NCBI GenBank assembly: GCA_013373175.1
Contig: JABXII010000008.1
Location: 62,001-126,000, forward strand
Length of the DNA stretch: 64,000 bases
Direction: 5' to 3'
Source of the DNA: Campylobacteraceae bacterium
GTDB lineage: Bacteria > Campylobacterota > Campylobacteria > Campylobacterales > Arcobacteraceae
This document shows positions 1 to 64,000 of this stretch, in pieces. Every line of letters starts with the position of its first letter. Positions within the stretch are counted from its first letter, which is position 1. The translations under genes and the position numbers were made by a program. The notes beneath the pieces were generated by a model. It made no database searches, was not told the DNA's origin, and was given only the letters and a program-made list of their open reading frames with translations.

Positions 1-103
1 CAGGTTTTGTAAAGATTAATAGATTTATTATTAGAGGCTAAAATAGAGAATAAAAAAGTTAGGAAAAAAATGAACAATAAATTATATTTTATGTGTTGCA
101 AAA

Positions 104-565
104 ATGAAAATAATAACTTATAACAAAAACTATTCAAAACAAATACCAGAACTATTTACAAATACTATTCATAAAACATGCAATAAAGATTATACAAAAG
201 AGCAATTAAATGCTTGGGCAAATTTGCATATCAATTATGAAGTTTGGGAAAAAAGATTAAATAAAACAAAACCATATTTGACAATATGTGATAAAAAGTT
301 AGTTGGTTTTGCTGAGTTTTATGAGGATTATATTGATTGTTTTTATGTACACCATGAATATCAAGGTTGTGATGTAGGAAAAATGCTTTTAAATAATATT
401 TTTAAAATAGCAAAACAGAATGAACAAACTTTATTAAGAGTAGATGCAAGTATCACTGCAAAACCATTTTTTGAGAAGTTTGGTTTTATAGAAGTAAAAA
501 AGAATAAAGTTGAAAGAAATAATATAGAGTTAGTAAATTTTAGTATGGAAAAAAAGATACTATAA
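104..565 (+). CDS. GNAT family N-acetyltransferase
   Basis: ORF of 153 aa; GNAT-like core 'VHHEYQGCDVGKMLLNNIFKIAKQ'. Confidence 0.8.
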   Translation: MKIITYNKNYSKQIPELFTNTIHKTCNKDYTKEQLNAWANLHINYEVWEKRLNKTKPYLTICDKKLVGFAEFYEDYIDCFYVHHEYQGCDVGKMLLNNIFKIAKQNEQTLLRVDASITAKPFFEKFGFIEVKKNKVERNNIELVNFSMEKKIL

Positions 566-571
566 AATGTT

Positions 572-601
572 AGGATAATGAGTATTTATACTCATTATCC
601 T
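572..601. terminator. Bidirectional hairpin terminator between convergent genes
   Basis: AGGATAATGAGTA-TTTA-TACTCATTATCCT, perfect 13-bp stem. Confidence 0.75.
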
Positions 602-1131
602 TTGTAATCTTTTATTTTGAAGCTATTAAAAAGTATGTCTGTTGCATACATTCTTGCACCATGATTTAAGGCATCTAATATATCTTTATCACTCCAATTT
701 TGAAGCTTTAATTCACTTATCGTATTTTCACTTACTGCGTGAGGATTTTTAACTGAATCAATTACAAACTTTAAAAGAGTATTTTCTTCTTTTTTTAATT
801 TTTCAGAATATATTTTATCTTTTAAATTATCTACTTCTTCTATCGTCCATTTTGCATTATTTACTAAAAGTGCAGTGTTGAAATCAATACAAAAGTTGCA
901 TTTTTCTTGATTTGATACACATACTCTTATACTTGCAAGTAGTGGCATTGATAATGTTTCATGAGTTGCATAATATTTGATAAATTCAAGTTGTTGCTTT
1001 AATAACTGGGGACTTGAACTAAAAAGCTTTGCGTTGTTTCCCACTTCTCCTCTTAGTTTCATTATCTCTTCATATATTTCTAATAACTCACCTGTGGCTT
1101 CGTCTTTTTCATATGTTTTAATTAGTGGCAT
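595..1131 (-). CDS. Carboxymuconolactone decarboxylase / AhpD-like protein
   Basis: CxxC motif in 'NQEKCNFCIDFNTALL', AhpD-like all-helical protein. Confidence 0.75.
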   Translation of the reverse strand: MPLIKTYEKDEATGELLEIYEEIMKLRGEVGNNAKLFSSSPQLLKQQLEFIKYYATHETLSMPLLASIRVCVSNQEKCNFCIDFNTALLVNNAKWTIEEVDNLKDKIYSEKLKKEENTLLKFVIDSVKNPHAVSENTISELKLQNWSDKDILDALNHGARMYATDILFNSFKIKDYKG

Positions 1132-1149
1132 TATAGCTCCTTTTATTAG

Positions 1150-1200
1150 TTGACTTGTAGGTCAAGTAAAATAATACAATAACTTGACCTGTAAGTCAAG
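1150..1200. promoter_or_regulatory. Paired TetR-type operators in divergent promoter
   Basis: TTGACTTGTAGGTCAA (1150-1165) and CTTGACCTGTAAGTCAAG (1183-1200), both palindromic and inverted relative to each other. Confidence 0.7.
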
Positions 1201-1222
1201 TATAAAATGATATAATTAAATT

Positions 1223-1801
1223 ATGGAAAAAAATACAAGAGATAATTTAATAAATTCAGCATTTGATGAAATATTTGAAAATGGCTATCAAGGTGCTTCT
1301 TTAACTGTTATATTAAAAAATGCAAAAGTACATAAAGGCTCAATGTATCATTTCTTTGCAAACAAAAAAGAGTTGGCTTTAGTATCAATAAAAGAGAAGA
1401 TATATGAGAGATTTGCTCAAAGATATAATACAATTTTAGAATTAGAATCAAACTATTTAGAAGCTTTTATCTCTAATATAAAAGATACTAGTCAAAGAGA
1501 TTTTAATAAAGGTTGTCCTATAGCAAATATAGTACAAGAGATGTCAAATCTTGATAGTGATTTTAAAGTTTTGATGAAAGATATTTATTTATCTTTTAGA
1601 AAAAATATAAAAGATATTTTGGATAAGGCAATAGAAAAAAAAGAGATGCAACCCTGTGATACATCAAACTTAGCACTTTATATAGCTTCAACTTTAGAAG
1701 GTGCTATACTTTCAGCAAAAGCAACAGGAAATGTTCAAGACTATACAGCTGTAATAGATATACTTTCTTCTTATATTTTATCTTTTCGTTTAAAATTGTG
1801 A
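1223..1801 (+). CDS. TetR/AcrR family transcriptional regulator
   Basis: N-terminal TetR HTH 'NLINSAFDEIFENGYQGASLTVILKNAKVHKGSMYHFFANKKEL'. Confidence 0.9.
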   Translation: MEKNTRDNLINSAFDEIFENGYQGASLTVILKNAKVHKGSMYHFFANKKELALVSIKEKIYERFAQRYNTILELESNYLEAFISNIKDTSQRDFNKGCPIANIVQEMSNLDSDFKVLMKDIYLSFRKNIKDILDKAIEKKEMQPCDTSNLALYIASTLEGAILSAKATGNVQDYTAVIDILSSYILSFRLKL

Positions 1802-1844
1802 GAGGGCTTACTCCTATCACAATTTTAAAGATTGTATTTGAAAT

Positions 1845-4169
1845 TTAAAAACTTTCCCAATCATCGTTATCATTATTTGCTTTGATAACTCCTTCTTTTG
1901 TTTTATGTTGTGACTTTTCTTTAATCTCTTCTTTTATTGAGGTATTATCTTTTTCTTTTTTTTCACTTTTTTTTGCGACAACAGAGTCCTTTCCTTTAAA
2001 CTCTTTATTATTTGCATCACTTACAATATATTTAGCTATTTGGTCTGTTAAACTTGCAATATCTTGGGTTTCAGATGCAATCATTGCATTCTCTTGTGTT
2101 TGTTGATCCAATTGATTTACTGCAACATTAATTTGTTCTATTCCTGAAAGTTGTTCTTTTGAAGCACTTTCAACATCAGAGATTAGGTTTGTTGATTCTT
2201 GGATATCTTCATTTAATACTTTATATCCTTTTATCATTTCACCTGCAATATCTTTTCCATCATTTGCTTTATTTGTGGCATTTTCTACTAATGATTTTAT
2301 CTCACTTGCAGCTTCTGCACTTCTTGAAGCTAAGTTTCTTACTTCTCCTGCAACGACTGCAAAACCTTTTCCTGCTTCACCAGCAGTTGCTGCTTCTACT
2401 GCTGCATTAAGAGACAGAATATTTGTTTGGAAGGCTATTTGGTCTATTACCGTTATTGCTTCACTTATTGCAGTAACTTGCATATTGATATCTTCCATAG
2501 CTACTGTTGTATCATTTGCTAGTTTTTCACCTTTGTTTGCTGATTCAGTTACACCTGCTGAAAGTCGAGACATTTTTGCTATATTTTCGGTATTACTTCT
2601 AATATTACTTGTTATCTCTTCTAAGGCTGCTGCTGTTTCTTCAAGTGAACTTGCTGCTTCATTAGAGCTTTCATTTAATTTATCTACATTATTCAATAAG
2701 CTATTTGAACTCTTTTCTAGTGTTAAACCATTTGATTTATTTTCCACTAACATTTCAGTTATTGAATCACCTAAGCTATTTACTCCTGAAGCTAATTTTA
2801 AAAGATGTTCTTTTAACCCTTTTGTGGATATTTTGTTTAAATAATTATATGAAGAATACTCTTCTACAATATCTAGCACATTATTAATATTATTTTCTAA
2901 AGTATCTGCCATTTTATTTAATACATCTTTTAATTGCATTAATGCAGGGTTTGATACATTTATATCCAATCTTTGTATTAAATCACCTTGTTCAAACTCT
3001 CCTAATACTGTAATAGTTTCATCAATTAATTTTCTATCTTCTTCTATACCTTTTTTTGTCTTTTCTATATTCATATTTATTATTTTTGTCATATTCCCAA
3101 ATTCATCATTTGAATCAATATTTATTAATTCTACTTCTGGTATCTCTCTATTTAAGTATTTAAAGAAGTTTATTAATCCTGTTTGGAAAGTATCTATTAA
3201 ATTAGATATATTTCTAGGTAAGGCTACTGCTAAGAAGATTGCTAGAGCCAAGATTACAATAGATATTGTAATAATTAGAGACTTTATATTTGAGTTTAAT
3301 TGCTTAACTGCTGGTCCAATTAAATCTTGTTCTTCTTTAATTGATAGTTTTACTTCTTCACTTAAATCTGCAATAATAGGTCCAATTACATCAAGTTTTT
3401 TTTCAACTAACTCTCTTCTTTTAAGCGTATCATCATATATCAAAGTAACTGCTTTTGTATATTTTTCTATTAAATCAATTGCTTCATTAAGTTGAGTTGT
3501 TCTTCTACTATTTTGAACAGTCTTTTTTATTGTAGTTATATTTTTAGATAAAATGCCAAATTCATCTTCAACTTTATTGTAGTTATCTTTAGATTCAGTT
3601 TGCAAAAACTTCATTGTATAAAGTCGTGCTAATAGTAGATTTTTAATTGCTGTACCAGTAAGATATGAAGCTTCATGGTTTTTCTCATCTTTTGTAGCTT
3701 TAAAAACAGAAGACAAGATATTTTCAATTTTTTTACCATTTACATTTAATATAGTATTTAATATTTTATCTTTGTCTTTTGTATATTTTACTATTTCATA
3801 AAAGCTATTTTTGTACTCAACCAAATCATTATCAATTTTTAATATATTTGGAGCTCTAGTTGGATTTTGAATCTCTTTTTTGGCTATATCAAGAAATTTC
3901 TTTGTTTTTTTGTAAGAATCTTCAAAGCTATCTATACTTTTTTGTGTAGGTGCGCTTAAATATTTAATAACACTAATTCTTGCCTCTAACATATTTGCCT
4001 GAATACGTGAAGCTAGAACAGTATCTTTTGCCATTTCTCTGTATGAATTAAATCCATCACCTGCTTTATTAGTTGAATAAATACTATAACCTGCTAAACA
4101 GATGATTAGACCAACAATTAAAATAAATGAATAGATTAGTTTCATTTTTATTGTCATATTTTTAAACAT
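1845..4169 (-). CDS. Methyl-accepting chemotaxis protein with HBM-like sensor domain and C-terminal DWESF pentapeptide
   Basis: Two TM segments, long helical periplasmic region, signalling hairpin '[48 protein letters not shown]'. Confidence 0.93.
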
Positions 4170-4189
4170 GTTTTCCCTTTCTTTATCCT

Positions 4190-4879
4190 TTAGTTATCAA
4201 TACTGTTTAAGTGAATACAAAATTTTATTCCATAGACACTTTTACCTTTAAATTCAAATTTATTATCTATGATTTTTATTTCTCCTTTATAATATTCTTC
4301 AATAATTTTTTTTGATATAAGTAGCGTAATATCTAGGGGGATTTCTTCAATTGTGAGATTTGTACTTTTGATTGTAATGATAGTTTTGTCGTTGTTTGTC
4401 TTAGTAGTAATTACTATAAATTTAGTTTTTGCTTTATTTTTTATGACATTTATTATTGAGGTGAAAATATATAAAAATATTTGTGACAGTTCACCCTCAT
4501 AACCAACAAAATAATTACTGCTTAAATAATCAGTCTCAACGGATATATTATGTTTTTCATAAACATAATTGTGTGAAGATACTATATTTTGCAAAGTATT
4601 ATTAATATTAAATAGTTTAATTTCTTTTCTATCAGATAAAAAATTATCAAAAGAGGAAATAGTATTTAGCATTGATTTGATATCTTCATTTATTAAAACT
4701 AAAGTTTCATTGTACACATTTTCTGTTACTGAACCATATTCACTATTAACTAAAACCCCTGATGACATAGTATATATTTTATTTAATTGAGTTTTCCATT
4801 TATTTATTGCATGTGTCATTTCATCGGCTAATTGTAAAATTCTATAATCTTTTTTCGTAAATAAATCTTTTTTATTCAT
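4190..4879 (-). CDS. Degenerate (pseudo) sensor histidine kinase
   Basis: HQWRQPL-class DHp aligns as '[18 protein letters not shown]' (His to Asn); HATPase-like tail '[18 protein letters not shown]' without N-box, DxGxG or GTGLGL. Confidence 0.65.
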
Positions 4880-4946
4880 ACATATCTTTTTAAATATTAT
4901 TTTATAATTGATAATGATTATAGCTTACAACTAGGCTTAATATCTA

Positions 4947-4960
4947 TATCCTATAGGATA
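4947..4960. promoter_or_regulatory. Palindromic operator copy 1 (TATCCTATAGGATA)
   Basis: Perfect 14-bp palindrome upstream of the pseudo-kinase/MCP operon. Confidence 0.6.
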
Positions 4961-5095
4961 AATTATTTAAATTATTATAAGTTATTATTTGTACTATTAA
5001 AAGATTAGAAATGTATAAGATATGTAAAAATAATTTTCACATAAAAAAATTTTATAATGTAAAATAATCTGCATATTATATTTTTTAATAGGTGA

Positions 5096-5113
5096 TTTAT
5101 CCTATAGGATAAA
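5096..5113. promoter_or_regulatory. Palindromic operator copy 2 (TTTATCCTATAGGATAAA)
   Basis: Perfect 18-bp palindrome in the same intergenic region. Confidence 0.65.
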
Positions 5114-5196
5114 CATAAAAAAAAGCTCTAAGTATATAATAGTAATATTGGTTTAGATATATCTGTAATCTAATTCTCTGCAGTTTAACAAAGTTT

Positions 5197-5207
5197 TATA
5201 GGATAAA
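5197..5207. promoter_or_regulatory. Operator half-site (TATAGGATAAA) overlapping the leader of the XRE gene
   Basis: Exact copy of the right half of the 18-bp palindrome, 7 nt upstream of the ATG at 5215. Confidence 0.5.
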
Positions 5208-5214
5208 TAGAATA

Positions 5215-5463
5215 ATGAATATTTTTACTAATTCAACCCAATCTGAGGTTGATATATTTCATCGAAAAATATCACGAAATATTAAGAGGAGAAGATTAGA
5301 GAGAAATTTAAAACAGATAGATGTTGCCTTGGAGATAGGCATTAATTCAGTAGCTTTTTATTCAAATTGTGAAAACTGCAAATACGGAAAACATTTTAAT
5401 TTAGGACATATTTATAAAATAGCAAAATTTTTTAATATTGAACCATATGAATTATTAAAATAA
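5215..5463 (+). CDS. XRE/Cro-CI family helix-turn-helix regulator
   Basis: 82 aa HTH_3 'RRRLERNLKQIDVALEIGINSVAFYSNCENCKYGKHFNLGHIYKIAKFFNI'. Confidence 0.85.
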   Translation: MNIFTNSTQSEVDIFHRKISRNIKRRRLERNLKQIDVALEIGINSVAFYSNCENCKYGKHFNLGHIYKIAKFFNIEPYELLK

Positions 5464-5511
5464 AATAATATTAAGTTAACTAAAAATATTACAATCTGTT
5501 ATTACTATTAA

Positions 5512-6024
5512 TCATTGTCCCATTGCAGATTTAGTTGCAAAAATTACAATTCCTATTGCAAATAATAAAACAATTAAAAAAGAAATAATTTTATAAAAGG
5601 TTAGGTTGATTTTTACATTTTCATTATTTTCAACTTCAATATCATTAAATTTCATACATAAATATAGTAAAATAAGACCTATTAAAGTACTTATGAATTC
5701 TATAGAAAATAGTGTTGTTGACATAGCTTCTGGACTAGTTGGAAAAATTTCAAATAAATCAAGAATATATACAAAAATATAAAGAAGTGCAAAAACAGCA
5801 CTTAAGACAATAGAGTATTTTTTCTTTTTAGCAATTAAAAATGCAACGGCAAAGCTTAACAGCCCCAATACAGTAAGAAAAACATTAAATAAAGTAAGAG
5901 TTGTTTCACTATAGTGAGAAAAATCTCTTGTTTCTATTGGACCACCTGGAACTAAAATCGTTAGCAAAACAGATAAAGTAACAAGTAAAAATGCAATAAT
6001 ATTATGAATATTTTTTGAAACCAT
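5512..6024 (-). CDS. Uncharacterised multi-TM membrane protein
   Basis: 170 aa ORF with about 5 hydrophobic segments. Confidence 0.6.
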   Translation of the reverse strand: MVSKNIHNIIAFLLVTLSVLLTILVPGGPIETRDFSHYSETTLTLFNVFLTVLGLLSFAVAFLIAKKKKYSIVLSAVFALLYIFVYILDLFEIFPTSPEAMSTTLFSIEFISTLIGLILLYLCMKFNDIEVENNENVKINLTFYKIISFLIVLLFAIGIVIFATKSAMGQ

Positions 6025-6201
6025 AAATAACCTTTATGTATAAAATAGTAATATTCATTTTACATAAAGAGATATTTTATGAAGGTTAAAATAGCTTTAT
6101 TTATCTAAAACAATAAGTAAATTTCAAAGATTATATTATATTTATCTTATTGCTTTTATCTTCTTTTGCTAATATAATAAAAATAAAAATGAAAGAGACA
6201 A

Positions 6202-6648
6202 ATGAAAGTAAAATATTTAGAAAAATTTTATGTATCAGGTATTACAACTAGAACAAATAATGAAACAGAATTAAATGACGAAAATCCTAAGATACCAGCA
6301 TTGTGGCAAAAATATGTAGATGAAAATATAGAAGGTAAAACTTTTAATAAAGCAAAATCTATGGCTATGTATGGAGTTTATAATAAGTATGAAAGTGATG
6401 TAAACTCTGATTATGATTATACTATTGCAGTAGAGGTTACAAAACCTAAAAATGCTATTACAATAGAAAAAGATAGATATTTAGTATTTACAAAAGAGGG
6501 TGAATTTCCAGATGTAGTAATTGAGACTTGGAAAGATGTATGGGATTATTTTGCCTCAGAGACTTGCGAGTATGAAAGAGCATATAACTATGATTTTGAA
6601 AAGTATGCAAAAGAGAATGAGATAGAAATTTATATCTCTATAAAATAA
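6202..6648 (+). CDS. GyrI-like / effector-binding domain protein
   Basis: Stand-alone GyrI-like fold: 'IPALWQKYVDENI', 'YGVYNKYESDVNSDYDYTIAVEV'. Confidence 0.7.
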   Translation: MKVKYLEKFYVSGITTRTNNETELNDENPKIPALWQKYVDENIEGKTFNKAKSMAMYGVYNKYESDVNSDYDYTIAVEVTKPKNAITIEKDRYLVFTKEGEFPDVVIETWKDVWDYFASETCEYERAYNYDFEKYAKENEIEIYISIK

Positions 6649-6658
6649 GGAAAATATA

Positions 6659-7375
6659 ATGCAACAAAAAAGTAAGAGTAGTTTTTTTATCTTAGGAATA
6701 TTTATATTTTTAGGTTTAAGTACTTTAGGGTATTTTTTTCAAAGTGCAGTTGTTACTTATAAGCAATACGATAGAAGTGTAAAAGTAAAAGGTTTATCCC
6801 AAAGAGAATACAAAGCAGATATTGTAATTTGGCCTATTTCATATACAGAAATTAATAATAACCTTGAAAAAATGTATGTTTCAATAGACAAGAACAATGA
6901 AAAAATTTATAATTTCTTAACTTCAAATGGTATAGATAAAAGTGAAATAAGCTTTTCTGCACCAATAATCACTGATAAAGTTGCACAACAATATGGAAAT
7001 GAAAAGATAAACTATAGATACAATGCATTTCAAACAATTACTGTGTATTCAAAAAATATTGATACTGTAAGAGATGTTAAAAAATCTATATCAAAACTTG
7101 GTAAACAAGGCATAGTATTTTCAAGTAATAACTACACAAATAGAACAGAATATATTTTTACAAAATTAAATGAAGTAAAACCTAAGATGATAGAAGAAGC
7201 TACAAAAAAGGCTAGGGAAGTTGCTCAAAAATTTGCAATAGATTCAAAAAGTAAATTAGGAAAAATAAAAAAAGCTTCTCAAGGTCAATTTTCAATCTCA
7301 CAAAGAGATAAAAATAACCCTCAAATTAAAAAAATTAGAGTTGTTTCAACTGTTGAGTATTACTTAACAGATTGA
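6659..7375 (+). CDS. SIMPL domain (DUF541) protein
   Basis: 'VKVKGLSQREYKADIVIWPISYTEINNNL', 'ATKKAREVAQKFAIDSKSKLGKI'. Confidence 0.8.
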   Translation: MQQKSKSSFFILGIFIFLGLSTLGYFFQSAVVTYKQYDRSVKVKGLSQREYKADIVIWPISYTEINNNLEKMYVSIDKNNEKIYNFLTSNGIDKSEISFSAPIITDKVAQQYGNEKINYRYNAFQTITVYSKNIDTVRDVKKSISKLGKQGIVFSSNNYTNRTEYIFTKLNEVKPKMIEEATKKAREVAQKFAIDSKSKLGKIKKASQGQFSISQRDKNNPQIKKIRVVSTVEYYLTD

Positions 7376-7386
7376 TAAGGCATTAA

Positions 7387-8079
7387 ATGAAAACTATAGG
7401 ACTACTTGGTGGAATGAGTTGGGAGAGTACAGCTTTATACTACAAACAAATCAATGAAGAAGTGAAAAAACAACTAGGTGGATTGCATAGTGCTAAAGTA
7501 GTCATTTATAGTGTAGATTTTGATGAAATAGAAAAACTTCAACACGAGGGAAAGTGGGATGAAACAGCAAATATTTTAAGCAAGGCTGCTAAAAATATTC
7601 AAAATGCAAGTGCTGATTTTATAGTTATTTGTACAAACACTATGCATAAAGTAGCTCCTATCATACAAGAAAATATTGATATTCCTATTTTACATATTGC
7701 AAATGCTACAGGAAAAAAACTACAAGAAAAAGGAATTAAAAAAGTAGGACTTTTAGGTACTGCTTTTACTATGGAACAAGATTTTTATAAAGATACTATT
7801 ACTAATAACTTTGGTATTGAAGTTATTATTCCTAGTAAAGAGGATATAAAAATAGTACATAGTATTATATATGAAGAATTGTGCTTAGGAATTATAAAAG
7901 AGTCATCAAAGAAAGAGTACTTACGAATAATAAACTCACTAGAAGATGAAGGTGCACAAGGTGTTATTTTAGGTTGTACTGAAATAGGGATGTTAGTATC
8001 TCAAGAGGATACTAAAACTAAACTATTTGATACAACATATATACATGCAATTGAGGCTGTAAAAAAAGCTCTTAATTAA
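7387..8079 (+). CDS. Aspartate/glutamate racemase family protein
   Basis: 'GLLGGMSWESTALYYKQIN', 'CTNTMHKV', 'GVILGCTEIGML'. Confidence 0.92.
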   Translation: MKTIGLLGGMSWESTALYYKQINEEVKKQLGGLHSAKVVIYSVDFDEIEKLQHEGKWDETANILSKAAKNIQNASADFIVICTNTMHKVAPIIQENIDIPILHIANATGKKLQEKGIKKVGLLGTAFTMEQDFYKDTITNNFGIEVIIPSKEDIKIVHSIIYEELCLGIIKESSKKEYLRIINSLEDEGAQGVILGCTEIGMLVSQEDTKTKLFDTTYIHAIEAVKKALN

Positions 8080-8084
8080 AAGGA

Positions 8085-8894
8085 TTGATTATGCCAAATA
8101 TGATTTATGGAACAGCATGGAAAAAAGAGAATACTGCTTCTTTAGTAGAAGAAGCACTTTTATGTGGTTTCAAAGCTATAGATACTGCTTGTCAACCAAA
8201 ACACTATAGAGAAGACTTAGTTGGTGTAGGATTAGAAAATGCCATAAAAAAAGGTATTGAAAGAAAAGATATTTTTATTCAAACAAAGTTTACTCCAATA
8301 GCAGGACAAGATAGAACAAATATGCCATATGAAGCTAGTGATGATATTTTAACTCAACTAGAAAAATCTTTTTATACCTCAAAACAAAATCTAAATGTAG
8401 ATTTTATAGACTCTTATCTTATTCATTCACCTTTTGCTCCATTAGAAGATTTAATTAAAGTATATAAAACTATGGAAGAGTTTGTAATCTCTGGTGAAGT
8501 TGGTCAAATAGGTATTTCCAACTGCTATGATTTAAACTTACTTGCATATCTTTATGATATAGCAAAGGTGAAACCAAAAGTTATACAAAATAGATTTTAT
8601 TCTGAGTCTGATTATGATAAAGAAATAAGAGAGTTTGCAAGACAAAAAGGTATTATGTATCAAGGTTTTTGGTCTCTTACTGCAAATCCACATTTACTAA
8701 AACTTGATGAGATACAAACATTAGCAAAAAACTATAAAAGAACAGTTCCTCAAATTTTTTATAAGTTCTTAAATCATATTGGAGTAACTCCTCTTAATGG
8801 AACTACTTCTAAAACTCATATGATAGAAGATTTAGATATAAAAAGTTTTTCTCTAGAAGAGGATGAAGTAAACTCAATACTTCGATATATATAA
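8085..8894 (+). CDS. Aldo/keto reductase
   Basis: 'FKAIDTACQPKHY', 'DFIDSYLIHSP', 'GISNCY'. Confidence 0.9.
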   Translation: MIMPNMIYGTAWKKENTASLVEEALLCGFKAIDTACQPKHYREDLVGVGLENAIKKGIERKDIFIQTKFTPIAGQDRTNMPYEASDDILTQLEKSFYTSKQNLNVDFIDSYLIHSPFAPLEDLIKVYKTMEEFVISGEVGQIGISNCYDLNLLAYLYDIAKVKPKVIQNRFYSESDYDKEIREFARQKGIMYQGFWSLTANPHLLKLDEIQTLAKNYKRTVPQIFYKFLNHIGVTPLNGTTSKTHMIEDLDIKSFSLEEDEVNSILRYI

Positions 8895-8904
8895 GTAAAG
8901 AAAG

Positions 8905-9525
8905 CTATGAAGAAATTATAATATTTTGGTTTTTTAAATCTTTTCTAATCCGACTTAAATGAGTAGGTGAAATACCTAAATATGAAGCTATATAATACTT
9001 AGGAATTCTTTTTATAATGTTTTCAAAGTCTTTATTAAATTTTATATATCTTTGTTTGGCATTATCAAGAACAAGGGAAGAACTTATATCATCCTTTTCT
9101 AATACCCAATGTTTTTCTAAATAAAAAATATGGAAAAATTTTAAATCATCATATTTTTCTAAGAGTTTTCTATATTTATCATGTTTAATATCTATAACTA
9201 TTGAATCTTCTATTGCTTGAACAATTGCATTTATAGGTTTTTTATATAATAGTGCAACCATTGGTCCATAAAATTTAGTTTCCCAAAAAAACTTTCTTGT
9301 ATATTCTTCTGCTTTTTCATTAAAAGAAAATGTTCTAAATAAACCTTTATATACATAAGAAAAGGCATCTACTTTATCATAAAGTTCAAAGGCATATTTA
9401 TTTTTTTTTATTTCTTTTATTGTGCATATACTTTTAAACTCTTCCCAGGTTTTTTCAGAAATTGGATAATAAGAATCTAAAGTTTTTTTAAGAGAGTTAA
9501 ATATTTGTTCTGTATTTGTATTCAT
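8905..9525 (-). CDS. Crp/Fnr family transcriptional regulator (copy 1)
   Basis: cNMP-binding fold plus C-terminal HTH 'YYIASYLGISPTHLSRIRKDL'. Confidence 0.88.
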   Translation of the reverse strand: MNTNTEQIFNSLKKTLDSYYPISEKTWEEFKSICTIKEIKKNKYAFELYDKVDAFSYVYKGLFRTFSFNEKAEEYTRKFFWETKFYGPMVALLYKKPINAIVQAIEDSIVIDIKHDKYRKLLEKYDDLKFFHIFYLEKHWVLEKDDISSSLVLDNAKQRYIKFNKDFENIIKRIPKYYIASYLGISPTHLSRIRKDLKNQNIIISS

Positions 9526-9564
9526 TAGGTATCTTTAATATTTTAAAAAGGATATTATAAATTC

Positions 9565-9593
9565 ATTAAAAAATCAACCTATGTAAATGACAA
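9565..9593. promoter_or_regulatory. Conserved intergenic block shared with 14275-14303
   Basis: ATTAAAAAATCAACCTATGTAAATGACAA, 1 mismatch to the second Crp/EamA cassette. Confidence 0.6.
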
Positions 9594-9634
9594 AATAATA
9601 TAATTTTGATAATCTGTATCAAAAAGGATATTTT

Positions 9635-10516
9635 ATGTCAAAAACATTATATGCACACATTTTAATTTTAATTGCAACGTTTATATCAGGAGGATCATTT
9701 TTAGTAGCTCAAAAATTATCAGGAATAATTAATCCTATTTCTATTAATTTATTAAGATTTTTAATAGCAACCTTAACTTTACTTCCTTTTATATTTTTAA
9801 AAAAAGAGTATAGAGTAAAACTTATTTCAACTTTTAAAAGAGCATTTATAATAAGTTTTTTTTACACATCATTTTTAATAGGAATGTTTATCTCTTTAGA
9901 GTATACAACGGCTTTAAATACAGGAGCAATATTTACCCTTGTTCCTTTACTTACGGCATTATTATCAATAATATTTTTTAAACAAAAAATTCCCAAAAAA
10001 CAATATATAGTATATCTCTTTGGAATTATTGGAACTTGTATTGTGGTATTTAAAGCAAATTTACAACTTCTTTTATCTCTTACTTTAAATAAAGGAGATA
10101 TATTTTTTCTTATATCTATTTTGTTTATATCTATGTATTCAATTTGTGCAAAATATTTTTATAAAGAAGATGATGAGTTATTTGTTTTAGTTTTCCTGAC
10201 CTTACTTGGTGGTTGCATTTGGATGTCACTTGCTTTAATTATATTCAATATACCTTTACAATGGGATAGAATCGATACAAAGGATTTTGTTTCCCTAGGA
10301 TACCTTAGTATCCCTGCAACATTGGTTACTGCTTATTTATATCAAAAATGTACAGTGATTTTAGGACCTAAGAAAATCATGGCTTATACTTATTTAACTC
10401 CTGCTTCTATTGCAATACTTATGTTTGTAGTGTCATCACAAGTTTTAAGTTATTGGGTAATTATGGGGATATTAATATCTACTTTTGCCACAATAATACT
10501 TTTAATAAAAAGTTAA
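9635..10516 (+). CDS. EamA/DMT family transporter (copy 1)
   Basis: 10-TM DMT repeat; 'SLEYTTALNTGAIFTLVPLLTALLSIIFFKQKI'. Confidence 0.9.
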   Translation: MSKTLYAHILILIATFISGGSFLVAQKLSGIINPISINLLRFLIATLTLLPFIFLKKEYRVKLISTFKRAFIISFFYTSFLIGMFISLEYTTALNTGAIFTLVPLLTALLSIIFFKQKIPKKQYIVYLFGIIGTCIVVFKANLQLLLSLTLNKGDIFFLISILFISMYSICAKYFYKEDDELFVLVFLTLLGGCIWMSLALIIFNIPLQWDRIDTKDFVSLGYLSIPATLVTAYLYQKCTVILGPKKIMAYTYLTPASIAILMFVVSSQVLSYWVIMGILISTFATIILLIKS

Positions 10517-10599
10517 ATATAAGATGGCTTTTTGACAAATTTATCACAAAAGGCGTTTTATTGTATAATACGCTTTTAAATAAAAGTTAAAGGAAATAA

Positions 10600-10950
10600 A
10601 TGGAGCAATTACCAAATTGTCCTAAGTGTAATAGTGAATATACTTATGAAGACGGAAGTTTATTAATTTGTCCTGAGTGTGCGCACGAATGGTCTAAAGA
10701 TGCAGTTGAAACTGAAGATGAAGATACACTAGTAGTAAAAGATGCAAATGGTACGATTTTACAAGATGGAGATGATGTAACAGTTATCAAAGATCTTAAA
10801 GTAAAAGGAAGCTCTTCTGGAATTAAAGTTGGTACAAAAGTAAAAGGTATCAGACTTGTAGATGGAAATGACGGTCATAATATTGACTGTAAAATTTCTG
10901 GTGTTGGAGCAATCAAACTAAAACAAGAGTTTGTTAAAAAATCAAATTAA
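10600..10950 (+). CDS. yjdM: Zinc-ribbon protein YjdM (PhnA family)
   Basis: '[27 protein letters not shown]' plus '[27 protein letters not shown]'. Confidence 0.93.
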
Positions 10951-10952
10951 TA

Positions 10953-10978
10953 AAATGAGAGTTTAATTACTCTCATTT
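10953..10978. terminator. Bidirectional hairpin
   Basis: AAATGAGAGT-TTAATT-ACTCTCATTT between convergent genes. Confidence 0.65.
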
Positions 10979-11318
10979 ATATACTACTTATAGCTTTTTG
11001 ATTTCCCAAAAGAATAATACAAATTCCTGCAAATACTACAAGTGAACCTATAATATCCCATTTATTAAAAGCTTGTTTTTCTACTAAAAATAGCCAAGCC
11101 AAAGAAGAGATAATATAAATACCTCCATATATAGCATAAGCTCGTCCTGCAAACTCTAAATTTACTCTTGTAAGTAAGTAAGCAAATAAAATTAAAGACA
11201 AAACTCCTGTAAAAAGCCAAAGAGATGATTTATCAAGTTTAAAAACCATCCAAAAACTATAGCATCCTAATATTTCAAAAAATGCTGCTAAAAAATATAT
11301 TGCAAACTCTAAACCCAA
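10977..11318 (-). CDS. YnfA family (UPF0060) small membrane protein
   Basis: 'FFLAAFFEILGCYSFW', 'GRAYAIYGGIYIISSLAWLFLVE'. Confidence 0.88.
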   Translation of the reverse strand: MGLEFAIYFLAAFFEILGCYSFWMVFKLDKSSLWLFTGVLSLILFAYLLTRVNLEFAGRAYAIYGGIYIISSLAWLFLVEKQAFNKWDIIGSLVVFAGICIILLGNQKAISSI

Positions 11319-11406
11319 AGTAACTCCAAAAGATTTTATTATTAGTATTGAATATCATTACTAAATTGAACTTTAGTTAAAAACCTTTTAAAAGCTACTA
11401 AAACTA

Positions 11407-12753
11407 TTATCCTATATATTTCATCCAATAAAATTCTAAAGGATATAAAAAGACTATAGTTATAATAGCTAATAGTAATACTACTTTTAACATATGTTTT
11501 TGTTTCATTCCTGATAAAGCAAGTCCTACTGCTAAAGGAGGAGCTTGAAAAGGAAAATAAACATTAGAAAAAGCAGCAACTTGCATCATAAAGATTTCAT
11601 TTAATGAAAAACCACTTATATTGCTTAGGTGTTCTGCCATTGGTGTAAAAATAGCTGGAATAGTTGGTTGGGTGATAATAATTCCATTTAAAGACATCAA
11701 AGTAGTGATTTTTATATAATCAAGTAGTTCATACTTTGAAGGCTCGTATAGATTTGTGATACTAAGTAGGCTTTCTTTTATAAACTCATTATTTGCAACA
11801 ATACTTCCAAGACTAATAATAGCAGCTACAAAAATCAAGGAAGAGAAGTTGATACTATTTATATCTTTACTTTTTATGATATTTATACTTGGATATGCTA
11901 AAAATAGAACTCCAACCATAGCAATTACACTAGGTGAGATTTTATGAATAAAGTCTGTTAACCAAAATAGAAGCATGATAGATAAAGTTATCATAACTAT
12001 TTTTTCATTTTTACTAAAAGAACTATTCTCTTTTTCTAGTTTGTTATGTTTTATATTATCTTTAAAAAATAAGTATATTAAAGAAACGATTATAATGTTT
12101 TTTAACAAACCTAAAACAAAGAAGTTTGATAAAAGGTAATGAGAAAATAAAAGCTCAAAATCATATATTTCTTTTGTAAGTCCACTTAATATCATGTTTG
12201 GAACATTTGCAGGCAAAACAGTAAAAGCTGGAATCGAAGTACAAAGTATAAAGCTTAGTAAAATACCAATATAACCTTTGTCTTTTTCCTCAAAACCAAA
12301 AGCTTTTGCAATTGTTATAGCTAAAGGTACTAATAAAACAACTCTAACTACACTAGAAGGCATTAAAAAGCTAAATGCCATACAGAATACAGAAATAAAA
12401 ATTAAAAGCTTTAAATAGCTAATATTATTGATTATAGAAAAGAAATTAGAAAATCTATTGTTTAGATTTACATTTTTAATAGCAGTTGCAATTAACATAC
12501 CAGAGAAAACTAACCAAAAAGCAGAAGAAGAGAAACCAGAAAAGATTATCTCTTTAGGGCTTAGTGCAAATATCAAACAAGTAAATAAAAATATTAGTGA
12601 TGAAAAATATAGAGGTATTATATTTGTTGCCCAATAAGCAATAGTAGAAAGAATCAAAGTAATTAGTATTAGATCTTTTGTTTCATTAATAAAGTTATTT
12701 AAAATAAAATATAGAAATATAGGAATACAAATAAAAACAATATTTTTTAACAT
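11407..12753 (-). CDS. SLC13/DASS-type anion (citrate/dicarboxylate) transporter
   Basis: Multi-TM; 'SAFWLVFSGMLIATAIKN', 'MPSSVVRVVLLVPLAI'. Confidence 0.8.
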   Translation of the reverse strand: MLKNIVFICIPIFLYFILNNFINETKDLILITLILSTIAYWATNIIPLYFSSLIFLFTCLIFALSPKEIIFSGFSSSAFWLVFSGMLIATAIKNVNLNNRFSNFFSIINNISYLKLLIFISVFCMAFSFLMPSSVVRVVLLVPLAITIAKAFGFEEKDKGYIGILLSFILCTSIPAFTVLPANVPNMILSGLTKEIYDFELLFSHYLLSNFFVLGLLKNIIIVSLIYLFFKDNIKHNKLEKENSSFSKNEKIVMITLSIMLLFWLTDFIHKISPSVIAMVGVLFLAYPSINIIKSKDINSINFSSLIFVAAIISLGSIVANNEFIKESLLSITNLYEPSKYELLDYIKITTLMSLNGIIITQPTIPAIFTPMAEHLSNISGFSLNEIFMMQVAAFSNVYFPFQAPPLAVGLALSGMKQKHMLKVVLLLAIITIVFLYPLEFYWMKYIG

Positions 12754-12824
12754 AAGAGTTTTCCTTTTGTTTTTGTAGGATTTTATCTAAGATAAGAATT
12801 TCTGTATTGTAATATTTTGTACAA

Positions 12825-13634
12825 TTATGAAATATTTTTAAAATTTGTTGGTGTGATTCCATGATATTTTTTAAACTCTTTTGTAAAGTGTGATTGGTCA
12901 TAAAAACCACATTCTTGTGCAATAGAACTTAAAGATTCATACTCTTTTAAAAGTGTTGTCGCCTTTGAAACTCTTAAAAAGTTTATAAAACTTTGTGGTG
13001 TAAGACCTATTGTTTTTGAGAAGGTTCTATGAAAATAATATGGATTCATCTTCATAACCTCAGCCATTTTGTAAAAGTTCAACTCTTTTAATTCATAGTC
13101 TTCTTCTTTTAGGTATTTAAAAAGTAGTTCAAATTTTTCATTTTCTATTGTTTTGATTTTTTCTTTGTATGTCATGTATTTTTCACAAAGTAAAGTTATA
13201 AAGTTTATTATCTCTTCTGAAATTAATTTTTCTGAATGTAAAGTTGTTTTTATAAGCTCTTCTAAGTAGTCAAATAACATCTCATCTTTTATGAAATACT
13301 CTTTAAAAGTATAGTTACTTTTAGAACAAATACTACTAGCAATACTTTCAAAAAACTCCTTTGGAATAAAACAAGTTAAAAAACTCCATTTCCCTTCGAT
13401 ATTATAAGAAGTACAAGAATGAACTGTATTAGGTGGTATAATAAATAGCATTTTTTCTTTTACTTCATTCTCTTTATTATCCATAGAAAATACACCTTTG
13501 CCTTCAATACAAAGTCCAACCATATAATTATCTTCATGTATATGTTTAGCAAAGGAGTGCTTTTTATTAATATGCTTAAAAATAAGTTTGTGTTTATTGA
13601 AAGCAATCTCTTTCATAATAGAGTGTTTAATCAT
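12825..13634 (-). CDS. AraC family transcriptional regulator
   Basis: Cupin N-terminus plus AraC HTH 'LSSIAQECGFYDQSHFTKEFKKYHGITPTNFK'. Confidence 0.92.
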   Translation of the reverse strand: MIKHSIMKEIAFNKHKLIFKHINKKHSFAKHIHEDNYMVGLCIEGKGVFSMDNKENEVKEKMLFIIPPNTVHSCTSYNIEGKWSFLTCFIPKEFFESIASSICSKSNYTFKEYFIKDEMLFDYLEELIKTTLHSEKLISEEIINFITLLCEKYMTYKEKIKTIENEKFELLFKYLKEEDYELKELNFYKMAEVMKMNPYYFHRTFSKTIGLTPQSFINFLRVSKATTLLKEYESLSSIAQECGFYDQSHFTKEFKKYHGITPTNFKNIS

Positions 13635-14236
13635 TATTTACTCTTTAAGGATTTTCTTATTCTACTAAGATGTGTAGGTGAGATACCTAAGTATGAAGCT
13701 ATATGGTGTTGTGATAATCTTGGTAAGATATGTTCAAACTCTTTTAAAAACCTTTCATATCTAACTTGGGCATCTTCTAATACTAAAGCATAAGTATTAT
13801 GGTCTTTTTGAATTATCCAGTGTTTTTCTATATATAAAATATGATACATCTTCAAATCTTCATACTTTACTAAAAGCTCTCTATATTTTGTATGATTTAT
13901 ATCTATAACTATAGAGTCTTCAATAGCTTGAACCGATGAGGTATTTTCAGTATTTGAAAGAAGTGCAACCATTGGACCATAAAATCTAGTTTCCCAAAAG
14001 AAGTTTTTAGTGTATTCTTCTCCATGTTCATTTGTAGCAAAAGTTCTAAAGAGACCTTTATAAACAAAAGAGATTGCATCAACTTTATCATATAGCTCAA
14101 AGGCATAGTCATTTTTTTTGATTTCTTTTATAGTACATATATTTTTAAAGTCATTCCAAGTTGTATCAGAAATTTTAGTATAAGAATCCATGGTATTTTT
14201 TAATAAGTCAAAAATTTCATTTTTATTTATATTCAT
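13634..14236 (-). CDS. Crp/Fnr family transcriptional regulator (copy 2)
   Basis: Close paralogue of 8905..9525; 'HHIASYLGISPTHLSRIRKSL'. Confidence 0.88.
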   Translation of the reverse strand: MNINKNEIFDLLKNTMDSYTKISDTTWNDFKNICTIKEIKKNDYAFELYDKVDAISFVYKGLFRTFATNEHGEEYTKNFFWETRFYGPMVALLSNTENTSSVQAIEDSIVIDINHTKYRELLVKYEDLKMYHILYIEKHWIIQKDHNTYALVLEDAQVRYERFLKEFEHILPRLSQHHIASYLGISPTHLSRIRKSLKSK

Positions 14237-14274
14237 ATTGTCTCATATTTTTTTGCAAAGAATAGTATATATTT

Positions 14275-14303
14275 ATTAAAAAATCAACATATGTAAATGA
14301 CAA
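14275..14303. promoter_or_regulatory. Conserved intergenic block, second copy
   Basis: ATTAAAAAATCAACATATGTAAATGACAA. Confidence 0.6.
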
Positions 14304-14345
14304 GAAGAAATTATTCTAATAATCTTCCATAAAAAAAGGAAGAAT

Positions 14346-15230
14346 ATGTCAAAAGAGTTAAACTCTCATCTTATTATTTTATTTGCTACTTTTTTAGTAG
14401 CAGGTTCATTTATAGTTTCTCAAAAGTTATCAGGAATAATCGACCCAATCTCAATCACACTTCTTAGATTTGTAATAGCTTCTATTGTTCTAGCTCCAAT
14501 AGTATTATTAAAAAAACAATTTAGAGAAAGAATAAATACAACATTTAAAAGGGCTATGATTATTAGTCTTTTTTACTCTTTATACTTTATTGGACTATTT
14601 AAGTCTTTAGAATATACAACAGCACTTAATACAGGTACACTATTTACACTTGTTCCTTTACTTACAGCTATAATCTCTATTTTTGTATTTAAACAAAAGA
14701 TTCCATCGAAGCAATATTTAGTTTACTTTTTAGGGATAGTTGGAACTTGTATTGTTGTTTTTAAAGGAAGTTTACAAATGTTTTTATCACTTGCATTAAA
14801 TCAAGGTGATATATTATTTTTAGCTTCTATTTTATGTATGGCTTTATACTCTGTATGTGCAAAATATTTTCATAAAGAAGATGATAAGTTAGTAGTGCTA
14901 GTGTTTTTAACACTTGTAGGAGGATGTATATGGATGAGTATTGCTTTAATAGCTTTTAATATCCCTTTAGAATGGAATAAAATAAATAGTTCTCAGTTTT
15001 TATCAATGGCTTATTTAAGTATTGCTGCTACTTTAGTAACCTCATATCTTTATCAAAAAGGAACAATAGTTTTAGGACCTAAAAAAGTGATGTCCTATGT
15101 GTATCTAAACCCAGCAGCTATTGCAGTACTTTTATTAGTGTTTGAATTCAAGCTTATAAATATTTGGATGATAGTAGGGATTTTAATTTCTTCTTTTGCT
15201 ACTTTAGTTTTATTAAGAAATAAAAACTAA
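14346..15230 (+). CDS. EamA/DMT family transporter (copy 2)
   Basis: Close paralogue of 9635..10516. Confidence 0.9.
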   Translation: MSKELNSHLIILFATFLVAGSFIVSQKLSGIIDPISITLLRFVIASIVLAPIVLLKKQFRERINTTFKRAMIISLFYSLYFIGLFKSLEYTTALNTGTLFTLVPLLTAIISIFVFKQKIPSKQYLVYFLGIVGTCIVVFKGSLQMFLSLALNQGDILFLASILCMALYSVCAKYFHKEDDKLVVLVFLTLVGGCIWMSIALIAFNIPLEWNKINSSQFLSMAYLSIAATLVTSYLYQKGTIVLGPKKVMSYVYLNPAAIAVLLLVFEFKLINIWMIVGILISSFATLVLLRNKN

Positions 15231-15243
15231 TAAATAGAGGAGA

Positions 15244-16032
15244 TTATAAAATCTCTTCTATAAAGTATCTATTGTTTTTTTCATTTACTTGGATTTTTGT
15301 ATCAAATATTGTAGATAAGTTTTCACTTGTAAGTAACTCTTCTTTTTTACCTTGTTTATAGATTGTATTATTATGAATTAGTGCAATATTATCTATCTCT
15401 TCAAATATCTCTTCTAAATGGTGAGTTACTAAAATAATACTGGCTTCTTTTGAAAGTTTTTTAAGCATTTTAATAAAGTTTATTTGTGCTTTTATATCTA
15501 AGCCAACTGTTGGCTCATCAAGAATAAATGCCTTTGGACTATGAATTAAAGCTCGTCCTACAATACACTTTCTAAGTTCTCCTGTTGACATCTCATTTAC
15601 TTTTTTATCTTTTAAATGTTCAATTTCAAGAAAACTCATAACCTCTTTTGCTTTATTTAATTGTTCTTGTGAAAAGTCTTGGAAAGTATAAACTCCTATA
15701 GAACTATAGTGACCACTTAATACAACATTATATCCTATTAAAAAACTTCCTTCTTTTGCAAAGTAGTTATGTAAATCATTAGTGATAATACCTAGACTTT
15801 TTCTTAGTTCAAAAACAGAATAAATTGACTTACCCAAAATCTCTTTTTTAAACTTTGAAGTTCTTCTTGGATGAATCTCAGATTGAATAAGTTTCATAAG
15901 TGTAGATTTTCCAGAACCATTTGCACCTAAAATAGCCCAATGTTCTTTCTGTTTTATTTTTAAATTTATATCTTTTAGTACAATTTTCTCATCATATCCT
16001 ACATTAATATTTTCAAAATCTATAATATTCAT
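15244..16032 (-). CDS. ABC transporter ATP-binding protein without adjacent permease
   Basis: Walker A 'GANGSGKST', signature-like 'MSTGELRK', Walker B 'AFILDEP'. Confidence 0.88.
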   Translation of the reverse strand: MNIIDFENINVGYDEKIVLKDINLKIKQKEHWAILGANGSGKSTLMKLIQSEIHPRRTSKFKKEILGKSIYSVFELRKSLGIITNDLHNYFAKEGSFLIGYNVVLSGHYSSIGVYTFQDFSQEQLNKAKEVMSFLEIEHLKDKKVNEMSTGELRKCIVGRALIHSPKAFILDEPTVGLDIKAQINFIKMLKKLSKEASIILVTHHLEEIFEEIDNIALIHNNTIYKQGKKEELLTSENLSTIFDTKIQVNEKNNRYFIEEIL

Positions 16033-16044
16033 GTGAAAATCCTT

Positions 16045-17424
16045 TTAGTTAGTATTTTTAGCAGCTTTAAACCATTGTTTTGAAAATGATTCTACAGCAA
16101 TTGAAATCTTATCTTCTTTAAATCCACCAAAACCTAGATAAATTGTATTGTCCTTTAAATTAGAGTCACAAGTAGTAGAATAAACTTTTATAGAGTTTTC
16201 TTCTAGTAAAGTAAATAACTTTTCCCAATCCATATCTATTTTTGCTTTTATAAGTATAGTTAAACCACTTCCTTCCCTTAATATACTTACACTATCTTTT
16301 AGATACTCTTTTATAGCTTTTTTCATTAAGTCATGTTTCTTTTTATTTAAGGTTCTCATTTTTCTTATATGTTTATCCCAATGACCTTCTTTTATAAATA
16401 GTTCTAAACTTTTTTGTATATCAATAGGTACTCCAGAAAAAGAGAAATTGAATATCTTCTTATATATAGGCACAAGCTTTTTAGGTAAAACTATATAACT
16501 CACTCTAATAGCAGGGGATAAAGCTTTTGAAAAGGTCCCTGAGTAAATAACTCTTTGATTATCATTTATTCCTTGTAAAGAAGGAATTGGTCTATTGTTG
16601 TAACTAAGTTCACTATCATAATCATCCTCTATAATATAAGCATCATTTTCACAAGCCCAATTAATAAGTTCCATTCTCTTTGAAATAGGAATAGTTTTTC
16701 CTGTTGGGTATTGATGAGAAGGAGTTACATATAGAAGTTTGTCCTTACTATTTTTTAATATTTTTAAATCTATACCATTTTTTAAAAGAGGTATATTTGT
16801 AATTTTATAGTTTTGTAGAGAAAAAACCTCTTGTACAACATTATAACCTGGATACTCAATAGCAATAGAAGAAGTAAACTTTTTTAACATGGTTGAAATA
16901 ATAAACATAGAGTCTGAAAAACCACTACATATTACAATTTGTTCTTCATCACAAATTACTGCTCTTGATTCTGATAGATAAGCTGAAAGTTCTTTTCTAA
17001 GATTTAAATCACCTTGTTTATTAGGATAAGAACCAAAGTCTATAGAGGAGATAACTTTGTTATGAAGTTTAGACCAAAGTTTTTTTGGGAAGACATCTTC
17101 ACTATGCTTTGCTTGATAAAAATCATATTTATACTGTTTTTCTATTTGTTGATTACTTTTTTCTATAGGAAGACTTGTAAAGTTTTGTACAATATCTTTA
17201 CTTACAAAATAACCACTTTGGGGATGGCTTTCTATATACCCTTCTGCATATAATTGACTATATGCTGATTCCACTGTAGTTTTACTGATTTTATAATCAC
17301 TTGACATCTTTCTTATAGAAGGAAGTTTAGTATTAGCTTTTAAAATATTATTTACAATATCTTCTTTTATTTGCATATATAGTTGCATATATAAAGGAGA
17401 GCCTGACTTTTCTAGTTTATACAT
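16045..17424 (-). CDS. MocR/PdxR family regulator (GntR HTH plus aminotransferase class I) copy 1
   Basis: 'LYMQLYMQIKEDIVNNILKANTKLPSIRKMSSDYKISKTTVESAYSQL' plus PLP domain 'GTFSKALSPAIRVSYIVLP'; start moved to the internal Met matching GntR start. Confidence 0.9.
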   Translation of the reverse strand: MYKLEKSGSPLYMQLYMQIKEDIVNNILKANTKLPSIRKMSSDYKISKTTVESAYSQLYAEGYIESHPQSGYFVSKDIVQNFTSLPIEKSNQQIEKQYKYDFYQAKHSEDVFPKKLWSKLHNKVISSIDFGSYPNKQGDLNLRKELSAYLSESRAVICDEEQIVICSGFSDSMFIISTMLKKFTSSIAIEYPGYNVVQEVFSLQNYKITNIPLLKNGIDLKILKNSKDKLLYVTPSHQYPTGKTIPISKRMELINWACENDAYIIEDDYDSELSYNNRPIPSLQGINDNQRVIYSGTFSKALSPAIRVSYIVLPKKLVPIYKKIFNFSFSGVPIDIQKSLELFIKEGHWDKHIRKMRTLNKKKHDLMKKAIKEYLKDSVSILREGSGLTILIKAKIDMDWEKLFTLLEENSIKVYSTTCDSNLKDNTIYLGFGGFKEDKISIAVESFSKQWFKAAKNTN

Positions 17425-17450
17425 AACTGACCTTGTTAAAAAATATAAAT

Positions 17451-17487
17451 TTGTCTCTTTAAAAAAGTACAATTTAGTGATATTATA
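17451..17487. promoter_or_regulatory. Conserved MocR-associated promoter block copy 1
   Basis: TTTGTCTCTTTAAAAAAGTACAATTTAGTGATATTATA resembles 23083-23120. Confidence 0.55.
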
Positions 17488-17516
17488 CTCATGAAAACTT
17501 ATTAAAGGATTATTCT

Positions 17517-18215
17517 ATGGAAAATAAGCCAAAGGTACTTTTCCTAAAAGTAGGGAAAGTAACTACAACAAAATTAGAAAATAAAAAAAGAAAAGAGCTA
17601 GTCTCAGGAATAAAAAAATATCCAGTACAAAAAGCATACTTAACAAGAACAGGGTTTTTAGAAGATGAACAAGCAGACTTAAAACATCATGGTGGAGAAA
17701 ATAAAGCTTTATTCTTATTTTCAAGCTCTTCTTATGAAGAAATAAATAAGCAATGCAGTACAAACTATAAAATAGATGAGGTATCACATTTTGGTGAAAA
17801 TATTATTTTATCAAATATAAAAGAAGAAGATATTTGTATTGGTGATGTTTATAAAGTAGGTGAGACAATAATACAAATAACTCAACCAAGACAACCATGT
17901 TGGAAACTAAGTGCTAATACAAATAAAAAAGAGATGACAAAATTTATTTTTGACAGTGGTTTAACAGGTTGGTATGCAAAGGTTATAAAAGAAGGTGTAA
18001 TTTGTAAGAATGATATGTTTGAACTTATAGAAAGAGTAGAGAAAGACTTAACTATTAGTGTACTAAATAAGCTTATTGTAAATCCAAGTATAGATATTGA
18101 TTTATCAAAAAAAGCTATAAACTCAGAATATCTAGGAAAACCTTTTCAAAACTCATTAAATAAAAGAGTTCAAGCAAAAGAAAAAGATACTCAGTTTGAA
18201 GTTTATCATAGTTAA
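17517..18215 (+). CDS. MOSC domain-containing protein
   Basis: 'DLKHHGGENKALFLF', 'HFGENIILSNIKEEDICIGDVYKVG', 'QPRQPCWKL'. Confidence 0.9.
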   Translation: MENKPKVLFLKVGKVTTTKLENKKRKELVSGIKKYPVQKAYLTRTGFLEDEQADLKHHGGENKALFLFSSSSYEEINKQCSTNYKIDEVSHFGENIILSNIKEEDICIGDVYKVGETIIQITQPRQPCWKLSANTNKKEMTKFIFDSGLTGWYAKVIKEGVICKNDMFELIERVEKDLTISVLNKLIVNPSIDIDLSKKAINSEYLGKPFQNSLNKRVQAKEKDTQFEVYHS

Positions 18216-18221
18216 GGATTA

Positions 18222-19394
18222 GTGATGAGTAAATATTTATTCCCCATATATAAGCAAGTAAACATTGAGTTTAAAAAAGGAAAAGGTTCAAAATTATATG
18301 ACAAGTATAAAAATGAGTATATAGACTTTACTTCTGGCATTGGAGTAAATAGTCTAGGTCATGGAAATAAAAGTTTAATTAAAGCAATAAATAAACAAGC
18401 AAACAAACTAATTCATATATCAAATATCTATCCTGTAGAAGCTCAAAAAAAATGTGCGAAGAAGCTAGTACAGTTAAGTACATATAAAAATATGAATTGC
18501 TTCTTTTGTAATAGTGGAGCAGAAGCAAATGAAGCAGCTATAAAGTTTGTAAGAAAGTATGCTTATTTAAAAAAGATTAAAAACCATAAAATCATAACCA
18601 TAAATAACTCTTTTCATGGAAGAACATTAACTACCTTAAAAGCAACAGCACAGGAAGATAAGCAAAAAGGTTTTGGACCATTTACTGATGAGTTTATTTA
18701 TGCAAAAGATATTGAAGATATAAAAAATAAAATAGATAAAAGTACAGTAGCAGTTATGCTTGAACTTATCCAAGGTGAGGGTGGTATTAATGCCTTTGAT
18801 AAAAAAAAGATACAGATATTAGCAAAAGAGTTAAAGAAGAAGAAAATATTACTTGTAATTGATGAGGTACAAAGTGGTGTTTATAGAACAGGTAAATTTT
18901 TAGCTTCAAACTATTATGAAATAAAACCTGATGTAATTACTTTGGCAAAGGGATTAGCAGGTGGCTTGCCAATTGGAGTTATGATGAGTGATGTAAAAGA
19001 TATTTTTATCTTAGGAAATCATGGTACAACCTTTGGTGGAAATCCTTTATGTACAAGTGTTGCTTTAGAAGTATTAAATATTTTGCAAGAGCAAGAAAAA
19101 TCAAAAAAGTTAGAAAATAGAATTTTATATTTTCAAAAGAACTTAGATAAATGTCTTAAAGAAAACAAAGAATTCTTTGTCTCAAAAGTAGGAATAGGTT
19201 TGATGTTAGGATTAAAACTTAAAAATGAAGAAGATTTAGGGATTTTAATTGAAAAATGTTTAGATGAAAAACTTTTAGTTTTAAGATCTGGGAAAGATAT
19301 TGTTCGGTTTTTACCTTCATTAAATATCTCTAAAAAAGAGATAAAAGAGGGATTTTCAAAACTTCAAAAAGCAATTAATAAAATAAAAGGATAA
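18222..19394 (+). CDS. Class-III aminotransferase (acetylornithine aminotransferase-like)
   Basis: 'FCNSGAEANEAAIKFVRKYA', 'LVIDEVQSGVYRTGKF', 'TLAKGLAGGLPIG'. Confidence 0.88.
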   Translation: MMSKYLFPIYKQVNIEFKKGKGSKLYDKYKNEYIDFTSGIGVNSLGHGNKSLIKAINKQANKLIHISNIYPVEAQKKCAKKLVQLSTYKNMNCFFCNSGAEANEAAIKFVRKYAYLKKIKNHKIITINNSFHGRTLTTLKATAQEDKQKGFGPFTDEFIYAKDIEDIKNKIDKSTVAVMLELIQGEGGINAFDKKKIQILAKELKKKKILLVIDEVQSGVYRTGKFLASNYYEIKPDVITLAKGLAGGLPIGVMMSDVKDIFILGNHGTTFGGNPLCTSVALEVLNILQEQEKSKKLENRILYFQKNLDKCLKENKEFFVSKVGIGLMLGLKLKNEEDLGILIEKCLDEKLLVLRSGKDIVRFLPSLNISKKEIKEGFSKLQKAINKIKG

Positions 19395-19396
19395 AG

Positions 19397-19870
19397 ATGA
19401 GAAATAGAACTAAAACACATTTATTAACAGAAGAACAAATAGATGATTTGTTTACTCGTTCACATGTTGGACGATTAGGAACATATAGTGAAGATGGTTA
19501 TCCTTATGTTTTACCTATGCATTTTGTACATTTTGATAATAAAATATATATGCATGGTCTACCAAAAGGAAAGAAAATTGATAATATAAAATTTAATTCC
19601 AATGTTTGTTTTGAAATAGATGAAATGCTTTCTTTACTCTACGAAGGAGTTGAAAATCCTTGTGATGTTAATACTGAGTTTAATAGTATTATTCTTAGAG
19701 GAACAGCAAGTTTAGTTAAAGAATTTGATGAAAAACATACTGCTTTATTAAAGATTGTAGAAAAGTTTACTCCACACTTAACAGGAAAAGAACTACCTGA
19801 AAAGATGGTCAAAGGAACTGCTGTAATAAAAATAGACATTCTTGATTATGTTGGAAGATATTATAAATAA
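19397..19870 (+). CDS. Pyridoxamine 5'-phosphate oxidase-like FMN-binding protein
   Basis: 'SHVGRLGTYSEDGYPYVLPMHFVHFDNKIYMHGLPKGKKIDNI'. Confidence 0.85.
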   Translation: MRNRTKTHLLTEEQIDDLFTRSHVGRLGTYSEDGYPYVLPMHFVHFDNKIYMHGLPKGKKIDNIKFNSNVCFEIDEMLSLLYEGVENPCDVNTEFNSIILRGTASLVKEFDEKHTALLKIVEKFTPHLTGKELPEKMVKGTAVIKIDILDYVGRYYK

Positions 19871-19886
19871 AATATTAGGTGAGAAG

Positions 19887-20477
19887 ATGATTATTAATAA
19901 AAAAGGTTATTTAGAAGAGACTAAGATAATTGATTTTAAAAATGAAAATATTAAAAAATTAGCAAAAGAGTTATCTTTAAATGCTTCTTCAAATGAAGAG
20001 ATAGTTAAAAACTGTTTTGAATATGTAAGAGATGAAATTAAACATAGTGGTGATTATAAAACTGATATCATCACCTGCACTGCAAGTGAAGTTTTAGAAA
20101 CAAAAACTGGTTGGTGCTTTGCAAAGTCTCATTTGCTTGCTGCACTATTAAGAGCAAATGAAATTCCTACAGCTTTTTGTTATCAAAGACTTTCATGTGA
20201 GGAATATAAAGAAAATTTATTCTCTTTACATGGCTTAAATGCAGTTTATTTAGAAAATTTTGGTTGGTTGAAAGTAGATGCAAGGGGAAATAAAAAAGGA
20301 GTTGATGCACAATTTATTCCTCCAAAAGAGAAATTGGCTTTTGAATTAAAAGAAAATGAGTTTGATTTAGGGGTTTATTACTCTCATCCTTTAGACATAG
20401 TTATTGAAGCATTAAAAGTAAATAATAGTTATAAGCAGATGATTAATAATATGCCAGATTTTAAAAGTACCATTTAA
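19887..20477 (+). CDS. Transglutaminase-like domain protein
   Basis: 'TGWCFAKSHLLAALLRANEIPTAFCYQR', 'LHGLNAVYLENFGWLKVDARGN'; start placed at ATG 19887 with AGGTGAGAAG upstream. Confidence 0.82.
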   Translation: MIINKKGYLEETKIIDFKNENIKKLAKELSLNASSNEEIVKNCFEYVRDEIKHSGDYKTDIITCTASEVLETKTGWCFAKSHLLAALLRANEIPTAFCYQRLSCEEYKENLFSLHGLNAVYLENFGWLKVDARGNKKGVDAQFIPPKEKLAFELKENEFDLGVYYSHPLDIVIEALKVNNSYKQMINNMPDFKSTI

Positions 20478-20493
20478 TATAAAATGGTACTTT
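20464..20493. terminator. Bidirectional hairpin
   Basis: AAAGTACCATTT-AATATA-AAATGGTACTTT. Confidence 0.65.
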
Positions 20494-20501
20494 AATAAAT
20501 A

Positions 20502-20993
20502 TTATCTTTTATCTACGCTAATTTTCCCAGCACCTAAGAACATTAAAGCAATAGCTCCTAACATAAATAAAAGGGGAGTTTCAATTAAAAGACCACCTGT
20601 TTTTGAGCTTATTACAAAAATATCTGAAACATGAGCTAAATAAATTGCAAAAGCCATTGTTGCTGCAAATATAAAACTACTAATTCTTGTATATAGTCCA
20701 ATGATTATTAGAATTGGAACTATTAATTCTCCAATATAAACACCGTAAGCTAAAAATTCAGGAAATCCATTTTTTGTAACTAAAAATTTAATGCCTTCAA
20801 TTCCTTTTTCAAGTTTACTTATTCCATGAAAAAGCATTAAAATACCAAGATTCAATCTTAGAATTAGTTTTCCCATATCATCACTTAAAACTCTAGCTAA
20901 AAAGTTTTCTAACGTCCTCATTGTATTTTCTCCTAGAAAATCAAATATTTTATAAATTATTTGATAGAATTTATAATGTTGCAATTGTATCAA
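20502..20993 (-). CDS. DoxX family membrane protein
   Basis: 'LRLNLGILMLFHGISKLEKGIEGI', 'GELIVPILIIIGLYTRISSF'; likely start is the internal ATG (MRTLENFL). Confidence 0.88.
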   Translation of the reverse strand: MIQLQHYKFYQIIYKIFDFLGENTMRTLENFLARVLSDDMGKLILRLNLGILMLFHGISKLEKGIEGIKFLVTKNGFPEFLAYGVYIGELIVPILIIIGLYTRISSFIFAATMAFAIYLAHVSDIFVISSKTGGLLIETPLLFMLGAIALMFLGAGKISVDKR

Positions 20994-21042
20994 AAGCTTT
21001 AGTAATCAAAGTTTATGTAAATAAAAAAATTATGGGAAATTT

Positions 21043-21675
21043 ATGAATATAGAAAAATTAAAAGATTTAGAAGCAGAGTTTTTTGAAGAATATCCAAAGG
21101 CTTTTGAAGATGAAAGACTATTAAAGCTAATGAAAAAGTTTAATCCTTCAAAACTTGAAGAGCTTTCAAAAGAGTATTTTCATAAAGATAATTTTTCACA
21201 ACCAGAGATAGTTTGTGAAAATTTTATTAAAATAGTTTCTAAATCTGTAGTTGTCTCTTTTTATGACAAAATGAAGTTAAAAGATGCAATAAAAGATATG
21301 GGAATGTACCAAAAGGATATGTTTAGTATAGCTTTATATGATTTATTACATGGAAATAAAAAAGATGGCTATAACTCTTTTGTAGAAATACTTAGTGAAT
21401 ATAATCTTGCAAAGTGGACTTTAGTCTCTTTAGTTCCTTATTATATGAATAGAAAGAAAGAGTACTTTGTAAAACCAACAACGGCTAAAAATATAATAAA
21501 CTATTTAGAAATCAAAGATTTACAATATAAACCAAAACCAAGTTTTGAATTTTATAAGGGATTTAAAAAAGCTTTAGATGAAATTAAAAAAAATGTACCT
21601 AAAAATTTATCAGAAGAAAATATCTGTTTAACTGCTTTTTTAAGGCTTGCAATTGATATTTGTGAAGTTGAATAA
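21043..21675 (+). CDS. Conserved hypothetical protein
   Basis: 210 aa ORF with plausible codon use; no family recognised. Confidence 0.6.
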   Translation: MNIEKLKDLEAEFFEEYPKAFEDERLLKLMKKFNPSKLEELSKEYFHKDNFSQPEIVCENFIKIVSKSVVVSFYDKMKLKDAIKDMGMYQKDMFSIALYDLLHGNKKDGYNSFVEILSEYNLAKWTLVSLVPYYMNRKKEYFVKPTTAKNIINYLEIKDLQYKPKPSFEFYKGFKKALDEIKKNVPKNLSEENICLTAFLRLAIDICEVE

Positions 21676-21677
21676 AC

Positions 21678-23069
21678 TTAGTCTTGTTTATTCTTTACTT
21701 CTTCCCAAATAATATAAAATTGTTCTAATGCAACTTTTAATTTACTCTCTTTAAAATTACCAAATCCCATAGATAAAACTTCTGTTTTTTCATCTAAATT
21801 TCTTAAATATAGTTTTACATACTTTTTTTGTGCTTCTTTAATTAATATTTTTAAATCAATATCAATTTTGGGTTTTATTAAAATATTTAGTCCACTTCCT
21901 TCTCTTAAAATTTCTATGTCATTTTTTAGATTAGAATATAAAAAACTTTTCATAATATCGTGTTTCTTTTTATTTTGAGTTCGTACTTTCCTTAAGTGTC
22001 TTTCCCAAAAACCTTCTTTTATAAAGGTTGCAAGGGTTTTTTGTATATCAATTGGAATAGTAGAAAAAGGGTAATCAAACTCTTTTTTGTATTCTTTTAA
22101 TAGATTAACAGGTAAAACTAAATATGCAACTCTAATTGAAGGAGAAAGGGATTTAGAAAAAGTTCCTGTATATATTACTTGTTCATTATTGTTAATTCCT
22201 TGCATAGCTGGAATTGGTCTATTGTTATAACTTAATTCACTATCATAATCATCTTCAATGATATAAGAGTTATTTTCTTTTGCCCAATTTATTATTTCTA
22301 TTCTATTTGCAATAGGGGTCGTAACTCCAAAAAAGTATTGGTGTGATGGGGTTAGATACAAAAGTTTTGATTTTGATTTTTTTAATTGTTTAATATCTAT
22401 TCCATTTTGTTTTACATATATTTCTTCAATTTCAAAGTTATGTTGTTCAAAAACTTTTTTAGCAACTCTATAACTAGGAGTTTCAAAAGCAATTCTTTTT
22501 GTTTCATCTTTTAATATCTTTGAAATTATAAACATGGAATCAGCAAAACCACTTGTAAGAACAATATTCTCAATAGTACAATTTACACTTCTAGAACTCT
22601 TTAAATATTTTACAATTTGTTCTCTAAGTTCAATATCTCCTTGATTGTTGTGATATATCCCAAGATTTAAAGAGCTTTTTAAAACTTTATTATAAAGTCT
22701 CAACCAAGTTTTTTTTGGAAAAGTATCAGCACTTAAGCAAGCTGGATAAAAGTCATATTTGACAATATCATCTGTTGTTTTATCTTCTAATTCAATTTCA
22801 TTTTCTTTTTTAAAATTATCATAAAGATTTTCACTAACAAAATATCCACTTTGAGGGATACTATCAATATATCCTTCAGCATAGAGTTGATTATAAGCAT
22901 TTTGCACAGTATTTTTACTTATTTTATAATCCGTTGTCATTTTTCTAATTGAAGAGAGTTTTTCTCCTGCTTTTAGATTTGTTTGTATATCTTTTTTTAT
23001 CTCTTCATAAAGTTGAAGATATATTGGTTTATCTAATTTTGGATCTATATTATACAAAACTGTCTCCAT
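21678..23069 (-). CDS. MocR/PdxR family regulator copy 2
   Basis: 'IYLQLYEEIKKDIQTNLKAGEKLSSIRKMTTDYKISKNTVQNAYNQL'; start moved to METVLYNIDP. Confidence 0.9.
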   Translation of the reverse strand: METVLYNIDPKLDKPIYLQLYEEIKKDIQTNLKAGEKLSSIRKMTTDYKISKNTVQNAYNQLYAEGYIDSIPQSGYFVSENLYDNFKKENEIELEDKTTDDIVKYDFYPACLSADTFPKKTWLRLYNKVLKSSLNLGIYHNNQGDIELREQIVKYLKSSRSVNCTIENIVLTSGFADSMFIISKILKDETKRIAFETPSYRVAKKVFEQHNFEIEEIYVKQNGIDIKQLKKSKSKLLYLTPSHQYFFGVTTPIANRIEIINWAKENNSYIIEDDYDSELSYNNRPIPAMQGINNNEQVIYTGTFSKSLSPSIRVAYLVLPVNLLKEYKKEFDYPFSTIPIDIQKTLATFIKEGFWERHLRKVRTQNKKKHDIMKSFLYSNLKNDIEILREGSGLNILIKPKIDIDLKILIKEAQKKYVKLYLRNLDEKTEVLSMGFGNFKESKLKVALEQFYIIWEEVKNKQD

Positions 23070-23082
23070 AAAAAAATTATAA

Positions 23083-23120
23083 TTTGTATCTTTAAGTAAT
23101 GACACTTTAATGATATTATA
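23083..23120. promoter_or_regulatory. Conserved MocR-associated promoter block copy 2
   Basis: TTTGTATCTTTAAGTAATGACACTTTAATGATATTATA; CTTTAA repeated 15 bp apart. Confidence 0.55.
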
Positions 23121-23154
23121 TGAAAGTAACTTAATATTTAGTAAAGGATATAAG

Positions 23155-23613
23155 ATGAATGAAAGAATAAATTTAGGTAAAAATGCACCACATATGTATG
23201 ACAAATTAATATCTTTAAAACATGATATGCAAGCATTAATAAAAGATGCAAATATTAATGAAGGCTTTAGTCATCTGTTATTACTTCGTGCTTCACAGAT
23301 AAATGGTTGTGCTTTTTGTGTAAGACTTCATACTAAAGATGCTTTAGATACTAATGAAAGTATAGAAAGAATAAGTGTGCTTCCAGCATGGAGAGAAACA
23401 GCTTATTTTGATGAAAAAGAAAGAGCTAGTTTACAGTTAGTTGAGTCAATTTGTTATATAAGAGATTCTCATATACCTGATGATGTGTATGAAAGAGCAA
23501 AAAAAGTTTTAAATGAAAAAGAGATATTAGCAGTCCAATGGTTAGCGCTTGTTATAAATGCTTTAAATATTTTGGCTATAAGCAGCAGATTAGAGGTAAA
23601 GAAGGAGGAATAA
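23155..23613 (+). CDS. Carboxymuconolactone decarboxylase / AhpD-like protein
   Basis: CxxC in 'INGCAFCVRLHTKDA'; start moved to ATG 23155. Confidence 0.85.
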   Translation: MNERINLGKNAPHMYDKLISLKHDMQALIKDANINEGFSHLLLLRASQINGCAFCVRLHTKDALDTNESIERISVLPAWRETAYFDEKERASLQLVESICYIRDSHIPDDVYERAKKVLNEKEILAVQWLALVINALNILAISSRLEVKKEE

Positions 23614-23614
23614 A

Positions 23615-24211
23615 ATGAGAAAAAGTGAATTTGAAATAAATAACAAAGAGATTATAGAAGAGATATTAAATAGCAGTGAATATGCAACTTTAGCACTATC
23701 TTGTGATAATAAACCTTACAGTGTACCTGTAAATTTTGTCCATGATGGAAATGTTGTATACTTTCATGGAGCAAAAAAAGGTAAGAAAAAAGAGTTTATT
23801 CAATCAAACTCTTATGCTGCTTTTAGTGTTGCTTTACCTTACTCTTTAATTCAATCATATTTTAGTAGTAATGATGAAATGGCTTGTCCTGCAACACAGT
23901 TTTTTAGATCAGTTTGTGCAAGTGGACAAGTGGTTATTGTAGAAGATTATGATGAAAAAGTAAAAGCCTTGTCTCTTTTGATGAAAAAACTTCAGCCAGA
24001 AGGTAAATATAAGTCATTGAATGAAGAAGTTTATATTAAAATGATTAATGCAACAGAAGTTTTTAGATTTGATATTGAAGATATGACTGGAAAACTAAAA
24101 GTAGGGCAAAATTTACCTCAAGCTAGATTCAATATGGTTTTAGATTACCTTGGAAAAAGAGGTTATAATATAGATAAAGAAACAATTACAAATATGAAAG
24201 AAAATAGATGA
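23615..24211 (+). CDS. Pyridoxamine 5'-phosphate oxidase-like (NimA-like) protein
   Basis: 'EYATLALSCDNKPYSVPVNFVHDGNVVYFHGAKKGKKKEFI'. Confidence 0.85.
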   Translation: MRKSEFEINNKEIIEEILNSSEYATLALSCDNKPYSVPVNFVHDGNVVYFHGAKKGKKKEFIQSNSYAAFSVALPYSLIQSYFSSNDEMACPATQFFRSVCASGQVVIVEDYDEKVKALSLLMKKLQPEGKYKSLNEEVYIKMINATEVFRFDIEDMTGKLKVGQNLPQARFNMVLDYLGKRGYNIDKETITNMKENR

Positions 24212-24804
24212 AAAAAACAGTAGTAAAAGAAGAAAATAATATGGTATTAAAAGTCGCAGAATTAAGTGATATAGATGATGTTTTAGAATTACACTATAAG
24301 TATCAAGTGGATTCAATCAAAGAAGAAGATAAAAAAGACGGTTTTGTTACAACGCCTTTTACAAAAGAACAACTTACAAGTTTAATTGAGCAAGAACAAG
24401 GTTTATTTATTGCAAGACTTGATGGAAAAGTTGTAGCTTATGTTATGTGTGCTTCATGGCAGTTTTGGTCTTCTTGGCCTATGTTTAGATTTATGATTGA
24501 AGAGTTGCCTAAATTAAACTATTTAGGACAAACATTAAGCGTAGAAAATTCATATCAATATGGACCTGTATGTATTGATAAAAGTGTAAGGGGAAAACAA
24601 GTATTAGAAAGAATTTTTGAATATGCAAGAGTATGCATGGCAAAAAGATATCCAATATTAGTGACTTTTATAAATAAAATAAATCCAAGGTCTTATGAAG
24701 CCCATACTAGAAAGTTAGGATTAGAAGTAATTCAAGAGTTTGAGTTTAACAATAATCAATACTATGAGTTAGTATATGACACTTCAAAGGAAGTAAAACT
24801 ATAG
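24208..24804 (+). CDS. GNAT family acetyltransferase
   Basis: 'LFIARLDGKVVAYVMCASW', 'YGPVCIDKSVRGKQVLERIFEYAR'. Confidence 0.75.
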   Translation: MKKTVVKEENNMVLKVAELSDIDDVLELHYKYQVDSIKEEDKKDGFVTTPFTKEQLTSLIEQEQGLFIARLDGKVVAYVMCASWQFWSSWPMFRFMIEELPKLNYLGQTLSVENSYQYGPVCIDKSVRGKQVLERIFEYARVCMAKRYPILVTFINKINPRSYEAHTRKLGLEVIQEFEFNNNQYYELVYDTSKEVKL

Positions 24805-24826
24805 AAGAAAACTCTTCTATAGTTTT
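24795..24826. terminator. Bidirectional hairpin
   Basis: AAAACTATAGAAGA-AAAC-TCTTCTATAGTTTT, 14-bp perfect stem. Confidence 0.75.
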
Positions 24827-24831
24827 ATTTA

Positions 24832-25560
24832 TTAATTTACAGTAATTCCATAATTTTGTAGCATTTGCGCCCAAATTATTCTATTACCATCTTTATCAAA
24901 TAAAGTTGGAGTTCCACTTATCCCAAGCTCTCTTGCAATTTTCATTTGTTTATCTAAATCTTTTTCAAGTTTAGCTAATTCTTTTTCATCAATTTTTCTA
25001 TTTTTAAATGCTTCTGTATTTTTTGTAGTATTTAACATTGCTTCTTTTTTATCTTTATAAGAGTCTTGACTCATGATATAAAGTGAAATGTCTCTCGCAT
25101 TTTTATGGAATGATAATGGGAAAAAGAATACTCTGATTTTAACTTTATCTTCTATTTGAGAGAAATAAGATTCAAACTTTTTACAATAAGGACATTCTGG
25201 GTCTGTAAAAAGTACATACTCATCACTTCCTGTTCCATAAGTAAAAGCTTCATTTCCTAGTGTTGATGAGATATCAACTGGTAATTGTAGTTGTTGACCA
25301 TTTTGAGTGTTGATAGCATCTCCTGGAAGTAAATATTTTTTATCTTTTGTTAAGAAGATTGTGTCCATTCTTCCTTTTACTTTTACATTTAATCCATAAA
25401 GGCTTCCAAAATCATTTCCACCTTTTACTTCAACTTGTGCCATATTGATTAATGGTAAAGCTTGAATCTCTTTTAACTCTTTTTGTGATAATTTATCTGC
25501 TGCACTTAATCCTGTAGTTAGTGATAGTGCTAATAAAATATTTCTAGCTGTTTTTATCAT
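24832..25560 (-). CDS. Periplasmic thioredoxin-fold (DsbC/DsbG-like) protein
   Basis: Signal peptide; 'FTDPECPYCKKFESYF', 'GISGTPTLFDKDGNRI'. Confidence 0.85.
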   Translation of the reverse strand: MIKTARNILLALSLTTGLSAADKLSQKELKEIQALPLINMAQVEVKGGNDFGSLYGLNVKVKGRMDTIFLTKDKKYLLPGDAINTQNGQQLQLPVDISSTLGNEAFTYGTGSDEYVLFTDPECPYCKKFESYFSQIEDKVKIRVFFFPLSFHKNARDISLYIMSQDSYKDKKEAMLNTTKNTEAFKNRKIDEKELAKLEKDLDKQMKIARELGISGTPTLFDKDGNRIIWAQMLQNYGITVN

Positions 25561-25652
25561 TTAATTTCCTATATAAAAATTTTAATGATAATACAATATT
25601 AATGTTTAGTTTACATGTAGTTTTTATTTGTGTAGATAATTTTTACTTATAG

Positions 25653-26552
25653 TTATATAATTATTAAAGATAAGATATAAGTTGTTATAAATGAAAAAAT
25701 AATCCCATATCCTACAATTGCACTACTAAGTCTTGGAGCTAAATTTGCCATAGAAGCAACTGCCCCTGCTGTAATCATAGGTGCCATACCAGCCTCAAAG
25801 ATAGAAGTTTTTCCAGCAAGATTATACCAATCAAACATAATACATACTCCAAAAGCAATAAGTGGGGCAATAATTAGTTTTATTAAAAGCCCAATACTAA
25901 GAGGGAGTAAATCATCTTTTGGAAGTTTAAATTGTAGTTGTAAACCAACTGCAACAAGTGCAACTGGAACTAAAGTATTTGCAAACTTTGTTAAGACATC
26001 TGTAATTATAGGAGGAAAAGTTTGTCCTAAAAGAAGTAAGGCTATAACCAAAGCTATAAAAGAAGGGAAAGTTAGTATTTTTTGAACAATAACTCTAGGT
26101 TTAATATTCCCTGTAGTACTGTAATATGCAGTGATAAAAGTACCATAAGCTGCTAGGGCTAAAAAGGTTCCAAGTTGGTCATAGATTAAAACATAAGGTA
26201 AAGCCTCTTCTCCTAAATATAATTCAATAATAGGAATACCCATAATAGAACTGTTTGTTAAAATAGATACAAGAAGTAAACTTCCAGTTATACTTTTTGA
26301 CCACGAAAATATTTTAGAAAAAAATAAAACAATAACAGCAGAAACTGCCATTACAAGCCAAGCAATAATTGTTGGAATAAGGACATCAAATGAGAATGTT
26401 AGCTTTGGAACTTGTAATAAAATAATAGCAGGCAATGAAATATAAATAATATATTTATTTAAAATTATTGAAGTCTCTTCAGGGAAGATTTTAAACTTTT
26501 GAAGACCATAACCTACTATAATTGCAATGGCAATTAGTGCAAAATTTTCCAT
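25653..26552 (-). CDS. AEC (auxin efflux carrier) family transporter
   Basis: 299 aa 10-TM; 'LNKYIIYISLPAIILLQV', 'ILTNSSIMGIPII'. Confidence 0.85.
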   Translation of the reverse strand: MENFALIAIAIIVGYGLQKFKIFPEETSIILNKYIIYISLPAIILLQVPKLTFSFDVLIPTIIAWLVMAVSAVIVLFFSKIFSWSKSITGSLLLVSILTNSSIMGIPIIELYLGEEALPYVLIYDQLGTFLALAAYGTFITAYYSTTGNIKPRVIVQKILTFPSFIALVIALLLLGQTFPPIITDVLTKFANTLVPVALVAVGLQLQFKLPKDDLLPLSIGLLIKLIIAPLIAFGVCIMFDWYNLAGKTSIFEAGMAPMITAGAVASMANLAPRLSSAIVGYGIIFSFITTYILSLIII

Positions 26553-26930
26553 CTATTTTTTTCTATTTAATTCTGTATGACACATATTGTCTTTTGTGAT
26601 TTTGCCGTATTCATTTACGTACTCTACACCCCAATCGAACATTTCATGTAATACTGGTTTTAATCTTTTACCTGCATCAGTTAAAGAGTAAACAACTTTA
26701 GGTGGAACTTCTGGAAAAACCTCTCTATTTATAATATTCTTTTCTTCTAATTCTTTTAACTTAACAGTTAAAGTTTTTTGTGTTATTTCTGAAATTTCTT
26801 CATGTAAGTCTTTAAATCTTTTGTCACTTTCTAATAAATGCCAAATAATAGATAATTTCCATCTGTCATTAAAAATATCGAGTGTTACGTTGATAGAGCA
26901 TCTAAACTCTTTATTATTAATATAATACAT
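26553..26930 (-). CDS. HxlR family transcriptional regulator
   Basis: 'DIFNDRWKLSIIWHLLESDKRFKDLHEEISEITQKTLTVKLKELEEKNII'. Confidence 0.92.
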   Translation of the reverse strand: MYYINNKEFRCSINVTLDIFNDRWKLSIIWHLLESDKRFKDLHEEISEITQKTLTVKLKELEEKNIINREVFPEVPPKVVYSLTDAGKRLKPVLHEMFDWGVEYVNEYGKITKDNMCHTELNRKK

Positions 26931-26985
26931 TTAAATCCTTTCAATATTGTGATTATTATAACATAAGGATTATTAAACTCCATTA

Positions 26986-27010
26986 CTTACCTAAAGTAAA
27001 GTAAGGTAAG
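26986..27010. promoter_or_regulatory. Candidate HxlR operator
   Basis: CTTACC-N13-GGTAAG, with AAGTA AAGTA AGGTA repeat, between divergent genes. Confidence 0.5.
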
Positions 27011-27058
27011 ATTAAGTTAACAAGCTATATAATTTTCAAAAATAAACAAGGATTTTTT

Positions 27059-27637
27059 ATGAAAAATGTTTTGATTTTAAATGGACACCAATATTATGAT
27101 GTTGTTGCTAAGGGTGAATTAACAAACAATTATATTAATACAGCAACGAAGTTTTTAGAAGATAAAGGCTTTACAGTAAAAACTACTCATATGGAAAAAG
27201 GTTATGATATTAAAGAAGAGTCTGAAAAATTAGTTTGGGCTGATTATGTGATTTTTCAATATCCAGTTTATTGGATGAGTATGCCATGGATTGCTAAAAA
27301 ATATTTTGATGAAGTTTTAACTCAAGGAGTTCATTATTCAGGTGATGGAAGAAGTAGAGAAGATTCATCTAAAACTTATGGAAGTGGTGGATTATTAAAA
27401 GGTAAGTATATGTTATCTTTAACATATAATTGTCCAGAATCTGAGTTTGATAATGAAAAAGGTTTTTTTGATGGCTTATCATTAGATGATTCTCATGTTG
27501 CAGTACATAAAATCTTCCAATTTTGTGGAATGCAAGCCTTAGAAAGTTATGCTGTGCATGATATTTTTAAAGGTGATTTAGATTTAGAAAAAGAATTAAC
27601 AAAATTTGAAAAAACTTTAACTAAAAATTTTTTATAA
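27059..27637 (+). CDS. mdaB: NAD(P)H quinone oxidoreductase, MdaB-like
   Basis: Flavodoxin-like fold; 'YVIFQYPVYWMSMPWIAKKYFDEVLTQGVHYSGDGRSRED', 'KYMLSLTYNCPE'. Confidence 0.85.
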   Translation: MKNVLILNGHQYYDVVAKGELTNNYINTATKFLEDKGFTVKTTHMEKGYDIKEESEKLVWADYVIFQYPVYWMSMPWIAKKYFDEVLTQGVHYSGDGRSREDSSKTYGSGGLLKGKYMLSLTYNCPESEFDNEKGFFDGLSLDDSHVAVHKIFQFCGMQALESYAVHDIFKGDLDLEKELTKFEKTLTKNFL

Positions 27638-27652
27638 AATATTGGAGTAATT

Positions 27653-28402
27653 ATGAATGAAATTATAAAACAATTAAGTACTAGAAAATCTATAAGACAA
27701 TTTACAGGTGAAAGTGTAAAAGAAGAAGATTTAGAACTCATTATAAAAACAGCACAAAGATGTCCAACTTCTATAAATGGACAACAAATATCTTTAGTAT
27801 ATACAAGGGATAAAGAAAAAATAAAACAAATAGCAGAATTTTGCGCGGGACAACAACAAGTGGCAATTGCTGATGTATTTGTTTTTATATGTGTTGATTT
27901 CAACAGAACTATTTTTGCAGTAGAACAAACAGGAGAAGAACACCAAATTGATAAATCAGCTGAAGGTGTACTTGTAGGTGCTGTTGATGCTGGAATTATG
28001 CTAAATGCAATACAAATAAGTGCAGAATCTCTTGGTTATGGAACAACTGCAATTGGTGCTGTTAGAAACCAACCTGCAGCTATAATTGAGTTATTAGGAT
28101 TACCACAAAAAACATTTCCAATTGTAGGAACTACTATTGGAGTACCTACAAAAGAAGCAAAAGATGCACCTTTAAAACCTAGAATTCCAATTGAGAGCTT
28201 TGCCTTTGAAGAAAAGTATGATGATAAAAAAGTAAAAGATGGTGTTTTATTATATGAAAAACAGATGAAAAAGTTTAGAGTTGATAATAACATGGACTAT
28301 TTACAATCATATTGTGAACAAACTGCAAGTTATTATAAAAATATCTATTTTAGGAAAATTGAAGAGAACTATACAAAACAAGGTTTTGTATTTAAAGACT
28401 AA
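27653..28402 (+). CDS. NfsA-like NADPH-dependent nitroreductase
   Basis: 'STRKSIRQFTGESV', 'QRCPTSINGQQ', 'IGAVRNQPAAIIELLGLP'. Confidence 0.85.
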   Translation: MNEIIKQLSTRKSIRQFTGESVKEEDLELIIKTAQRCPTSINGQQISLVYTRDKEKIKQIAEFCAGQQQVAIADVFVFICVDFNRTIFAVEQTGEEHQIDKSAEGVLVGAVDAGIMLNAIQISAESLGYGTTAIGAVRNQPAAIIELLGLPQKTFPIVGTTIGVPTKEAKDAPLKPRIPIESFAFEEKYDDKKVKDGVLLYEKQMKKFRVDNNMDYLQSYCEQTASYYKNIYFRKIEENYTKQGFVFKD

Positions 28403-28413
28403 AAGGAAATATT

Positions 28414-28722
28414 ATGAGTAACATAGTAGCAATTGTAAAAGCAAAAATAAAAAATAATAAACACGATGATCTAAGAAAAATAGCAAATATTTTACAGTAT
28501 GAATATGCAGTAGATGAAAAAGGTTGTGAACAGTATGAATCATTTATTGATGGTGATACTTTTATTACTATTGAAAGATGGAGTTCTCAGGACTTACTTG
28601 ATTTACACCTTGAAGCTGAACATGTTAAAAAGTATGTACCAAAATTAAGAGAATGTGTAGTTGATGAAACATTTGATGTTCAATTTATAAAAAGTGATGA
28701 TATCTCTTTTTTAAAAATATAA
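28414..28722 (+). CDS. Antibiotic biosynthesis monooxygenase (ABM) family protein
   Basis: 'EKGCEQYESFIDGDTFITIERWSSQDLLDLHLEAEHVKKY'. Confidence 0.85.
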   Translation: MSNIVAIVKAKIKNNKHDDLRKIANILQYEYAVDEKGCEQYESFIDGDTFITIERWSSQDLLDLHLEAEHVKKYVPKLRECVVDETFDVQFIKSDDISFLKI

Positions 28723-28736
28723 AAGTATAAATATAA

Positions 28737-29660
28737 ATGAAAAAAGAAGAAAATAAAACCAAATATTTTATTGGTATGCTAATAGCTATGTTACTTTGGG
28801 GAATTGCTTGGACTTCTGGAAAAGCAGCAGTTGAACACTCAAATATACAAGTAGCTTCATTTTGGAGATATACTATTTCTTTTATAGGAATGATACCAGT
28901 TATAATTTATATGAAAAGAACTTTAAAAACTGATTTTTTAGGATATTTTTATATGATTTTAGCTGGATTATTAAGTGCAGCTTTTAGTTACTTATTTTTT
29001 GCAGGTCTTGCCCATGGAAACGCTGGATACGGTGGAACTATGGTTACATCATTGGTTCCTTTACTTACATATTTTTTATCTATTTTGCTTTTTGGAACAA
29101 AAGTATCAGCAAAACAAGTACTAGCTTTAGGAATTGGTGTATTTGGAGCTATTGTTTTACTTCGTATTCCAATGGAGGGATTAGGCTTTTTAAATCTTGA
29201 TAGTATATATTTCTTAGTGTGTGCTATTGTTTGGTCATTTGTTACAGTACTAACACAAAAGGCTTCAAAAAGAGTTGACCCTATGTTTTATACTTTAGTA
29301 ATCTTTGGTGTAACTGCTTTTACAAATATGATTGTTGCCTTACCATATCATCCTTTTGAAATAGGATTATATGATTCAGTATTTTGGTTAAATATCTTAT
29401 TCGTAGGATTGTTTTCTGGAACTTTTGCAATGGCAATATTTTTTGCAAGTGCAAGTAGAATTGGTGCTCATAATACAGGTGTATTTATGTTTATAGTTCC
29501 AGTAGGTGCGATAATATCAAGTTATTTTGCATATAATGAGAAAATAGTATCTTCTACAGTAATTGGTTGTTTATTAGCACTAGTAGCTGTTATACTATTC
29601 AACAAAAAAAGTAAATTAGAAAAACTAAAACTCAAAGAAGCCAAGCTAGGAATTGAGTAG
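28737..29660 (+). CDS. EamA/DMT family transporter
   Basis: 10-TM DMT; 'AYGGTMVTSLVPLLTYFLSI'-type core. Confidence 0.88.
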   Translation: MKKEENKTKYFIGMLIAMLLWGIAWTSGKAAVEHSNIQVASFWRYTISFIGMIPVIIYMKRTLKTDFLGYFYMILAGLLSAAFSYLFFAGLAHGNAGYGGTMVTSLVPLLTYFLSILLFGTKVSAKQVLALGIGVFGAIVLLRIPMEGLGFLNLDSIYFLVCAIVWSFVTVLTQKASKRVDPMFYTLVIFGVTAFTNMIVALPYHPFEIGLYDSVFWLNILFVGLFSGTFAMAIFFASASRIGAHNTGVFMFIVPVGAIISSYFAYNEKIVSSTVIGCLLALVAVILFNKKSKLEKLKLKEAKLGIE

Positions 29661-29698
29661 GTTTTTTTGATGTATAAAATTAAATTAAAAGGATAATT

Positions 29699-30328
29699 AT
29701 GGAAAAAACATTTATGGAAGCAATGGATTTTAGACATGCTTGTAAGATATTTGATGAAACAAAAAAGATTTCAGATGAAGATTTAGAATATATTTTAGAA
29801 GTAGGTAGAAAATCACCTTCTTCATTTGGTATGGAACCTTGGAAGTTTTTAGTTATTACTAATGATGAATTAAAAGAAGAATTAAAAAAAGTATGTTGGA
29901 ATCAACCTCAATTAACTACTTGTTCTCATCTTGTAATTATTCTTGCAGCAATTGAAGATGTTAAGCCTGAATCAGGTGTTGTAGCTAGAAAATTTGGAAG
30001 AAGAGAAATGCCTCAAGAAAAATTAGATTTCTATTTAAATCTTTATGCTACTCATTTACAGCAAACTCTTTCTACTGATGAAAATATTTATGATTGGACT
30101 TCAAAACAAACATATATTGCAGCAGGAAATATGATGACAGCAGCAGCTGTTAGAGGTATTGATTCTTGTCCTATAGAAGGTTTTGAAAAAGAGAATGTAG
30201 AAAAAGTTTTAGAATTAGATACAACTAAATACCAATTATCTTTAGTATTACCATTTGGGTATAGAATTAATGAACAATCATCTCAACAAAGAGAAAAATT
30301 AGAAGATATTGTAGAGTATATCAACTAA
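29699..30328 (+). CDS. NfsB-like nitroreductase family protein
   Basis: 'EAMDFRHACKIFDETKKI', 'GRKSPSSFGMEPWKFLVI'. Confidence 0.88.
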   Translation: MEKTFMEAMDFRHACKIFDETKKISDEDLEYILEVGRKSPSSFGMEPWKFLVITNDELKEELKKVCWNQPQLTTCSHLVIILAAIEDVKPESGVVARKFGRREMPQEKLDFYLNLYATHLQQTLSTDENIYDWTSKQTYIAAGNMMTAAAVRGIDSCPIEGFEKENVEKVLELDTTKYQLSLVLPFGYRINEQSSQQREKLEDIVEYIN

Positions 30329-30346
30329 CTATCAAAAGGAACAATA

Positions 30347-31378
30347 ATGAGTTTACTTTTAAGTTCTAATAATATTGGAAATTGTGAACTAAAAAATAAA
30401 GTAGTAATGCCTCCAATGTGTATGTACAAAAGTGATAATAGTGCTAAGATTAAACCTTTTCACTCTTTTCATTATACTTCACGTGCAATTGGGAATGTTG
30501 GTTTGATTATGGTTGAAGCAACAGCAATAGAACCCCGAGGTAGAATTTCTAATAATGATTTAGGACTTTGGGAAGACTCTCAAATTGCTGGACATAAACA
30601 AGTGGTAGAGCAAGTTCATGAATTTGGTTCAAAAATAGCTATTCAACTAGCCCACGCAGGAAGAAAGAGTTTAGTAAAGCAGACAACTCCCCTTGCTCCT
30701 TCTTCAATTCCTTTTGACACAAATGGTAGTTTTAAAACACCCCAGTCTTTAGATTTAGAAAAAATAGCTTTAGTAAAACAGTTATTTTTAGATTCTGCAA
30801 AAAGAGCAAAAGAAGCTGGTTATGATATTTTAGAACTTCATGCAGCACATGGATATTTACTTTGTGAATTTTTATCCCCTTTAACAAACGAAAGAGAAGA
30901 TATCTATGGTGGAAGTTTAGAAAATAGATGTAGATTAACTTTAGAGATTGCTAAGCTTTTAAAAGAACAGATAGATTTACCTTTAATTGTTCGTATTTCT
31001 GCAAGTGAATGGAAAGAAAATGGGTGGGATATTGAAGATTCTATTTATTTATCAAAAGAGTTAGAAAACATTGGTGTAGATTCTATTCATGTTTCAGCAG
31101 GTGGAAATCAAAAAGAGCAAGATCTAATGCCAGAACTTACTGCTTTATATCAATGCGATTATGCAAAAAAAATAAAAGAAAATATAAATATCCCTGTAAT
31201 CGCAGTAGGACTAATAACAACTGCAAAACAAGGTGAAACTCTTTTAGAAGAAAAAGTTTGTGATTTCGTAGCTTACGGAAGAGAACTTTTAAGAGATTCA
31301 AATTTAGTATTTAAATTTGCAAAAGAGTTTAATGAAAAAGAGTTAATAGATAACTCTTATCTTAGAGCATATTTATAA
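30347..31378 (+). CDS. Old yellow enzyme / NADPH dehydrogenase (NamA/YqjM-like)
   Basis: 'VVMPPMCMYKS', 'GYDILELHAAHGYLLCEFLSPLTNEREDIYGGSLENRCR'. Confidence 0.93.
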   Translation: MSLLLSSNNIGNCELKNKVVMPPMCMYKSDNSAKIKPFHSFHYTSRAIGNVGLIMVEATAIEPRGRISNNDLGLWEDSQIAGHKQVVEQVHEFGSKIAIQLAHAGRKSLVKQTTPLAPSSIPFDTNGSFKTPQSLDLEKIALVKQLFLDSAKRAKEAGYDILELHAAHGYLLCEFLSPLTNEREDIYGGSLENRCRLTLEIAKLLKEQIDLPLIVRISASEWKENGWDIEDSIYLSKELENIGVDSIHVSAGGNQKEQDLMPELTALYQCDYAKKIKENINIPVIAVGLITTAKQGETLLEEKVCDFVAYGRELLRDSNLVFKFAKEFNEKELIDNSYLRAYL

Positions 31379-31402
31379 AAGCTAATATTACCCTAGCTAA
31401 AC

Positions 31403-31434
31403 AAAGGCTTATTTACTTAAGTAAATAAGCCTTT
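31403..31434. terminator. Perfect 32-bp palindrome between convergent genes
   Basis: AAAGGCTTATTTACTTAAGTAAATAAGCCTTT. Confidence 0.75.
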
Positions 31435-31468
31435 CAAAAGAAAAAAGTTATAAGTAAAATATTTAGGG

Positions 31469-32431
31469 CTATACTAAACCATTTACTATGTTAATAGGTT
31501 TTTTCCCTTCTAATACTCTTTTTGCATTTAATGCTGCTTTTTGTCTCATCTCAAACTGAGCTTTATCACTATAATAAGCAGAATGAGGATTTATAATAAG
31601 CCTACCATCAAGCCACTCTTCTCTTGCTTTCCAAGCATCAATTAATTTACCACTTTTAGGTGGTTCACTTGGAAGAACATCAAGGTTTACACAATTTAAA
31701 TGTCCAGATTTTAAAGCATCATATAAAACATCTAAATCTTTTACTATTGCACCCCTTGCAGTATTTACAATAGATGCACCTTTTTTCATTTTTGAAATAA
31801 ACTCTTCATCTATCATTGCATTAGTCTCTTCATTTAAAGGGCAATTAATAGAAATTATATCACTAGTTTTTAATAATTCATCAAGGCTTTCAAATCTCTT
31901 AGCACCAAGCATTTTTTCAGTACCTGCACTCAAATATGGGTCATAAAATGAAGTTTGGAATCTTAGGGCATTTGCTTTTAATAAAACACTTCCACCAATT
32001 CTTCCTGCTCCAATAACACCTAATTTATAATCACTTGTTCTTTTTATGTTTTTTAAAGTATTCGCCTGCCATGAACCATCTTTATAATCTTTAGCTTGAT
32101 AATTATATCTACTAATTCCCCTTGCAATATTCATAATCATTGCAATTGCAGTATCACTTACTTCATCAGTACCATAATCAGGTGTATTTGATGCGTAAAT
32201 GCCTTTTTGTTTTATATATTCTAAATCTTGAAATACATCATAACCTACACCATATCTAACAAGTGCTTTTAGCTTTGGTAATTTATCAATAAATTCATTT
32301 GTAATTTGATGATGCCAAACTAATAAAACCTCAATATCTTCATGTAACTCTTTTGATAATTCATCACCTAAAATATCCAATTCTATATCTGGATTTATTA
32401 CCTTATCTGTAATATAAACCTTATTACTCAA
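31469..32431 (-). CDS. D-isomer-specific 2-hydroxyacid dehydrogenase (CtBP-like)
   Basis: 'LGVIGAGRIGGSVLLKA', 'KGASIVNTARGAIVKD', 'INPHSAYYSD'; start proposed at TTG 32431 with AAGGAAGG 8 nt upstream rather than the 32485 ORF start. Confidence 0.85.
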   Translation of the reverse strand: MSNKVYITDKVINPDIELDILGDELSKELHEDIEVLLVWHHQITNEFIDKLPKLKALVRYGVGYDVFQDLEYIKQKGIYASNTPDYGTDEVSDTAIAMIMNIARGISRYNYQAKDYKDGSWQANTLKNIKRTSDYKLGVIGAGRIGGSVLLKANALRFQTSFYDPYLSAGTEKMLGAKRFESLDELLKTSDIISINCPLNEETNAMIDEEFISKMKKGASIVNTARGAIVKDLDVLYDALKSGHLNCVNLDVLPSEPPKSGKLIDAWKAREEWLDGRLIINPHSAYYSDKAQFEMRQKAALNAKRVLEGKKPINIVNGLV

Positions 32432-32703
32432 TTTATTATTTCCTTCCTTTATTAATATTCTTATGACGACTCTTTTATTTTGCACAATTATAGCACAACA
32501 ATATTAGTAGTTTTAAAGATAAATAAAATAAGGATTTATTAAGCATCCTAAAATCGTAAAATGTGAAATAAATGTATTAAAATATTGAATTTTCTATAGA
32601 ATAATAAATACAAAATATTACAGAAAATAACCATATTAATTGTGCAACATAAGTAAAATTTTGTCATACTAGTGGTGTAATTTAAACGCAAAAAGGGGAT
32701 AAA

Positions 32704-33717
32704 ATGAAATTAACAAAATTTAAAGGACTGGTTTTAGCGGGTATGCTTGCAGCTACAAGTTTAAGTGCAGCTACGTGGAAGTACGCTTTTGGGGAAGGTG
32801 TAAGTGATCCTCAGGGAATATATGCAACAGCATTTAAAGATTTCATTGAAGATAACTCAAGACATAAGATTGAACTTTATAAAGTTGGTTCTTTAGGTGA
32901 AGAAGCAGATATGATGGAACAAGCAAAAGCTGGTTTATTACAATTTATTGGTCAATCAACAGGATATATGGGTGGAACAATTCCTCAAATGGATGTTTTC
33001 ACTGTACCATATGTTCTTCCAACAGATACAAAAGAACTTGACTACTTTTTCAAAAATTCTAAAGTAGTTAATGAAATGCTACCAAAAATCTTTAATAAAC
33101 ATGGTTTAGAACTTTTAGCTATTTTCCCAGAAGGTGAAATGGCAGTTACAACTATGGAAGAGTTTAGAAGCCCAGCAGATTTAAAGGGTAAAAAAATGAG
33201 AGTAATGCCAGGTTCTCCTATTTTAGTAGAAACTTATGAGGCATTTGGTGCTTCTCCTCAACCTATGACTTGGGGTGACTTAGTTGGTGCTCTTAAAACT
33301 GGAATGGTTGATGGTCAAGAAAACCCAACAGTATGGATTGAAGCTTATGGATTAGATGAGTTAACTAAAGTACTTACTTATACTGGACACGGTCACTTTA
33401 ATGCTTCAGTAAGTGCAAATAAAAAATTCTTTGATGGATTAGGAAAAAGAGACAAAAGATTAGTTCAAGAAGCAGCTAAATATGCTCAAAAAGTTATTTT
33501 AGAAGAAGCTCAAAAACTAGATGCAATTGGGATTGGAAGAATTGTAAAAACAAATCCTAGTTATAAAATCAATATGTTAACAAAAGAAGAAAGAGCTGTA
33601 TTTAAAAAAGCAGCCCAAAAAGTGCAAGATTCATTTGCTTCAAAAAGTGCTTCTAATAAAAAGATTATGGATCAAATCAAAAGAGATTTAACAGAAGCAG
33701 AAAAAAATACAAAGTAA
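32704..33717 (+). CDS. dctP: TRAP transporter substrate-binding protein DctP
   Basis: Signal peptide; 'DLKGKKMRVMPGSPILVETYEAFGASPQPMTWGDLVGALKTGMVDGQENP'. Confidence 0.93.
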   Translation: MKLTKFKGLVLAGMLAATSLSAATWKYAFGEGVSDPQGIYATAFKDFIEDNSRHKIELYKVGSLGEEADMMEQAKAGLLQFIGQSTGYMGGTIPQMDVFTVPYVLPTDTKELDYFFKNSKVVNEMLPKIFNKHGLELLAIFPEGEMAVTTMEEFRSPADLKGKKMRVMPGSPILVETYEAFGASPQPMTWGDLVGALKTGMVDGQENPTVWIEAYGLDELTKVLTYTGHGHFNASVSANKKFFDGLGKRDKRLVQEAAKYAQKVILEEAQKLDAIGIGRIVKTNPSYKINMLTKEERAVFKKAAQKVQDSFASKSASNKKIMDQIKRDLTEAEKNTK

Positions 33718-33765
33718 TACATAAAATATCTAGCTTTTAGCTAGGTATTTTACAAAGGGGAAGAT

Positions 33766-34359
33766 ATGTTCAAAAATAAAAATGAGAACTTGCCTGAAAA
33801 TTCAAAGACTAAAAATCCATTTTATAAAGCAGTAGATTTCTTAGATTTAATGCTTAGTCGATTTGAAGAATTTATGTTAGCTATTGGTGTTATTGCAATG
33901 GCAGTAGTAACAATTGTTTCGGTTGTTACAAGATTTATTTTTAATGACGCTTTAACTGTTACTGATGAATTAAATATGATATTTATAATTGTAGTTACTT
34001 TTGCAGGACTTAGTTATGCAGCAAGAAATGCAAGACACATTAGAATGTCAGCTATTTATGATGCTTTATCAAAACCAGCAAGGAAAATTGTAATAATATT
34101 TATTTCCTCAGTCACAGCTTTTTTTATGTTTGTACTAACATATTATTCATATAGTTATATTGTAGAAGTTTATGAAAGTGGAAGAATTCTTCCTGCTTTA
34201 GGAATTCCTGTATTTTATATATATTTATGGGTTCCTATTGGTTTTGCTATCACAGGTTTACAATATAGTTTTACAGTTATCAAAAACCTAAGGAAAAAAG
34301 ATGTTTTTCTTTCTACAAAGGTACAAGATGGCTATAAAGAAACAAATATTGAAGTGTAA
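33766..34359 (+). CDS. dctQ: TRAP transporter small permease DctQ
   Basis: 4-TM; 'TDELNMIFIIVVTFAGLSYAARNARHIRM'. Confidence 0.9.
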   Translation: MFKNKNENLPENSKTKNPFYKAVDFLDLMLSRFEEFMLAIGVIAMAVVTIVSVVTRFIFNDALTVTDELNMIFIIVVTFAGLSYAARNARHIRMSAIYDALSKPARKIVIIFISSVTAFFMFVLTYYSYSYIVEVYESGRILPALGIPVFYIYLWVPIGFAITGLQYSFTVIKNLRKKDVFLSTKVQDGYKETNIEV

Positions 34360-34368
34360 GGCTTAATC

Positions 34369-36078
34369 ATGAAAACAAATATATTAAAAAAACTATTACT
34401 TCTATCTTTATTTCTGTTTAGTATTGCTTCAAATACATTTGCACAAGATAAAGTTTCTTTAATGATAGAAGAGATTCAGCCCTTAAAAAAAGAGAGCACT
34501 TTTTTAACTACTGTATATGGATACTCAGAAGCAGAAGATTTTAGTAGTCATAAATGGCAATTAGTAGAAGTAGTTTTTAGAGATCAAAGTTTTAATAGCA
34601 TCTTATTAGAAACAGAGACAGATAAAAGAGGGATGTGGGAAATTATTGATGCAGATATTACTTCTTTATCTGATGGTGAAATTTCCATAGAAGCAACAAT
34701 GGTTGATGAGTATGGAGATATTTTAGGTACTACAACTTCAACTGAAATAAAAGATACAAGTTTTAGTTTATATGAATTTCTAAAGAATAACATAGCAACT
34801 TCTATTTTTGTATTAATGGTTGTTTTACTTCTTTTAGGTTTTCCTATGAAAATACCATTAATAGCAGGGACAACTTTTGGTATATATTTACTTTTTGATT
34901 CTGATTTTTCAAAAATGCAATTTGTAGTACAGCAAATGATGGCAGGGATTAGGCCAGCTGCATTAATTGCAGTACCAATGTTTATACTTTCCGCTGATAT
35001 TATGACAAGAGGGCATTCAGCTGAGAAACTAATTGATTTAGTAATGGCCTTTGTAAGACATATAAAAGGTGGACTTGCAATTAGTACAGCTGGAGCTTGT
35101 ACAATGTTTGGTGCTGTTTCAGGTTCAACGCAAGCTACAGTTGTTGCAATAGGTTCGCCTTTAAGACCAAGACTTAAAAAAGGTGGATATAAAGATTCAT
35201 TTATTTTAGCACTTATTGTAAACTCTAGTGATATCGCATTTTTAATTCCACCAAGTATTGGAATGATTATCTATGGAATTGTTGCAAAGACTTCTATTCC
35301 TGAACTATTTATTGCAGGAATTGGTCCTGGACTTTTAATACTATTATTATTTTCTATATATAGTATTATTTATGCCTATCGACATAATATTCCAACAGAA
35401 CCAAAAGCTTCATGGCGTGAACGATTTACAGCTTTATATAAAGCTCTTTGGCCTTTAGGTTTTCCTGCAATTATTGTAGGTGGTATTTTTGGTGGAATCT
35501 TTAGTCCAACGGAAGCTGCTGCTGTAAGTGTTGCTTATGCAATATTCTTAGAAGGTTTTATTTTTAAAACAATGAAATTAAAAGATTTTTATGCAACTGC
35601 AAAATCTACAGGTTTAGTAACAGCAGTTGTATTTATTTTAGTTGGTGCAGGAGCTGGTTTTGCGTGGGTTTTATCTTATGCACAAGTTCCACAAGAGATA
35701 TTAAGCTCAATTGGAATTAGTGAGATGGGACCTTATGGAGTTCTTGCTGTTATTTCAATAGCATTCTTTGTTGGTTGTATGTTTGTTGACCCAATTGTTG
35801 TTATTTTAGTTTTAGTACCAATTTTTGCCCCTGTAGTTAATGCAGTTGGCTTAGACCCAGTACTTGTTGGTACAATTATTACACTACAAGTTGCAATTGG
35901 TTCTGCAACTCCGCCATTTGGTTGTGATATATTTACAGCAATTGCAGTATTTAAAAGACCATATATTGAAGTTATAAAAGGTACACCACCATTTATTTTT
36001 ATCCTTTTAAGTGTTTCTGTGGCATTAATATTTTTCCCACAAATTGCACTATTTTTAAGGGATATTGCTTTTAGATAA
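34369..36078 (+). CDS. dctM: TRAP transporter large permease DctM with extra signal peptide/Ig-like N-terminal domain
   Basis: DctM core from about residue 140 ('LLGFPMKIPLIAGTTFGIYLLF', 'FGAVSGSTQATVVAIG'); N-terminal about 135 aa beta-rich extension. Confidence 0.92.
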   Translation: MKTNILKKLLLLSLFLFSIASNTFAQDKVSLMIEEIQPLKKESTFLTTVYGYSEAEDFSSHKWQLVEVVFRDQSFNSILLETETDKRGMWEIIDADITSLSDGEISIEATMVDEYGDILGTTTSTEIKDTSFSLYEFLKNNIATSIFVLMVVLLLLGFPMKIPLIAGTTFGIYLLFDSDFSKMQFVVQQMMAGIRPAALIAVPMFILSADIMTRGHSAEKLIDLVMAFVRHIKGGLAISTAGACTMFGAVSGSTQATVVAIGSPLRPRLKKGGYKDSFILALIVNSSDIAFLIPPSIGMIIYGIVAKTSIPELFIAGIGPGLLILLLFSIYSIIYAYRHNIPTEPKASWRERFTALYKALWPLGFPAIIVGGIFGGIFSPTEAAAVSVAYAIFLEGFIFKTMKLKDFYATAKSTGLVTAVVFILVGAGAGFAWVLSYAQVPQEILSSIGISEMGPYGVLAVISIAFFVGCMFVDPIVVILVLVPIFAPVVNAVGLDPVLVGTIITLQVAIGSATPPFGCDIFTAIAVFKRPYIEVIKGTPPFIFILLSVSVALIFFPQIALFLRDIAFR

Positions 36079-36106
36079 AATATTGAGTTAATATTAAGGA
36101 CGAGGA

Positions 36107-36547
36107 ATGTTTACAAAAATACTAGTTCCATTAGATGGTTCAGATAAGTCTTTTGAGGCTTTAGATTTTGCAAGTAATATTGCAAAAAAATATGATGCAG
36201 AAGTATTCTTACTCTCTGTATTTAGAAAATATAGTTTTATGGAAGGTTCTTTTGCTTCTTTAAATAGTGGTATTGATAAAGATAATTTAGAAGATGCTTT
36301 AAGAGAATCTTCAAAGGAAATAGTATCAGAAGGAAAAGAGATATTAAAGAATAATGAAGTAACAAAAGTAAGAGCTTTTGTGAAAACGGGAGCAGCAGCA
36401 AAAGAGATTTTAAAGTTTAGTAAAGATAATAATATTGATTTGATTATAATTGGTTCAAAAGGACAGGGCGAACTTTCTGGATATTTATTAGGTGGAGTTT
36501 CACATAAGGTTACAGGATTAGCCAAATGTCCAGTGATGGTTATATAA
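36107..36547 (+). CDS. Universal stress protein (UspA family)
   Basis: 'ILVPLDGSDKSFEALDFA', 'IIIGSKGQGELSGYLLGGVSHKV'. Confidence 0.93.
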   Translation: MFTKILVPLDGSDKSFEALDFASNIAKKYDAEVFLLSVFRKYSFMEGSFASLNSGIDKDNLEDALRESSKEIVSEGKEILKNNEVTKVRAFVKTGAAAKEILKFSKDNNIDLIIIGSKGQGELSGYLLGGVSHKVTGLAKCPVMVI

Positions 36548-36610
36548 TTTAGAAATATCAATATTTTATGGTATAATCGCGCCTTTATAAAATAATAAGG
36601 TATTTGAATA

Positions 36611-38074
36611 ATGAGTGAACCAAAAGCAAAGACGCAAAAGTTTATTGTTAAGTTTTTTCCAGAAGTAATGGTAAAAGGAAGTAAAGCAAAAAGGCAAATG
36701 ATTGACCAGCTTTACAGTAATATAAGAACAATACTAGAGCGAATTAGCAAAGATATTGAGTATAAAAAGTTTTTTGATAAGATTGAAATTGTATGTCCAA
36801 TTGAAGTAGTAGTAGAAGTTAGAGAAAGCTTACTAAATACTTCTGGAATAGAACTTGTTCTAGAAGCTTTACAGTTTGATAATATTTCAACAATTGATGA
36901 AATGAAAGAGATTGTAAATAAGTATACAGCAAAAGAAGTACAAGGTAAGACTTTTGTTGTAAGAGCAAAAAGAACAGGACAACAAGAGTTTAAATCAACT
37001 GATATGGAAAGAAATATTGGTGGCTATATGCTAGCACAAAATCCAAACTCAAAAGGTGTTGATTTAAGAAATGCAGAAGTTACTATTAATATAGAACTTA
37101 TTCATAAACAATTAAATATTATTACTCAAAAATACCAAGGTTTATCAGGTTTTCCTATTGGAACACAAGGTGATATTTTATCCCTTATGTCAGGTGGTTT
37201 TGATTCAACTATAGCTTCATATTTGACTATGAAAAGAGGAATTAAAACACACTTTGTTTTCTTTAATCTTGGTGGAATAGCTCACGAAATTGGAGTTAAG
37301 CAAGTTGCTTATTATCTTTGGAATAAATATGGAAGTTCACATAGAATAACTTTTACCTCAGTTCCTTTTGAAGATGTAGTAACAGAAATTTTTAACTCAA
37401 CTAGCCAATCATATATGGGTGTTACATTAAAAAGATTAATGCTTATAGCTTCTGAGAAAATTGCTGATAAAATGGGAATTGAAGCACTTCTTACAGGAGA
37501 AAGTGTTGCTCAAGTATCAAGTCAAACCTTAAGAAACCTTGCTTTAATTGACCAAGTTACAAATAAACTTGTATTAAGACCATTAGCAACTATGAATAAA
37601 CCTGAAATTATGGAAATGGCTAATAAAATTGGAACTAGAAGATTCGCAGAATCTATGCCAGAATATTGTGGTGTAATTTCACAAAATCCAATTACTCATG
37701 GTTCTTTTTCTAGAATGGAAAAAGAAGCAGAAAAATTCAATTATGAAGTTTTAGATAAAGCTGTAGAAGATGCAATCACAATCAATGTAGATGAAATTGA
37801 TGCGGATGTTAATGATATAGGGCAGGTTGATGTTGTAAATGATATTTCAAGTGGAAAATATACAATTATTGATATTAGACAAAGTGATGATTGTATAGAA
37901 ACTTCTTGTGAAACTATAAAAATACCATTTTTTAAACTAAAATCACAGTTTGAAAAACTTCCTCAAGACAAAGAGTATCTTTTCTATTGTGACAAAGGTA
38001 TTTTAAGTCAATTACATGCTCAATATTTAATTGATTCAAAGGGATATAAAAATATTAAAGTGTATAGACCATAG
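36611..38074 (+). CDS. thiI: tRNA 4-thiouridine sulfurtransferase ThiI with C-terminal rhodanese
   Basis: 'LMSGGFDSTIASYLTMKRG'; THUMP region; rhodanese 'FYCDKGILSQLHAQYL'. Confidence 0.95.
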   Translation: MSEPKAKTQKFIVKFFPEVMVKGSKAKRQMIDQLYSNIRTILERISKDIEYKKFFDKIEIVCPIEVVVEVRESLLNTSGIELVLEALQFDNISTIDEMKEIVNKYTAKEVQGKTFVVRAKRTGQQEFKSTDMERNIGGYMLAQNPNSKGVDLRNAEVTINIELIHKQLNIITQKYQGLSGFPIGTQGDILSLMSGGFDSTIASYLTMKRGIKTHFVFFNLGGIAHEIGVKQVAYYLWNKYGSSHRITFTSVPFEDVVTEIFNSTSQSYMGVTLKRLMLIASEKIADKMGIEALLTGESVAQVSSQTLRNLALIDQVTNKLVLRPLATMNKPEIMEMANKIGTRRFAESMPEYCGVISQNPITHGSFSRMEKEAEKFNYEVLDKAVEDAITINVDEIDADVNDIGQVDVVNDISSGKYTIIDIRQSDDCIETSCETIKIPFFKLKSQFEKLPQDKEYLFYCDKGILSQLHAQYLIDSKGYKNIKVYRP

Positions 38075-38090
38075 TGGTCTATACTTTTTT
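38062..38090 (+). terminator. Intrinsic terminator of thiI
   Basis: GTATAGACCA-TAG-TGGTCTATAC followed by T6; loop contains the stop codon. Confidence 0.8.
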
Positions 38091-38091
38091 A

Positions 38092-38604
38092 TTATTCTTG
38101 AATTGTCCAAATAAGTTTAGATAAATCATAATCTAAAGACTCTAATCTTTTTAAAATCTTTTCTTTTGTATCTTCATCTAGTTTTTTAGTTCTTGATAAA
38201 ATCCATAAATACTCTTTGCTTGGTTCACTAATTACAGCATAAGAATAGTTTTTATCAAGCATTATAATCCAATAGTCTCCAAAAAAAGGCCAGAAGAATG
38301 AAACTTTTAATTTAGAGTTTGTATCATCAACAGCATAAGCTTCTCCTACTGCTTCAGTTTTTTCACCAGTAGTTATTTTAGTACATCTATTGATAACTTT
38401 GATTTCATCATCTTCTTTTATACTATACGTTGCAGTAACGTTTTTACAATCTTTTTCAAACTTGTGTTCATATCTTGCTATTTCATACCACGAACCAAGA
38501 TATCTATCTAAATCTACACTTGGTACACTTTTGATGTTTGGATCTTTATGTGAACAAGCAGTAAATAAAAATATTGTAATTATACTAAGAAATATATATT
38601 TCAT
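38092..38604 (-). CDS. Lipocalin family lipoprotein (Blc-like) copy 1
   Basis: Lipobox 'LFTACS'; 'DRYLGSWYEIARYEHKFEKDCKNVTATYS'. Confidence 0.9.
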   Translation of the reverse strand: MKYIFLSIITIFLFTACSHKDPNIKSVPSVDLDRYLGSWYEIARYEHKFEKDCKNVTATYSIKEDDEIKVINRCTKITTGEKTEAVGEAYAVDDTNSKLKVSFFWPFFGDYWIIMLDKNYSYAVISEPSKEYLWILSRTKKLDEDTKEKILKRLESLDYDLSKLIWTIQE

Positions 38605-38671
38605 TTTAGTTTCCCTTTTTTCTTTTAGTATATATAAAAATAGTGTTTTTTAGTAGGTATTTTATAGAAGT

Positions 38672-39400
38672 TTATAAAAACTCAGTCATATATGTTCTAT
38701 ATAAAAGAGGAACAAAGTTTTGTTGGCACTTCTTGTTCTCTCTTGTTTCAATAGCAATACTTTCAAAAAAAGTAGTCCAAAGTTTTTTAAACTTTTCTTC
38801 CTTTTGTGATAGTTTTGGTTCTTCAAAAGATGCAACATTTTGAACTCCTAAAAAGTCACTACTTTTTATAAAAGCAAGTTTTCTATTTATATCATGGATA
38901 ATATAGTTTTGATTGTTTAATCTTTTTAAAAAATGTTTGCCTAAAAAATAGACTACATTAAACTTTGTTTCTATTTTTGCATATAAAGTTCCATCCTCAA
39001 GCTCTTCAAATCTAGTAAAACCATACATTTTATGAACATGCCTAAATAGTTCTTTTTCTAAGTTTTGTAAATAGAAAACTTCCTTTTGGTTTATATTAAA
39101 AAGTTCATTACTATCTTTAAAGCCCAAAATAATATATTTTAGAAGCTCTAATTCAAACTCTTTTGTATCACACATAAAAATATTAAGTATTAGTTCAAAA
39201 CATTTTTTAGGAAACTTTTTTTTAATAGCTTCTAAGACTTTTAAGCTTTTTTCTTTGTCTTCTTTTATTTCTACTATCTCATCTAAAAGTAGGGTGTCTG
39301 GAACTTTACTTACAATTTCTTTTGGTTGTAGTTTTTCATAATATACCTCATAAACTAAAGTTAAAAATCCTTCAAAGGTTTTGTCATATACTAAAATCAT
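38672..39400 (-). CDS. TIGR03915-type putative DNA repair protein
   Basis: 'MILVYDKTFEGFLTLVYEVYYEK', 'HKMYGFTRFEELEDGTLYAKIE', 'FLGKHFLKRLNNQNYIIHD'; start overlaps stop of 39397..40638 partner. Confidence 0.85.
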   Translation of the reverse strand: MILVYDKTFEGFLTLVYEVYYEKLQPKEIVSKVPDTLLLDEIVEIKEDKEKSLKVLEAIKKKFPKKCFELILNIFMCDTKEFELELLKYIILGFKDSNELFNINQKEVFYLQNLEKELFRHVHKMYGFTRFEELEDGTLYAKIETKFNVVYFLGKHFLKRLNNQNYIIHDINRKLAFIKSSDFLGVQNVASFEEPKLSQKEEKFKKLWTTFFESIAIETRENKKCQQNFVPLLYRTYMTEFL

Positions 39401-40638
39401 AATTCACCTGTAATATGACTGTAGTTTATATCAAATAGTGAGGGTTGTATTATCTTCTTTTTAGGTGGTGCAATTATTGCTTGTTTAATATCTTCTTTAT
39501 AAAAAGCAGTTTTACTATTGTACTTTCCCTTACAAGTTATAAAATATTTTGCTCTTTTTAGGGATATCTTTAACTTCTTTAAATCCTCAAAATCTAAGGA
39601 TTTAAATCTTCTAGCTTTTAAAATTTTAAATACACCCCTTACTCCAATTCCTGGAATTCTAAGAAGTTCATCTTTACTAGCTTTGTTTATTTCCATTGGG
39701 AAATATTGTAAGTTTAAAAGAGCCCAAGAGGTTTTTGGGTCTACTTCTTCATCTAAATCTGGGAACTCATCACTTACTATTTCATCATAAGAAAAGTCAT
39801 AAAATCTCAAAAGCCAATCAGCTTGATAAAGTCTATGTTCCCTTAAAAGTGGTGGTTTATTTATTATTGCAGGAAGATTTTTATCATCATTTACTGGAAT
39901 ATAAGCACTATAATAGACTCTTTTTAACAAGGCTTTATCATATAAAACAGAACTAAGTTTTAAAATGTCTTTGTCACTTTCAGGTGTTGCTCCAACTATT
40001 AGTTGAGTACTCATTCCTATAGGTTTTGTATCTTTTTCCAAGCTAATATCTCTAGCATACTTCAAGGGTTGAAGAACACTCTCTTTTGTTTTGTTTGGTG
40101 CCAAAAGTTTTAAAGACTTATCACTTGGAAGTTCTATATTTGAGCTTACTCTATTTGCTAGGGCAACTATTTGTTCTATTATCTTCTCATCAGTACCAGG
40201 TATTAATTTTACATGAATATAGCCATTAAAATGGTATTCTTTTCTTAATATTCTAAGTGCTCTTAATATCAAGTTTGAAGTATGGTCTTCACTATCAATT
40301 ATTCCAGAACTTAAAAAAAGACCTTCGATATAGTTTCTTTTGTAAAAATTGATTGTGATATCAGCAAGTTCCCTTGGAGAAAAAGCAGCTCTTTTTATAT
40401 CATTGCTTTTTTTATTTATACAATAAGCACAATCATAGATACAATAGTTTGTAAGAAGAACTTTTAGTAAAGATACACATCTTCCATCAGCTGTAAAGGT
40501 GTGACAAATACCACTATTATGTGTTGCTCCTAATTCTCCTGTTTTATGATTGTTATCACTTCCACTAGAACTGCAACTTACATCATATTTTGCACTATCT
40601 GCTAAAATTTGCATTTTCTCATAGATATCTTTTCTCAT
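39397..40638 (-). CDS. Putative DNA modification/repair radical SAM protein (TIGR03916-type)
   Basis: 'CIYDCAYCINKKSND' radical SAM motif; C-terminal HhH 'DELLRIPGIGVRGVFKILKARRF'. Confidence 0.9.
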   Translation of the reverse strand: MRKDIYEKMQILADSAKYDVSCSSSGSDNNHKTGELGATHNSGICHTFTADGRCVSLLKVLLTNYCIYDCAYCINKKSNDIKRAAFSPRELADITINFYKRNYIEGLFLSSGIIDSEDHTSNLILRALRILRKEYHFNGYIHVKLIPGTDEKIIEQIVALANRVSSNIELPSDKSLKLLAPNKTKESVLQPLKYARDISLEKDTKPIGMSTQLIVGATPESDKDILKLSSVLYDKALLKRVYYSAYIPVNDDKNLPAIINKPPLLREHRLYQADWLLRFYDFSYDEIVSDEFPDLDEEVDPKTSWALLNLQYFPMEINKASKDELLRIPGIGVRGVFKILKARRFKSLDFEDLKKLKISLKRAKYFITCKGKYNSKTAFYKEDIKQAIIAPPKKKIIQPSLFDINYSHITGEL

Positions 40639-40720
40639 AAAGATATTTTACCTTGAAATATTTTTTTTAAACCATTTTATTGCAGTTTGTAATATATTAA
40701 TGAAAGAGGATTAGAAGTTA

Positions 40721-40758
40721 AAGTAAAACAACCACAAGGGATTTTGGTAGTTTTACTT
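40721..40758 (-). terminator. Hairpin downstream of the microprotein ORF
   Basis: AAGTAAAACAACCA-N10-TGGTAGTTTTACTT, 14-bp stem with one mismatch. Confidence 0.6.
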
Positions 40759-40776
40759 ATTAGGAATTATACTGTT

Positions 40777-40854
40777 TTAAAAGCTTGCACTAATAAAACC
40801 AATAGCTGCAAAAGATACAGCTATTAAAACAATTAGATTTCTTAGAAAATTCAT
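40777..40854 (-). CDS. Unannotated 25-aa single-TM microprotein MNFLRNLIVLIAVSFAAIGFISASF
   Basis: ATG with AAGGAG 5 nt upstream, hydrophobic product, stop TAA, downstream hairpin, upstream promoter architecture matching nhaA. Confidence 0.65.
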   Translation of the reverse strand: MNFLRNLIVLIAVSFAAIGFISASF

Positions 40855-40883
40855 ATTATCTCCTTCTATAAAGCTAATTAAAT

Positions 40884-40938
40884 TTTATACAATAAGTGTC
40901 AATTTACAAATACACTTTTACTTGACAAAGTCTTGACA
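40884..40938 (-). promoter_or_regulatory. Composite promoter of the microprotein (tandem TGTCAAG repeats plus TTGACA plus TATAAA)
   Basis: TTTGTCAAGACTTTGTCAAG then 18 bp then TTGACACTTATTGTATAAAA on the minus strand. Confidence 0.6.
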
Positions 40939-40943
40939 AATTT

Positions 40944-42338
40944 TTAGTTTTTAAAAGTAATACAGAAAATGTTGTATGGTTTTTCATAAGTATAATCAAG
41001 TTTAAACTCATGCATTTGAATTATCTTATTTACAATATTTAATCCTAATCCATGACCTAATTGTTGATTTGGTTCCCTTGTAAAAGGTTGGGTATAATAA
41101 ATAAGATCACTTGTAAGTTTTTTTGCAATATTTTTAACCTCAATCTTATTTTCAAAAGCTTCAATTATAATTGGGTATTCCTGCGCATATTTCATTGCAT
41201 TGTCAATTAAGTTTTTAAGTGCAATTGTTAAATAATATTTATCTGCAAGTATGTTAAAGTCCTCTTTTATAATAACTTCTACCTTTGATTCATCATCAAT
41301 AGAGAGTTTAGATAATGATTCAAGAATTAAGCTACTAGTTTTAAACTTTGAAGAGTTGATTTTTGCAAAGTTTAATTTCTCTCTTTGTAATAGTTTGCTT
41401 GTAAGTTCTTCTATGTCTATGAAAACTTTATTTAGGCTATCTATTTGTTTATCATCTTTGTTTTGTCTTAAATTTTCAAGTACAAATTTAGCTTTTGAAA
41501 TTGGTGTTTTTAATTCATGACTTATATTTCTTAAAAGCTCTTCCCTTGAATGAATAATATCACTTTGCTTTTCAAGGTATGAATTTAGATTATGTGTTAT
41601 TTCACTTAATTCATTGTTCTTACCAATGTCTATTTTAATAGTAGTTTCATCATCTTTAAAAAGCTGTAAAATACCTTTGTTTAGTTTGTCAAGCTTGTCT
41701 TTTATCTGTTTTGTAATACGTGATGAGATGATAGATGATAAAAGAAATGCAATAATAAAAAGTATAACTACTTCAACTTTTATTGTATCTATAAATTGAT
41801 TTCGTTTCTTTTCTGTTTTATCTAATTTAGTTTGAAGATAATCTATCTCTTCTTTTATAAGTTTATCTATCTTTAGACTTATACTTTCAAATTTTTTATT
41901 AAAATTATCAAAAGCTATTTTTTCATTTTTGCTTACTAAAATAAGCTTATATAATTGGTATTTTATTAGATTTTCAATCTCTTCAAAATATTTAAATATT
42001 TGCTGTATGTTTTGTTTTTCAATTGTTGATTCAGAGTTATCTATTGTCTCTTTCTTCTTAATAATCAACTTTTTAAAAAGTTCATCAGATTTTTTTAGAC
42101 GTTTTTTTACTACTTCAATTTTTTCATAATCAGTTACAATATCCAAAACAATCCAAGAAAAAGAGTTGTTATACTCTTTTAGTTTTTCAACTCTTCTTAT
42201 TTGGTCATATCTGTGTATTTGATTTTTATGTATTTCACTTAGATTAAAAATTGTATAAAAAAATACTCCTATTATTGATAGCATAATAAGTAGTATCAGA
42301 GAAAATGATATAAAAAGTCTTTGTCTAATTGTTATCAC
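40944..42338 (-). CDS. Sensor histidine kinase
   Basis: 'LLRNISHELKTPISKAKFVLENL', 'LKNLIDNAMKYAQ', 'GHGLGLNIVNKI'; TM segments and HAMP-like region. Confidence 0.92.
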   Translation of the reverse strand: MITIRQRLFISFSLILLIMLSIIGVFFYTIFNLSEIHKNQIHRYDQIRRVEKLKEYNNSFSWIVLDIVTDYEKIEVVKKRLKKSDELFKKLIIKKKETIDNSESTIEKQNIQQIFKYFEEIENLIKYQLYKLILVSKNEKIAFDNFNKKFESISLKIDKLIKEEIDYLQTKLDKTEKKRNQFIDTIKVEVVILFIIAFLLSSIISSRITKQIKDKLDKLNKGILQLFKDDETTIKIDIGKNNELSEITHNLNSYLEKQSDIIHSREELLRNISHELKTPISKAKFVLENLRQNKDDKQIDSLNKVFIDIEELTSKLLQREKLNFAKINSSKFKTSSLILESLSKLSIDDESKVEVIIKEDFNILADKYYLTIALKNLIDNAMKYAQEYPIIIEAFENKIEVKNIAKKLTSDLIYYTQPFTREPNQQLGHGLGLNIVNKIIQMHEFKLDYTYEKPYNIFCITFKN

Positions 42339-43005
42339 AAAATTTATACCCTATACCCCAAATTGATTTGATATATATTGATTCCTTTGAATCATCATTT
42401 ATTTTAAATCTAATATTACTAACATGCATATCGATAGTTCTATTTTTTGTATCTTCTTTTAATGAAGTTTGATTTATGATATCTTCCCTTGATACAACTT
42501 TGTTTATATTTTCAATAAACATAAAAAAGATTTCTGCTTCTATTTTTGTAAATTCAATTTGTTGATTTTCTAAGAAGACACTTCTTTTATTTAAATCAAT
42601 TCTTAAATCATTTATTTGAAGTTCTTCACTATCTTTATATCTTTTAAGTGTTGCATCAATTCTTAGAACTAACTCTCTTGGTTCATAAGGTTTAGATAAG
42701 TAATCATCGGCTCCTAATTCAAAGCCATAGATTTTATTTCCTATATCATCCCTTGCAGTTGAGATGATAATAGGTATATTTTTAATTTTCTTTATTTTCT
42801 TGAAAAGGTCAAAGCCATCCATTCTCGGAAGGGATAAATCTAAAATAACAATAGAGTATTTTGCGTGATTTTCTTCAAACTCTTTTAATGCTTCAAAAGG
42901 TTCTGAATATACAATACAATTATAATTATAATCTTTTAGAAATGTGCTTATAAGTTCTTGTAGTTCGATATTGTCTTCAATCAATAGAACACTTTTACTT
43001 TTCAC
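42325..43005 (-). CDS. OmpR/PhoB family response regulator
   Basis: Receiver 'VLLIEDNIELQELI', 'VILDLSLPRMDGF'; winged helix 'SREDIINQTSLKEDTKNRTIDMHVSNIRFKI'. Confidence 0.93.
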   Translation of the reverse strand: MKSKSVLLIEDNIELQELISTFLKDYNYNCIVYSEPFEALKEFEENHAKYSIVILDLSLPRMDGFDLFKKIKKIKNIPIIISTARDDIGNKIYGFELGADDYLSKPYEPRELVLRIDATLKRYKDSEELQINDLRIDLNKRSVFLENQQIEFTKIEAEIFFMFIENINKVVSREDIINQTSLKEDTKNRTIDMHVSNIRFKINDDSKESIYIKSIWGIGYKFCDNN

Positions 43006-43017
43006 TTTTAACCTTTA

Positions 43018-44373
43018 CTATTTTGTATTATCATCTTGAATTTTGTTTTTCGATGATACTGATTTTAACCAAAAATATCCAAATAAACCTGAAAATAATG
43101 AAGCACTTAAGATTCCTATTTTTGCTTGGAAAATAAGTTCAGGGTTTCCAACAAAAGCTAAATCTGCAACAAATATAGACATTGTAAATCCTATTCCACC
43201 TAAAAATGCTACTCCAAATACTTGGCTCATATTACTTCCTTTTGGAAGCTCTGCAATTTTTAGTTTTACTGCTAGGAAAGAAACCCCAAATATACCAATA
43301 ACTTTTCCTAAAATAAGTCCTAAAATAATACCTAACGAAACAGGTTCTAAGATTGTAGTACCAATTGAACTAAAGTCAATTTTAACTCCTGCATTTGCTA
43401 AAGCAAAGATAGGAATAATTAATAATGCAACTGGTAAATGAAGATTATATTCTAATCTTGCAGCAGGTGTTCCTACTTCATTGATTTTATCTTTTATATT
43501 TGTAAGAATCTTTTTTTGTTTTTCATGCATCATGTGATTTTCTTGGACTGGATAGTTATCATATTCATCTAATAAACGTTTTGTATCTTGGGTAAAGGTT
43601 TCAGGAGCTCTTTTAGGCGTTGAAGGTATTGCTAGTGCAGCTAAAACCCCTGCAATTGTAGCATGTACACCAGATTCTAACATGAAAAACCACATTACCA
43701 AACCTACAACAAAGTAAGGTAGAATCATATGAATACCAAATCTATTAAAGGCAATCATTAAAGCAAACATAATTCCTGCTAAACTAAGTGCAAGCATATT
43801 TATAGTTTCAGTGTAGAAAATAGCAATAACTAAAACAGCTCCTAAGTCATCAACAATAGCAAGGGCAACTAAAAATGTTACAAGGGTTGTAGGAACTCTT
43901 TTCCCTAATAAAACTAAAGCACTAATTGCAAAAGCAATATCTGTTGCCATTGGAATTCCCCAACCAGTAACTCCTTGTGTACCATAATTTAAACTTGTAT
44001 AAATAAGTGCAGGAAAAATCATACCACCAATTGCTGCTAGAATAGGAAGCATTGCTACTTTTATATTTGATAATTCTCCTGCTGTAATCTCTCTTTTTAT
44101 TTCAAGTCCAATCAAAAAGAAGAATATTGCCATAAGTCCATCATTAATCCAGTGATGAAGTGAATGAGAAAGTTCCCATGAACCTACATTTAAATCAATA
44201 TAAGTATGAAAAAAGTGTGCATACATATCATATAAAGGACTATTGGCTAAGACTAATGCCAATACAGTTGTTATTATTAAAATTAAACCTGTAGTTGTTT
44301 GGGCGTGTAAAAAATCTTCAAAAGGTGTTGATACTTTTTTAAAAGCTTTTTCCCAAGGTGCGTATAGTTTCAT
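43018..44373 (-). CDS. nhaA: Na+/H+ antiporter NhaA
   Basis: 'GLIGLEIKREITAGELS'-like core, 'PMATDIAFAISALVLLGKRVP', 'GVHATIAGVLAALAIP'. Confidence 0.95.
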   Translation of the reverse strand: MKLYAPWEKAFKKVSTPFEDFLHAQTTTGLILIITTVLALVLANSPLYDMYAHFFHTYIDLNVGSWELSHSLHHWINDGLMAIFFFLIGLEIKREITAGELSNIKVAMLPILAAIGGMIFPALIYTSLNYGTQGVTGWGIPMATDIAFAISALVLLGKRVPTTLVTFLVALAIVDDLGAVLVIAIFYTETINMLALSLAGIMFALMIAFNRFGIHMILPYFVVGLVMWFFMLESGVHATIAGVLAALAIPSTPKRAPETFTQDTKRLLDEYDNYPVQENHMMHEKQKKILTNIKDKINEVGTPAARLEYNLHLPVALLIIPIFALANAGVKIDFSSIGTTILEPVSLGIILGLILGKVIGIFGVSFLAVKLKIAELPKGSNMSQVFGVAFLGGIGFTMSIFVADLAFVGNPELIFQAKIGILSASLFSGLFGYFWLKSVSSKNKIQDDNTK

Positions 44374-44414
44374 TCAAACTCCTAGTAAATTTTTAACTAT
44401 TTTTATTTGTAAAG

Positions 44415-44477
44415 TGTCAAATTATACAAATTAAATGTCAAGAAATTTATACATTTTTTCTTGACATTTTCTTGGCA
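44415..44477 (-). promoter_or_regulatory. Composite nhaA promoter with TGCCAAG/TGTCAAG tandem repeats and TTGACA inverted copy
   Basis: Minus strand: TGCCAAGAAAATGTCAAG-N18-TTGACATTTAATTTGTATAAT; also ATGTCAAGAAA/TTTCTTGACAT inverted repeat 44435-44467. Confidence 0.6.
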
Positions 44478-44510
44478 ATAATTTTTTTAACTACTATTTG
44501 AGTTTTAATA

Positions 44511-45377
44511 TTAGTGTTTTATATGAGTTTTAAGTTCTTTTATTGCAAGCTCTTTTTTCTTTGCTTCAACCATAATATCTATATTTTTAGTATCTTCACC
44601 AAACATTTTTTCTAGTTCAAAAAAGTCTTTTGCTTCGATATATTCAGCATGATTTCCAAACTTTCCATCACCTTTAGAAGAAAGATGAACTTTAGGTCTT
44701 TTATTTCCCCACGTTTTAAGTATATCTTTTGGGTCAAATTCACTTAAATTTAAGCTATGATGATATATATCAAAAACCATTGGTATTTTCGTAGCTTGGC
44801 ATACATCAAGAATCTCATCTGCTGTATAAACTCTCTCATCATTTTCTAAGGCTAGTCTTTGTTTTAACCAATCTTCTTTTTCGATAGTTTCAATAAGTCT
44901 TTCCATAGCAGAAACTTTATCTCCATAAGCTCCTCCACCATGAATTAGTACTGTTCCATTATCATTAATTCCAAGTCTATCAAAAAGCCAAAAAAACATT
45001 TCTAACTCCCTTAAAGAGTTTTCTATAACATTCTCTTTTGGAGAGTTTAAAACTGTATATTGCCCAGGGTGTATTGTAATTCTTATATCAAAATCTTTTA
45101 ATCTCTCTTTTGTTTCATCAAAAATTGGTGCTAATTTATCAAGCCAAGCCATATCAAAAAGTTTGTGGGAGATAAAAGGTACAAAAGAGTTGCCAAGTCT
45201 AAAAATAGGGTAGTTTTGAGATTTAGAATATTCAAGTAAACAAATTAGTTCTTTTGCATTTTGTTTTACTTTTTTTTCAACGTTTTCATAGTTTAAGTTG
45301 TTTAAATTCATAGTTCTATTTGTTGATAAGCTATTATCACTCATTGAACAAAAAAATCCAAATCTATACATTACCAT
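44511..45377 (-). CDS. uvsE: UV damage endonuclease UvsE
   Basis: 'YRFGFFCSM', 'DIRITIHPGQYTVLNSP', 'LIHGGGAYGDK', 'MVFDIYHHSLN'. Confidence 0.93.
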   Translation of the reverse strand: MVMYRFGFFCSMSDNSLSTNRTMNLNNLNYENVEKKVKQNAKELICLLEYSKSQNYPIFRLGNSFVPFISHKLFDMAWLDKLAPIFDETKERLKDFDIRITIHPGQYTVLNSPKENVIENSLRELEMFFWLFDRLGINDNGTVLIHGGGAYGDKVSAMERLIETIEKEDWLKQRLALENDERVYTADEILDVCQATKIPMVFDIYHHSLNLSEFDPKDILKTWGNKRPKVHLSSKGDGKFGNHAEYIEAKDFFELEKMFGEDTKNIDIMVEAKKKELAIKELKTHIKH

Positions 45378-45616
45378 GGTCCTTTAAATCTAATTGGTTT
45401 GAAATCTACTTTCTTTTCATGTTTTGTAGTTCTTCCTTGAACTCTTTTTCTCCACCTTTTATAAGCTTGTGGTGAAATAAGTTCACGCATAAGATTTTTT
45501 ACTTGATTTTCTGTGAGATTAAACTCTTTTTTTATTCCATCAAAAGTAGTTCTGTCTTGCCAAGCCATTTGAATTAAACGGTTTTTATCTTCTATGTTTA
45601 AAGCTACTTTTCTCAT
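45371..45616 (-). CDS. DUF2805 / TIGR03643 family protein
   Basis: 'LIQMAWQDRTTFDGIKKEFNLTENQVKNLMRELISPQAYKRWRKRVQGR'. Confidence 0.9.
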   Translation of the reverse strand: MRKVALNIEDKNRLIQMAWQDRTTFDGIKKEFNLTENQVKNLMRELISPQAYKRWRKRVQGRTTKHEKKVDFKPIRFKGPW

Positions 45617-47157
45617 TTGTATAAAATCCTAATAAAACCAAATGCAAAAAGCGCAAGGGAAACTTCTTTTGGTTCAAAACCATAAAGTAAATAAAATATT
45701 GCAGCAAAAAAGAAAGCAAAAGAAACGCCATAAGATTTAACTTGTTTTTTACTAGACTCTTGTAAATACTCAAGTTGATTTCTTGAAAGCTCAACTTCAA
45801 GATTTCCTTCACTTGCTCTTTTTATCATTGTTTTAAAATCTTTTACTATAAAAGGTAAATCTTTTACTTCTTCAATAATAGTTTCACTTATAGACTCTTT
45901 TGCACCTAAGGCTTTTGGAAGATTCTTTTGTAAAATAGGCAAGATATCCTTTACTCCATTGAAGTTTTCAATATAAGTAGTTCCTAATCCCTCAATAATA
46001 GCACTAACTCTAAGTATATAAATTGCATCACTAGGAAGTTTAAATGGTAAATCTCTAGTACTTTCTAAGACTTCAAATGCTAATTTTTGCATTGATTCAC
46101 TATCAAGATTATCATTTGAGAAAATATCAAACATTTTTGAAGTAAATTCTGTTAATTCAGCAGTAGGTGCTTCATATGCAATTGTTCCAAGTTTTTTACT
46201 TGCATTGATATATGTTTCATAGTCTTGATCATTGGCAGCTTTTATAAGCTCAATTATTGCAATTCTTTTATCATTTGGAACTGTTTTAACCATACCAAAA
46301 TCAAGTAAAATAAGTTCGCCTTTTTTATTTACAAGTAGATTTCCTGGATGTGGGTCTGCATGGAAATATCCATTTATAAGCATTTGTGTTGTGTAAAAGT
46401 CTACTAAATTTGAGATAATCTTTTTAAAATCAATTTTATGTTTAAAAATATTTTCTTTATCATCAAATCTAAAACCTTCTTCAAAACTCATAACTAAAGC
46501 ATCATCACAAGAGTACTTTTTATAAGCCTTTGGGAATTTCACTTTTTGTTTTTTATATACTTTTTTGAAGTTCTTTAAATTTTTAAACTCTTGATTTAAA
46601 CTAACTTCTTCAACAATCATTTTTGAAAATTCAGAGATAACTGCTTCAATAGAGTTTTTAGTGTAACTAGAAAAAAGTGGTTTAAATAGTGAATTAAAAA
46701 TATTTATGATTTTAATATCTGCTAAAACCTGTTGTTTAATACCTTTTCTTCTTAGTTTTACTGCAACTTTTTTATCATTTTGAAGTATTGCTTTATGAAC
46801 TTGTCCAATAGAAGCTGAAGCAATTGGTTCTTTGTCAAACTCTTTAAAGACTTGTCTTTCTTCAAAGGCAATATTATAAATCTCTTCAAAATCTTTTTGC
46901 TTCATAGGAGGAATTTGGTCATGAAGATTTTTTAATTCTTCTAGATACTCTTCATTGAAAAAATCAGACCTAGTAGCAAGAACTTGTGCAAGCTTTATAA
47001 AAGAAGCTCCTAGTTTAATAATTGTATGTTTTAATTTTTTAGGTTTAAGTGGTTTTATAAATAAAAAGCTATCTTTTCTTTTTATTACTAAATAAACTGT
47101 TAATAAAAATATAAAAACCCTGTAAACTCTAAGTGGTGAATAAAATTTTATAATCAA
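45613..47157 (-). CDS. AarF/ABC1/UbiB kinase family protein
   Basis: 'KLGASFIKLAQVLATRSDF', 'PIASASIGQVHKA', 'YFHADPHPGNLLV'. Confidence 0.93.
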   Translation of the reverse strand: MIIKFYSPLRVYRVFIFLLTVYLVIKRKDSFLFIKPLKPKKLKHTIIKLGASFIKLAQVLATRSDFFNEEYLEELKNLHDQIPPMKQKDFEEIYNIAFEERQVFKEFDKEPIASASIGQVHKAILQNDKKVAVKLRRKGIKQQVLADIKIINIFNSLFKPLFSSYTKNSIEAVISEFSKMIVEEVSLNQEFKNLKNFKKVYKKQKVKFPKAYKKYSCDDALVMSFEEGFRFDDKENIFKHKIDFKKIISNLVDFYTTQMLINGYFHADPHPGNLLVNKKGELILLDFGMVKTVPNDKRIAIIELIKAANDQDYETYINASKKLGTIAYEAPTAELTEFTSKMFDIFSNDNLDSESMQKLAFEVLESTRDLPFKLPSDAIYILRVSAIIEGLGTTYIENFNGVKDILPILQKNLPKALGAKESISETIIEEVKDLPFIVKDFKTMIKRASEGNLEVELSRNQLEYLQESSKKQVKSYGVSFAFFFAAIFYLLYGFEPKEVSLALFAFGFIRILYK

Positions 47158-47162
47158 TCCTT

Positions 47163-48227
47163 TTAAAAATATATCATTCTTACTGGTTCTGGCATTGGTT
47201 TATTAAAATAGTATCCTTGCACATAATCAACGCCAATCTCTTTTATAGTATTTAGCTCATATGGTGTTTCAACGCCTTCTGCTAATATCTCAATACCATT
47301 TTCTCTAGCAAGGTTAAACAAAGCCTTGTAAACAGAACGTTTTAATTCATCATTATTTATATTTGAGATGATGTTTCTATCTACTTTTATGATATCCGGC
47401 TTTAATTCTATAATCATATTTAAACTAGAATAACCTTCTCCCACATCATCAAGAGCTATTTTAAAACCTTGAGCTCTATAAAATTCTAATATTTTTTTTA
47501 GATGTTTTTGATCTTTTATGCTTTCAGTTTCTACAACTTCAAATACAATATTAGAAGTATCAAACTCCAATTGTTTTGCCCATTTAACTGTTGAATTAAG
47601 ACAAAACTCTGGGTCATAAATAGAAGTAGGAAGAAAGTTTATAAATACTTTTTGCTGTATTTTTTTAGTAGCTGCTGTTTTTAAAGCACTTTCTCTACAA
47701 AGTCTATCAAGGTTAAAGTTCATATCATTTCTAGTAGATTTTTCAAATAACTCATTTGGATAGATTAAACTTCCATCAGGTCTAACCCCTCTAACTAAAC
47801 TTTCATATCCATATATTTGGTCTGTCTTTATATCTATTATTGCTTGAAAATGTGAAGTTAAAGATTGATTTTTTATTACATCAAAAAACTCTTCATCTTC
47901 AATCATATTTATATATCTTTGAAGTGGTTTTGCATTTAGTACTGATTTATAAGATAAACCTTCATTGTTATAATCAATAAAAAGTTTTATATCTTCTGTT
48001 TCTAAAGAGTTAAATGTCGTTTCAATGGCATCAATATTTTCATAAAAGAACTCTTTTGTATCTGCAACTTCAATATAGACTATATCTTCAATCTTTTCAA
48101 AGTTTAAATTTAGTTTTTTCAAAAATATTTTTACTTTTGAAATAAGTTCATCAAATTCACTTATAAAATAAATTTTTGAAGGGTTTTTACTAAATTCATA
48201 TTTTATATTACATCTATTACAAGGCAT
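47163..48227 (-). CDS. EAL domain protein with N-terminal CxxC
   Basis: 'HFQAIIDIKTDQIYGYESLVRG', 'KIALDDVGEGYSSLNMIIELKPDIIKVD', 'ILAEGVET'. Confidence 0.92.
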   Translation of the reverse strand: MPCNRCNIKYEFSKNPSKIYFISEFDELISKVKIFLKKLNLNFEKIEDIVYIEVADTKEFFYENIDAIETTFNSLETEDIKLFIDYNNEGLSYKSVLNAKPLQRYINMIEDEEFFDVIKNQSLTSHFQAIIDIKTDQIYGYESLVRGVRPDGSLIYPNELFEKSTRNDMNFNLDRLCRESALKTAATKKIQQKVFINFLPTSIYDPEFCLNSTVKWAKQLEFDTSNIVFEVVETESIKDQKHLKKILEFYRAQGFKIALDDVGEGYSSLNMIIELKPDIIKVDRNIISNINNDELKRSVYKALFNLARENGIEILAEGVETPYELNTIKEIGVDYVQGYYFNKPMPEPVRMIYF

Positions 48228-48236
48228 ATTTTTCCT

Positions 48237-48878
48237 TTATGGTTCTAATCTATAAATATCCCATTCTTGATTTTCATTTAATTCATATACGAATCTATCA
48301 TGAAGCCTATTTAATCCACCTTGCCAAAACTCAAAGTATGTTGGAACTATTTGATAACCACCCCAAAATGAGGGAAAAGGTATCTCCCCTTTAGAAAACT
48401 TCTTTCTCATTTCATCAAACTTTGATTCTAATACACTTCTTGAGTTTACTACTTGGCTTTGGTGTGAAACCCAAGCTCCAAGTTGACTTCCTTTTGGTCT
48501 TGATAAAAAATATTTCATTGAAGCACTTTTTGAAATCTTTTTGATTGTACCTTCTATTCTTACTTGTCTTTCAAGTCCTAGCCAAGCAAAGTGTGCAGAG
48601 ATATTTGGGTTTTCATCAATATGTTGTGATTTTCTACTTTTATAGTTTGAAAAAAACACAAACCCATTTTCGTCATACATTTTAAGTAATACTGTTCTTT
48701 GTGTTGGTTTTAAGTCAATTCCAACTGTACTTAGTGTAAATGCATTTGGTTCTATAAGTTCAGCATCTAAAGCTTGATTAAACCATTTTTCGAATTGTTT
48801 AAAAGGAGTCTCTTCTAAGTCTTCTTTATGCAATCCTTTTGAAACATATTCTTGTCTCATTTTTGAGATATCAGGCAT
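48237..48878 (-). CDS. pdxH: Pyridoxamine 5'-phosphate oxidase PdxH
   Basis: 'NAFTLSTVGIDLKPTQRTVLLKMYDENGFVFFSNYKSRKSQHI', 'FWQGGLNRLHDRFVYE'. Confidence 0.95.
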   Translation of the reverse strand: MPDISKMRQEYVSKGLHKEDLEETPFKQFEKWFNQALDAELIEPNAFTLSTVGIDLKPTQRTVLLKMYDENGFVFFSNYKSRKSQHIDENPNISAHFAWLGLERQVRIEGTIKKISKSASMKYFLSRPKGSQLGAWVSHQSQVVNSRSVLESKFDEMRKKFSKGEIPFPSFWGGYQIVPTYFEFWQGGLNRLHDRFVYELNENQEWDIYRLEP

Positions 48879-48887
48879 AAAAATCCT

Positions 48888-49154
48888 TTATTTTCTAAGC
48901 TCTTCTTTTAACTTTTTTAAGTCTTTTTTTGTAGCTAAGTCTAAATCTTCAATTACTTCTTTTATTAAAGATTTGATTTGTTTTTTAACTCTTTTATCTT
49001 CTACTTTACCTTTTTTCTCTAATGACTTTAAAAACTCTTTGGCATCAGATTTTTTGATTTTTCCATTTTTTTCTAAAGTTTTTATTTCATCTTCTACTTT
49101 TTGTCTAACTATTACAGCAGCACCAAGACCAGAGTAAATTAATTCTTTAAACAT
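48888..49154 (-). CDS. Phasin-like small coiled-coil protein
   Basis: 'ELIYSGLGAAVIVRQKVEDEIKTLEKNGKIKKSDAKEFLKSLEKKG'. Confidence 0.7.
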   Translation of the reverse strand: MFKELIYSGLGAAVIVRQKVEDEIKTLEKNGKIKKSDAKEFLKSLEKKGKVEDKRVKKQIKSLIKEVIEDLDLATKKDLKKLKEELRK

Positions 49155-49239
49155 TATAGCTCCTTTAAATTTTTATACTTAGATTATATATTATAATGGA
49201 TTTTATTAGATAAAGTAGAATCTTTGTAGTAAAAAAATG

Positions 49240-49614
49240 TTAGTTTATAACAAAAGGGCGATTTATATCATGAAGAACAATCTCTTCTATCTTTTCAGAC
49301 TTCCCAAAATGTGGTAATAGTTTAAACATTATATTTTTGTGTTCTTCTCTTAACTCTTCAATAAGATTTGGAATATCACTTGTTACATGTTTCCCCGAAT
49401 TTAAAAAATAAGGATACAAAACAATCTCTCTTGCTCCATTTATTATAAACTCTGTAACAACACTTTTTATATCTGGACTTGCAAGTTCTAAAAAGGCAGC
49501 TTTTTTTAATCCATATTTATTATCTTTATGTGAAATTTCTTCAACTAATTGTATAAACTCTTGGTTTGATTCTTCTTTTTTACTACCATGGGCTACAAAA
49601 ATTATTGCTCTCAT
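49240..49614 (-). CDS. Short CbiX/SirB-like sirohydrochlorin chelatase-family protein
   Basis: 'AIIFVAHGSKKEESNQEF', 'IVLYPYFLNSGKHVTSDIP'. Confidence 0.85.
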   Translation of the reverse strand: MRAIIFVAHGSKKEESNQEFIQLVEEISHKDNKYGLKKAAFLELASPDIKSVVTEFIINGAREIVLYPYFLNSGKHVTSDIPNLIEELREEHKNIMFKLLPHFGKSEKIEEIVLHDINRPFVIN

Positions 49615-50240
49615 TTTTTGCCTTTAAAAATATTATTATATTCTATGCACTTTTGTTTAATATCTTTACTTTTAAAGATATCACTTATAACTGCAACCAT
49701 ATTAGCACCTTCATTTATAAGTATATTAGCATTTTTACTTGTAATGCCACCTATAACACAAACTGGAATGCTAAGCTTTTCTTTTGCTTCTTTTATTACT
49801 TCTTTATTTACGACTGCTGCATTTGGTTTTGTAGAAGAAGGGAAGAATGACCCAAAAGCAACATAGTTAGCACCTTTGTCTTCCATACTTTTTGCTAATT
49901 GTAAGTCTCCATAACAAGAAACACCTAAAATGCCTTTGTACTCTTTTCTTATTTCTTCTACTCTATGATGATCACTTCTTCCAACATGCAGTCCATCACA
50001 ATTTAGTTTTATTGCGAGTTTAACTCTATCATTTAAAACAAATAAAGCATTATATTTTCTACAAAGTTCTTGTAGATTTAAAATTAACTCTTCTATCTCT
50101 TTATCTTGTGAAATCTTATCTCTTAGTTGAATTATTGTTGCTCCACCTTTTAAGGCTTCTTCAATTTGCGTTAAAATAGTATTTTTAGGTGTTAAATTAT
50201 CATCACTAATTACATATAAACCATTTAAATTTATAGACAT
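49611..50240 (-). CDS. thiE: Thiamine phosphate synthase ThiE
   Basis: 'GGATIIQLRDK', 'LFVLNDRVKLAIKLNCDGLHVGRSD', 'PVCVIGGITSKN'. Confidence 0.95.
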   Translation of the reverse strand: MSINLNGLYVISDDNLTPKNTILTQIEEALKGGATIIQLRDKISQDKEIEELILNLQELCRKYNALFVLNDRVKLAIKLNCDGLHVGRSDHHRVEEIRKEYKGILGVSCYGDLQLAKSMEDKGANYVAFGSFFPSSTKPNAAVVNKEVIKEAKEKLSIPVCVIGGITSKNANILINEGANMVAVISDIFKSKDIKQKCIEYNNIFKGKK

Positions 50241-51010
50241 TCTTTACCTTTTTTATGTGCAATTGGTCCTTTTCCATGACCTATATTTGGTGCATTTAAA
50301 ATTGCTTGATATATAAACTCTTTTGAGATTTTAATTGCTTCTTCTAATGATTTACCTAAAGCTATATTTGCAGCAATTGCACTTGAAAAACTGCAACCTG
50401 TACCGTGATTACTTGAAGTTTCAATAAACTTTGTATAAAAAACTTTTTTTTCTTTATTATCAATGAAAGTATCCATACTTAAATCTTCTTCATCTTTTTT
50501 TACAATGTCATTTTTTATAACTACTTTACAAGGTAGTTTAGAAATGTTTTCAATAGCTTTTTCATTTAAAACATCATAATTAAATAGTGCCTTTGCTTCA
50601 TATAAATTAGGAGTAATAATATCTACATAAGCAAATAGAGTTTTTAGATTTTCAATTGCATCATCATTTAAAAGTTTTGAACCAGCTTTTGAAATAAAAA
50701 CTGGGTCAAATACAATCGGAATATCTAAATCTTTTATAGTTTCTCTTACTGTATCAATAATCTCGTTTGAAAAAAGCATTCCTATTTTTATAGCGCTTAC
50801 TTCAAAATCCTCTAAAACTCTTTGTATTTGTTCTTGCACAAATGAAGGAGAAATCTCTTGAATATTTGTAACTCCTTGAGTATTTTGAGCTGTTAAAACA
50901 GTAATTGCACTACATCCAAAAGTGTCAAAGGCTTCAAAAGTCTTCAAATCAGCTTGAATTCCAGCTCCACCACTACTATCACTTCCAGCAATTGAAAGTA
51001 CTACTTTCAT
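50231..51010 (-). CDS. thiD: Hydroxymethylpyrimidine (phosphate) kinase ThiD
   Basis: 'SIAGSDSSGGAGIQADLKTFEAFDTFGCSAITVLTAQNT', 'NHGTGCSFSSAIAANIALGKSLEEA'. Confidence 0.95.
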   Translation of the reverse strand: MKVVLSIAGSDSSGGAGIQADLKTFEAFDTFGCSAITVLTAQNTQGVTNIQEISPSFVQEQIQRVLEDFEVSAIKIGMLFSNEIIDTVRETIKDLDIPIVFDPVFISKAGSKLLNDDAIENLKTLFAYVDIITPNLYEAKALFNYDVLNEKAIENISKLPCKVVIKNDIVKKDEEDLSMDTFIDNKEKKVFYTKFIETSSNHGTGCSFSSAIAANIALGKSLEEAIKISKEFIYQAILNAPNIGHGKGPIAHKKGKECL

Positions 51011-51081
51011 AAAAATCCTTCATTTTTTTGCATATTGTCTTGAAGTTTGACTTTAAAGCTATTTAAAATATTTATTAAAAA

Positions 51082-51639
51082 TTATTTTTTAGGGAAATCT
51101 TTTATTATTGTAATAACTAGTTCTCCAACTGTAAAGCCAAACTTTTTCATTTTTGAGTGGTTTATAATTACACCATCTTCTTGTAAATGAAGCCAGTCTT
51201 TTACACTAATATCTATAGTGCTATCATTATAAGGAACTCTCATTACATAATCCATCATAACTGTATTCCCTAAAGCTTGCATTTTAGCAGTTCCTACTAT
51301 ATCTCCAGCTGTTGCATCAAAAGTTTTTTCACCTGTAGGTACTAACTTCCAAACTCTTGTAAGCTCCTCTCCATCATCATAAAGAAACTCTTCATTTAAA
51401 GTTCCAACACCATTTTCATCCCAAGAACCAATAAGAGTTCCCTTAAAAGTTCTAATAATCTTTCCAGATCTGTTTTTAACTAATCCATAAGCAGTTAGTT
51501 TACCGTTAAAATACTCTTGAGGTACAAACTCTGGGCTTTTGTTTTTAAAATCTTCTATTTGCATTTTGCTACATCCTGTAAAAAATAAAATTGCTAAAGC
51601 AATTAAAAATATGCTAAAAAATCTATTTAAATTTTTCAT
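51082..51639 (-). CDS. DUF3833 lipoprotein
   Basis: Lipobox 'LFFTGCS'; 'EYFNGKLTAYGLVKNRSGKIIRTFKGTLIGSWDENGVGTLNEEFLYDDGE'. Confidence 0.9.
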   Translation of the reverse strand: MKNLNRFFSIFLIALAILFFTGCSKMQIEDFKNKSPEFVPQEYFNGKLTAYGLVKNRSGKIIRTFKGTLIGSWDENGVGTLNEEFLYDDGEELTRVWKLVPTGEKTFDATAGDIVGTAKMQALGNTVMMDYVMRVPYNDSTIDISVKDWLHLQEDGVIINHSKMKKFGFTVGELVITIIKDFPKK

Positions 51640-52862
51640 GCCACTAGTCCTTTATTTAAATTTATGTTTTCATATCTTGTAAATACTAGTTGAACAAGAT
51701 TGATATTTCTTGTTAAGAATCCAGCTTCACAATAACAAAGATACATCTTCCACATTCTGATAAAGTATTCATCAAAACCTAACTTTTGAACTTCATCAAG
51801 ATTGTCTAAAAAGTTTTTATGCCAAACATTTAGTGTTTTTGCATAATGTTCAGTGAACTCTTCCATATGAAGTAAATTTAATTTTGTATGTTTAGTTGTT
51901 GTTTCAAGTATTTTTCCAACACTAGGAAGATGTCCTCCTGGGAAAATATACTTTTGAATAAAGTCTGTTCCTTTTGAATATGAATCATATCTTTGGTCAG
52001 GCATTGTAATTATTTGCATAACTAAAACACCACTTGGGTTTAATAAACTTTGGCATTTTTTAAAGAAAACATCAAAATACTCACGCCCAACAGCTTCAAA
52101 CATTTCAACTGCAATAATTGCATCAAATTGCCCTTGCATATCTCTATAATCTTTAAGCATAATGTTTATAGACTCTTCTATTTTATGCTCTTTAAATCTA
52201 TTTTCACAAAGCTTTTTTTGTTCTTTTGAAAGGGTTAAAGTAGTTACTTCACATTCATATTTTTTTACTAAATGCATAGCCATAGCTCCCCAACCAGAAC
52301 CAATTTCTAGAACCTTTGAACCTTTTTTTAAATTTAGTTTTTTTGCTAAAATATCTAGTTTTCTATTTTGAGCTTCAAATAAATCTTCATTTTCATTTTG
52401 AAAAACTGCAGCAGAGTACATCATCGTATCATCAAGCATAAGTTTAAAGAAATCATTTGATAAATCATAGTGTTCTTGAATATTTTTCTGTGCTCTTGTT
52501 TTAGAATTTTTTCTAAGAAGATGTTTCATTTTATTAAAAAATGGAAATAGGTTATATAAACTAAAACTCTTTTCATCTTCACTTTTTGTTTGAAGTTCAC
52601 TTGAATTTAAAAGAGCAATTTTTATTAATGAAGTTAAATCATCACAATCAAAATCTTTGTCCATATAGCTTTCTGCAAAACCAATATCTCCATAGAAAGT
52701 TAATCTTTTAAAAAGGTTTCCATTGTTTAAAACTAATGTTGCTTTTGGATAAGTCTTGTCTCCATAGGTTTTAACTTCACCATTACTAAAGTGAACTTCT
52801 AAGTCACCTCTTTTTATTTTAGATAGAAATTTATCTCCTATTTTGTTCCATAAAGTTTCCAT
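51636..52862 (-). CDS. Cyclopropane-fatty-acyl-phospholipid synthase family methyltransferase
   Basis: 'QEHYDLSNDFFKLMLDDTMMYSAAVF', 'VLEIGSGWGAMAMHL'. Confidence 0.93.
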   Translation of the reverse strand: METLWNKIGDKFLSKIKRGDLEVHFSNGEVKTYGDKTYPKATLVLNNGNLFKRLTFYGDIGFAESYMDKDFDCDDLTSLIKIALLNSSELQTKSEDEKSFSLYNLFPFFNKMKHLLRKNSKTRAQKNIQEHYDLSNDFFKLMLDDTMMYSAAVFQNENEDLFEAQNRKLDILAKKLNLKKGSKVLEIGSGWGAMAMHLVKKYECEVTTLTLSKEQKKLCENRFKEHKIEESINIMLKDYRDMQGQFDAIIAVEMFEAVGREYFDVFFKKCQSLLNPSGVLVMQIITMPDQRYDSYSKGTDFIQKYIFPGGHLPSVGKILETTTKHTKLNLLHMEEFTEHYAKTLNVWHKNFLDNLDEVQKLGFDEYFIRMWKMYLCYCEAGFLTRNINLVQLVFTRYENINLNKGLVA

Positions 52863-53611
52863 CAGTATCTCCTTACTGTATCTTTTTCAATTGGTTTATT
52901 CCATTTTAAACCTAATAATTTAAGTTTTATACTTTGATATATTGTTCTTGTAACAACCCAAAAAGTTAAGAATGTATGTTTAAAGAATATACTTCTTAAA
53001 TTTTTAGTTGTAAACTCTTTAGCTTTTGCTGTGAAATTAGATGTTAATTTTTTCTTTTCATCTTCAAAAAGAGTTATACCTAGATTTAAATCTTTTTCAT
53101 TATAAACTAATGTAAATTCATAGTCTCCATCTCTTTTGAAAAATGGAGAAACATACATATCTTTTTTAGTTCTACCTTTATAAATTTTGTTATTTGAGCT
53201 TGTAAGCTCTACAGGGTAGATTACTCTTCCTCCATTGTAATTATGCACTTCTGCAATAAGAAAGCTTGGTTTATTGTCTTCAAAAAGAATTAATGCACTA
53301 ATTGGATTAAAAACAAAACCTGCAATTCTTGGAAGAGTTAAGAATCTCATCTTTTGTGTTGGTTTAATTGCAAAACTTTTTAGTAAGAAATCTATATTTT
53401 TTAAAAAGTCTTCTTTGTTTCCGAAGTGGTCTTTTGAATAAAATGAGAATAGGTTAAATTTATTATATGAAAAAACTTTATTTTTAATATCTTTAATAGA
53501 TGATAAATCAATATCAAGCATAAAAAATTTATATTTAAAACTATGCTCTTTAGGAAGAAATCTTTTATGATAAATCATTCCATCAAAAATTAAATGTTTC
53601 ATAATTGGCAC
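52862..53611 (-). CDS. DUF1365 family protein
   Basis: 'IYHKRFLPKEHSFKYKFFMLDIDL', 'RIAGFVFNPISALILFED', 'EVHNYNGGRVIYP'. Confidence 0.92.
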   Translation of the reverse strand: MPIMKHLIFDGMIYHKRFLPKEHSFKYKFFMLDIDLSSIKDIKNKVFSYNKFNLFSFYSKDHFGNKEDFLKNIDFLLKSFAIKPTQKMRFLTLPRIAGFVFNPISALILFEDNKPSFLIAEVHNYNGGRVIYPVELTSSNNKIYKGRTKKDMYVSPFFKRDGDYEFTLVYNEKDLNLGITLFEDEKKKLTSNFTAKAKEFTTKNLRSIFFKHTFLTFWVVTRTIYQSIKLKLLGLKWNKPIEKDTVRRY

Positions 53612-54849
53612 CCAAACTCTTTTGCTATAGTATTTGCACTATATAATCCATCTTCATGGAAACCATATCTCCAGTATGCTCCTGCATAATAAGTATTATT
53701 TTTCCCATTTATAAGCTCTCTTCTCTCTTGTGCCTTTATGGCTTTTAAATCAAATTGAGGATGGGAATAGTTAATCTTTTCAATTATATTATCTAAATTT
53801 TGTGTTTCATTTAAAGAAACAAAATACTCTTTTTCTTTTTTTAGATTTTGTAAAGTATTTAACCAATAAGAAAGAGTTACATTGTCTTCTTTTCCATCTG
53901 TTTTGTAATTCCAAGCTGCATAGGCTTTTTTATTAGGGAATAAAGCTTTTGTATCAGTATGTAAAACAGCATCGTTATCTTTGTATTTAAAACTTAATAA
54001 AATATCTGTTTCATCATTGCTTGGTTTTTCTAACATTGCAAATGCATCAGGGGCATGCATTGCTAAAATCACTTTATCATAAACTGATTCACCTAAATCA
54101 TTATGCACTAAAATCACTTTATCTTTTTCTCTTCTTATATATTTTACAGTAGAGTTAGTGTAGATTTTCCCAGAAATCTCATTGGCAATTTTATTTACAT
54201 AATTTATTGAACCACCACTTACAGTAAGCCATTGATGGTGAGTATCAACTCCTAATAAGCCATGATTTTTAAAAAAGTTTAAAAAAGCTCTTGCCGGAAA
54301 TTCATTCATTTTTTTAGTAGGTGTTGACCAAATTGATGCTCCCATAGGAATAATATATCTGTCTTTAAAATATTTTGAATAGGGCTTTAAATACTCTCCT
54401 AAGCTTAAGTCTAAGTCTTCACTATCGTTTTGTAAATCTTCATTTGCTTTTTTATTAAATTTCAAAATATCTTTAATCATAATGTAATGACTTGGGTTAA
54501 ATAGATTTTTCTTTTGGAAGAACATCCCTTTTAAATCTTGACCATTGTAAGCTGTATTAGATTTTGTATCCCAAAATGCAAAACTCATATCAGAGTTCTC
54601 AATTTTTACATCTAATTCTTCAAATAATTTTGTTAATAAAGGGTAAGTTTCATGGTTAAATACTAAAAATCCAGTATCAACACCAAACTCTTTGTTATCT
54701 TCCTTCACAAAAGTAGTTCTTGCATGACCACCTAGTCTTGAACTTTTTTCATAAAGGTCAACGTGATGTTTTTTGCTTAATAAATATGCAGAGCCTAAGC
54801 CACTAATTCCAGCTCCTAGAACTGCTATTTTTAATCTTTTTTCTTTCAT
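53599..54849 (-). CDS. NAD(P)/FAD-dependent oxidoreductase (COG2907-type)
   Basis: 'IAVLGAGISGLGSAYLLSKKHHVDLYEKSSRLGGHART', 'GAYWRYGFHEDGL'. Confidence 0.93.
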   Translation of the reverse strand: MKEKRLKIAVLGAGISGLGSAYLLSKKHHVDLYEKSSRLGGHARTTFVKEDNKEFGVDTGFLVFNHETYPLLTKLFEELDVKIENSDMSFAFWDTKSNTAYNGQDLKGMFFQKKNLFNPSHYIMIKDILKFNKKANEDLQNDSEDLDLSLGEYLKPYSKYFKDRYIIPMGASIWSTPTKKMNEFPARAFLNFFKNHGLLGVDTHHQWLTVSGGSINYVNKIANEISGKIYTNSTVKYIRREKDKVILVHNDLGESVYDKVILAMHAPDAFAMLEKPSNDETDILLSFKYKDNDAVLHTDTKALFPNKKAYAAWNYKTDGKEDNVTLSYWLNTLQNLKKEKEYFVSLNETQNLDNIIEKINYSHPQFDLKAIKAQERRELINGKNNTYYAGAYWRYGFHEDGLYSANTIAKEFGCQL

Positions 54850-55385
54850 TTGTATCTTCCATTTTTATCTTGTTTTGTAAATATTAATTTTGATGTGTCC
54901 ATATAATTATCTATAAATTTAATAAGCTTATTTAATTTTTTTTCTTCCATAAATGGGGTTCTATGCATAATCCATAGATTTTTCATCTTCTTATCACTCA
55001 TAATTGCTGTTTCATAAGATTTATCTAAATAAATAATTCTATACTCTTTTGTAAAAATCCAATAATATGTTTTATCAAGTACTGCTAAATTGTCTTCTAA
55101 CTGTGGTTCAACAATTCCATTGTAAGAAATAAGTTCTCCACCGATTTCATATTGGAAACATCTATTAAAAACTTTTAATTTATTATCTTCTAATTGTTTA
55201 TATTCAACTGTTGCAGCTACACAGTTTTCTTCAAATTTATTATAAGTTCTTGCAATTTCATACCAAAGCCCAGAAAAATTTTTAGGACTGACATATTTAA
55301 CGGGCTTTGGTTCTTTATATTCAAAAGAAGTTTGAGATGCGAGTAGTAGGGAAACTAAACATAGTGTTAAAAATATTGATTTCAT
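54846..55385 (-). CDS. Lipocalin family protein copy 2
   Basis: 'PKNFSGLWYEIARTYNKFEENCVAATVEY', 'NLWIMHRTPFM'. Confidence 0.88.
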   Translation of the reverse strand: MKSIFLTLCLVSLLLASQTSFEYKEPKPVKYVSPKNFSGLWYEIARTYNKFEENCVAATVEYKQLEDNKLKVFNRCFQYEIGGELISYNGIVEPQLEDNLAVLDKTYYWIFTKEYRIIYLDKSYETAIMSDKKMKNLWIMHRTPFMEEKKLNKLIKFIDNYMDTSKLIFTKQDKNGRYK

Positions 55386-55461
55386 AACAAACTCCTTTCA
55401 ACATACATTTTATAGGTTAATGAAGGATTTTTGTATATAAAAAATGTTAATTAATAAACTA

Positions 55462-56715
55462 TTATTTATCTTCTTTGTATTTATTAATAAAAATAATTGC
55501 AATAATTTTTAAAATAACAGGTGCTAATCCATAAAGTAGGGCAAGGGTTAAAATAGAATTATCACTTGGGTTGTTTTCATTAAAATCTACTAAGCCTAAA
55601 ATACCAAAAGATATTGCAACACTTAAAGCAAGGGATAGTTTTGTAATCATAGCCCAAAGTCCAAAAAGTAATCCAGAGCAGTTGTTTTTAATCTCTTCTG
55701 CTTTTTGGCTTATATCAGAGTGAATAGAAGTAGGGAAAGCCAAATCTGCACCTAAAGAAAAACCTGAGATTATGCAAATTATTAGAAAAGGAATAAAATC
55801 ATTTTCTCCTAAGAATGGAACAAAAATAAAAGAAGCTGATGCTAAAACAATAGAATAAATCCAGACTCTTTTTTTACTTGTTTTTTTTGAAATAGCAGTC
55901 CACACAGGAAGAGCTAAAACCCCAGAAAGAAAATATACAATAAGAAGTAAACCACTTGATTTTGGTTCTTTTATTACAAACTCAACAAAAAGTAAAAATA
56001 AAGTTGCAGGAATAGCATTTGCAAGGTTATTAAAAAAATATCCTATTTGTAAAGATTTGATTTTTGGCAATTGTTTATAAATAATTTTTAAATATGAAAA
56101 TTTAAAATTTTCAATGTTTTCACTTGTTACTGTTTTTATTTTTAATAATGAAATAATTGTAAAACAAGTAAAAAGTATTATGAAAACGATAAATAATAAA
56201 TCTAATACTTCTTTTGTATTACTTGAAATAGAAAATAAAAAAGGAAGTAAAAGTGCAATAAGAACACCAACTATTGTTCCTATTTCTCTAACACTATTTA
56301 GTTTTGTTTTATAATAGTAATCATTTGTTATTTCAGCTGACCAAGTAAGATATGGAATATTTACCATACTCCATGCAACATATACTAAAAAGGAAAAAGT
56401 AAATAACCAAATACTTGCATACTCTTCATTTGGATTAATTAGTAAATAAAAACTTATTATTAATAAGATAGCACCAATAGCTATTAAAGGTTTTCTTGAA
56501 TTGTATTTTTGTTTACTTCTATCACTTAAGTATCCTAAATAAGGGTCTAAAAATACATCAAAAAATCTTGCTAAAAAAAGAACTCCTCCTACTAAAGCCA
56601 TATCTATACCAATATCTTTTGCGTAAAATGTTGGCAAATAAATATATAAAGGTAATCCAAGTATTGCTAAAGGTACTGCAAGAAGACTATAATAGAGTAA
56701 GTTTGATTTAGCCAT
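55462..56715 (-). CDS. MFS transporter, MelB/GPH-like
   Basis: 12-TM; 'ARFFDVFLDPYLGYLSDRSKQKYNSRKPLIAIGAILL'. Confidence 0.88.
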   Translation of the reverse strand: MAKSNLLYYSLLAVPLAILGLPLYIYLPTFYAKDIGIDMALVGGVLFLARFFDVFLDPYLGYLSDRSKQKYNSRKPLIAIGAILLIISFYLLINPNEEYASIWLFTFSFLVYVAWSMVNIPYLTWSAEITNDYYYKTKLNSVREIGTIVGVLIALLLPFLFSISSNTKEVLDLLFIVFIILFTCFTIISLLKIKTVTSENIENFKFSYLKIIYKQLPKIKSLQIGYFFNNLANAIPATLFLLFVEFVIKEPKSSGLLLIVYFLSGVLALPVWTAISKKTSKKRVWIYSIVLASASFIFVPFLGENDFIPFLIICIISGFSLGADLAFPTSIHSDISQKAEEIKNNCSGLLFGLWAMITKLSLALSVAISFGILGLVDFNENNPSDNSILTLALLYGLAPVILKIIAIIFINKYKEDK

Positions 56716-57127
56716 TGATTTTTCTTTTTACAAATTTAATTAAAAATGATATCACAGGTAGTTTTTCATATAGATTTGAAGCAGCATCCCAAAAGTCTTC
56801 ATGTAAAATCACTTTTTCATCAGAATTAAAAATAACTCTACTAACTCCTTCAAAACTTTGTAGGTTTTCTTCTTTTTTGAATTTAAAAGAGAAAGTCCAT
56901 TTTATATAAGCAATATTTCGACTTTCAACTATCTCATCTACTTTAAACTTAGGCTCATCAAGTTTTTTATACATATTCAAAAAAACTCTAAAAATATTTT
57001 GTAATCCTTTTACTTCATGAAAAGGGTCTTTAAATTTAGCATTTAAGTCAAAAAACTTTGCATACTCTTTTAAGGGAGTATCTTTGTCTATAGATTCAAA
57101 GAATGAGGCATAGTCTTGTGCTTTCAT
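56708..57127 (-). CDS. NTF2-like (SnoaL-type) protein
   Basis: 139 aa; 'AKFFDLNAKFKDPFHEVKGLQNIFRVFLNMYKKLDEPKFKVDEIV'. Confidence 0.82.
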   Translation of the reverse strand: MKAQDYASFFESIDKDTPLKEYAKFFDLNAKFKDPFHEVKGLQNIFRVFLNMYKKLDEPKFKVDEIVESRNIAYIKWTFSFKFKKEENLQSFEGVSRVIFNSDEKVILHEDFWDAASNLYEKLPVISFLIKFVKRKING

Positions 57128-57888
57128 TTTATCAACCTTTTTGTAATAGCTAGAGAAAATTTATATGGAATCAAACTTAAAAATTGTAAAAATAATCTTA
57201 GTTTTGTAGGAAATCTTACTTCAAATCGGTTATCTTTTGTAATACCTTTGAAAATCTCTTCTGCTGCATATTTTGGTTCCATAAGTTGAGGCATATCAAA
57301 ACTATTTTTACTAGTAAGTCTAGTTTTAACAAAACCATGATTTATAATTTGTAAATCGATATTCTCTTGTTGTAATTCAGGATGAATTGACTGTGCAAGA
57401 TTTAATAAAGCTGTTTTAGGTGCAGAATAACCACCACCGTTTGGAAGTCCAAAGTATGTTGAAAGACTTAAATTCCAAATCCATTTACCACTTTTTTGTT
57501 TTATAAAATATTTTGAGATATTTGTCATGATATTAATAACACCTAAATAGTTTGTACTATTCATTAAAGCAAACTTTTTATAATCCCATGATTTCATATC
57601 CATAACTTCATAAGCCCCTGCATTGTAAAACCAAATGTCTAAGCCATCAAAAACTTGCCAAGCTTCTTTTATTTTAGTTTCAATATTTTCAGTATCTTCC
57701 ACATCAAAATCTAGTAAATAAATGTTTTCTTTGTAAGAGTCTTTTAACTTTAAGAGTTCTTCACTACTTGAAGCACTTCTTGAACTAACTATTATTCTGA
57801 ATTCATTTTCTAAAAAGATTTTTGTTAATTCTAGTCCTATACCACTGCTTCCTCCAACTAACCAGATTCTTTTATTTGAATTTTTCAT
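57124..57888 (-). CDS. Short-chain dehydrogenase/reductase
   Basis: 'IWLVGGSSGIGLELTKIF', 'YNAGAYEV', 'YSAPKTALLNLAQS'. Confidence 0.92.
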   Translation of the reverse strand: MKNSNKRIWLVGGSSGIGLELTKIFLENEFRIIVSSRSASSSEELLKLKDSYKENIYLLDFDVEDTENIETKIKEAWQVFDGLDIWFYNAGAYEVMDMKSWDYKKFALMNSTNYLGVINIMTNISKYFIKQKSGKWIWNLSLSTYFGLPNGGGYSAPKTALLNLAQSIHPELQQENIDLQIINHGFVKTRLTSKNSFDMPQLMEPKYAAEEIFKGITKDNRFEVRFPTKLRLFLQFLSLIPYKFSLAITKRLIK

Positions 57889-58046
57889 AATAGCCTCTTT
57901 TTTATTTTATTATATATTTTATTGTGTACTTTTAATAGGTTTATTTTGTCATCATATATGAAAAATACATACAAATATTACTATTAAATAGGCTTTAACT
58001 TTTTTCATGTATAATAATTATTAATATTTTATTTGCAAGGATTATT

Positions 58047-60113
58047 TTGGCTTTTATTACTGATGATTATTATAGAGACTTATTTGAAAATGCACCTACT
58101 CCTATGTTTATAATTGATGATGGATTAATCGTAGAAGCAAATGATGCAATGGCAAAGGTCTTTAAAGTTAAATCAAAAGAAGAGATGTATAAATTACATC
58201 CCTCTCAATTATCACCAAAATATCAAGCAGATGGCAAAACTTCTGAAGAAAAAGCAGACGAATTACTTGCAAAATGTTTAAAGCAAGGGTTTATTCAATT
58301 TGAATGGTTACATAAAGACTTAGAAAATAAAGAGTTTTTAGTTGAAGTTACTGTAAAATCAGTGATTATAAATCAAAAGCAAATGTTTTATGCAACTTTT
58401 AGAGATATTACTAAAGAAAAAGATTATGAAAAAAATTTACTAAAGAAAAATGAAAAGTTAGAAAATAAGAATAAATATTTTGCTGAAATAAATAAGATAC
58501 TAAAAACAGATCATCAATGGGAACAACTTATTGATAAGATTTTTTTACTTGAAGAGTTTAGAAAAGCTTTAGATGAAAGTTCTATTGTTTCCAAAACTGA
58601 TCGAAAAGGTATTATTACATATGTAAATGATAACTTTTGCAAAATTTCTGGATATGAAAGAGAAGAGTTATTAGGTCAAAGTCATAATATAATTAGACAC
58701 CCTAATACAAAAAAAGAGTTTTTTAAAAACCTTTGGGAAAAAATTACAAATAAAGAAGTATTCAAAGGTATAATCGAAAATAGAAAGAAAAATGGTGACT
58801 CTTATTTTGTTGACACAACAATTGTCCCTATTTTAAATAAAAATGATGAAATAGTAGAGTTTATTGGTATAAGAAATGACTTAACTGCAGTTTTTGAAAA
58901 AGATAAATTAATCTATGAGCAGTTTACAGATGATTTAACTTCTTTGCCAAATAGACAAAGATTATTAGATGATATTAAGAAACTTGTAAATCCTAAATTA
59001 GCTTTAATTAATATAGATAGATTCAAGGATATTAATGACGCTTATGGTTTTGAAATAGGGGATAAAATACTTAAAACCCTTTCAATAAGATTAATTCAAT
59101 ATAAATCAACAAACTTAAAAGTTTATAGGCTCTCTGGAGATGTCTTTGGATTATTAGCTTATGGGAATATTTCAGAAAAAGAGTTATTAAAAACCACAGA
59201 TAGTATTATTCATAACCCTTTATTCCAAAAATATATAGTAGGTGACTATGAATTTGATATCTCTTATACTGCTGGTATAGCTGGACATGAAGATAAGCTT
59301 TTAACTCAAGCTGAAGTTGCTTTACAATGGGCAAAACAAACACATAAAGATATTGTATTATTTGATGAAAATATGCCTGCCTATAAAGAGTTAAGAGAAA
59401 ATATAGAGTTAACAAAACAGATAAAAAATGCAATTGAAAATGATAATATTTTAATCTATGGTCAAAAGATTGTTTGCAATACATCAAGTGATTATAAATA
59501 TGAAACTTTAATGAGATTAAAACTAGAAGATGGGACTATTGTTTCACCTTTTAAGTTTTTAAATCATGCAAAAAAAGCAAGATTATATCCTTTGATGACA
59601 AGAATTGTCATAGATAAAGCTTGTAATTATTTTAAAGACAAAGATGAAGAGTTTTCTATTAATCTAATGATTGAAGATATTAAAGATAGAAAAACTATTG
59701 ATTATCTTGTTTCTAAATTAAAAGAGACAAATACTGCCCATAAACTTACTCTGGAAATAGTTGAATCAGAAGAGATAGAAAAATTTGAGGAAGTTGGAGA
59801 GTTTATTAAAGAAATGCATAAACTTGGTTGTAAAGTTGCAATTGATGATTTTGGTACTGGATACTCTAACTTTGAATACATTATTCAATTAAAAGTAGAT
59901 ATTTTAAAAATTGATGGTTCCTTAATTAAAAATATTCATATCAATGATAACTTAAGACTCACTGTTTCTACAATTGTAAATTTTGCAAAAGTTTTAAATA
60001 TTCAAACAGTAGCAGAATTCATTCATAATAAAGAGGTTGATGATATAGTTAAATCTTTAAAAATTGATTATTCCCAAGGATTTTATCATCATGAACCAGA
60101 GTTATTAAACTAA
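58047..60113 (+). CDS. PAS-PAS-(degenerate GGDEF)-EAL protein, TTG start
   Basis: PAS 'DYYRDLFENAPTPMFIID' and 'NIIRHPNTKKEFFKNLWEKI'; GGDEF site reads SGDVF; EAL region 'AIDDFGTGYSNFEYIIQLKVDILKIDGSLI'. Confidence 0.92.
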   Translation: MAFITDDYYRDLFENAPTPMFIIDDGLIVEANDAMAKVFKVKSKEEMYKLHPSQLSPKYQADGKTSEEKADELLAKCLKQGFIQFEWLHKDLENKEFLVEVTVKSVIINQKQMFYATFRDITKEKDYEKNLLKKNEKLENKNKYFAEINKILKTDHQWEQLIDKIFLLEEFRKALDESSIVSKTDRKGIITYVNDNFCKISGYEREELLGQSHNIIRHPNTKKEFFKNLWEKITNKEVFKGIIENRKKNGDSYFVDTTIVPILNKNDEIVEFIGIRNDLTAVFEKDKLIYEQFTDDLTSLPNRQRLLDDIKKLVNPKLALINIDRFKDINDAYGFEIGDKILKTLSIRLIQYKSTNLKVYRLSGDVFGLLAYGNISEKELLKTTDSIIHNPLFQKYIVGDYEFDISYTAGIAGHEDKLLTQAEVALQWAKQTHKDIVLFDENMPAYKELRENIELTKQIKNAIENDNILIYGQKIVCNTSSDYKYETLMRLKLEDGTIVSPFKFLNHAKKARLYPLMTRIVIDKACNYFKDKDEEFSINLMIEDIKDRKTIDYLVSKLKETNTAHKLTLEIVESEEIEKFEEVGEFIKEMHKLGCKVAIDDFGTGYSNFEYIIQLKVDILKIDGSLIKNIHINDNLRLTVSTIVNFAKVLNIQTVAEFIHNKEVDDIVKSLKIDYSQGFYHHEPELLN

Positions 60114-60186
60114 GTATATTTCTAAATGTATTTATAGTTTATTTTAGATATAATCGCCCAAAATCAAGAACAAAAAGGTTAATTTT

Positions 60187-61779
60187 ATGGTTCAAGTAGT
60201 AAATCTTAAAAAAGCATTTGGTCCAAGAGTGTTATTTCAAGATATCAATTTAAAACTAGATCAAGGGAAAAGATACGGTCTTATTGGTGCAAATGGTGCT
60301 GGTAAATCTACTTTTCTTAAGATTCTTTCTGGTGAAGATGAAGCAACAGAAGGTGAAGTACAAGTTCAAAATGGTAAAAAAGTTGGAACATTAAGCCAAA
60401 ACCAATTTGCATACGAAGAGTATTCTTTATTTGATACAGTTTTATTAGGAAACAAAAGATTATATGACGCAATAAAAGAAAAAGAAGAATTATATATGAG
60501 TCCTGAGTTTACTGATGAAGTAAATAACAGACTTGCAGAGTTAGAAATTGTTTGCGTTGAAGAAGACCCAACTTATGAGTATGATGTAAAAATTACAAAG
60601 ATTTTAGAAGATTTAGGTTTCCCTTCATCTCAACATACTGATTTAATGTCATCATTAACAGGTGGAGATAAATTCAAGATTCTTTTAGCACAGGTTTTAT
60701 ATCCAAAACCTGATGTATTATTCTTAGATGAGCCTACGAATAACTTAGATATTGAAACAATTGGATGGTTAGAAAACCAACTTCAACACCATGATGGTAC
60801 AATGGTTGTTATCTCTCACGATAGACACTTCTTAAATGCAGTATGTACACATATCTTAGATGTTGACTACAAACAAATTAGAGAGTTTACTGGTACTTAT
60901 GATGATTGGTATATTGCCTCAACTGTATTAGCAAAACAAGCTCAAGCAGATATGAGTAAAAAACAAAAAGAGAAAGAAGAACTTGAAAAATTCATTGCTA
61001 GATTCTCTGCAAATGCCTCAAAAGCAAAACAAGCTACTTCTAGACAAAAACAATTAGACAAGTTAGATATGGGGAAAATTGAAATTTCAAGTAGAAGAGA
61101 CCCTTCAATTATCTTTAGACAAAAAAGAGAAGTTGGTAAAGAGTTACTAACTGTTAAAAACATCTCTAAATCATATGATGAGCAAGTATTAAATGATATC
61201 TCTTTCTCAGTTGAAAAAGGTGATAAAATAGCACTAATTGGTCCAAATGGTATTGGTAAAACAACATTATGTGAAATCCTAGTAGGAAATGTTAAACCTG
61301 ATTCTGGAGAAGTTCATTGGGGTGCTACTATTCAAAATGGTTATTTCCCTCAAAATGCAACTGATATCATTAAAGGTGATATGACTTTATATGATTGGTT
61401 AAGAAGCTTTGATAGAGATGCAGATATCAATGAAATTAGAAACTGCCTAGGAAGAATGTTATTCAACGGTCAAGAGCAAGAGAAAAAAGTAGAGTCTTGT
61501 TCAGGGGGAGAAAAACATAGAATGTGGTTATCTAAAATTATGTTAGAACAACCAAACTTTATGGTACTTGATGAGCCTACAAACCACTTAGACTTAGAAG
61601 CAATTATTGCACTTGGAGAAGGATTGTTAGAATATCCTGGCTCTGTAATTTGTGTTTCTCACGATAGGGAATTATTAGACGCTTATGCAAATAGAATTAT
61701 TGCAATTCAAGAAGATGGTTCTATTCTTGATTTCAAAGGAACTTACGAAGAGTATATTGAGTCAAAAGAAGCTAAATAA
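60187..61779 (+). CDS. ABC-F family ATP-binding protein (YbiT-like)
   Basis: Two ABC cassettes 'GANGAGKST' and 'GPNGIGKTT', 'LFLDEPTNNLDIETI', 'VLDEPTNHLDLEAI'. Confidence 0.94.
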   Translation: MVQVVNLKKAFGPRVLFQDINLKLDQGKRYGLIGANGAGKSTFLKILSGEDEATEGEVQVQNGKKVGTLSQNQFAYEEYSLFDTVLLGNKRLYDAIKEKEELYMSPEFTDEVNNRLAELEIVCVEEDPTYEYDVKITKILEDLGFPSSQHTDLMSSLTGGDKFKILLAQVLYPKPDVLFLDEPTNNLDIETIGWLENQLQHHDGTMVVISHDRHFLNAVCTHILDVDYKQIREFTGTYDDWYIASTVLAKQAQADMSKKQKEKEELEKFIARFSANASKAKQATSRQKQLDKLDMGKIEISSRRDPSIIFRQKREVGKELLTVKNISKSYDEQVLNDISFSVEKGDKIALIGPNGIGKTTLCEILVGNVKPDSGEVHWGATIQNGYFPQNATDIIKGDMTLYDWLRSFDRDADINEIRNCLGRMLFNGQEQEKKVESCSGGEKHRMWLSKIMLEQPNFMVLDEPTNHLDLEAIIALGEGLLEYPGSVICVSHDRELLDAYANRIIAIQEDGSILDFKGTYEEYIESKEAK

Positions 61780-61801
61780 GCTTCTTTTCTCAATTTACAT
61801 A

Positions 61802-62272
61802 TTAATTTTTTGAGTGTTTTGAAGACATTCTAAACTCTCTTCTTTTTAGAGCATCGTTATATCTTCTTTTTTCATCTTCTGTTTCAGGTTCTAATTTTGG
61901 TACAGTAACAGGTGTACCTTCTTCATCAACTGCAACCATAGTAAAATAACAAACATTTGTGTTTTTTAGAGTATGGTCTTTTATATCTTCTGAAATTACT
62001 TTAATTCCAATTTCCATTGAAGTTCTACCTGAGTAGTTAACTGAAGCATGAAATGTTACTAATGAACCTATTTTGATAGGGTCCTTAAATAAAACCATAT
62101 CAACTGAAAGTGTTACAACATATGTTCCACAGTATCTTGCAGCACAAGCATAAGCTACATGATCAAGCATTTTCAGAATCTCTCCACCATGAACTGTATT
62201 TCCAGTGAAATTTGCTTTATCTGGTGTCATTAGCATTGTCATTGTTAATGATTTGTCTTTTCTTGTACTCAT
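61802..62272 (-). CDS. Acyl-CoA thioesterase (hotdog, YciA-like)
   Basis: 'NFTGNTVHGGEILKMLDHVAYACAARYCGTYVVTLSVDMVLFKDPIKIG'. Confidence 0.92.
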   Translation of the reverse strand: MSTRKDKSLTMTMLMTPDKANFTGNTVHGGEILKMLDHVAYACAARYCGTYVVTLSVDMVLFKDPIKIGSLVTFHASVNYSGRTSMEIGIKVISEDIKDHTLKNTNVCYFTMVAVDEEGTPVTVPKLEPETEDEKRRYNDALKRREFRMSSKHSKN

Positions 62273-62483
62273 CTTATAGCCTTATATAATTTACTAGTCT
62301 TATTATATGTAATAAAATAAAAATAAAAGACTGATTTATAAAAAAAACTTATTAGATATAAAAAACTATATAAAAAAGTAACATTTTAATTTCTGATAAA
62401 AATTTTAAAAAAGCATATTCTTTTAATACTATTTGAATACTATTAAGTGTTATAATAATTTTAATATATTAAAAGGATATCAT

Positions 62484-63269
62484 ATGAAACGAGTTTTTTA
62501 TCTATTTTTAATTTTTGGTATAAGTGCATTTGCGGTAGAACTTACTTTAGGTGTTGTTCCTCAACAAAGTCCTTTAAAACTATCAAATAAATGGAAAAAA
62601 ATAACTCAATATTTGCACGATGAAACAGGAATTAAAGTTATATTTAAAACCCAAAGGTCAATTCCTAGTTTTGAGAAAGTTTTATACTCTGGTGGGTATG
62701 ATATTGCTTATATGAATCCTTATCATTTTATAGTTGCTAATAAACAGCAAAATTATGAAGCATTTACAAGGGCAAATAAACAAATAGAAGGTATTTTACT
62801 TAGCAAAGATAAAAATTTCAAAGTAGATAAAAATTATTTAAAAGATAAAACATTTTTATTTCCTGCACCAAATGCTTTTGCCGCAACTTTACTTACAAAA
62901 TATGAGTTAAGAAAACTTTACAATTTTAATGTGGATAAAGATGCAAAAGTTTTATATGTAAATTCCCATGATTCTGTTTATAAAGGAGTTGCAAGAGAAG
63001 TTGGAGACATAGGTGGTGGAATAGTTAGAACATACAATAATTTTATAGATAAAAATGATAAAGAAAAAATATCTATTGTTTATAAAACAAATGCTTATCC
63101 AAGTCATCCAATTGCTGCTCATCCAAGAGTAAATAATGAGATAGTAAAAAAGTTACAAGATGCATTTTTAAATATGCCTAATGATTTAAAAAAAATCTTA
63201 AGTATAAAAAAGTTTATTAAAACTGATTCAAAAGAGTATGAAGTAATTAAAGAAGTTAAGTCAAATTAG
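62484..63269 (+). CDS. PhnD-like periplasmic phosphate/phosphonate-type substrate-binding protein
   Basis: Signal peptide MKRVFYLFLIFGISAFAVE; 'LGVVPQQSPLKLSNKWKKITQYLHDETGIKVIFKTQRSIPSFEKVLYSGGYDIAYMNPYHF'; start set to ATG 62484 with AAAAGGATATC. Confidence 0.9.
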   Translation: MKRVFYLFLIFGISAFAVELTLGVVPQQSPLKLSNKWKKITQYLHDETGIKVIFKTQRSIPSFEKVLYSGGYDIAYMNPYHFIVANKQQNYEAFTRANKQIEGILLSKDKNFKVDKNYLKDKTFLFPAPNAFAATLLTKYELRKLYNFNVDKDAKVLYVNSHDSVYKGVAREVGDIGGGIVRTYNNFIDKNDKEKISIVYKTNAYPSHPIAAHPRVNNEIVKKLQDAFLNMPNDLKKILSIKKFIKTDSKEYEVIKEVKSN

Positions 63270-63285
63270 TTGACAAAGGAAAGTC

Positions 63286-64000
63286 ATGTCATTTAAATAT
63301 AGATTCATTTTATCTTTTGTATTGCTAGAAATATTCTTTATTATGTTAATTGTATCAGTTAACTTTATTGCAATAAATAATTCTTCTAATAAACTAATAA
63401 AAGAGCAAATTGAGTCTAATATAACTTTTCTAGAAGAGATGTTAAAAGTTCCATTAAGTATTTATGATTTGGCAACTATAGATAATCTTTTGTATAAAAC
63501 TGAAGAGTTAAGTCATATTAATTCTATTGTAGTTTTAGATTCAAATAAAAGAGTTTTATCTGAAGTATATAATTTTCAACATTTTTCTTTAGAAGAGTTA
63601 ATTAAATTTCAAAAAGATTTTAAACATGAATTAGATGATGAGAATTATGAGATAAGATATAAAGAGATTAAAGAAGGAGAGACTCAATTAGGAAGTCTTT
63701 ATATAGTTTTTGACACTTCTGAAAATAAACAATTTATTTCAAAAAATATTAGAAATACACTTAGTATCATTTTTGTAGAAATACTTTTTTCTACTCTTCT
63801 TTCATATCTTATAGGGTCTAGATTAACAAGAATGCTAACAAACCTTTCTGATGTAGCAAAAGAGATTGGAGAAACAAAAACTCCAGAAATACCATATAGA
63901 AATAATAAAGATGAGATAGGGGTTTTAGCAAACTCTTTAAATAAAATGCAATATGATTTAAAAAATAGGCGAGAAAAACTAAAGCAGTTAACACAAAACC
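63286..64000 (+). CDS. Membrane sensor protein with HAMP domain (truncated at window end)
   Basis: ATG 63286 opens frame MSFKYRFILSFVLLEIFFIMLIVSVN... with two TMs and HAMP 'LTRMLTNLSDVAKEIGETKTPEIPYRNNKDEIGVLANSLNKMQYDL'; no stop before 64000, so absent from the ORF track. Confidence 0.85.
   Translation, partial: MSFKYRFILSFVLLEIFFIMLIVSVNFIAINNSSNKLIKEQIESNITFLEEMLKVPLSIYDLATIDNLLYKTEELSHINSIVVLDSNKRVLSEVYNFQHFSLEELIKFQKDFKHELDDENYEIRYKEIKEGETQLGSLYIVFDTSENKQFISKNIRNTLSIIFVEILFSTLLSYLIGSRLTRMLTNLSDVAKEIGETKTPEIPYRNNKDEIGVLANSLNKMQYDLKNRREKLKQLTQN

Follow-up and report, generated by a model that had tools for sequence, protein, structure and literature searches.

An enzyme-dead histidine kinase homologue, very probably maintained, in a putative regulator-controlled chemoreceptor operon of Arcobacteraceae

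Pseudo-histidine kinases are few and are known mostly as single examples. The histidine-kinase region of RetS alone binds the DHp domain of GacS and blocks autophosphorylation (PMC12148439), RocA acts on CovS (PMC7028121), and DivL senses a response regulator (PMC4211667). A protein of this kind was predicted in a stretch of 64,000 nucleotides (the window) from a Campylobacteraceae bacterium of the family Arcobacteraceae (assembly GCA_013373175.1, contig JABXII010000008.1, positions 62,001 to 126,000), and was compared with its orthologues, with intact kinases at the same locus and with the described systems. No paper describing such a locus was found in the literature.

The pseudokinase gene was confirmed as an intact open reading frame, with the ATG at 4879 and the stop at 4190, and its coordinates, strand and length agreed exactly with the original prediction. 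The features of the locus are listed in Table 1; the divergent regulator gene and the perfect TATCCTATAGGATA palindromes, which are candidate operators, are part of it and had not been mentioned before.

Table 1. Features of the pseudokinase locus (positions in the window)
Feature	Position	Strand	Description	Basis
Pseudo-histidine kinase	4190..4879	-	229 aa, sensorless, DHp and CA-like	ORF, orthologues, alignment, tree, dN/dS, AF2
DHp-like helical hairpin	4616..4879	-	residues 1-88, with helices at 4-47 and 53-85; phospho-His position taken by Asn26	AF2, family alignment
CA-like (Bergerat-type) domain	4193..4615	-	residues 89-229; N, G1, F and G2 boxes and ATP lid all missing	alignment, dN/dS by domain, AF2
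Methyl-accepting chemotaxis protein (MCP)	1845..4169	-	774 aa, 20 bp downstream of the pseudokinase	Pfam MCPsignal (3e-38), orthologues
XRE/HTH_3 regulator, divergent	5215..5463	+	82 aa; 98% identical in G010, 88% in G004	ORF, Pfam, orthologues
Candidate operator 1	4947..4960	.	perfect palindrome TATCCTATAGGATA, toward the pseudokinase-MCP promoter	
Candidate operator 2	5098..5111	.	perfect palindrome TATCCTATAGGATA, toward the HTH promoter	
TATAAT, -10-like box	4917..4922	-	24 bp separate it from operator 1, as in G010; TACAAT in G004	consensus match only
TATAAT, -10-like box	5135..5140	+	23 bp separate it from operator 2; element also present in G010, G004 and G015	consensus match only

Catalytic residues were compared with those of the orthologous intact kinases and of about 55 kinases of the HQWRQPL class. 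The phospho-accepting H26 (100% in the family) was replaced by Asn in the window protein and in its two close orthologues (G004 and G010) and by Ala in a fourth orthologue (G048), and Q27, Q30 and P31 were all changed (Q27>K and Q30>T in the window), as anticipated from the motif NKWKTQL. In the N box, predicted to be devoid of its expected Asn, N137 was Tyr and the Mg-binding N141 (100% in the family) was Ser, or Thr in G048. The DxGxG and GTGLGL boxes were likewise missing, as had been predicted: the G1 Asp, D172 (100% in the family), was changed to Ser or Val (Ser in the window protein), G175 and G176 were lost in the window protein (G176>T), a deletion of about 17 residues had removed the ATP-lid columns (F, Y, F, T, T, K) together with glycines 1 and 2 of the G2 box, and Thr or Ser stood in place of the third. 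The protein of G048 retains this last glycine and one in the G1 region. Structural invariants, on the other hand, were retained (L32, I35, G41, E47, I63, T73, F77, F80, F90, I112, E130, L186, I192, G199 and G217). By alignment and Pfam, the phospho-acceptor His of the DHp domain, the N, G1 and G2 boxes and the ATP lid that define an active HisKA/HATPase_c kinase are all lost. What was found instead (DHp and CA homology, catalytic residues lost and structural ones retained in all orthologues, and purifying selection) is among what defines a pseudo-histidine kinase, and the residue pattern, as judged from the alignment, is a pseudoenzyme signature and not random decay. Since ATP-binding motifs and phospho-site are gone, enzymatic signalling by the protein is not expected; taken together, the sequences make it very probable that it is enzyme-dead and maintained.

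In Pfam scans, no HATPase_c or HisKA match to the pseudokinase was obtained at E<=10, NCBIfam gave chance-level matches only, and a PF02518 search of its own genome returned 85 other places, the pseudokinase not among them; it is thus overlooked by standard domain annotation, and its homology to kinases rests on direct comparison, tree and fold. By direct comparison within the 16 genomes of the genus, dozens of ordinary kinases matched it with E values of 1e-18 to 1e-9 (paralogues to 8e-17) over both DHp and CA domains, and the proposed relationship to the HQWRQPL class was thereby substantiated (E about 1e-17 to kinases of the genus). A profile including the intact relatives supported homology over the same two domains. 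Chance resemblance was ruled out by direct comparison, tree, profile and fold matches. A CheA-type kinase was also considered; the P1 Hpt, P3, P4 HATPase and P5 CheW-like domains were absent from the Pfam scan, and the layout of the AF2 model is DHp-CA.

The fold was predicted by AF2 using an alignment of 19 sequences, which were mostly intact kinases and from which the proteins of G004, G010 and G048 were left out. The model showed a hairpin of helices as in DHp domains and an alpha/beta sandwich as in CA domains (pLDDT 83, pTM 0.64), as had been foreseen, and histidine kinase folds were its best matches. Among solved structures the best were ThkA CA domains (Z 18.4, 132 residues, 2.2-2.6 A), followed by whole DHp-CA kinases over 183-204 residues (Z 16-17), with RetS and DivL among the matches. 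The lid was missing from the model, in which strand 165-173 is followed almost at once by helix 184-197. When AF2 was run on the single sequence, confidence was low (pLDDT 36.5) and the order of helices and strands was nearly unchanged; the predicted fold leans on the alignment of intact kinases.

Two close orthologues were present in the 16 genomes of the genus (G004, 73% identity; G010, 69%), and the fourth, G048, was obtained from another genus by a family-wide search (52%). The catalytic losses are thus common to four species of two genera, all with intact ORFs. In a third genus, two genomes (G084 and G085, the latter being Epsilonproteobacteria bacterium UBA4036) encode sensorless kinases of 244-256 aa in which every motif is intact (HATPase_c, 5e-14 and 1e-16) at the same locus, between a divergent HTH gene and a downstream MCP gene. 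These kinases resemble the pseudokinase in length class, in the sensorless DHp-CA layout and in locus, and DHp fold and CA core are common to both; they differ in that their H, N, G1 and G2 boxes and ATP lid are retained, and their operons differ in having one extra degenerate, DHp-less HATPase-like gene. This gene (L095 5471-6019 and L096 5295-5873; 182 and 192 aa, without DHp helix 1) lies directly 5' of the intact sensorless kinase, and is another pseudokinase in a kinase operon.

In a maximum-likelihood tree of 60 kinase domains, the four pseudokinases and the kinases of G084 and G085 formed one clade (support 100/99), within which the pseudokinases formed a subclade (100/100) on a long stem of 1.21 changes per site. 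An intact sensorless kinase thus became the pseudokinase before the genus of the window and that of G048 diverged, or before the gene moved between these genera; since the locus recombines, such a transfer is possible. A search of a contig database with the three close orthologues as query gave no matches; after the intact sisters were added, 23 kinases were obtained, of which that of UBA4036 alone was in the same locus. In an order-wide search of 398 genomes drawn evenly, matches at E<=1e-25 were confined to genomes of the family Arcobacteraceae. Two further arrangements were observed. In G061 (L147 2274-3384), an HTH gene is divergent from an intact sensorless kinase of 242 aa, with no adjoining MCP gene. 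In G006 (L090 2834-5154), a related HTH gene and a full-length membrane kinase gene diverge, and a soluble MCP comes after the kinase; this dCache-like kinase locus was rejected as a member of the same lineage, as the kinase fell outside the pseudokinase clade, and the arrangement is merely similar.

The pseudokinase is dispensable over evolution. In G015 its frame is broken, as is that of the HTH gene; in G047 (L145 3101-3412) an open frame of 103 aa, DHp only and with Asn at the His site, is left between HTH and MCP genes; and in G045 the gene is absent.

The pseudokinase is most likely a DHp-CA binding protein, engaged in kinase heterodimers or in response-regulator docking, in a regulator-controlled chemoreceptor operon. 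Because of the precedents of RetS, RocA and DivL, a kinase or a response regulator would be its likeliest partner, and by analogy with them we give about an even chance to its acting by binding one or the other. No response regulator or other kinase gene adjoins it at the locus. The chances assigned here to the competing readings overlap, since a protein bound to the MCP or to the HTH regulator would also act by binding.

The original prediction had named the downstream MCP as the partner, with the pseudokinase as its scaffold, and as stated this was not supported. A protein binding the cytoplasmic part of the MCP, or MCP-CheA-CheW arrays, and altering receptor output would fit the MCP gene being directly downstream in 4/4 species whose pseudokinase ORF is intact and in both that have an intact sensorless kinase; the two genes abut or overlap in G010 and G084, and they are presumably co-transcribed. 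The C-terminal DDWESF of the MCP resembles a CheR/CheB tether. In G004 the ligand-binding half of the MCP (L039 3146-5131) has been replaced (about 50% identity, 3200-4100), with the cytoplasmic part 90-96% identical to that of G010, a modular swap by recombination during which the pseudokinase stayed. The portion conserved despite this swap is the one that such an adaptor would bind. However, an intact orthologue of the MCP accompanies the frame-broken pseudokinase of G015 and the DHp-only remnant of G047 (MCP 81% identical) and persists in G045 (MCP 63% identical), where the pseudokinase is absent, and the intact soluble kinase of G061 has no MCP beside it. Because orthologous MCPs persist without the pseudokinase, and because G004 exchanged the MCP sensor half with the pseudokinase kept, contact with the MCP is not needed; the MCP is a possible partner, and a scaffolding role is a doubtful alternative that nevertheless deserves consideration.

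Somewhat less probable, and in our judgement unlikely, is a slowly eroding relic, in which the kinase is being lost from the locus, the remnant folds but does little or nothing, and the ORFs still intact have so far escaped loss. The three losses described above would accord with such erosion, and so would the level of constraint. NG86 dN/dS of the pseudokinase, calculated with four sequences, was 0.25-0.34 among the window genome (G000), G004 and G010 and 0.38-0.43 against G048; it is thus relaxed relative to its neighbours (HTH, 0.04-0.07; close MCP orthologues, 0.15-0.2; a nearby racemase-like gene, 0.13). Nevertheless, under neutral simulation with AT-rich composition the mean was about 0.84 and the minimum in 1000 draws was 0.389 (G000-G010), so that the observed values lay under all or nearly all simulations. 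The simulation also led to an expectation of 6-11 stops, vs 0 seen, and neither stops nor internal gaps occurred across four species that differ by 13-33% in nucleotides. The CA-like domain is constrained (omega 0.22-0.25 between close species, upper bounds 0.39-0.44), more so than the DHp half (0.32-0.74 between close species, with wide intervals), and the loss of every catalytic motif is common to two genera. The sequences therefore argue for purifying selection after the loss of catalysis, not for fresh decay. The dN/dS comparison called for in the original prediction accordingly revealed constraint (0.25-0.43, vs about 0.84 under neutrality), and its claim of an enzyme-dead protein kept rather than decaying was upheld by this and by the same losses in four species. 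A recent pseudogene with intact orthologues, the case that would have overturned that claim, was ruled out: the closest orthologues share the losses, there are no stops, dN/dS is below neutral, and only the deeper sisters in G084 and G085 are intact. As a separate observation, positions 4258-4558 of the window (in the CA-like part) were 74-76% identical between the window and G010, vs mostly 82-96% in the flanks and 83-88% between G004 and G010; local recombination or faster evolution in the window lineage may account for this.

Within the genome (2.76 Mb), the two palindromes of Table 1 were the only sites matching TATCCTATAGGATA with one mismatch or fewer. The pair was also found in G004 and G010, and in G048 and G015 with one mismatch in one copy, so that the candidate operators are conserved in all four pseudokinase loci. 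They would lie near -42 of the divergent promoters. Activators of the lambda CI kind sit at such a position. Related Arcobacteraceae XRE genes, often without a conserved neighbour, have two TATCCTATAGGATA-like candidate operators 54-57 bp apart directly upstream at most loci checked (L095 6233/6289, L096 6323/6379, L102 1749/1805 and others). The palindromes were accordingly rejected as specific to the pseudokinase and are a general mark of the HTH family. Since paired sites occur upstream of HTH genes even with no kinase near, the candidate operators belong to HTH autoregulation; the family is probably one of autoregulated regulators, and in the pseudokinase lineage one candidate HTH operator appears to stand now at the pseudokinase promoter. 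Small size and a pair of palindromic operators preceding its own gene are traits that the regulator shares with restriction-modification controller (C) proteins; this assignment was rejected, as the neighbours are kinase, MCP and other genes, with no restriction-modification signature and no linkage to an endonuclease or methyltransferase. Frames of the HTH gene broken in an A-rich stretch were noted in G048 (L094 about 6325-6350), where a small change in A-tract length could be a sequencing error, and in G015 (L041 about 5835-5870), where the deletion is longer.

That the pseudokinase is instead a cofactor of the HTH regulator, binding the XRE protein and modulating its activity in a local feedback switch, is quite improbable. 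The divergent layout with a related HTH gene recurs in nine genomes (G000, G004, G010, G048, G047, G084, G085, G006 and G061), and in G015 pseudokinase and HTH are broken together; yet the pseudokinase is intact beside the broken, possibly misread, HTH frame of G048, the HTH gene is intact without a complete kinase in G047 and G045, and the autoregulated HTH also occurs in many family members that have no kinase.

Sequence comparison shows that the ancestor was a sensorless, catalytically intact DHp-CA kinase in a locus with a divergent HTH gene and a downstream MCP gene, that it lost the phospho-acceptor His, the N, G1 and G2 boxes and the ATP lid, and that it has since been kept as a protein, which is predicted to fold. 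On the preferred reading, a DHp-CA binding protein with a kinase or response regulator as partner, its DHp hairpin may pair with a kinase of the HQWRQPL class or a response regulator, or compete for the partners of either, presumably in a stoichiometric manner, and the pathway of that kinase or regulator would be tuned each time the HTH protein, acting at the two palindromes, switched the pseudokinase-MCP operon on. Expression of the pseudokinase would thus be tied to that of the chemoreceptor, and direct contact with the MCP would not be required. The weaker constraint on the DHp half than on the CA half does not favour a purely DHp-centred function. A more specific form, which we regard as improbable, is a dedicated inhibitor or docking protein without nucleotide-binding machinery in two genera, whose synthesis would be coupled to that of one chemoreceptor through a local regulator with operators near -42 of both promoters, possibly as a positive-feedback switch; if true, it would be a way to link the choice of chemotaxis receptor with two-component signalling. 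Should other kinases be its targets, the pseudokinase would add one more tier to the two-component network of Arcobacteraceae, a large one to judge by the HATPase_c places in its own genome. Since ancestral enzyme type, inactive form and subsequent losses are all laid out at a single syntenic locus, the conversion of an enzyme into a binding protein is directly testable.

Dead kinases of this kind are already known, and the window protein is an unusually stripped-down one. RetS of Pseudomonas, which works with GacS, is a large membrane protein. It resembles the window protein in its DHp-CA region, and was among the fold matches; it differs in its size and membrane location, and the window protein has no known GacS-like partner. 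DivL of Caulobacter likewise has a DHp-CA fold with the phospho-His replaced, and works via binding and not catalysis (PMC4211667). In contrast to the window protein, it has PAS domains and retains the N, G1, F and G2 boxes; neither the boxes nor the ATP lid remain in the window protein, its 229 aa leave no room for PAS domains, and its residue at the His position is Asn (Ala in G048), where the DivL family is characterized by PAS domains, Tyr or Ala at the His and the other boxes kept. RocA of Streptococcus pyogenes is similar as a pseudokinase with a CA domain without catalytic residues that acts on a true kinase (PMC7028121), but is membrane-bound, still has His246, although dispensable, and has no MCP or HTH partner. 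In the laboratory-evolved CA-frameshift form of ChrS of Corynebacterium glutamicum, CA function was also lost, whereby a kinase came to act on a paralogous pathway as a positive partner (PMC9491836); that protein, however, is a truncated heme-sensing kinase with the rest of the protein kept, and its CA domain was broken by the frameshift, not refined as a folded domain.

Follow-up and report, generated by a model that had tools for sequence, protein, structure and literature searches.

Genes and signals of the nhaA locus

The window (the whole stretch of DNA analyzed, 64,000 nucleotides from a genome of the Arcobacteraceae) carries an Na+/H+ antiporter gene, the genes of a response regulator (RR) and a sensor histidine kinase (HK), and a microprotein gene, in the order nhaA-RR-HK-microprotein and in one orientation. 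The genes and their signals are the following.

44421..44477, minus strand: second module copy, upstream of nhaA (TGCCAAGAAAATGTCAAG...TTGACA-N9-TATAAT)
43018..44373, minus strand: nhaA, encoding an Na+/H+ antiporter and opening the nhaA-RR-HK operon
42325..43005, minus strand: OmpR/PhoB-type response regulator (Response_reg, Trans_reg_C), presumed binder of the direct repeat
40944..42338, minus strand: sensor histidine kinase, 464 aa, two transmembrane (TM) segments, related to the ArsS family, below cutoff
40882..40938, minus strand: promoter module of the microprotein, rigid, 57 bp
40860..40865, minus strand: Shine-Dalgarno (SD) sequence AAGGAG, ending 5 nt before the ATG
40777..40854, minus strand: microprotein gene, 25 aa (MNFLRNLIVLIAVSFAAIGFISASF), called from its translation, homologues and pN/pS
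40721..40758, minus strand: terminator-like hairpin beyond the microprotein stop, its U-run weak

The NhaA protein scores above the cutoffs of its models (PF06965, 497 bits; TIGR00773, 413 bits vs 254), and the RR combines a receiver (Response_reg, 86 bits) with a winged-helix DNA-binding domain (Trans_reg_C, 62 bits), both over cutoff. The HK matches the ArsS sensor kinase model NF038389 with 169.3 bits, below the curated minimum of 250 bits, and is not assigned to that family. Its periplasmic sensor region is predicted to be all-helical (pTM 0.43, the secondary structure alone being used), and structure comparison of the HK model returned matches to kinase cores only, with no ligand found for the sensor region. 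Among openly licensed papers, no two-component system controlling nhaA in Arcobacter was found. Beyond the hairpin, positions 38672-40638 of the window encode two proteins, one a radical SAM protein (TIGR03916) and the other of the DUF4130 type, which form a conserved pair and have no relation to the regulon described below.

The first-pass annotation had placed a minus-strand ORF of 25 codons at 40854 to 40777, just past the histidine kinase and in the same orientation, with AAGGAG 5 nt ahead of the ATG. Its coordinates and translation are correct, as are the SD sequence at 40865-40860 and the HK stop at 40944, 89 nt beyond which the ORF begins. The predicted peptide MNFLRNLIVLIAVSFAAIGFISASF has R5 in its short N-terminus, a single TM helix at approximately residues 7-24 and almost no C-terminal tail, and no Pfam or NCBIfam model matches it. 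The hairpin has exactly the position first described, 40721-40758, but the 14-bp stem ascribed to it is in fact one of 13 pairs with one 1x1 mismatch (-11.6 kcal/mol, z = -3.5 vs shuffles); a counterpart sequence is present in loci L053 and L054. Screening of the region with Rfam gave chance miRNA matches only. A leader peptide or attenuator at the window was rejected, since the hairpin ends the transcript and no gene is attached to it, and a type I toxin is not favoured in view of the conserved regulated promoter and of the lack of a visible antisense RNA.

Conservation of the microprotein

Homologues of the peptide occur both within the genus and outside it. A profile built from 16 members was used to scan 107 genomes of the family, taken to be the Arcobacteraceae since Poseidonibacter contigs are among them, with E < 1e-6 as the threshold for a call and matches at E > 1e-4 treated as noise. 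Homologues were identified in 25 of the 107 genomes, where the start codon, SD sequence and reading frame assigned in the window are all kept. They are 25-27 aa long, each is preceded by an AGGA/AAGG-type SD sequence, and they conform to the consensus M-x-F-L/V-R-N-L...S-F-x-x-I-G-x-I-S-x-S-F. Over 57 moderately close pairs pN/pS is 0.36 (pS 0.465, pN 0.167), falling to ~0.05-0.3 between the closest relatives; the most conserved codon position is the second, and the hydrophobic pattern is retained. The conservation of start, SD sequence and frame, together with this pN/pS, places the ORF beyond chance. Judged by the substitution pattern, the microprotein is under purifying selection and is a real conserved gene for a 25-aa predicted single-pass membrane peptide of an unmatched family. 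One genome outside the Arcobacteraceae also carries it (G275, from another family of the same order), which looks like a transfer between families.

The promoter module

The proposal that the microprotein has its own promoter holds in a more specific form than was claimed, since positions 40938-40882 comprise a -10 element and, ahead of it, a conserved direct repeat of the regulator type. The repeat consists of TGTCAA at 40938-40933 and 40927-40922 (11-bp period) and is followed by TTGACA at 40902-40897 and the -10 box TAAAAT at 40887-40882. All microprotein copies of the module share the pattern TGTCAA-N5-TGTCAA-N19-TTGACA (or TTTACA/TTTGCA)-N9-TATAAT with fixed spacing, in which the full repeat unit is TTGTCAAG, arranged as TTGTCAAG-N3-TTGTCAAG. 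Direct repeats at an 11-bp period are the usual geometry for OmpR/PhoB-type regulators. The role of a normal -35 box was rejected for TTGACA, which stands exactly 9 nt ahead of the -10 element in all aligned copies; being TGTCAA on the other strand, it may represent a third, inverted half-site. The true -35 position is non-consensus, as would fit an activated promoter.

The module is retained both where the microprotein gene is inverted toward the kinase gene (e.g. L016, L017, L020, L023, L024, L049) and where it is unlinked, elsewhere in the genome (G014, L057). The first-pass annotation missed that this promoter architecture is common to the microprotein and nhaA, the two sharing a conserved box for which the RR is the presumed binder. 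In genome G000, a perfect direct repeat (G000:C27:45110-45127; L063, L070) is situated ~80 nt ahead of another OmpR-type RR/HK pair; it lacks the rigid TTGACA-N9-TATAAT and could reflect cross-regulation or be a look-alike box.

Reconstruction of the proposed regulon

Upstream of nhaA the module occurs in 14 of 15 loci, the window locus included, and it also precedes the gene of a second, distant NhaA subfamily, encoded after the kinase in L018, L021 and L022. Genome-wide scans were pattern searches for the module in the 107 family genomes, with the reversed pattern as a control. The pattern was composed after the sites had been seen, so that the independent evidence consists of the clean control, the co-occurrence with the kinase and the coherence of the targets. 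The module was found in 32 of the 107 genomes, against none with the reversed pattern, and is present in all 31 genomes with a kinase orthologue vs one of the 76 without (Fisher p ~4e-26, shared ancestry ignored). The lone match without a kinase (G042) is aberrant in sequence and looks spurious. An order-wide scan added G275 as the sole convincing case outside the family, most other matches at this level being noise.

Besides nhaA, the module precedes operons of the Mrp multisubunit Na+/H+ antiporter in G014, G006 and G275 (MnhE, MrpF, MnhG and MnhC by Pfam), and in G050 the box is directly ahead of the RR gene. Two Mrp operons, located beside an orphan RR without a kinase, begin with a close paralogue of the microprotein, and further peptides of 24-29 aa are preceded by the module as well. 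By its promoter, the microprotein is apparently one of the genes controlled by the neighbouring two-component system. One exact promoter defines an antiporter-microprotein regulon, which is new along with the microprotein family; the presence of a small membrane protein inside a two-component regulon is a known principle.

Several other elements were observed under the same promoter. A second peptide family (28-29 aa; L134:5114(-), L131:4390(-), L132:4667(-), L130 box 3742(-)) has the consensus M-x-I-V-D-I-V-L-F...F-I-Y-N-S-K with a C-terminal lysine, and in L134 its member replaces the microprotein after the kinase. An orphan RR adjoins an Mrp antiporter operon at L130:3809-5573 and L128:4371-6363; in L130 the RR is preceded by a peptide of 24 aa, MILFRILIPIIVIFFITLGTLAFA, which has its own box, and L128 has an equivalent box without an intact peptide. 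Two tandem microprotein genes, each with its own box (L059:6775(-) and 7138(-), G006:C8), lie next to a kinase locus that holds only an nhaA remnant. Finally, a putative regulator-activated small RNA was detected at L128:13443, L129:251(-), L130:12638, L131:4483(-) and L132:4761(-), where the module is followed, 4-6 nt past the -10 element, by thirteen invariant bases, TCTTAATAAAGTG, and then by a long hairpin, in which compensatory changes occur, and a short T-run. By covariance model this RNA is convincing (E below 1e-8) in 5 of the 107 genomes, all kinase-bearing, and is absent from the window's genome.

Co-occurrence with the kinase and NhaA

For the same 107 genomes, orthologues of the kinase were called at E < 1e-100 and of this NhaA at E < 1e-200. 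The microprotein was found in 25 of the 31 kinase-bearing genomes vs none of the 76 kinase-less ones, so that all 25 genomes with the microprotein have a kinase orthologue and six kinase-bearing genomes lack the microprotein. Among the 27 genomes with this NhaA it is present in 20 of 21 with the kinase and in 0 of 6 without, although the NhaA of these six is 72-78% identical. Kinase-bearing genomes without this NhaA have the microprotein in 5 of 10 cases, and within the kinase-bearing set the presence of NhaA does predict it (20/21 vs 5/10, p = 0.007). Whichever way it is oriented, the microprotein gene nearly always directly follows the HK stop, and in G050, G097 and G101 it lies beside the kinase pair with no antiporter gene adjoining. 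Because of these counts and the antiporter-free loci, the microprotein, as judged from comparative genomics, tracks the kinase and not NhaA. A regulatory or accessory role for the kinase or NhaA had been suggested from the window; the co-occurrence (25/25, 0/76, 0/6) supports this proposal in part, in that it strongly links the microprotein functionally with the two-component system.

Possible function of the microprotein

The conserved sites and the phylogenetic co-occurrence suggest that the RR would bind TTGTCAAG-N3-TTGTCAAG and activate promoters with poor -35 boxes, its targets being nhaA-RR-HK (positive autoregulation and antiporter output) and the microprotein. The peptide would then sit N-in in the membrane and pack against the kinase's transmembrane helices; in this way its accumulation would report and damp (or tune) kinase output, forming a feedback arm with a logic analogous to that of MgrB on PhoQ and made of a TM helix alone. 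Feedback or tuning of the kinase through the membrane helix is the likeliest reading, to which we assign a probability of about one half. In resemblance to TM2 of the HK the microprotein exceeds 99.2% of 1177 control TM segments, and 4 of 300 column shuffles match it, this being a post hoc comparison, one of two TM segments tested, in which the topology predicted from R5 is opposite to that of TM2; the similarity may be a weak hint and serves as a lead only. The resemblance to TM1 is unremarkable (6% of controls score as high). Counting against feedback on the kinase are the six kinase-bearing genomes without the microprotein, the predictive value added by NhaA, and the fact that inhibition by MgrB needs a periplasmic part, which the microprotein lacks.

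In the main rival reading, the peptide is a KdpF-like accessory that binds Na+/H+ antiporters (NhaA, Mrp) and stabilises or tunes them, which would account for the co-regulation. The microprotein has its promoter in common with nhaA and Mrp operons, and paralogues of it open two Mrp operons; their position there, beside an orphan RR without a kinase, fits an antiporter role better than kinase feedback. There are also precedents, as KdpF is a TM-only 30-aa peptide under its own two-component system (PMC3618439) and CioY, of 34 aa, is a subunit of a transporter-type complex in a related bacterium (PMC11955535). On the other hand, none of the six genomes with the same NhaA and no kinase has the microprotein, which conversely persists where no antiporter adjoins the kinase, and in G275 the Mrp operon lies directly under the box without an intervening peptide. 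Moreover, NhaA and Mrp have unrelated folds, and one peptide serving both would be demanding. We consider the accessory role possible but rather unlikely.

The link to the kinase could also be transcriptional only, the peptide being an output of the regulon with another membrane target (a protease adaptor, a lipid or proton-leak response, or another transporter). The unrelated peptides of families B and C under the same promoter would suit this explanation, as the regulon may use many small membrane peptides, whereas the near-constant place beside the HK gene in either orientation speaks against it, and it appears improbable. That no protein is made at all, the ORF being incidental to a short transcript, leader or terminator fragment, is highly improbable: in its favour are the shortness of the transcript, with its terminal hairpin, and the apparently non-coding RNA found under this promoter in five genomes, but synonymous changes dominate (pS 0.465, pN 0.167), conservation is highest at second codon positions, and the start, SD sequence and hydrophobic pattern are kept.

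In a broader and quite speculative form of the kinase-feedback reading, a Na+/H+-homeostasis two-component system of Arcobacteraceae would govern antiporters of unrelated families (two NhaA subfamilies and Mrp) through one rigid module, plus TM-only peptides of 24-29 aa (a small RNA in some species), and the main peptide would compete with the similar TM2 of the kinase, as a minimal means of feedback with no extramembrane domain.

A two-component system of a little-studied phylum gains a defined, testable regulon of antiporters and microproteins with one exact promoter, and the 57-bp pattern can expose microproteins that gene callers usually skip. The microprotein is among the smallest candidate kinase regulators, and since the membrane helix is nearly the entire protein, TM-TM regulation could be studied with it without a periplasmic domain. 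The possibility that evolution has produced further small membrane proteins targeting different kinases is raised as a question in the MgrB study (PMC8404706), and the microprotein is a candidate for one.

Comparison with known systems

The parallels drawn by the first-pass annotation to MgrB, KdpF and CydX remain analogies, and on the features tested the microprotein, by sequence and by context, is a member of neither the MgrB nor the KdpF family; no Pfam or NCBIfam match to either was found for it. Like MgrB, it is a small single-TM peptide with N-terminal positive charge, and by its promoter box a putative member of the regulon of the two-component system proposed as its target, with predicted positive autoregulation and a possible feedback arm (PMC2789325, PMC8404706). 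It differs in length (25 aa vs 47), in having no tryptophan and in being encoded next to the kinase. The periplasmic region of MgrB (~22 aa) has two conserved cysteines that are functionally needed, and MgrB-24, which lacks the tail, still binds PhoQ but fails to inhibit it (PMC8404706); the microproteins (25-27 aa) have at most a few residues past the TM helix, and none of them contains a cysteine.

KdpF is nearer than MgrB in its size and in how it is controlled: KdpF and the microprotein are TM-only peptides of ~25-30 aa, and both are connected with a two-component system that has a cation transporter under its control. KdpF (30 aa, N-in) is regulated by KdpDE and contacts KdpD in two-hybrid assays with no strong regulatory effect (PMC3618439). 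In contrast to KdpF, which is first in kdpFABC and bound to KdpA, the microprotein has its own promoter and is not first in a transporter operon (except for the paralogues before mnhE), has nhaA/RR/HK or mnhE and no kdp genes as neighbours, and, from genome to genome, goes with the kinase and not with the transporter. CioY, found as an overlooked ORF, is likewise a TM-only microprotein of Campylobacterota (PMC11955535), but in comparison with CioY/CydX there are no oxidase genes at the locus and no family match, and the connection is by regulon and not by operon membership. The promoter module itself resembles PhoB/OmpR boxes in its direct repeat of ~8 bp with an 11-bp period upstream of a poor -35 promoter, and differs from them in the half-site TTGTCAAG, in the distal TTGACA, which is fixed at 9 nt ahead of the -10 element and reads TGTCAA on the opposite strand, and in its confinement to this kinase clade.
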